A stretch of DNA of 32,806 nucleotides from an uncultured Clostridia bacterium (GTDB taxonomy: Bacteria > Bacillota > Clostridia > Oscillospirales > Ruminococcaceae): the NCBI GenBank assembly GCA_947644575.1, contig CANRZX010000005.1:1-32806 (forward strand), in the 5' to 3' direction. The translations under genes and the position numbers were made by a program. Numbering within the stretch: position 1 is the stretch's first letter; every line of letters starts with the position of its first letter. The notes under the pieces were generated by a model, which was not told the origin of the DNA, did no database searches, and saw only the letters and a program-made list of their open reading frames with translations. Of this stretch, positions 1-32,806 are shown piece after piece.

Positions 1-51
1 TTCCCCTCGAGGGGAAGGTGGTTGAGCGCAGCGAAACCGGATGAGGTGGAA
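1..51. repeat. Dispersed short repeat, family B (CCTCGAGGGGAAGGTG...AGCGAA...CGGATGAGGtGGAA); related copy in opposite orientation at 6596-6639
   Basis: ttcccctcgaggggaaggtggttgagcgcagcgaaaccggatgaggtggaa resembles the reverse complement of 6596-6639; intergenic. Confidence 0.55.
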
Positions 52-315
52 TACCAATATCGCAAACTTTCTTTATAAAATTGGAGTCATCAACGCGCAG
101 CGTTGCACCATCACTCCTCATTTCTCACTCAAAACGCTCCCCATCATAAAAAAGTGAAAAACCCCTACCCCTTCGCGCGGCGTTGTGCTATACTATGAAA
201 AGCGCGAAAGGCGGGTGTGCCAAAAACCTTTTCCCGCCGCACGCGCCGGGCGGCGCGGCGAGGGTGTTTGGCCCGGCGCTGAAAAAGGAGAAAAAGGCGA
301 AGAGGGGTGCGCGCC

Positions 316-765
316 ATGCTGTATGACACATTGGAAAACTTGAACCAATATACCGGCCTGTTTGAGAATTTGGACACCGCCATTGCCTTCATCGAGGGCG
401 GCGGGCTGGAGGGCTTGCCCGAGGGCCGTACCGACGTCGACGGCGACGCGGTGTACATCATGATCTCCGAGGCCGAGCCCACGCCCGGCGAGGGCCGCCC
501 GTTTGAGACGCATTCGCGCTATATGGATTTGCAGATCGACCTTGAAGGGGCGGAGCTGTGCGAGGTTGCCCTCGGCGACCTGCGGGAGGAAACGTCCTAC
601 GACGAGGCGTCCGACGCGGCGCTGTGGCAGGGCGATACCAGCGCCGCACTGGTGTTAGGGGAAGGGCGCTTCGCCGTGTTCATGGTGGAGGAGGCGCACA
701 AGCCCCTCATCAAGGCGCGGGGCTTCGACCGTGTGAAAAAGGCCGTGTTCAAGATCGCGTACTGA
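316..765 (+). CDS. YhcH/YjgK/YiaL family protein (DUF386-like)
   Basis: ORF track 307..765; ATG at 316 has an upstream AGAGGGG SD; sequence pattern (HSRYMDLQIDLEGAE, FMVEEAHKPLI, VKKAVFKI) typical of the family. Confidence 0.8.
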   Translation: MLYDTLENLNQYTGLFENLDTAIAFIEGGGLEGLPEGRTDVDGDAVYIMISEAEPTPGEGRPFETHSRYMDLQIDLEGAELCEVALGDLREETSYDEASDAALWQGDTSAALVLGEGRFAVFMVEEAHKPLIKARGFDRVKKAVFKIAY

Positions 766-811
766 CCGGCGCTGGCCCTGCGGCCCGCCGCAGAAGGAAA
801 GGAGCGGACGG

Positions 812-1444
812 ATGAACAGCTTTATCATCGGCATCGCGGGCGGCACGGGCAGCGGCAAAACGACGCTGACACGCCGTCTGAAGGAGCGCTTCGGCGAGGA
901 CGTCGCCGTCGTCAGCCATGACAACTATTATAAGCGCCATGACGAGCTGCCCTATGAGGCGCGCTGCCGCCTGAATTACGACCATCCGGACGCGTTCGAC
1001 ACCGATCTGATGGTCGCGCAGGTCGAGGCGCTGCGCCGGGGCGAGGCGATTGCCTGCCCGGTGTATGATTTCACGGTCCACAACCGTTCGGGCGAGACGC
1101 TGCGCATCGAGCCCACCAGCGTCATCATTTTAGAGGGGATTCTTCTTTTCGCGGACGCGCGCCTGCGTGAGCTGATGGACGTGCGCATCTTTGTCGACAC
1201 CGACGCGGACGTGCGCATCCTGCGCCGCGTCGTGCGGGACGTGAACAAGCGTGGCCGCACGCTTGAAAGTGTCGTGCAGCAGTACTTAACCACCGTGAAG
1301 CCGATGCACGAGCAGTTTGTCGAGCCCAGCAAGCGCTACGCGCACATCATCGTGCCCGAAGGCGGCAAAAACCTTGTCGCGCTGGATATGATCGTCCAGC
1401 GCGTGGAGTACCATCTGCGGGCGGACCGGCAGCCCCTTCCATGA
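812..1444 (+). CDS. udk: Uridine kinase
   Basis: P-loop GIAGGTGSGKTT, SHDNYYK, NYDHPDAFD, PVYDF motifs. Confidence 0.92.
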   Translation: MNSFIIGIAGGTGSGKTTLTRRLKERFGEDVAVVSHDNYYKRHDELPYEARCRLNYDHPDAFDTDLMVAQVEALRRGEAIACPVYDFTVHNRSGETLRIEPTSVIILEGILLFADARLRELMDVRIFVDTDADVRILRRVVRDVNKRGRTLESVVQQYLTTVKPMHEQFVEPSKRYAHIIVPEGGKNLVALDMIVQRVEYHLRADRQPLP

Positions 1445-1527
1445 AGCATGGGCTCTGTTTGACTTAGCCGCGGGCGCGCCTGACGGCGGCCCAAGGCTTT
1501 TGGCAAGGACAGAAAGGAAGCAACGCA

Positions 1528-1887
1528 ATGAAACTTATCACAATCGAGCGGAACGGGAGCCTCTGCGCGCTTGCGGACGACGGCTGCCGGATTACGGACG
1601 TATCGTCCGCGCTGGAGCTGCTCATGACCGCGGCCCATGAGGCCGGAACCAAAAACATCGCGATCCGTAAGGAGCTCATCACCGAGGATTTTTTCCGGCT
1701 TGGCACGGGCCTTGCGGGGGAGATTCTGCAGAAGTATGTCAATTACGGCGGCAGGCTCGCGATTTATGGGGATTACTCGCGCTATACCAGCAAGCCGCTG
1801 AAGGATTTTATTTATGAAAGCAACCATGGGCTGGACGTGTTTTTTACCGCAACAAAGGAAGAGGCGGTCGACCGGTTGACGCGATAG
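1528..1887 (+). CDS. DUF4180 domain-containing protein
   Basis: 119 aa, SD AGAAAGGAAG, family-like KNIAIRKELITEDFFRLGTGLAGEILQKYVNYGGRLAIYGDYS. Confidence 0.7.
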   Translation: MKLITIERNGSLCALADDGCRITDVSSALELLMTAAHEAGTKNIAIRKELITEDFFRLGTGLAGEILQKYVNYGGRLAIYGDYSRYTSKPLKDFIYESNHGLDVFFTATKEEAVDRLTR

Positions 1888-1916
1888 CCGCTTTTTCCAC
1901 CCATTTTTTGCCCTTC

Positions 1917-1946
1917 CGCGCGGCGGCGCCGTTACCCCGCCGCGCG
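1917..1946 (+). terminator. GC-rich hairpin downstream of DUF4180 gene (possible terminator)
   Basis: CGCGCGGCGG / CCGCCGCGCG perfect 10-bp stem, 10-nt loop. Confidence 0.4.
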
Positions 1947-2253
1947 TGGGCGTTTTCCCGCGCGGCGCGCGCCGTACCGGGAAAACGGATAGATCCGACC
2001 ATCCGCCGGGCGTGCGGCTGCGCCCCCGCGGTCCCCGCGAATGACCCGCCGCGGGGGCCGGCGACGCTGAAGAAAACCCGTCAACAGCGTCCGGAAAAGA
2101 ACCTCCGCTTCGCCGTGAAACGCGGAAAGGCTTTTCCTCTTCTCACCATGCTGTCCAAGGCACTTCGGCAAACGTTTCCGTTTTGCGCCCGGGCAGCTTT
2201 CACAGGCCGTGCCCGCGCCTTGCGAAGGAGCGGGCGTAAAAACGCTTTTCTAA

Positions 2254-2470
2254 GGAGCCTCTGAGCAAATCGCCGCGCACATCTCGGCGGCAGATTTCCC
2301 GTCCCTCTTTGCGCTGAAAACTTGAAATATTGCAAAATTCTTAGCGGCTATGCCGCTTTAGAATTTTGGTATCCCCCTTGCGGGGACATCAAGTATTCCC
2401 GCGTTTTCAGCGCTTCAATGGGCAAGAAATCTACTCGCCGATCTAACACGTCGATTTGTTCAGAGACTCC
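2254..2470. mobile_element. MITE-like fold-back element, family A copy 1 (217 bp)
   Basis: Ends GGAGCCTCTGAGCAAATCG / CGATTTGTTCAGAGACTCC are near-perfect inverted repeats; flanked by CTAA (2250-2253) and CTAA (2471-2474); shares AAATCGCCGCGCACATCTCGGCGGCA with copy 2. Confidence 0.75.
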
Positions 2471-2496
2471 CTAAGCATGACTTCAAGGAGAAAGCT

Positions 2497-4347
2497 ATGC
2501 CATCCCAAGTACAAAACACAAGGCCCCGCGGCTTCCGGCGAAGGCTGCTGGGCGATATTCTGCGCGGCGTGAAGCGCTATTTTGCCGTGGGCGTGCTGGC
2601 GACGCTGTGCGCCACGGCGCTGGCGTATGTCACGCCGCTGATCGTCACCTTTACTGTCGACAGCGTCATCGGCGACAAGCCGCCGGCGCTACCCGCGCCG
2701 CTGGCCGCGCTGTTCGGGCGGCTGGGCGGGCGGGAATACTTCTCGAGCCATCTGCCCGTGGTGGCGTCCCTCGTCGTGGCGGTAACGCTGGCCAACGGTG
2801 CGGCGGCCTATCTGCGCGCGCGGTGCATCGCTTTTGCGGGCGAGGGGCTGGCCAAACGCTTGCGCGACAAGCTGTTCACGCATCTTCAGGCCGTGCCCTA
2901 CCGCTATCATGTCGGCGTGCAGACGGGCGACCTTGTTCAGCGCTGCACCAGCGACGTCGAGACCGTGCGCCGCTTCATCCAGATGCAGGCGATGGAGCTG
3001 GTGCGCACCGCCGCGATGGCCTGCACGGCCTTTTCCATCATGCTGCCCATCAGCGGCACGATGACGGCCGTGTCCACCTGTCTGCTGCCGGTTCTGATCG
3101 TGTTCAGCTTTTTCTACTTCCGCGGCGTTCAGCGGCAGTTTACGCGCTCGGACGAGGCCGAGGGCGCGCTGTCCACGGCGATCCAGGAAAATCTGACGGG
3201 CGTGCGCGTGGTGCGCGCCTTTGCGCAGGAGCGCGCAGAGCTGGACAAGTTCACGCGTCTGAACAAGGCATATCATGATGTCACCCTGCGCCTGACCACG
3301 CTGATGGGCGGCTACTGGGGCCTTTCGGACACGATCGGCTATCTGCAGATCGCGCTCTCGGGCGTGTGCGGCGTGTGGTTCGTGGTGAACGGCACCTTCA
3401 GCCTCGGCAACATGATGCTGTTTACTACTTACACCTCGATGCTCACCTTCCCGATGCGCCAGCTGGGCCGCATTTTGGCCGATCTCGGCAAGGCCGACAT
3501 CTCTCTGTCGCGCCTTGAGGAGATTCTCGCCGCCCCCGCCGAGGATGAGCCGGGCGCGGCGCTCGAGCCGGAGCTCGACGGCAGCGTCGTCTTTGACGAC
3601 GTCTCCTTCGACTACGGCGACGGCGTGCCGGTGCTCTCGCACGTCTCCTTTTCCGCGCGGCCCGGCCAGACGGTCGGCATTCTCGGCAGCACGGGCTCGG
3701 GCAAATCCAGCCTGGTGCTGCTTTTGCAGCGGCTGTATGCCGTCTCGGGCGGCAAAATCACGCTCTCGGGCGTGGACGTGAACGACATCGAGCGCCACCA
3801 CCTGCGGCGCAGCGTGGGCATCGTTTTGCAGGAGCCGTTTTTGTACAGCCGCACCATCGGCGAGAACATCGCCATCGCGCGGCCCGGCGCCGCGCGCGAG
3901 GAGGTCGAGGCCGCCGCGCGCACGGCCAGCGTGCACGACGTGATCGAGAGCTTTGCCGACGGCTACGACACGGTCGTGGGCGAGCGCGGCGTGACGCTCT
4001 CCGGCGGGCAAAAGCAGCGCGTGGCCATCGCCCGGATGCTGCTGCAGAATACGCCGATCCTGATTTTTGACGATTCGCTCTCCGCCGTCGACGCCGAGAC
4101 GGACGCCGCCATCCGCGACGCCCTGCATGGGCGGCGGCACGGCACGATGTTCCTCATCAGCCACCGTATCGCCACGCTGCGGCAGGCGGATCTGATCCTT
4201 GTGATGGACAAGGGCCGCGTGGTGCAGATGGGCACGCACGCCGAGCTGTGCGCCGCCGACGGCCTCTACCGCCGGGTATGCGCCATCCAGAACGAGCTGG
4301 ACGCGCCCGGGCCGGACGCGCCCACATCGGAAGGGGGTGCGGCATAA
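2497..4347 (+). CDS. ABC exporter half-transporter (TMD-NBD), subunit 1 of a putative heterodimer
   Basis: Walker A GSTGSGKSS, signature LSGGQKQR, Walker B ILIFDDSLSAVD (catalytic Glu replaced by Asp). Confidence 0.92.
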   Translation: MPSQVQNTRPRGFRRRLLGDILRGVKRYFAVGVLATLCATALAYVTPLIVTFTVDSVIGDKPPALPAPLAALFGRLGGREYFSSHLPVVASLVVAVTLANGAAAYLRARCIAFAGEGLAKRLRDKLFTHLQAVPYRYHVGVQTGDLVQRCTSDVETVRRFIQMQAMELVRTAAMACTAFSIMLPISGTMTAVSTCLLPVLIVFSFFYFRGVQRQFTRSDEAEGALSTAIQENLTGVRVVRAFAQERAELDKFTRLNKAYHDVTLRLTTLMGGYWGLSDTIGYLQIALSGVCGVWFVVNGTFSLGNMMLFTTYTSMLTFPMRQLGRILADLGKADISLSRLEEILAAPAEDEPGAALEPELDGSVVFDDVSFDYGDGVPVLSHVSFSARPGQTVGILGSTGSGKSSLVLLLQRLYAVSGGKITLSGVDVNDIERHHLRRSVGIVLQEPFLYSRTIGENIAIARPGAAREEVEAAARTASVHDVIESFADGYDTVVGERGVTLSGGQKQRVAIARMLLQNTPILIFDDSLSAVDAETDAAIRDALHGRRHGTMFLISHRIATLRQADLILVMDKGRVVQMGTHAELCAADGLYRRVCAIQNELDAPGPDAPTSEGGAA

Positions 4348-6179
4348 TGGCGAATTCGTTTGAGGACCGCCGTGACGACGCCGATCAGAAGATCGACCTG
4401 CGCCTGTGGAAGCGGCTCGTCGCCTACGCGATGCGCCACCGCCGCATCGTGTGCTATATGATCCCCGTGCTGCTCGTGGTGGCCGGGATCGACCTTGTTT
4501 ATCCGCAGCTGACGCGCTACGCCATCGACCATTTCATCGCCGAAGGCACCACCGAGGGGCTCGCGGGCTACGGCCTTCTGTACGCGGCGCTCGTCGTGCT
4601 GCAGGGCGTGGGCGTGTTCCTCTTTGTGCGCGGCTCCGGGCATTTGGAGATGAACATCAGCTACGACATCCGGCAGGACGCCTTTGCGAAGCTGCAGCAG
4701 CTTTCGTTCAGCTTTTACGACACCACCTCGGTCGGCTGGCTGATGGCGCGCATGGTCAGCGACATCGCCCGCCTTTCGGACATGATCGCGTGGAGCCTTG
4801 TCGATCTGGTCTGGTCGGGTGTGTTCATCGTGGGCATCGTGGCGGTGCTCCTCTCGATGAACTGGCAGCTCGGGCTGCTCGTGCTGTGCATCACGCCGGC
4901 GCTGGCAGTAATCTGTGCGTTTTTCCAAAAGCGCATCCTGAAGCAGCAGCGCATTGTCCGCAAGACGAACAGCCGCATCACCGGCGCGTTCAACGAAGGC
5001 ATTATGGGCGCGATGACGACGAAAACGCTCGTGCGCGAGCAGGCCAGCGCCGATGAATTCGAGGCGCTCACCGGTACGATGCGCACAGCCAGCATCCGCG
5101 CGGCGCTGCTCAGCGCGCTGTTCATGCCCATCGTCTTGACGCTGGGCAGTATCTCCACCGCCATCGCGCTGGCGCGCGGCGGCAGCTTGGTGTTTGCCGG
5201 CGCGATGGGCTTCGGCACGCTGTCGGCGTTCATCAGCTATACGACGCAGCTCTTTGACCCGATCCAGAACCTCGCGCGCATTTTGGCGGAGATGCAGTCC
5301 GCGCAGGCCAGCGCCGAGCGCGTGATCGATCTGCTCGACACCGAGCCGGACGTGGTCGACACGCCCGAGGTCGAGGCCGAGTACGGCACCTCCCTCGCGC
5401 CCAAACGGGAAAACTGGCCACCCGTCACGGGGCGCGTGGAGTTCCGCGATGTCAGCTTCTCCTACAAAACGGGCGAGACGGTGCTGCGCGATTTCAGCCT
5501 GACGGTCGAACCCGGCCAGACCATCGCCCTTGTGGGCGAGACAGGCGCGGGCAAGAGCACCATCGTCAATCTGGTGTGCCGCTTTTATGAGCCGACCGCC
5601 GGGCGGGTGCTGATCGACGGCGTCGATTACCGCGAGCGCAGCCAGCTGTGGCTGCATTCGGCGCTGGGCTATGTGCTGCAGACGCCGCACCTGTTCAGCG
5701 GCACGATTGCGGACAACATCCGCTACGGCCGCAAGGGGGCGACGCTCGAGGAGGTGAAGCGCGCCGCCGCGATGGTGCACGCTGACGCCTTTATTGAGGC
5801 GATGCCCAACGGCTACGACACCGAGGTGGGCGAGGGCGGCGGACGCCTTTCCACCGGGCAAAAGCAGCTTGTCTGCTTCGCGCGCGTGATTTTGGCCGAC
5901 CCGCGCATCTTTGTGCTGGACGAGGCCACGAGCAGCATCGACACCGAGGCCGAGCAGCTGATCCAGAGCGCGATCCAGACGGTGCTCGAGGGCCGCACCA
6001 GCTTCATCGTGGCGCACCGTCTGTCCACTATCCGCGGCGCGGACCGCATTCTCGTCATCCGCGGCGGGCGCATCACCGAGGCCGGCACGCACGACGAGCT
6101 GCTGGCGCTGGGCGGCTACTATTACAGCCTGTACACGCACCAGTACCGCGCCGAGGCCACGCGCGGCGCGCTCGCGTAA
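4347..6179 (+). CDS. ABC exporter half-transporter (TMD-NBD), subunit 2 of a putative heterodimer
   Basis: ATG overlaps upstream stop (TAATG); Walker A GETGAGKST, degenerate signature LSTGQKQ, canonical Walker B FVLDEATSSID. Confidence 0.92.
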   Translation: MANSFEDRRDDADQKIDLRLWKRLVAYAMRHRRIVCYMIPVLLVVAGIDLVYPQLTRYAIDHFIAEGTTEGLAGYGLLYAALVVLQGVGVFLFVRGSGHLEMNISYDIRQDAFAKLQQLSFSFYDTTSVGWLMARMVSDIARLSDMIAWSLVDLVWSGVFIVGIVAVLLSMNWQLGLLVLCITPALAVICAFFQKRILKQQRIVRKTNSRITGAFNEGIMGAMTTKTLVREQASADEFEALTGTMRTASIRAALLSALFMPIVLTLGSISTAIALARGGSLVFAGAMGFGTLSAFISYTTQLFDPIQNLARILAEMQSAQASAERVIDLLDTEPDVVDTPEVEAEYGTSLAPKRENWPPVTGRVEFRDVSFSYKTGETVLRDFSLTVEPGQTIALVGETGAGKSTIVNLVCRFYEPTAGRVLIDGVDYRERSQLWLHSALGYVLQTPHLFSGTIADNIRYGRKGATLEEVKRAAAMVHADAFIEAMPNGYDTEVGEGGGRLSTGQKQLVCFARVILADPRIFVLDEATSSIDTEAEQLIQSAIQTVLEGRTSFIVAHRLSTIRGADRILVIRGGRITEAGTHDELLALGGYYYSLYTHQYRAEATRGALA

Positions 6180-6203
6180 ATTTCCGTCTCAAGGACGCAA
6201 AGC

Positions 6204-6240
6204 GGCCCGCGCGGGAACGTGCCTTTCCGCGCGGGCCTTT
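6204..6240 (+). terminator. Intrinsic terminator after ABC exporter pair
   Basis: GGCCCGCGCGG ... CCGCGCGGGCC 11-bp stem followed by TTT. Confidence 0.7.
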
Positions 6241-6284
6241 GTCAAGGGATGTAAATCAAATAGAAGAAAAAGGAGAGAGTCATT

Positions 6285-6566
6285 ATGGTAAAGCACATTG
6301 TTCTGTGGAAGCTGGCCGACCGGGAGAAGGCGGCCGAAAACGCCGCCGAGATGAAGCGCCTGCTCGAAGGGCTCGTGGGCGTCGTGCCCGGCCTACTGCG
6401 CGCCGAGGTGGGCGCGGGCTTCGCGGGCTGGGACGTCGCGCTCTATTCCGAGCTGGCCGACCGAGCCGCGTTGGACGTCTACGCCACGCACCCCGCGCAT
6501 ATGGAGGTCAAGAAGTTTGTGCACAGCGTCATCTGCGAGCGTGCAAACTGCGACTACGAGGTTTGA
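6285..6566 (+). CDS. Dabb (stress-responsive A/B barrel) family protein
   Basis: MVKHIVLWKLAD..., LYSELADRAALDVYATHPAHMEVKKFV typical of Dabb domain; SD GGAGAGA. Confidence 0.85.
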   Translation: MVKHIVLWKLADREKAAENAAEMKRLLEGLVGVVPGLLRAEVGAGFAGWDVALYSELADRAALDVYATHPAHMEVKKFVHSVICERANCDYEV

Positions 6567-6595
6567 TTTTCTTCTGAAAATTGTGCGTACAGAAG

Positions 6596-6639
6596 CTTCC
6601 CCTCATCCGTCGGCTTCGCCGGCACCTTCCCCCTCGAGG
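6596..6639. repeat. Dispersed short repeat, family B, second copy
   Basis: cttcccctcatccgtcggcttcgccggcaccttccccctcgagg; reverse complement resembles 1-51. Confidence 0.6.
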
Positions 6640-6652
6640 AATCGAAAACAGA

Positions 6653-6690
6653 GGAACCGGGCGGTACGCGTCAGCGTGCCGCCCGGTTCC
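6653..6690. terminator. Bidirectional terminator-like hairpin between convergent Dabb gene and secA
   Basis: GGAACCGGGCGGTACGC-GTCA-GCGTGCCGCCCGGTTCC, 17-bp stem with one G.U. Confidence 0.65.
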
Positions 6691-6725
6691 TGGTTTGCCT
6701 GATAAGGCGCTCTCTCTTTAGGCGC

Positions 6726-9512
<2,787 letters not shown>

Positions 9513-9606
9513 AATTGTATCATACTACGCAGAGCGGGGCGGTGTCAAACGAAAAAACTGTGAACGGGAAAGGGCCCGGTGTTAAATAAAAAACCGCGAA
9601 CAGGAA

Positions 9607-9631
9607 AGGGCCCGGGGCAACGCCCCGGGCC
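9607..9631. terminator. Perfect GC-rich hairpin between secA and adhE
   Basis: GGGCCCGGGGC-AAC-GCCCCGGGCCC, 11-bp perfect stem. Confidence 0.55.
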
Positions 9632-9637
9632 CTCAGA

Positions 9638-9840
9638 CTGTCGAAAAAAGGGAAAACTTGTTTGCCTGCACGGACATGCGCCGGGCAGGCAAACACCGCT
9701 ACAGCAAAAAGGGGATTTTGAGTGTACAAAGTGCATGAAAAATTCCCTTTTTGCGCCGGAAAAGAGAACTGAGGGAAACCAATAAGCGACTGCGCAGCGA
9801 AGCGGAGCACAAAGCGTTTGGTGTCCCTCAGAGACTGTCG
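9638..9840. repeat. Dispersed intergenic repeat, family C copy 1
   Basis: Starts CTGTCGAAAAAAGGGAAAACTTGTTTGCCTGCACGGACAT, ends GCGTTTGGTGTCCCTCAGAGACTGTCG; ends similar to 22309-22470, core differs. Confidence 0.6.
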
Positions 9841-9843
9841 GCC

Positions 9844-12474
9844 TTATTCGCCGTAGTACGCCTTCGTGTACAGCTCCTTGATCTCGGACACCAGCGGGTA
9901 CACCGGGTTCGCGGTGGTGCACTGGTCCTCGAACGCGCGGTAGGACAGCTCCTCCACGCGGCTCATGAACTCGGCCTCGTTCACGCCGCAGTCCTTGATG
10001 GAGAGCGGGCGCTCGGTGGCGGCCATCAGCCTGCGGACGGCCGCGATCAGCGCGTCCACGGCCTCGGGCACGGGCGTGTCCTGATTGCACAGGCCGATGC
10101 GGCGGGCGATCTTCGCGTAACGCTCGTCGGCCACATATTCCTTATACTTCGGGAAGGACGCGAACTTTGTGGGTCTCGTGGCGTTGTATTGGATGACATA
10201 CGGCAGCAGAATCGCGTTCGCGCGGCCGTGGGGGATGTGGCACTCCGCGCCCAGCTTATGCGCCATCGAGTGGTTCAGCCCGAGGAACGCGTTCGTGAAC
10301 GCCATGCCCGCGATGCACGACGCGTTGTGCATCTTTTCGCGCGCGAGCGTGTCGCCGTGGTACGATTTTTCCAAATACTCAAACACCATTTCGATGGCCT
10401 GCATCGCGAGGCCGTCGGTGTAGTCGCTGGCCATGACGGAGACATACGCCTCGATGGCGTGCGTCAGCACGTCGAGGCCCGTGTCGGCCACGATGCTCTT
10501 GGGCATCGACGCGGTGAACTGCGGGTCGATGATCGCGACGTCGGGCGTCAGGCTGTAGTCGGCCAGCGGGTACTTGATGTTGCCGTTCTGCTTATCCGTG
10601 ATGACGGAGAAGCTCGTCACCTCGCTGCCCGTGCCGGACGTGGTCGGGATGGCCACCAGCTGCGCCTTGTGGCCGAGGCGCGGGAACTTGAACGCGCGCT
10701 TGCGGATGTCGAGGAAGCGCTGGCGCAGGCCGTCGAAGCTGGTGTCCGGATGCTCGTAGAACAGCCACATGCCCTTGGCCGCGTCGATGGCGCTGCCACC
10801 GCCGATGGCGATGATGACGTCCGGCTGGAAGGTTTTCATCGCCTCGACGCCGCGCATGATGCACTCGACGGACGGGTCGCTCTCGACGTCGGAATAAATC
10901 TCGCTGTGGCAGTACGTCTCGCGCTTGCGCAGGTAGTACAGCACCTTATCCACGTTGCCCAGCTTCACCATCATCGGGTCGGTGACGATGAACGCGCGGG
11001 AGATGCCCTCCATCTTTTCCAGATACTGAATGGAATCCTCCTCAAAGTAAATGCGGCGCGGCACCTTGAACCACTGCATGTTGACCCTCCTCTTGGCGAT
11101 GCGCTTCTTGTTGATGAGGTTCACGGTCGTGACATTCTGCGACACGCTGTTCTTGCCGTAGGAGCCGCAGCCCAGCGTCAGCGAGGGCGTGTTGGTGTTG
11201 TAGATGTCGCCGATCGCGCCCTGCGAGGACGGGCTGTTCACGATGATGCGGCCCACGCGCATGGCGACGCCGTAATCGTCGGCGATCTTCATGTCGCCCG
11301 TATGGATGACGGCCGAGTGGCCCAGGCCCCCCAGCTCCAGCATGCGGTTCGCGCAGTCGAAGCCCTGCTGCAGGCTGTCCACTACAAAGTAGGCCAGCAC
11401 CGGGGAAAGCTTCTCCTTGGCCAGCGGGTGCTCGGCGTCCGGGGAATCCATCGGCGCGATTAAAATCTTCGTCTTTTCCGGCACCTTCAGACCGGCCTGC
11501 TCGGCGATCCAGTTCGCGGATTTGCCCACCAGCGGGCCGTAGACGCCCTTGGCCGGGTCTGGGAACATGAATTTCGTCAGCGTCTCGGTCTCCTCTGCGC
11601 TGAGGAAATAGCAGTTGTTTTCCTTCATATAGCGCTCGAATTCCGCCGCAATCTCGCGGTCGACGATCACGGCCTGCTCGGACGCGCAGATCATGCCGTT
11701 GTCGAACGTCTTGGACATCATCAGGTCGGTGCACGCGCGGTGCAGGTCGGCCGATTTCTCGATATAGCACGGCACGTTGCCCGGGCCCACGCCCAAAGCG
11801 GGCTTGCCGCAGCTGTACGCCGCCTTCACCATGCCGGGGCCGCCCGTCGCGAGGATCGTGGCCACGCCCGGATGGTTCATCAACAGGCCCGTCGCCTCGA
11901 TGGACGGCGTGTCGATCCACTGGATGCAGTCTTTCGGCGCGCCGGCCTTGACGGCGGCCTCGTAGACGATGCGCGCGGCCTCGGCCGAGCACTTCTGCGC
12001 GGACGGATGGAAGCCGAAGATGATGGGGTTGCGCGTCTTGACGGCGATCAGGCTCTTGAACAGCGTGGTGGAGGTGGGGTTCGTCGTCGGGGTAACGCCC
12101 GCGATGACGCCCACGGGCTCGGCCACCTCGACATAGCCCTCCATCTCGTTCTCGTCCAGCACGCCGACGGTCTTTTCCTTCTTGATGTCGTGCCAGATAT
12201 ATTCGGTGGCGAACATATTCTTGATGACCTTGTCCTCATACACGCCGCGGCCCGTCTCCTCCACGGCCATGCGTGCCAATTCCTGGTGCTTGTCAAGGCC
12301 GGCCAGCGCCATCTCGTGCACAATGTGGTCGATCTGCTCCTGATCGAGCTCGAGGAACGCGGCCAGCGCGGCCTGCGCCCGCTCCACCAGCGTGTCGATC
12401 ATTTTCGCGACGGGGCTTTCCACCGTTTCAATCTCGGCGGCCGGGGCCTTGGCGGCCTGCTTTTTCTCTGCCAT
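9844..12474 (-). CDS. adhE: Bifunctional acetaldehyde-CoA/alcohol dehydrogenase
   Basis: 876 aa; ALDH part (TPTTNPTSTTLFKSL, ICASEQAVIVD) fused to iron-ADH part (IAIGGGSAIDAAKGMW, GLNHSMAHKLGAECHIPHG). Confidence 0.97.
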   Translation of the reverse strand: MAEKKQAAKAPAAEIETVESPVAKMIDTLVERAQAALAAFLELDQEQIDHIVHEMALAGLDKHQELARMAVEETGRGVYEDKVIKNMFATEYIWHDIKKEKTVGVLDENEMEGYVEVAEPVGVIAGVTPTTNPTSTTLFKSLIAVKTRNPIIFGFHPSAQKCSAEAARIVYEAAVKAGAPKDCIQWIDTPSIEATGLLMNHPGVATILATGGPGMVKAAYSCGKPALGVGPGNVPCYIEKSADLHRACTDLMMSKTFDNGMICASEQAVIVDREIAAEFERYMKENNCYFLSAEETETLTKFMFPDPAKGVYGPLVGKSANWIAEQAGLKVPEKTKILIAPMDSPDAEHPLAKEKLSPVLAYFVVDSLQQGFDCANRMLELGGLGHSAVIHTGDMKIADDYGVAMRVGRIIVNSPSSQGAIGDIYNTNTPSLTLGCGSYGKNSVSQNVTTVNLINKKRIAKRRVNMQWFKVPRRIYFEEDSIQYLEKMEGISRAFIVTDPMMVKLGNVDKVLYYLRKRETYCHSEIYSDVESDPSVECIMRGVEAMKTFQPDVIIAIGGGSAIDAAKGMWLFYEHPDTSFDGLRQRFLDIRKRAFKFPRLGHKAQLVAIPTTSGTGSEVTSFSVITDKQNGNIKYPLADYSLTPDVAIIDPQFTASMPKSIVADTGLDVLTHAIEAYVSVMASDYTDGLAMQAIEMVFEYLEKSYHGDTLAREKMHNASCIAGMAFTNAFLGLNHSMAHKLGAECHIPHGRANAILLPYVIQYNATRPTKFASFPKYKEYVADERYAKIARRIGLCNQDTPVPEAVDALIAAVRRLMAATERPLSIKDCGVNEAEFMSRVEELSYRAFEDQCTTANPVYPLVSEIKELYTKAYYGE

Positions 12475-12533
12475 ACGGATAACCTCCTATAGAATGAATG
12501 GGCTTTTGGTTAGGATGCTCCTTCGATACTTTT

Positions 12534-12562
12534 ATCATACCAGATTGTTAAAAGATTATCAA
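12534..12562 (-). promoter_or_regulatory. adhE promoter: -35 TTGATA, 17-nt spacer, -10 TATGAT
   Basis: On the minus strand TTGATA-atcttttaacaatctgg-TATGAT upstream of adhE. Confidence 0.75.
12545..12562. promoter_or_regulatory. Putative Rex (redox-sensing repressor) operator
   Basis: TTGTTAA-AAGA-TTATCAA; one mismatch to TTGTTAANNNNTTAACAA; overlaps the adhE -35 box. Confidence 0.75.
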
Positions 12563-12705
12563 TATTTAAGACGACGAATGTGCTATACTTATTCATTTGT
12601 TTTTGTGCATTTTGTCTAAACCAAACCTCCATGAGAAATACCTCGCCGCGCTTTCCCGTGGAGTAAGCATTAAATAAATCGCCGCGCCGTTTGAGCGCTT
12701 TCGGC

Positions 12706-12734
12706 TTGGAGGATAGAAAGCAATTTTGTACAAT
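12706..12734 (+). promoter_or_regulatory. Candidate promoter for cupin gene: TTGGAG-17-TACAAT
   Basis: Spacing and hexamer match upstream of the 12810 start. Confidence 0.45.
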
Positions 12735-12809
12735 ACCGCCGCCCTTTTTTGCGGTAGCATAAAGCGGGGGCCAAGGAGCGCCCCAAGCAACAGAAAGGAG
12801 CAAAATGAT

Positions 12810-13205
12810 ATGGAGTATCAAAAGCTGTTTGAAGCATTCGACACAAAGGGGCGGCTGCGCCTGCCGGACACAGAGGTTTCCTTCGGCGCGCTCGCGTGGA
12901 ACGAGCACCCGGCCTTTAAGGGCGTGGCGCTTAAGCATCTCGTGACGGCCAAGGACACCGGCGGGCAGTTCAGCTGTCATCTTGTGCGCGTCGCGCCCGG
13001 CAAGGCCATCGGCGAACATGTCCACAAGGCACAGACAGAGACGCACGAGGTCATCGCCGGCGGCGGCGTGTGTGTGAACGGCGGTGTCCGGCTCGCCTAT
13101 GAGCCGGGCGTCATTTCCATCCTGCCGATGGGGTCGCCCCATTCCGTCACGGCAGGGCCGGACGGCCTTTATTTGTTCGCGAAGTTCATTCCGGCGCTCA
13201 CGTAA
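12810..13205 (+). CDS. Cupin domain-containing protein
   Basis: ATG with SD AGAAAGGAG; GKAIGEHVHKAQTETHEVIAGGGVC ... ILPMGSPHSV cupin motifs. Confidence 0.85.
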   Translation: MEYQKLFEAFDTKGRLRLPDTEVSFGALAWNEHPAFKGVALKHLVTAKDTGGQFSCHLVRVAPGKAIGEHVHKAQTETHEVIAGGGVCVNGGVRLAYEPGVISILPMGSPHSVTAGPDGLYLFAKFIPALT

Positions 13206-13265
13206 TGCGCGCCGCCTGTCCGGTAAAACGCTGAGACATTCACTGGAGGAAGCATGCCGAGGGAC

Positions 13266-13297
13266 AAAAAAGACGCAGCCGATGCCGCGTCTTTTTT
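13266..13297. terminator. Bidirectional intrinsic terminator between cupin gene and rplA
   Basis: AAAAAAGACGC ... GCGTCTTTTTT 11-bp stem flanked by A/T runs. Confidence 0.8.
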
Positions 13298-13321
13298 AAT
13301 CAATATTTTTCAGGCCGCCGA

Positions 13322-14017
13322 TCAGCCGCCAAAACGAGCGCTGTTCAATTTGATGCCCGGGCCCATTGTGGAGGCCACCGTGGCGCTGCGGATATACTGT
13401 CCCTTGGCCGCGGCGGGCTTCGCCTTGACAATCGCCTCCATAACAACCGTCAGGTTCTGCTCTAACTTCTCGGCGCCGAAGGACGCCTTGCCGATGGGCA
13501 CATGGATGATGTTCGCCTTGTCCAAACGGTACTCAATCTTACCGGCCTTGGCCTCGCTGACGGCGCGGCCGAGGTCGGGCGTGACCGTGCCGGCCTTGGG
13601 GTTCGGCATCAGGCCACGCGGGCCAAGAATTTTACCGAGACGGCCCACCTGGCCCATCATGTCGGGCGTGGTGACGAGCACGTCAAAATCGATGAAGCCC
13701 TCGTTCTGGATCTTCGCGATCAGGTCGGCGTCACCGACCATCATCGCGCCCGCCTCCTCGGCGGCCTTGGCGGCGTCGCCCTTGGCGATGGCGATCACGC
13801 GCACGTCCTTGCCGGTGCCGTTGGGCAGCACGACCGCGCCGCGCACCTGCTGATCGGCATGGCGGCTGTCGACGCCCAGGCGCACATGCAGCTCAACCGT
13901 CTCGTCAAACTTTGCTCGGGCCGTCTGGCAGCACAGCGTCAGCGCCTCTTCTGTATCGTACAGCTTGGTACGGTCGACAAGCTTTTTGCTGTCGACATAA
14001 TGTTTCCCGTGATTCAT
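13322..14017 (-). CDS. rplA: 50S ribosomal protein L1
   Basis: 231 aa; [49 protein letters not shown]. Confidence 0.97.
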
Positions 14018-14080
14018 ACTATCCTCCTGTGGTAATACGGAATGATCCTCCCACTTCGGGCAGGGTTGTTATGCGGATAA

Positions 14081-14506
14081 TCAGTCTGCGACGGTGACGC
14101 CCATGCTGCGGCAGGTACCGGCGATCATGCTGACGGCCGATTCCAAATTCGCGGCGTTCAGGTCGGGCATCTTCGTGGCGGCAATCTCCTCCAGCTGCTT
14201 CTTGGTGATGGACGCGACCTTCGTCTTGTTCGGCACGCCCGAGCCGCTCTCGATGCCGACTGCCTTCTTGATGAGCACAGCCGCCGGAGGGGTCTTTGTG
14301 ATGAAGCTGAAGGATCGGTCCGCATAGACCGTAATCACGACAGGGATCAAATAACCAATGTCCTTTTGGGTACGCTCATTGAATTCCTTCGTGAACGCCA
14401 TGATGTTCACGCCGTGCTGGCCGAGCGCCGGGCCGACGGGGGGCGCCGGAGTCGCTTTGCCGGCCGGGATTTGCAGCTTGATATACCCCGTTACTTTCTG
14501 AGCCAT
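14081..14506 (-). CDS. rplK: 50S ribosomal protein L11
   Basis: [43 protein letters not shown]; start trimmed from ORF 14081..14593. Confidence 0.97.
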
Positions 14507-14722
14507 TTTTGTGCACCTCCAAAAATTGTGGTTCGTTGCGGGCGGCGGCCGGATGCCGGCGCCCTCCCACGAGCACGGGAAACGCGCCCGCACTCTGCAA
14601 AGCGCTTTGGCGGGAAAGCACCCGCAAAAAACGCCTTTTATAAGAATCGCGCGCCGCAGGGGCGAAAACGCGTCTCTTATCGGGAACCGATTGGCCCGGA
14701 GCGGTTTCCGGGCGGGAAAGGA

Positions 14723-14738
14723 ACGCCCCGAAGGGCGT
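14723..14738 (-). terminator. Small hairpin between nusG and rplK (attenuator/terminator-like)
   Basis: ACGCCC-CGAA-GGGCGT directly after the nusG stop. Confidence 0.35.
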
Positions 14739-14739
14739 C

Positions 14740-15270
14740 TTACAAGGGCTTTACCTGGGCGAAATCCAGCTCCGCCGGCGTCTCGCGGCCAAACATGGAA
14801 ACCTTCACGCTGACCTTGCGCGCGTCGGTGTCGATGCCCTCGACGATGCCAATGAAGCCCTCGAGCGGGCCGCCGATGATCTGGACGTTGTCGCCCACGG
14901 CGTAGTCGAGCGTTACCTCGTGTACGTCCACGCCAAGCTTATCCACCTCTTCGTTCGTCAGGGGGATGGGCTTTGACGACGGGCCGACAAAGCCCGTGAC
15001 GCCGCGCGTGTTGCGCACAATATACCAGCTGTCGTCCGTCATGACCATTTTGACGAGCACGTAGCCGGGGAACAGCTTGCGTTCCACCTCGCGCTCCTTG
15101 CCGTCCTTAATGTCGGGCACCAGTTCGACGGGAACCCGCACCTCCTGGATCAGATCCTGCAAGCGGCGGTTCTCGATGATGGTCTCCAAATTCTGAGCGA
15201 CCTTGTTTTCATAGCCGGAATAGGTATGCACCACGTACCAGCGCGCTTCGGTGTCTCTGTCCTGTGCCAT
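14740..15270 (-). CDS. nusG: Transcription termination/antitermination protein NusG
   Basis: [50 protein letters not shown]. Confidence 0.97.
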
Positions 15271-15368
15271 GCTTCAAAACCCCGCTTTCTTAAGAATTCC
15301 GCCCACAGGCGGCGGGCCGCGCCGAAAGCCGCCGTTTCGCAAGCGGCAGGGCGCTTCGCCCCGGCCTG

Positions 15369-15614
15369 TTACCCGATCCGGAGCAGCAGGTTCAGCCCTA
15401 AGTGGAACACCGCGTCGAGCACCATGATGATCACGGCGGCCACCACAACGACGACCAGCACCACGAGGGTGTTGTTCAGCGTCTGCTTTTTCGACGGCCA
15501 TACGACCTTCTTCATCTCGCTGACGGTGTCGCGGAAGAACTTGCCGATGCGCTCGAAGAAGCTTTTGATTTTGGCGAAAAAGCCCTTGGACTTTTTCTCG
15601 GTCTTATCAGCCAT
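15369..15614 (-). CDS. secE: Preprotein translocase subunit SecE
   Basis: FFRDTVSEMKKVVWPSKKQTLNNTLVVLVVVVVAAVIIMVLD. Confidence 0.93.
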   Translation of the reverse strand: MADKTEKKSKGFFAKIKSFFERIGKFFRDTVSEMKKVVWPSKKQTLNNTLVVLVVVVVAAVIIMVLDAVFHLGLNLLLRIG

Positions 15615-15632
15615 GTTGCTTGTCCGCCTTTC

Positions 15633-15782
15633 TTACTTCGTCTCGCGGTGGACCGTATGCTTTTTGCAGAAGCGGCAGTACTTCTTCATCTCGATCCGGT
15701 CCGGGCTGTTCTTCTTGTTCTTCTTGGTGTTGTAGTTGCGCTGTTTGCACTCCGTGCAGGCAAGAACGATTTTTACACGCAT
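15633..15782 (-). CDS. rpmG: 50S ribosomal protein L33
   Basis: [49 protein letters not shown], 49 aa with CxxC pairs. Confidence 0.96.
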
Positions 15783-15877
15783 TGTTTCGGCACCTCCATC
15801 CAATAGCCTCCCTCTTGCGGCAGGCGGCGCATCGAAAAATGCGCACAAAAAAATAGACCTGCAAAAGAGGTGTTCTT

Positions 15878-15906
15878 ATCATAGCACACCCCGTGCGCCG
15901 CGTCAA
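15878..15906 (-). promoter_or_regulatory. Promoter of rpmG-secE-nusG-rplK-rplA: TTGACG-17-TATGAT
   Basis: Near-consensus hexamers, 17-nt spacer, upstream of rpmG. Confidence 0.75.
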
Positions 15907-16166
15907 GCAAATCTTTCGCTTTGGGCACAGCGCGGCAAAAACCGCGCGGGGACGTCCAAAGCGCCCGTTTCCCAAGGAGCGGAAAAGGCGCCGACCGACG
16001 TTCCTTCGGTATGAGATAACCCGCGCGGCACGGGCGCCCGACCGGCGGCGGGAAGCGGGCGTGCGGGGCGGGCGTTTATTTCCCGCCATTTTCTTGTGAA
16101 TTTGCGCAAAAGCGGAGCGGCGGTTTCGTCACATCGCCAAAATTGCACCGAAACGTCAAAATTCAC

Positions 16167-16195
16167 TTGATTTTTGGAAAAAAATAGGCTACTAT
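16167..16195 (+). promoter_or_regulatory. Candidate promoter of sugar ABC operon: TTGATT-17-TACTAT
   Basis: 17-nt spacing; directly upstream of the operator-like repeats. Confidence 0.5.
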
Positions 16196-16200
16196 GGCAT

Positions 16201-16238
16201 TGTAAACGTTTCCGGTAACACTTCCGGTAACGTTTGTG
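16201..16238 (+). promoter_or_regulatory. Tandem LacI-type operator-like sites
   Basis: TGTAAACGTTTCCGGTAACACTTCCGGTAACGTTTGTG: two AACGTT-centred imperfect palindromes 24 bp apart and a 12-bp repeat TTCCGGTAAC. Confidence 0.6.
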
Positions 16239-16272
16239 GCCCGAATGAACTGAATTATTAGGAGGAGAAAAA

Positions 16273-17626
16273 ATGAGCAAAAAGTTTTGGGCACTTGCGC
16301 TTTGCGTCGTGATGGCGCTGTCCCTGCTGGCCGGCTGCTCGAGCAGCGGCAGCAGCACACCCATCAGCACCCCGGGGGGGGGGCTCTTCTGTTGCTGATA
16401 ATGGCGGCAGCGAACCCGCCGCGCCCGCCGCGTCCGGCTCAGTCTACTGGCTGAACTTCAAGCCGGAGTCCGATACGGTCCTGCAGGAGATCGCCGAAAT
16501 GTACACAGCGGAAACCGGCGTTCCTGTCAAGGTCGTCACCGCCTCGGCGGGCACTTACAACCAGCAGCTGACCGCCGAGATGGATAAGGCCGCGCCGCCG
16601 ACGCTGTTCGTCATCGGCAATACCGCCGCCGCGCGCGATTGGGCGGATTATGCGCTGGACCTGACCGGCACGCCTATCGAGGCCGAGCTGAACACCGACG
16701 CGTACAATATTTATGATGAGAGCGGCAAGCTTGTCTCCATCGGCTACTGCTACGAGTGCTACGGCATCATTGTGAACCCGACGCTGGTTGAAAAGGCCGG
16801 CCACAAGGTGGAGGATATCAAGGACTTTGAGAGCCTGAAAACGGTTGTGGAGGACATCCACGCCCGTGCCGCCGAGCTGGGCTTTGACGCGTTCACCTCC
16901 TGCGATATGGATTCGTCCAGCAGCTGGCGCTTCACGGGCCACATGGCGAACCTTGAGTACTATTACGAGCAGGAGGGCAAGACGTGGACCGAGTGCCCGC
17001 CCGAGCTCACCGGCAAGTATATGGAAAACTTCAAAAATCTGTACGACCTCGCCATCAACAACAGCCTCACCGCGCCCACCGCGCTGGCCAACGGCGGCCA
17101 TGACGCTTCGGAGGAATTCCGCTCCGGCAAGGCCGCGTTCCAGGTACAGGGCTCCTGGGAATACGAGGGGCTGAAGGAACAGGTTCCGAACGCCGTGATG
17201 ATCCCCTACTACTGCGGCGTGGAAGGCGAAGAGAAGGCCGGCTTGAACTGCGGCACCGAGAACTGCTGGGCCGTCAACGCCAAGGCTTCCGCCGAGGATC
17301 AGCAGGCCACGATGGATTTCATGGTCTGGTGCGTCACCAACCCTGAGGCCTCCCGCAAGCTGGTGGATTCCTTCGGCGTCATGCCCTATAAGAGTGCCGC
17401 GGAGTCCACAAACACCTTCCTTGCGAACGCCAACCAGTATGCCGCTGACGGCTGCTATGTTATGAACTGGGCCACCAACTTCCAGCCGAACGTGGATGAG
17501 TACCGCGCCACGCTCGTGAGCGCGCTGAACGCGTACAACGCCGATCAGTCCGACGCCAACTGGGAGACGGTCAAGACCGCGTTTGTACAGGGCTGGGCCG
17601 TGCAGTACAAGGCGGTAAACGGTTAA
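16273..17626 (+). pseudogene. Sugar ABC transporter substrate-binding lipoprotein, frameshifted in a G10 tract (or sequencing error / phase-variable)
   Basis: MSKKFWALALCVVMALSLLAGCSSSGSSTPISTPGGG then stop at TGA; removing one G restores GGSSVADNGG...SVYWLNFKPESDTVLQEIAEMYTAETG... to 17626. Confidence 0.85.
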
Positions 17627-17660
17627 GGCATTTATAGAAATTCACAGGAATTCTCTGCGC

Positions 17661-17700
17661 GACGGGGCAGGCTATGGTCCGCCCCGTCGTCTTCTTTTCT
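17661..17700 (+). terminator. Intercistronic hairpin with T-rich tail between SBP and permease genes (attenuator-like)
   Basis: GACGGGGC...GCCCCGTC followed by GTCTTCTTTTCT. Confidence 0.55.
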
Positions 17701-17777
17701 CAAATTTTCAAAAAGGCGGAGGGCATTTGCCGAACGTCCCGCCCGCAGACAGGAAACCACAGAGGAGGATGCGCAGC

Positions 17778-18683
17778 TTGAAAAAGAATAAACAGATCGG
17801 CGGCAGTACCATTCACGTCGCCACACGCCGCTGGTGGCCGCTGTTCCTCGGCCCCGTTGTCGCGGCGTTCATCATTGGCTTTGTGTGGCCCTTCTTCCAG
17901 GGCATCTACCTTTCGTTCTGCTCTTTCAAGACGGTCTCGAACGCGACGTTTGTCGGCCTTCAAAACTACATCAAGGCGTTTTCGGACGTCAGCTTCCGGC
18001 ACGCGTTCTGGTACACGGCGCTGTTTGCCGTCACAAGCCTTGTCATCATCAACATCGCCGCTTTCGCGGTGGCCTACGCGCTGACAAAGGGGATCAGAGG
18101 CAGCAATCTGTTCCGCACCGTCTTCTTCATGCCGAACCTGATCGGCGGCATCGTGCTGGGCTATATCTGGTCGATGATTTTCGACGGCATCCTCAGCCGC
18201 TTCAATACCTCGATCATGGTCAACGCGAAGTTCGGGTTCTGGGGTTTGATCATTCTGGTCGCGTGGCAGCAGATCGGCTATATGATGATCATTTACATCG
18301 CGGGCCTGCAGGCTGTGCCGGGAGATATTTTGGAGGCTGCGGACATCGACGGCGCAACGGGCTGGCAGACGCTGTTCCGCGTCATCATCCCGAACGTGAT
18401 GCCCTCGATCACGATCTGTATGTTCCTTTCGCTGACAAACGGCTTCAAGCTCTTTGACCAGAACCTCGCGCTCACGGCGGGCCAGCCTTTCATGATTCAG
18501 CCGGACGGCACGACCGTCAAGCAGACGGAAATGCTTGCGCTGAACATCTATAACACATTCTATACCTCAAGCGTCGCCTCTCAGGGCACCGCACAGGCAA
18601 AGGCCGTGATCTTCTTTATCCTTGTGGCGGGCCTGAGCCTGCTCCAGCTTTCTTTCACACGCAAAAAGGAGGTGCAGCAATAA
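17778..18683 (+). CDS. Carbohydrate ABC transporter permease (MalF/UgpA-type)
   Basis: Multiple TM segments, EAAxxDGAxxWQxFxxIxxP motif (EAADIDGATGWQTLFRVIIPN); TTG start after AGAGGAGG SD, ATG at 17769 possible. Confidence 0.92.
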   Translation: MKKNKQIGGSTIHVATRRWWPLFLGPVVAAFIIGFVWPFFQGIYLSFCSFKTVSNATFVGLQNYIKAFSDVSFRHAFWYTALFAVTSLVIINIAAFAVAYALTKGIRGSNLFRTVFFMPNLIGGIVLGYIWSMIFDGILSRFNTSIMVNAKFGFWGLIILVAWQQIGYMMIIYIAGLQAVPGDILEAADIDGATGWQTLFRVIIPNVMPSITICMFLSLTNGFKLFDQNLALTAGQPFMIQPDGTTVKQTEMLALNIYNTFYTSSVASQGTAQAKAVIFFILVAGLSLLQLSFTRKKEVQQ

Positions 18684-19537
18684 TGAACGGTACGCTTTCC
18701 AAACAGCGCCGCGGCAAAACGATCCTGTCTGTGGTGATGGGCGTCGTTAGCTTCATCTACGTAATGCCGGTGTTCACGGTACTGCTCAACTCCTTCAAGC
18801 TGAACACCTTCGTCAAGACGAATACGTTCGCATTGCCCACCGGCGAGATGTGGGCCGGCTTTTCCAACTTTGCCAAAGGCATGACCTTCGGTAACTATCC
18901 GTTCGTAAAAAGCGTGCTCTACAGCGTGGTTATTACCATTTTGTCCACCGCGCTCATCCTTATCGGCACTACGATGGCCGCGTGGTATATTACGCGCGTC
19001 GATTCCAAATTCTGCCGGGCGCTGTATTACCTGTGCGTCTTTTCGATGGTGGTGCCCTTCCAGATGGTGATGTTTACACTGTCCAAGACAGCGGACAGCC
19101 TGCGGCTGAACACGCCGTTTACAATTCCCATCGTCTATTTGGGCTTCGGCGCGGGGCTGGCGATCTTTATGTTCGTGGGCTTTGTCAAATCGATTCCGCT
19201 CGAGATCGAAGAGGCCGCCGCGATGGACGGCTGCGGGCCGGTGCGCATCTTCTTTAACGTCGTGCTGCCGATGCTGCAGCCGACGATGATCTCCGTGGCG
19301 ATTCTGGAGATCATGTGGGTCTGGAACGACTATCTGCTGCCGGCGCTCGTGCTGGATATCAACGAGTACCGCACCATCCCCATCCACATCCAGTATTTGA
19401 AGGGCAGCTACGGCACGGTCGACCTCGGCGCGACGATGGCGCTGATCTTCATGAGCATCCTTCCCGTCATCGTCTTCTACCTGACATGCCAGAAATATAT
19501 CATTGAAGGCGTTGCGGCCGGCGCCGTAAAGGGATAA
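18683..19537 (+). CDS. Carbohydrate ABC transporter permease (MalG/UgpE-type)
   Basis: EEAAAMDGCGPVRIFFNVVLPMLQP; start overlaps upstream stop (TAATG). Confidence 0.93.
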   Translation: MNGTLSKQRRGKTILSVVMGVVSFIYVMPVFTVLLNSFKLNTFVKTNTFALPTGEMWAGFSNFAKGMTFGNYPFVKSVLYSVVITILSTALILIGTTMAAWYITRVDSKFCRALYYLCVFSMVVPFQMVMFTLSKTADSLRLNTPFTIPIVYLGFGAGLAIFMFVGFVKSIPLEIEEAAAMDGCGPVRIFFNVVLPMLQPTMISVAILEIMWVWNDYLLPALVLDINEYRTIPIHIQYLKGSYGTVDLGATMALIFMSILPVIVFYLTCQKYIIEGVAAGAVKG

Positions 19538-19548
19538 AATAAAGCCAG

Positions 19549-19580
19549 ATGCCGCGCCCGGCAAACGCTGGACGCGGCAT
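19549..19580 (+). other. Intercistronic hairpin downstream of permease gene
   Basis: ATGCCGCG ... CGCGGCAT 8-bp stem. Confidence 0.4.
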
Positions 19581-19634
19581 ACGCGCAAAAGGGCCCCAAT
19601 ACCTTCGCGGGGTCCAACAAGTGAGGAATGCCAT

Positions 19635-20690
19635 TTGACCATCAAGGATATTGCCCGGCTGTCCGGGTACAGCGTGGCGACGGTGTCCCGCGCGCTGAAC
19701 AGCCATCCGGACATCAGCGAGCAGGCACGCGCGAGGATCCTCGCCGTGGTGGAACAGCAGGATTTCCAGCCCAACAACAACGCGAAGCATCTCAAGCAGC
19801 AGGCCGACGCCGGCGTCGCCATCATCGTCAAGGGCATTATGAACCTGCTGTTTGCCGAGCTGGTCGAGCGCCTGCAGGAGCTTCTGCAGAGCGCCGGGCA
19901 GGAGACGGCCGTCCATTATTTGGACGAGGACGCGAACGAGGTGACCTACGCCTGCCAGCTCTGCCGCGAGCGCAAGCCGCGCGGCATCCTGTTCTTAGGC
20001 GGGGATCTCGAGCTGTTCCGCACAGGCTTTGCGCCGATCACCGTACCCTGCGTGCTGCTGACGAACAGCGCCAGCGAATTGGGCTTTGAGAATCTGTCCT
20101 CGTTTACCACCGACGACGCGGCCGCCGCCGCGCAGGTGATCGAGCTTTTGGCCCAGCGGGGCCACCGGCGTATCGGCGTTTTGGGTGGCAATTTTTCCTG
20201 CTTTCAGATCAGTTTCCGCCGCCTGACGGGCTGCCGCTCCGCGTGCGAGCAATTAGGCATCCCCTTCGACGAAACGCTGCAGTATGAGCCCTGCCGCTAC
20301 TCCATGCGCGAGGCGTACGCCGCGACGTGCCGCCTGCTCGAGCGCTGCCCCGACCTGACGGCCCTTTTCGCTGTCAGTGACGTCACCGCGATGGGAGCGA
20401 TCCGCGCTCTGTACGACCGGGGGCGGCGCGTCCCGGAGGATATTTCTGTGGTGGGCTACGACGGCATCGAGATGAGCCGATACACCATCCCGCGCCTGAC
20501 GACCGTTCGTCAGGACGTGATGCGGCTGGCCGAGTGCGGCGTGGACGATCTGCTGCGCCGCATCGGCTGGAACCGCCCGCCCATCCATGAGGTGATCCCG
20601 TTCCGGCTGATTTCCGGCGAGAGCGTCGCCGCGCCGGCCGGGAAAGCAGCCCCCGGCGAGGGCGGCGCGGCGGTACGGCATGACGGATGA
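19635..20690 (+). CDS. LacI family transcriptional regulator
   Basis: TIKDIARLSGYSVATVSRALNSHPDISEQARARI HTH; periplasmic-binding-like effector domain; TTG start. Confidence 0.94.
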   Translation: MTIKDIARLSGYSVATVSRALNSHPDISEQARARILAVVEQQDFQPNNNAKHLKQQADAGVAIIVKGIMNLLFAELVERLQELLQSAGQETAVHYLDEDANEVTYACQLCRERKPRGILFLGGDLELFRTGFAPITVPCVLLTNSASELGFENLSSFTTDDAAAAAQVIELLAQRGHRRIGVLGGNFSCFQISFRRLTGCRSACEQLGIPFDETLQYEPCRYSMREAYAATCRLLERCPDLTALFAVSDVTAMGAIRALYDRGRRVPEDISVVGYDGIEMSRYTIPRLTTVRQDVMRLAECGVDDLLRRIGWNRPPIHEVIPFRLISGESVAAPAGKAAPGEGGAAVRHDG

Positions 20691-20759
20691 AACGAAATAT
20701 CCCTATACAGACTGTCTAAAAAATTGCTTATCCAAACCAAAAAGAAAGGAGCGACGCGC

Positions 20760-22268
20760 ATGAGGAAAGCCGGGATTTTGATGCCCGTTTTTTCCCTTCC
20801 GTCTCCCTATGGAATCGGCACATTAGGGGCGCAGGCCCGCGCGTTTGTCGATTTTTTAGACGAGGGCGGGCAGTCCTTCTGGCAGCTTCTGCCCGTGGGC
20901 CCCACCAGCTATGGGGATTCGCCCTATCAGTCGTTTTCATCGTTCGCGGGCAATCCCTATTTCATTGATTTTGACGAGCTGGCCGCCGATGGCCTGCTGC
21001 ACCCATCGGAATACCAATCCGCCGGCTGGGGGGACGATCCCGCCGTCGTGGATTACGGCCGGCTGTACGCGAACCGTTTTCCCGTGCTGCACCGCGCGTG
21101 CCGGCGCCTGCTCGAGCGCGCTCCGTCCGGCTTCGGGGAATTCTGCGCGCGTCAGGCCGATTGGTTAGACGATTACGCGCTCTTTATGGCGCTGAAGGCG
21201 CAGTACGGCGGCGTCTCCTGGTTCGAGTGGCCGCAGCCGCTGCGCCTGCGCGACGCGGCCGCGCTGGCGGAAAACCGCGCGCGGCTTTCCGATGAAGTCG
21301 CGTTCTGGAAGGCCGTACAGTACCTGTTCTTCCGCCAGTGGGGCGCGCTGAAGCGGTACGCGAACGCGAGGGGCGTGTCGATCATCGGGGACCTGCCCAT
21401 TTATGTCTCCGGCGACAGCGCCGACGTCTGGGCGAATCCCGCGCAGTTTCAGCTGGACGAAAACGGACTGCCCACCGAAGTCGCAGGCTGCCCGCCGGAC
21501 GGCTTTGCCGCGGAGGGCCAGCTTTGGGGCAACCCTCTGTTTGACTGGGAGCGGATGAAGCGCGACGGCTACCGCTGGTGGCTGCGGCGCATCGCCTTTC
21601 AGTTCACCATCTACGACACGCTGCGCATCGACCATTTCCGGGGCTTTGATTCCTATTACGCGATCCCCTACGGCGACACGACCGCGAAAAACGGCCGCTG
21701 GCGTCCCGGGCCGGGCATCGACTTTTTTAGCGCCGTGAAACGCGCCGTCGGCGAGAAGGACATTATCGCCGAGGATCTCGGCTTTCTGACGCCCTCTGTC
21801 CACAAGCTGGTCGAGGAAACCGGCTTTCCCGGCATGAAGGTGCTGGAGCTGGGCTTCGACAGCCGCGACGGCGCCAGTGAATATCTGCCCCACCGCTGCG
21901 GCCCGCATTGTGTGATTTACACCGGCACGCATGATAACGACACCGTGCGGGGCTGGCTGGCCGGCGCGCCGCGCGCCGACGCGGCCTACGCCAAAGCGTA
22001 CCTGCGCCTTTCCGCCCGCGAGGGCTATCATTGGGGCATGATGCGCGCCGCCTGGGCGTCCGCCGCCGAGCTAGCAATTATGCAGTTTCAGGATCTGCTC
22101 GGCCTTGGCAGTGAAGCGCGTATCAATACGCCCTCGACGCTGGGCGGAAACTGGAAATGGCGCGCGCTGCCCGGCTCGTTCGACGCGAGGCTGGCCCGCC
22201 GCCTGCGCCGCGAAATGCACGTCTATCAGCGCCTGCCCCTGCCGCAGGAGGAGCCGCGGGCGCGCTGA
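20760..22268 (+). CDS. malQ: 4-alpha-glucanotransferase
   Basis: RKAGILMPVFSLPSPYGIGTLG, WQLLPVGPTSYGDSPYQS, RIDHFRGFDSYYAIP, AEDLGFLTPSV. Confidence 0.96.
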   Translation: MRKAGILMPVFSLPSPYGIGTLGAQARAFVDFLDEGGQSFWQLLPVGPTSYGDSPYQSFSSFAGNPYFIDFDELAADGLLHPSEYQSAGWGDDPAVVDYGRLYANRFPVLHRACRRLLERAPSGFGEFCARQADWLDDYALFMALKAQYGGVSWFEWPQPLRLRDAAALAENRARLSDEVAFWKAVQYLFFRQWGALKRYANARGVSIIGDLPIYVSGDSADVWANPAQFQLDENGLPTEVAGCPPDGFAAEGQLWGNPLFDWERMKRDGYRWWLRRIAFQFTIYDTLRIDHFRGFDSYYAIPYGDTTAKNGRWRPGPGIDFFSAVKRAVGEKDIIAEDLGFLTPSVHKLVEETGFPGMKVLELGFDSRDGASEYLPHRCGPHCVIYTGTHDNDTVRGWLAGAPRADAAYAKAYLRLSAREGYHWGMMRAAWASAAELAIMQFQDLLGLGSEARINTPSTLGGNWKWRALPGSFDARLARRLRREMHVYQRLPLPQEEPRAR

Positions 22269-22308
22269 GACTGCCGGGCATTTTTGAGGGACACCAGCGT
22301 GGCGGAGC

Positions 22309-22470
22309 CTGTCGAAAAAAGAAAAATCTTGTTTGCATGCACGGACATATGCAGTAGGCCGCAGCCGTTCACAGTTCGCGGCTGCGGCCTATTGGCATTA
22401 TAAGCTTTGCCCGTTTTGAACGAAGTGAAGTCCGTTCCGACGTGCGTTTGGTGTCCCTCAAAGATTGTCG
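22309..22470. repeat. Dispersed intergenic repeat, family C copy 2
   Basis: CTGTCGAAAAAAGAAAAATCTTGTTTGCATGCACGGACATATGC ... GCGTTTGGTGTCCCTCAAAGATTGTCG; inverted GAGGGACACCA (22287) / TGGTGTCCCTC; GC hairpin GGCCGCAGCCG..CGGCTGCGGCC inside. Confidence 0.6.
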
Positions 22471-22562
22471 ATAATCTCTGCCGCGCCGGGTTCCCAAGGG
22501 AAGGGAACCCCGCGCGGCAGCTTTTGGAAAGTACTTTCAGAAATCCCTAAGAAGGAAAGCTT

Positions 22563-23084
22563 TTAAACCACCCAACGCTCGGCCGGGCACCAGACAGCCC
22601 GGCCCTCGGCAAGGCTCTGCGGGACATCGAGAATGCGCTGGTTGCCGCTGCCGCGAAAGCGTAGGTCGAGATCGCGCCGCGCGAGGATAAACTCCCCGTC
22701 AATCAGCACGTCGAGCGCCGCGAGCAGCGCCCTTTGCTCGGGCGTGCCATCCGCTAGCAGCTCCTCAAGCGTATAGCCGGTATAGGCCGCGACCTCATAG
22801 CCCGCCGCCTTGAGCATGCGCCCCAATTCCGCGAACGGCGCGGCTTGGCTGAACGGCTCGCCGCCCGAGAAGGTGACGCCGCGCACAATCGGGTTTTTGC
22901 GGATGTGCGCGAACAATGCGTCTGTTGTCCAGTCCGTTCCCGTGCCGAACGCGTGGCTTTGGGGATTGTGGCAGCCCTCACACCGGCGCGGGCAGCCCTG
23001 CGCGAAAATGGCCGTGCGCAGGCCCGGGCCGTCGACGATGGAATCCTCCATGATCCCCGCGAGGTTGAGTACCGCTTTGCCCAA
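22563..23084 (-). CDS. nrdG: Anaerobic ribonucleoside-triphosphate reductase activating protein (radical SAM)
   Basis: CPRRCEGC (CxxxCxxC), GVTFSGGEPFSQ; TTG start just after the small upstream ORF. Confidence 0.93.
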   Translation of the reverse strand: MGKAVLNLAGIMEDSIVDGPGLRTAIFAQGCPRRCEGCHNPQSHAFGTGTDWTTDALFAHIRKNPIVRGVTFSGGEPFSQAAPFAELGRMLKAAGYEVAAYTGYTLEELLADGTPEQRALLAALDVLIDGEFILARRDLDLRFRGSGNQRILDVPQSLAEGRAVWCPAERWVV

Positions 23085-23087
23085 GGC

Positions 23088-23249
23088 TCAGCGCTCCATG
23101 CCGTGCTTTACGCGGTCGTGCTCCTCGGCGCGCTTGGCGTCGTTGAAGCGGTCGAGCGTGCCCACAAGATAGCCGGTGATGCGGCGGATGCGCTCAAAGC
23201 CCACGCCCTTGCCGTTTTTCGCTTCGATATTGGTTTCGATGTGTGCCAT
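23088..23249 (-). CDS. Small protein carrying NrdD-type glycyl-radical motif (autonomous C-terminal segment of NrdD)
   Basis: 53 aa, below ORF-track cutoff: MAHIETNIEAKNGKGVGFERIRRITGYLVGTLDRFNDAKRAEEHDRVKHGMER; strong SD AGGAGGAAAG; resembles NrdD C-terminal R(R)(V/I)(C/T)GYL...RVKH. Confidence 0.82.
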   Translation of the reverse strand: MAHIETNIEAKNGKGVGFERIRRITGYLVGTLDRFNDAKRAEEHDRVKHGMER

Positions 23250-23340
23250 AATACTTTCCTCCTGTCAATTGATTGCTTCAAAATACTCTGGATGCGTTTT
23301 TGGATACGGGGAGAGGCCAAAGGCTATCCGCCGCGCCTTA

Positions 23341-23562
23341 GTAAACGCTGAATAAATCGCCGCGCACATCTCGGCGGCATCTTTTCCGCCTGTTTTTGTC
23401 TCAAAATCTTGAAATACATACAGTATTCCTGCGATTTTTCGCCTTCAACAGACAACTGCGCCCGCAGGCGCGTCCAGAGGCCAACCGCCGCACAGCGGCG
23501 GCTCTTAGGCCGTAGGAAAAACCTGCTCGTCGATCTGACACGTCGATTTAATCAGCGTTTAC
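23341..23562. mobile_element. MITE-like fold-back element, family A copy 2 (222 bp)
   Basis: GTAAACGCTGAATAAATCG / CGATTTAATCAGCGTTTAC inverted ends (18/19), flanked by CTTA (23337-23340) and CTTA (23563-23566). Confidence 0.82.
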
Positions 23563-23599
23563 CTTACGGGAGGTTCCCCGTCAGGCTATGCGGAAAAGA

Positions 23600-25879
23600 T
23601 CATTCGCAGCCGCAGGCGTGGAACGAGCCGGGGTACAGCTTGCGCAGCTCCTTCACGCGCTCGGGCGGGATGGCTTCGCCCTCGCGGCGCCCGCAGCGGG
23701 GGCAAACCTCTCCGATGACGCCGACATAGCCGCAGATCGGGTCGCGGTCGACCGGGTGGTTGATGCTGCCGTAGCCGATGCCACAGTCGTGCATATAGCG
23801 GACAATGCTCTCGAACGCCTCCAAGTTGTTGGCCGTGTCACCGTCCAGCTCCACATAGCTGATGTGCCCGGCGTTCGTCAGCGCGTGGTAGGGCGCCTCC
23901 TTCTCAATCTTCTCGTAGGCCGAGATGCTGTAGTACACCGGAATGTGGAAGGAGTTCGTGTAATATTCCTTGTCCGTCACGCCCGGAATCTCGCCGTAGC
24001 GCGCGCGATCCATGCGGACAAACCGGCCGGAAAGCCCTTCCGCGGGCGTGGCCAGCAGCGTGTAGTTCATATGCGTGCGGCGGCTGCGGGTGTCCAAATA
24101 TTCCCGCATATAGCGCACGATGGCGAGGCCCTTTTCCTGCATTTCGTCGCTCTCGCCATGGTGGTGGCCGTACAGCGCAACCAGCGTCTCCGCAAGGCCG
24201 ATGAAGCCCACGCTCAGCGTGCCGTGCTTGAGCACCTCGCCGACCTCGTCGTACGGCCCGAGCTTCTCGCTGTCAAGCCACACGCCCTGCCCCATCAGGA
24301 ACGGGAAATTCATCACACGCTTTTTGCTCTGGATGGCGTACCGGTCGTCGAGCTGCTGGATGACAAGGTCCATCATGCCCCGGAGCTTTTCATAGAACAC
24401 CGTCTCGCTGCCCTTGCTCTCGATGGCAAGGCGCGGTAAGTTAATCGACGTAAAGCTCAGGTTGCCGCGGCCGTTCGCAATTTCCTGCGAGGGATCGTAG
24501 ATATTGCCCATCACGCGCGTGCGGCAGCCCATATACGAAACCTCCGTCTCGGGGTGGCCGGGCTTGTAGTACTGCAGGTTGAACGGGCTGTCGATGAAGC
24601 TGAAATTGGGGAACAGCCGCTTCGCGCTGACCTTGCACGAAAGCTGGAAGAGGTCGTAGTTCGGGTCGCCGGGGTTGTAGTTGACGCCCTCCTTCACACG
24701 GAAGATCTGGATCGGAAAGATCGGCGTCTCGCCGTGTCCGAGCCCCGCGTCCGTGGCCAGCAGCACGTTGCGCATGACCATGCGCCCCTCGGGGCTTACG
24801 TCGGTGCCGTAGTTGATGGACGAGAACGGCGTCTGCGCGCCCGCGCGGGAGTGCATCGTGTTCAGGTTGTGAATCAGCGCCTCCATCGCCTGATAGGTGG
24901 CCTTTTCCGTCTCCTTTTCCGATTCCTTCAGCGCGAACGCCTGCGCCTTTTTGGCGGCCTCCTCGCCCACGCGGGGCGCGAGCGCGTCCGTCTCGGCGCG
25001 CAGGTAATCGAGGTCGGTGGCCAGCTGCGGCCGCACGCCCTTTTCCCTGCGGATGTTCGCCAGCAGCTCCTTAACCTCGTCCTGCGTCACGCCCGCCTCG
25101 GGCGCGAGCAGCTCGAGCGCCTTATAAAGATTGATTCCGTAGCGCTTGCGGTACGTCTTGGCGACGCCCGGCGCGAGGCCGTAATCAAAATTCACGATGC
25201 TCTGCCCGCCGTGCTGGTCGTTCTGGTTCGACTGGATCGCGATGCACGCCAGCGCGGAATAGCTCTGGATGTCGTTCGGCTCGCGCAGAAAGCCGTGCCC
25301 GGTTGAAAAGCCGTCCGCGAACAGCTTCAGCAGGTCGATCTGGCAGCAGGTAGTCGTCAGCGCGTAGAAATCGAAGTCGTGGATGTGGATCCAGCCCTCG
25401 CGGTGCGCGCGGCTCTGCTCGGGCGTCAGCAGATATTTGTCGTAGTAGTCCTTCGCGGCCTCGCTGCCGTATTGCAGCATCGTGCCCATCGGCGTGTCGC
25501 CGTCGATGTTGGCGTTGCTGCGCTTGATGTCGCTGTCCGTCGCGTCGGCGTGCGTCAGCTCGTCGAACACCTTCATCAGGTGAGTGTTCATTTCGCGCAC
25601 GCGCGTGCGGGACGCGCGGTACAGAATAAACTTCTTCGCCGCCGCGTCGAAGCCCATGTGCATCAGCTGGTTTTCGACTTCGTCCTGAATCTGCTCAATC
25701 TTCGGTGGCTCCTCGCCGCCCCGCCGCTCGAGCGCGGCCTCCACCGCGTTCGCGACGTCGGCGGCTCTGGCGGCGTCGCCCTCCTGCGCGGCCTCCATCG
25801 CCCGCAGGATCGCCGAGGCGATTTTGCTTTCGTCATACAGAACCATGCGCCCGTCGCGCTTGATGATGCTTTTGATCAT
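23600..25879 (-). CDS. nrdD: Anaerobic ribonucleoside-triphosphate reductase large polypeptide (ATP-cone + catalytic core + Zn cysteines, no glycyl-radical motif)
   Basis: ATP-cone MIKSIIKRDGRMVLYDESKIASAIL; NDQHGGQSIVNFDYGLAP; ends CPRCGRREG...HACGCE stop; start trimmed to ATG at 25879. Confidence 0.93.
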   Translation of the reverse strand: MIKSIIKRDGRMVLYDESKIASAILRAMEAAQEGDAARAADVANAVEAALERRGGEEPPKIEQIQDEVENQLMHMGFDAAAKKFILYRASRTRVREMNTHLMKVFDELTHADATDSDIKRSNANIDGDTPMGTMLQYGSEAAKDYYDKYLLTPEQSRAHREGWIHIHDFDFYALTTTCCQIDLLKLFADGFSTGHGFLREPNDIQSYSALACIAIQSNQNDQHGGQSIVNFDYGLAPGVAKTYRKRYGINLYKALELLAPEAGVTQDEVKELLANIRREKGVRPQLATDLDYLRAETDALAPRVGEEAAKKAQAFALKESEKETEKATYQAMEALIHNLNTMHSRAGAQTPFSSINYGTDVSPEGRMVMRNVLLATDAGLGHGETPIFPIQIFRVKEGVNYNPGDPNYDLFQLSCKVSAKRLFPNFSFIDSPFNLQYYKPGHPETEVSYMGCRTRVMGNIYDPSQEIANGRGNLSFTSINLPRLAIESKGSETVFYEKLRGMMDLVIQQLDDRYAIQSKKRVMNFPFLMGQGVWLDSEKLGPYDEVGEVLKHGTLSVGFIGLAETLVALYGHHHGESDEMQEKGLAIVRYMREYLDTRSRRTHMNYTLLATPAEGLSGRFVRMDRARYGEIPGVTDKEYYTNSFHIPVYYSISAYEKIEKEAPYHALTNAGHISYVELDGDTANNLEAFESIVRYMHDCGIGYGSINHPVDRDPICGYVGVIGEVCPRCGRREGEAIPPERVKELRKLYPGSFHACGCE

Positions 25880-26086
25880 GACTTTCCCCCGATTTATGAT
25901 TTTGCCTCGCCGCAATGGGATGCCGGGCATGGCAGCAGAAAGGGGCGGTGTGGGAAGGACAAAGCGCGGCACAAAAAGGTGAAATCCCGCGGCTTTGTTT
26001 TCCGTGAAACCGCCCCGACGCGCCGCACGCTCCCGCCGCCCATCCCGCGGCCGCCCCGGCGCCCGTTTCCTTAGTATGTCCGAAAC

Positions 26087-26099
26087 CCACAAAATGTGG
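26087..26099. promoter_or_regulatory. Inverted repeat near the predicted nrdD transcription start
   Basis: CCACA-AAA-TGTGG. Confidence 0.4.
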
Positions 26100-26111
26100 T
26101 TTGCAGTTATT

Positions 26112-26141
26112 ATTATGCCACTGTATTTTGTATTCTGTCAA
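26112..26141 (-). promoter_or_regulatory. nrdD promoter: TTGACA-18-CATAAT
   Basis: Minus strand TTGACA-gaatacaaaatacagtgg-CATAAT. Confidence 0.65.
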
Positions 26142-26301
26142 GCAAAAACAAAACGAAAAAAGGCCCCTCTTTTTGGAGGATTTGTCAAATGTACTCCTCT
26201 GTGATACACTGGGAACGGAGCGGGCGGCTTTTGGCGGGCGGAGCCGTCCCCGCGGGAAAAACAGGCGGGGCCCGCCCTATTGAATGGAAGGGGACGGCCG
26301 T

Positions 26302-26880
26302 ATGGGCACAGACAGTGCGGTACAGCGCCGCGTCGCGGGCGGCGTCTGCTATGAGCTGACGCGCGGGCGCGTCAAGAATATCAATCTGCGTGTACGCCCG
26401 GACGGCAGCGTGGCCGTATCCGCGCCACGCCGCGTGCCGCTTTCGCAGCTCGACGCGTTTGTCGCCGGGCGCGCAGCATGGATCGAGCAGGCGCGGGTAC
26501 AGGCGCTCGCCGCCAAAGAGGAGGATGAGCGTCCCTGCGCCGTCTCCCTCGAGGAGGCGCTGGCGCTGTTCACACAGGTCAGCGAGGAGATATACCCGCT
26601 GTTCGAGCGGGTGCTGGGCGGGCTGCGTCCCGTGCTGAAGGTTCGGCAGATGAAAACGCGCTGGGGAGTGTGCGTCCCGGCCAAGCGCCAGATCACGCTG
26701 AACCTGCGCCTTGCCGAAAAGCCGCGCGCGGCGGTGGAATACGTTGTTCTGCACGAATACGCGCATTTTGTGCGCGGCGACCACAGCCCCGCGTTCTGGG
26801 CGGAGGTAGAGCGCCATATGCCGGACTACAAGGCGCGCCGCGCGCTGCTGCGGGCGCGAGACGGCGAAGCGCAGGGATAA
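26302..26880 (+). CDS. YgjP-like (DUF45) zinc metallopeptidase domain protein
   Basis: RQMKTRWGVCVPAKRQITLNLRL ... VVLHEYAHFVRGDHSPAFWAEVERHMPDYKARR (HExxH). Confidence 0.88.
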   Translation: MGTDSAVQRRVAGGVCYELTRGRVKNINLRVRPDGSVAVSAPRRVPLSQLDAFVAGRAAWIEQARVQALAAKEEDERPCAVSLEEALALFTQVSEEIYPLFERVLGGLRPVLKVRQMKTRWGVCVPAKRQITLNLRLAEKPRAAVEYVVLHEYAHFVRGDHSPAFWAEVERHMPDYKARRALLRARDGEAQG

Positions 26881-27003
26881 AACGGGGCGAAGCCGGGCCC
26901 GCCATTGCCCCGCGCCCGGCGGAGGGCCGGCGGACGGGATGGGCACAAAATCGCACACGGAAATCAATTTTCAAAAAAGAAGAAATAAGAGATACAATAG
27001 AGC

Positions 27004-27447
27004 ATGAAAAAGGCAGGGAGGGTAGAATATTTGGGGAAAGCAGAGACAGAGGCAGCGTATAACGAGGATATTATTACAGCGCAGCACAAGCAGTCAGCAT
27101 CACGGTATTGGGAAGCCTGTGTGGGCTGCTGAGTTTGCTGAAACTGGTAAAACCGAAATCCCTGAACAGATGTCTGACGAAATGGGCATAAGCGTATCTT
27201 CCGGAAGGTCGGAACGGGATAACGCTTGCGGCAAACGGAAAAACTGTGCGTTCTACAGAAAAGATGCAAGGGTATGACAGCCCTCTGCACATCATCAGCG
27301 CACAATTCTCAGAGATAGGGATAACGTCTGCCGCCAAAAGAGTATCAGGGAAAAGCAGTGAGATTCCAGCAGTGCAGGAATTGCTGCGGGAGTTAGGCAT
27401 TGGAGGGCGCCTTGCCGCTGCAGATGCATTGAATTGTCAAAAAGGCC
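27004..27447 (+). pseudogene. Decayed ISAs1-family transposase fragment
   Basis: Pieces SLLKLVKPKSLNRCLTKWA*AYLPEGRNGITLAANGKTVRSTEKMQGYDSPLHIISAQFSEIGITSAAKRVSGKSSEIPAVQELLRELGIGGRLAAADALNCQK; frame disruption, in-frame TAA at 27189, no C-terminal half. Confidence 0.8.
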
Positions 27448-27474
27448 ATTTCCGTGCCGCGGCGCAAAAAGTGC

Positions 27475-27502
27475 TTGACAGCCGCGAAAAGATGTGTATA
27501 AT
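27475..27502 (+). promoter_or_regulatory. Promoter of T-box/metNIQ: TTGACA-16-TATAAT
   Basis: Both hexamers match sigma-A consensus exactly. Confidence 0.8.
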
Positions 27503-27519
27503 TATCTCATAACATAGAA

Positions 27520-27815
27520 ACAACGCAGAAAATGCGAAAGACGATGACGAGAAGAGTACGCCGCGAAAGCTTTTGGAGAGAGTCCCCGTCCGGTGAAAGG
27601 GGATAAAGCGGGCGCGGCCGAACATGGCCTCTGAGTCGCGCGCGCGAGCCACGGCAAGCGCGCGACGGGCGCACCCGTTACAGTGCCGCGCCGTAAACCC
27701 GTTTTGATGCGGGCGCGGTGGATGAGGCGCTTTTTCGCAAGGAGGGCGCGAAGCAAGGTGGTACCGCGAGCGTTCAGCCCGCCCTTGGCTTTATGGCTAA
27801 GGGCGGGCTTTTTAT
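27520..27815 (+). ncRNA. T-box leader, predicted Met specifier (ATG at 27624-27626)
   Basis: Stem I-like gaaagacgatgacgagaagagtac, GAACATGGCCTCTGAGT specifier context, T-box AAGGTGGTACCGCGAG (GGTGGTACCGCG 27757-27768), terminator at 27776-27815. Confidence 0.87.
27776..27815 (+). terminator. T-box regulated terminator
   Basis: AGCCCGCCCTTGGC-tttatg-GCTAAGGGCGGGCTTTTT. Confidence 0.85.
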
Positions 27816-27870
27816 ATGGCTCCGCGGCCGCGGCGCGTGAAAGATTACTTTTCCGAGGGAGAGTCCTGAA

Positions 27871-28635
27871 TTGATCACCATATCGCATCTGACCAAAATC
27901 TACGAGGGCGACGGCCAGCGCGTCACGGCGCTGGAGGACGTCAGCCTGCATATTGAGAAGGGCGACGTCTACGGCGTCATCGGCATGTCCGGCGCGGGAA
28001 AATCGACGCTGCTGCGCTGCCTGACGCATTTGGAGCGCCCGACCTCGGGCGAGATCCTGCTCTCCGGCCAAAACCTCGCGGCGCTTTCTGGCGCGCGGCT
28101 GCGCGCGGCGCGGCGCGGCATGGGCGTGGTCTTTCAGGGCTACAACCTGCTGATGCAAAAGACCGTGGCCGAAAACGTCGCGTTCCCACTGAAGCTGGAA
28201 AAGGGCTATGACAAGGCCGCCGTGTCGGCGCGCGTGGCCGAGCTGCTGGAGCTGGTCGGCCTTGGCGGCCGGGCGCGCGCGTATCCGGCGCAGCTCTCCG
28301 GCGGGCAAAAGCAGCGCGTGGCCATCGCCCGCGCGCTGGCCACAAGCCCGGGTATCCTGCTGTGCGACGAGCCGACGAGCGCGCTCGACCCGCTGACGAC
28401 AAAGGCCATGCTGGCGCTGCTGACGAACATTAACCAAAAGCTCGGCGTCACGATCCTCATCATCACGCACGAGCTGTCGGTGGTGCGCGCCGTGTGTACG
28501 CACGTGGCCGTCATCAGCGAGGGGCGCTTGGCCGAGAGCGGCGCGGTGCCGGACGTGTTCGGCCGGCCGCAAAGCGATGTAACGCGGCTTTTGCTGGGCA
28601 GGGAGCCCGTCGACGGCTCGGAAAAGGGGGAATGA
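27871..28635 (+). CDS. metN: Methionine ABC transporter ATP-binding protein
   Basis: Walker [40 protein letters not shown] start; T-box Met context. Confidence 0.9.
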
Positions 28636-28639
28636 CGCG

Positions 28640-29308
28640 ATGGCGGAATTTTGGGAGCAGTACGGCGCGCTGCTGGCCGACAGCACGCTGGAGACCTTAT
28701 ATATGACGTTCGGCTCGACGGTGCTGGCCTATGTGCTCGGCCTGCCGATGGGCGTACTGCTGACAGCCACGCGCAGGGGCGGCATCGCTGAAGCGCCGCG
28801 CTTCAACGCGCTGTTCAGCTGGCTGATCAACATCCTGCGCAGCCTGCCGTTCATCATTCTGATGCTGTTCATCATCCCGTTCACGCGGATGATCGTGGGC
28901 ACGAGCATCGGCGCGACGGCGGCGCTGGTGCCGCTGACGCTCAGCGCCGCGCCGTATATCGCGCGCATGGTGGAGCAGAGCCTCGAGGAGATCGACGCCG
29001 GCGTGTTGGAGGCCGCGCAGTGCATGGGCGCGACGCGCCGGCAGATCGTCACGCGCGTGCTGCTGGCGGAAAGCGTGCCCAGCCTTCTGCGCGGGATGTC
29101 CATCAGCCTGATTACCATCCTCGGCTACACGGCCATCACGGGCAGCGTGGGCGCGGGCGGGCTGGGCAACGTCGCGTTCCGCTTCGGCTACCAGTACTAC
29201 CGCAAGGAGGTCATGTACGCCACGCTGCTGATTATCATCCTGCTGGTGTGCGTTATCCAAAGCATTTTTGACTTTATCTCCCGCAGGGCGGATAAGCGCA
29301 ACCGCTGA
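28640..29308 (+). CDS. metI: Methionine ABC transporter permease
   Basis: 222 aa MetI-like: [62 protein letters not shown]. Confidence 0.93.
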
Positions 29309-29393
29309 CCCGCCCGCGGCCGCGACGGCCGCCGCGCCTGCTGCAGAAGGCATGGCGGACAACGCGCGCTGGGAGTTAGAGATAAAGCGGAAA

Positions 29394-29415
29394 GCCCTGC
29401 GGCAAAACGCAGGGC
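29394..29415 (+). other. Intercistronic hairpin between metI and metQ
   Basis: GCCCTGCG-GCAAAA-CGCAGGGC. Confidence 0.45.
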
Positions 29416-29503
29416 CACCGCGAAAAAAGAGGGGCGTTCGCGCGGCTTGGCGCGGGCGCGTCCGGGAAAATCCGATTTTACTTGTAAAGGAGTTTGAAGC
29501 ACT

Positions 29504-30394
29504 ATGAAAAAGACACTTGCCATCCTTTTGGCGCTGGCGCTGTGCGCCGCCCTCGCGGCGTGCGGCAGCGGCGCGTCCTCGTCCGCCCCGGCGCAGAGCG
29601 CGCCCGCGGATTCCGGAACCGGCTCGCAAGCATCCGGGACCGTCACGCTGAAGATCGGCGCGTCGCCCGCGCCGCACGCCGAGATTTTAGGCCATGCCGC
29701 CGAGCTGCTGAAGGAGAAGGGCATCGAGCTGGAGATCGTGCAGTTTGACGACTACGTGATCCCGAACACGGCTCTGGACGAGGGCTCGCTGGACGCGAAC
29801 TACTTTCAGCACCTGCCGTATCTGACGAACTTCAATGCCGAGCGCGGCCTGACGCTCGTGAGCGCAGGCGCGATCCACTACGAGCCGCTGGGCGTCTACG
29901 CGGGCAAATCGAACGACCTTCTCAACGTACCGGACGGCGCGGTGATCGGCATCCCGGACGACGCCACCAACGGCGGCCGCGCGCTGCTGCTTCTTCAGGA
30001 GCAGGGCGTGCTGAAGCTGAAGGACGGCATCGACCTCGACACCTTCCGCAACGCCGAGAGCATCAACTTCACCGAGTACGACGGCATCGCCGAGAACCCG
30101 CACAACGTGAAGATCGAGGCGCTGACGGCGGCCAACCTGCCCGCCTCCCTGCCCGACCTTGACTTCGCCGTTATCAACGGCAACTACGCGCTGCCCGCCG
30201 GGCTCGGCAATTTGCAGCTTGCCGCCGAGGACGCGTCGGGCGAGGCCGCGCAGGTGTTCGCGAACGTCGTCGCGGTGCGCGAGGGCGACGAGAGCCGCCC
30301 GGAGATCCAGACGCTGATCGAGGTGCTCAAAAGCGACGAGATGAAGGATTGGATCACCGAAAACTATCAGGGCAGCGTGTTGCCGGCGGAGTGA
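29504..30394 (+). CDS. metQ: Methionine ABC transporter substrate-binding lipoprotein
   Basis: Lipobox LAAC; KIGASPAPHAEIL, FDDYVIPNTALDEGSLDANYFQHLPYL. Confidence 0.95.
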   Translation: MKKTLAILLALALCAALAACGSGASSSAPAQSAPADSGTGSQASGTVTLKIGASPAPHAEILGHAAELLKEKGIELEIVQFDDYVIPNTALDEGSLDANYFQHLPYLTNFNAERGLTLVSAGAIHYEPLGVYAGKSNDLLNVPDGAVIGIPDDATNGGRALLLLQEQGVLKLKDGIDLDTFRNAESINFTEYDGIAENPHNVKIEALTAANLPASLPDLDFAVINGNYALPAGLGNLQLAAEDASGEAAQVFANVVAVREGDESRPEIQTLIEVLKSDEMKDWITENYQGSVLPAE

Positions 30395-30436
30395 TTTTCC
30401 TCCCGGCGTCCCGGCGGGACGCACGGAGAAAAAAGC

Positions 30437-30473
30437 AAAGTAGCGGCTTGCCGGTTTTCCGGCAGGCCGCTTT
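30437..30473 (+). terminator. Intrinsic terminator after metQ
   Basis: GCGGCTTGCCGG-TTTT-CCGGCAGGCCGC with flanking AAAG/CTTT. Confidence 0.7.
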
Positions 30474-30704
30474 GCGCGGCTCAGTTTGTGTTTCTTGCTT
30501 TTTCAAACCCGCAAGTTTCGCAATCGAAAAAGTGCGGAACCGTATTGCATTTTGTCCGAACAGGGTGCACAATAGAGTCGGATTGAAATTGTGCAAAACG
30601 CGGAAAATCAAACCGCGCCGGCGCGCGGCTTCGCCGGGTGATCCGGCGGAAACGAGGGGAATTTTGCCGCGGAGACGCGAAAAGAGAAGCAAAAAAGAGG
30701 CAAA

Positions 30705-30865
30705 GTAAGTACTGAATAAATCGGAGTGTGCGAAGCGGCGAGCAAATTTTTCGTCAGACAAAACAAAAAACGCAGGCAATACTTTGTGTATTACCGAGTA
30801 TTTTTGTGAAATCTGACGGAACAATTTGCCGTCGATGCGTGCGCTACGATTTGTTCAGTGCTTAC
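30705..30865. mobile_element. MITE-like fold-back element, family A copy 3 (161 bp)
   Basis: GTAAGTACTGAATAAATCG / CGATTTGTTCAGTGCTTAC inverted ends; internal CGTCAGA/TCTGACG and AATAC/GTATT pairing; flanks CAAA/TAAA imperfect. Confidence 0.7.
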
Positions 30866-30888
30866 TAAAAGAGAAGGGGGAGCCTGCG

Positions 30889-32247
30889 GTGCAATGGAAA
30901 GCGCCCGACCGGCCGATGTTCACGGCGCGGTCGCTCTGGCGGCTGATTCTGCCGCTGATCGTGGAGCAGCTTTTGCTGGTGACGGTGGGCATGGCCGACA
31001 CGGTGATGGTATCCTCGGCGGGCGAGGCGGCGGTGTCGGGCATTTCGCTGGTCGACCAGGTGAATGTGCTGCTGATCCAGATTTTCGCCGCGCTGGCCAC
31101 GGGCGGCGCGGTGGTCTCCAGCCAGTACTTGGGCCGACGCGACCGGGAAAACGCCTGCCGTTCGGCCAAGCAGCTTGTCTGGTCCACCTTCGGCATGGCG
31201 GTGCTGGTGGGCGCGGCGGTGCTTTTGTTCAACCGCCATATTCTGCGGGGCGTGTTCGGCAATGTCGAGCCGGACGTCATGCGCGCCGCCGAAACATATT
31301 TCTGGCTTTCGGCGCTGTCGTACCCGATGCTGGCGCTGTACAACGCGGGCGCGGCGCTGTTCCGCAGTATGGGCAACAGCCGCGTGTCGCTGTTTGCCTC
31401 GGCGATCATGAACGTGATCAACATCAGCGGCAACGCGGCGCTGATCTATGGCCTGCGCTGGGGCGTGGCGGGCGCGGGCACGGCGACGCTGGCCTCACGC
31501 ACGGCGGCGGGCGTGATTATGCTCGTGCTGCTGCACAAGCCCGAGAATCCCATTGTCCTGAGGCGGCTGCTGCGCCCCGAGTGGGACGGCGGCATTTTGC
31601 GCAGCATCCTGCGCGTGGGCGTGCCCAACGGGCTGGAGGGCGGCGTGTTCCAGATCGGCAAGCTGCTGGTGGCCAGCCTGATCACCACCTACGGCACGGC
31701 CGCCATTGCGGCGAACGCCATCGCGAACAATGTCGCCATGATGTCGAACTTAGCGGGCTCGGCCATCGGCCTCGCGATGATCACCGTCGTGGGGCGCTGC
31801 GTCGGCGCGCGCGACATCGCGCAGGCGCGCTATTACACGCGGCTGCTCGTCGCGCTGGTATACGCCTGTTCCCTGGCCACCAACCTTATCCTGTTCCTGC
31901 TGTGCCCGTATTTGGTGCGCTTTTACGCGATGCCGCAGGAGACGTCCGACATGGCGCTGCTGGTGCTGAACGTAAACTTTGTGATGCAGACGCTGGTGTG
32001 GCCGCTTTCCTTCACGACGCCGAACGCCTTGCGCGCGGCAGGCGACGCGAAATTCACCATGATCGTCAGCATTATTTCGATGTGGGTGTTCCGCATCGGA
32101 ATGTCCTATGTGCTCGGCTCGTGGATGCAGCTGGGCCTGCTGGGCGTGTGGGCCGCGATGCAGATCGACTGGGTGGTGCGTGGGATCATCTTCACGCTGC
32201 GCTTCCACGGCCACCGCTGGGAGGCAAAGCACGTGATCGACGGGTAG
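30889..32247 (+). CDS. MATE family efflux transporter (GTG start proposed)
   Basis: 12-TM MATE pattern (PLIVEQLLLVTVGMADTVMVSSAGEAAVSGISLVDQVN); SD GAAGGGGGAG before GTG; upstream Met at 30826 lies inside the repeat element. Confidence 0.93.
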   Translation: MQWKAPDRPMFTARSLWRLILPLIVEQLLLVTVGMADTVMVSSAGEAAVSGISLVDQVNVLLIQIFAALATGGAVVSSQYLGRRDRENACRSAKQLVWSTFGMAVLVGAAVLLFNRHILRGVFGNVEPDVMRAAETYFWLSALSYPMLALYNAGAALFRSMGNSRVSLFASAIMNVINISGNAALIYGLRWGVAGAGTATLASRTAAGVIMLVLLHKPENPIVLRRLLRPEWDGGILRSILRVGVPNGLEGGVFQIGKLLVASLITTYGTAAIAANAIANNVAMMSNLAGSAIGLAMITVVGRCVGARDIAQARYYTRLLVALVYACSLATNLILFLLCPYLVRFYAMPQETSDMALLVLNVNFVMQTLVWPLSFTTPNALRAAGDAKFTMIVSIISMWVFRIGMSYVLGSWMQLGLLGVWAAMQIDWVVRGIIFTLRFHGHRWEAKHVIDG

Positions 32248-32324
32248 GGCGGCGGAAAAGTGTGCGCCGCGCCCTTGGCGCCGCTTGAAAAAACGCCCGC
32301 GCGAAAAAATCCGGCGGCGGCCCG

Positions 32325-32806
32325 TCAGAAAATCGCGCTGCGGAACCGGAGCGGCGGCATGCCCTCCTGCTTTTTGAAATAATAAATAAAATTGGATTCA
32401 TTCGCAAAGCCTGCCCGAAACGCGATCTCGCCGACGGGCAGGCTTGTATTTTTCAGCAGCTCCTTGGCCTTCGCGAGCCGCACGCCGAGCAGATACGCGT
32501 AGGGCGACGCGCCCGTCTGCCTTTTGAACCGCCGCGAAAACTGCGAGGGGCTCAGGCCGACCTGCCCCGCGAGCTCGTCCACCGTCAGCGGCCGGGCGTA
32601 CTCGCGGCGGATCAACTCGACCGCCTCGGACACGACGCCGCTCTCCGGCGCGGCCGTCTGCTGCGCGCGGAACAGCTCGGCGATCAGGCGGTACACGCGA
32701 AACGACATTTCCATCTCGCCCGCGCCCGCGCCGCGGCGCAGCGCGTCGTCCCGCTCCCGCAGCTGCCGCCCGGCCATCTCGCCCGCGCGGACCACCGGGC
32801 CGAACC
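32325..32806 (-). CDS. AraC family transcriptional regulator, partial (5' end beyond window)
   Basis: Two HTH region: LTVDELAGQVGLSPSQFSRRFKRQTGASPYAYLLGVRLAKAKELLKNTSLPVGEIAFRAGFANESNFIYYFKKQEGMPPLRFR. Confidence 0.92.
   Translation of the reverse strand, partial: FGPVVRAGEMAGRQLRERDDALRRGAGAGEMEMSFRVYRLIAELFRAQQTAAPESGVVSEAVELIRREYARPLTVDELAGQVGLSPSQFSRRFKRQTGASPYAYLLGVRLAKAKELLKNTSLPVGEIAFRAGFANESNFIYYFKKQEGMPPLRFRSAIF

Follow-up and report, generated by a model that had tools for sequence, protein, structure and literature searches.

The locus investigated here raises the question of whether the glycyl-radical loop of an anaerobic ribonucleotide reductase (RNR) can be encoded apart from the catalytic chain of the enzyme, or whether the observed arrangement reflects a broken gene. 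The window, i.e., the whole analyzed stretch of 32,806 nucleotides (contig CANRZX010000005.1 of an uncultured Clostridia bacterium of the Ruminococcaceae), carries on its minus strand, in this order, a 759-aa ORF for the NrdD catalytic chain (P0001, 23600-25879), a 53-aa ORF (P0002, 23088-23249), and nrdG, encoding the radical-SAM activase (P0003, 22563-23084, TTG start), which matched TIGR02491 (NrdG) above the cut-off. P0001 is the only NrdD core in the window; it lies in a different frame from the small ORF, with many stops between the two. Both ORFs were found where a preliminary description of this DNA had placed them, and the small ORF indeed has its own Shine-Dalgarno sequence, with AGGAGG (23258-23263) 8 nt before the ATG and nrdG following 3 nt past the stop. 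AGGAGG or a close variant precedes nearly all homologous ORFs. Alignment of both ORFs to full-length NrdD, proposed there as a check, showed that they tile a single Pfam NRDD profile (PF13597), P0001 covering positions 2-531 of 562 (E 4e-186) and P0002 positions 533-562 (E 7e-8, above the curated cut-off). Judged by these matches, the core alone is an incomplete NrdD because the motif at 533-562 sits on a separate ORF, and the pair of core and small protein is a complete one.

The core carries the expected elements of the enzyme up to this point. It matched NF005497 with 1079.9 bits (profile 1-711 of 746), and its N-terminal residues 4-92 form an ATP-cone, the allosteric activity domain (25604-25870, PF03477, E 8e-20). 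Its closest solved relative is the NrdD of P. copri (PDB 8p23), and the modeled fold of a close relative of the core matched 8p2c/8p23 with an E of 9e-48. In the alignment to 8p23, Cys452 (codon 24524-24526, within YMGCRTR) falls on Cys416, the thiyl-radical cysteine of P. copri NrdD, and is thus the predicted radical cysteine of P0001; the surrounding M450-G451-C452-R453 is invariant in 14 split cores. Neither profile search nor the 8p23 alignment revealed a glycyl-radical motif in P0001, which stops at profile position 531, confirming its reported absence from the long ORF. The CGYVG of this ORF had been set aside as radical site; its C716 is one of the conserved zinc-site cysteines. Regarding the zinc ligands, the earlier assignment held in part: the CPRC pair (C726, C729) is conserved and, together with C716, invariant in split and fused relatives (23693-23734), but HACGCE is not a conserved ligand pair and was rejected, since half of the homologous tails are without any cysteine. 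Throughout the clade, fused and split NrdD alike lack the initial cysteine of the canonical zinc quartet (window 23732-23752, NHPVDRDPICGY).

The small protein was characterized in the same way. Residues 18-49 of P0002 align by phmmer to the glycyl-radical loop of 8p23 (707-738, E 1.5e-7), placing Gly26 (codon 23172-23174), the predicted radical glycine, on Gly711 of P. copri (numbering of Cys416 and Gly711 according to PMC11226230). P0002 matches PF13597 only and gives no match to PF01228, the PFL-type glycine radical domain. Across 75 copies the 32-aa loop is nearly invariant, with R-R-I/V-T-G-Y-L conserved and the glycine present in 75 out of 75. Compared with its counterpart in Subdoligranulum variabile, the 53-aa ORF shows a dS of 0.52 at a dN of 0.025; it is under strong purifying selection. 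At two loci (L097 of genome G132, and L132), a single core is followed by a tandem pair of small-subunit ORFs (44 and 48 aa), representing a duplicated radical subunit. At two further loci (L098 at 4928 and L100 at 969; G084 and G098), the type A nrdD operon has, in addition to its adjacent small ORF, a second, divergent loop gene with a GYLVGD variant close by.

In order to evaluate how widely this layout occurs, as had been suggested, we distinguished type A, a core with an adjacent small ORF, from type B, a loop-less core with the domain gene elsewhere. Within the same family, 16 out of 61 sampled genomes (the source genome counted) are type A and five are type B, one of the latter (G052) also having a fused nrdD; on order level, approximately 26 of 147 genomes are type A and five type B. 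The best 80 named loci comprise 27 of type A, 51 fused, and one of type B, the type A loci including Gemmiger sp. An87, Butyricicoccus, Anaerotruncus, and Bacterium 1XD42-1. The adjacent arrangement, with Shine-Dalgarno sequence and ATG, was found at about 40 family or order loci, the two ORFs being separated by 1 to ~480 nt, with differing frames and several stops. In type B genomes, the domain gene located elsewhere was the only copy found. The recurrence of the split is far beyond chance, and the split is real and conserved. A different kind of break was seen in G023 (contig C62) and G054 (contig C50), where the NrdD core consists of two ORFs broken inside the barrel (profile positions 196 and ~130).

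The source genome, a 262-contig draft of 94.6% completeness, was examined for other reductases and other loops. A second intact nrdD, which would have spoken against the two-piece reading, was not found: the draft holds one NRDD core and three stand-alone glycyl loops, one in the window and one each on C78 and C183, two other contigs. Upstream of both of these additional copies are genes for a VirB4-like conjugation ATPase of the CD1110 family (NF045971) and for an LPD28 protein (neighbor families profile-tested on the C78 copy), which places the two on conjugative elements. No large subunit of a class I/II RNR (PF02867) was found in this draft either. PF02867 was likewise unmatched in G003, G402, G451, G012, G029, G049, and others, and the same search picked up a divergent member in G006. 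As RNR is an essential enzyme, the split NrdD must provide the dNTPs in those genomes where the search yielded no class I/II RNR, a conclusion that depends on genome completeness and the sensitivity of the PF02867 search and leans on the single-contig relatives.

Stand-alone loops come in a ~50-aa form and in a ~90-aa form with an extra beta-alpha-beta-beta domain, for which neither a Pfam family nor a significant match in a fold search was obtained. IMG/VR contains 89 stand-alone loops without an NrdD core nearby; among 40 whole IMG/VR records, which may be fragments, 31 hold the small gene only and five a split core plus the small gene. Some of the viral loops are flanked by phage DNA polymerase, clamp loader, or appendage genes. 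The ~90-aa form also occurs in genomes with fused NrdD, which fits a repair role. One spare gene of the ~90-aa form (L062, G038) lies between a Crp/Fnr-like regulator and an ORF that, judged by eye, resembles a flavodiiron protein, a neighborhood suggesting oxygen-stress control, and L115 likewise has a Crp/Fnr-like neighbor. The small protein could be a mere repair spare, with the core using another glycyl domain, or a regulator or occupier of NrdG, as stand-alone copies also occur on phages, on ICEs, and in genomes that retain an intact fused NrdD, where they are not strictly needed. We regard this as improbable: in many genomes neither an RNR besides this one nor a glycyl loop besides that of the small protein was found, the residues flanking the glycine do not vary, and in the source genome the sole alternative loops are the two on conjugative elements.

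Less credible still is a pseudogene or an assembly or sequencing error, by which a fused nrdD would have been broken by a frameshift or repeat insertion. The fragmented draft genome and the gap itself invite this suspicion, most of its 350 nt being a mosaic interspersed repeat (23336-23564, no strand assigned) with 53 partial matches across the source genome. The same repeat also occurs at window positions 2261-2329 and 2427-2463. In S. variabile (OY725842.1), whose core is 89% identical and whose small protein agrees in 49 of 53 residues, the two ORFs are split ~70 nt apart with no repeat; insertion of the repeat as cause of the split was therefore rejected, and the repeat appears incidental, not part of the two-ORF arrangement. 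An assembly or frameshift error, the other reservation raised at the outset, is contradicted by dozens of relatives split alike, each with Shine-Dalgarno sequence and ATG, in different frames and with several stops, including the single-contig genomes G196 and G451. The low dN/dS and several complete genomes in which no other RNR was found likewise argue against decay.

That the two ORFs are joined into one chain at the RNA or translation level, by an intron, ribosomal bypass, or frameshift, is almost certainly wrong, since neither the split phage nrdD genes known to contain introns or inteins (PMC3653736) nor a phage loop gene with an in-loop frameshift outweigh the varying gap with its stops and differing frames, the separate start signals of each small ORF, the lack of any Rfam match to an intron or structured RNA in the region, and the ~430 kb that separate core and small gene in G402. 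The phage in question, Eggerthella phage EL753P1 (L121, OP172808.1, ~7095), has an nrdD core without loop and, downstream, a loop gene frame-broken by an additional TGACC immediately ahead of the TGYL codons, be it a programmed event, a sequencing error, or decay. On a 247-kb viral contig (L397), nrdD is interrupted near profile position 103 by an ORF of ~205 aa, possibly an intron or homing endonuclease.

With two ORFs tiling one profile, the split recurring among relatives, no second core found in the source genome, and no radical motif in the long ORF, the two-piece reading of the preliminary description gained support, and the locus very probably encodes a functional two-subunit class III RNR. 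The tails of the split cores add information on its origin. In fused relatives, 12-14 residues link CPxC to RRITGYL. Type B cores stop where the glycine loop would begin, ending in FERIKRIR, CERIPRIKV, or FERIHRITE (the last in G270), and show the pre-glycine pattern at the ERIRRI position in nine of nine tails. Of the 40 type A tails, 33 show E-[RK]-hydrophobic-x-x-hydrophobic there, versus 0.2 expected by shuffling; in the core of the window, the relic reads ERVKEL (23645-23662), corresponding to ERIRRI and to a pattern conserved across split tails. The split core would thereby resemble a genetically fixed form of the chain left after an oxygen cut at the glycine. One genus combines several states, G149 having a fused NrdD plus a remote spare gene of ~100 aa, and G203, G012, G170, and G190 the spare gene plus a truncated core. 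In a maximum likelihood tree of 71 cores, split and fused states alternate with 15 changes by parsimony; counting well-supported branches only, at least 8 changes remain for the adjacent and 5 for the remote type. Split cores are no closer to each other (66.3% identity) than to fused cores (65.5%), and with the repeated state changes on the tree this led us to reject a single clean origin. GR-x-x-GE is common to all 40 type A tails and E[KR]L..L to most of them; given these shared tails, the split may have arisen repeatedly, or spread by transfer or recombination.

The small gene is tied to nrdG, which in 55 of 69 measured loci starts -25 to +20 nt after the small ORF. A family outside the order (f55) contains both layouts: in G451 and G377, the core is followed by a ~94-aa small subunit with an extra N-terminal domain and then nrdG, and in G402, G427, and G474, the core stands alone, with small subunit and nrdG together elsewhere. 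This includes the single-contig genome G402, where the distant small gene adjoins nrdG.

As a working mechanism, NrdG would generate the glycyl radical on the small protein, which would dock in trans, inserting its FERIRRITGYL loop into the barrel beside Cys452, and the radical would pass to Cys452 as in ordinary NrdD. Oxygen cuts the glycyl-radical chain at the glycine and class III RNR is destroyed there. For this reason, oxygen damage would cost the split enzyme only a replaceable piece of ~6 kDa. Docking, the location of the radical, and exchangeability of the small subunit are inferred, the last more strongly because the small gene also occurs unlinked, in duplicate, and on ICEs and phages. 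In the NrdD of P. copri, the domain bearing the glycyl radical behaves as a mobile unit that is disordered except in the active state (PMC11226230). A tethered AlphaFold model of a relative (L156, with the intergenic TGA read as W) gave a good core and left the loop unplaced (pLDDT 23-34). We hold the chances to be about even that the radical subunit is exchangeable and separately inherited, supplied from the operon, distant loci, conjugative elements, or phages, and that any copy could be charged by NrdG and re-arm an oxygen-damaged or naturally truncated NrdD.

Compared with known systems, the pair shares with ordinary NrdD (NF005497/PRK07111; P. copri 8p23) the ATP-cone, 10-stranded barrel, MGCR radical cysteine, NxN flap, zinc cysteines, RRITGYL glycine loop, and NrdG partner, but differs in that the glycine loop is a separate polypeptide and the core tail keeps the pre-glycine relic. 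GrcA/YfiD of E. coli and Y06I of phage T4, the spare parts of PFL, are also small stand-alone glycyl-radical proteins, phage-borne too; YfiD and Y06I complete PFL after damage by oxygen, and for another glycyl radical enzyme such repair has only been speculated on (PMC8683613). Like them, P0002 would complete a core without usable glycine and is encoded apart from the enzyme with a complete radical loop, as a 53-aa ORF and in unlinked copies of the source genome and its relatives. By analogy, the small subunit would play for the split core the part of YfiD/GrcA for clipped PFL. Unlike in GrcA/YfiD, its loop is NrdD-type (PF13597, not PF01228), its gene is coupled to nrdG, and it is no accessory in the many genomes where such a loop is the sole one for the only RNR found, its repair function being putative. 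The two-piece NrdD would thus follow the GrcA/YfiD principle outside that family. Other split RNRs, namely class II NrdJab of Pseudomonas and phage nrdA/nrdD with introns, inteins, and homing endonucleases (PMC3653736), share a catalytic chain in pieces; in contrast to those, the cut described here isolates the radical-bearing loop only, is widespread in cellular genomes, and involves a gene tied to nrdG.

Among openly licensed papers, we found no published description of a split or spare NrdD. To our knowledge, the spare-part principle has been shown only for pyruvate formate-lyase; if our reading is true, it would reach one more enzyme of the glycyl radical type. Annotation would be corrected as well, as NrdD appears near-complete in such genomes and its radical site lies in short ORFs that may escape gene callers, and the split NrdD would offer a natural in-trans system for studying how the radical is transferred and how NrdG docks. 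Should the radical loop be replaceable, strict gut anaerobes and their phages would be able to recover cheaply from air without remaking an 85-kDa enzyme.
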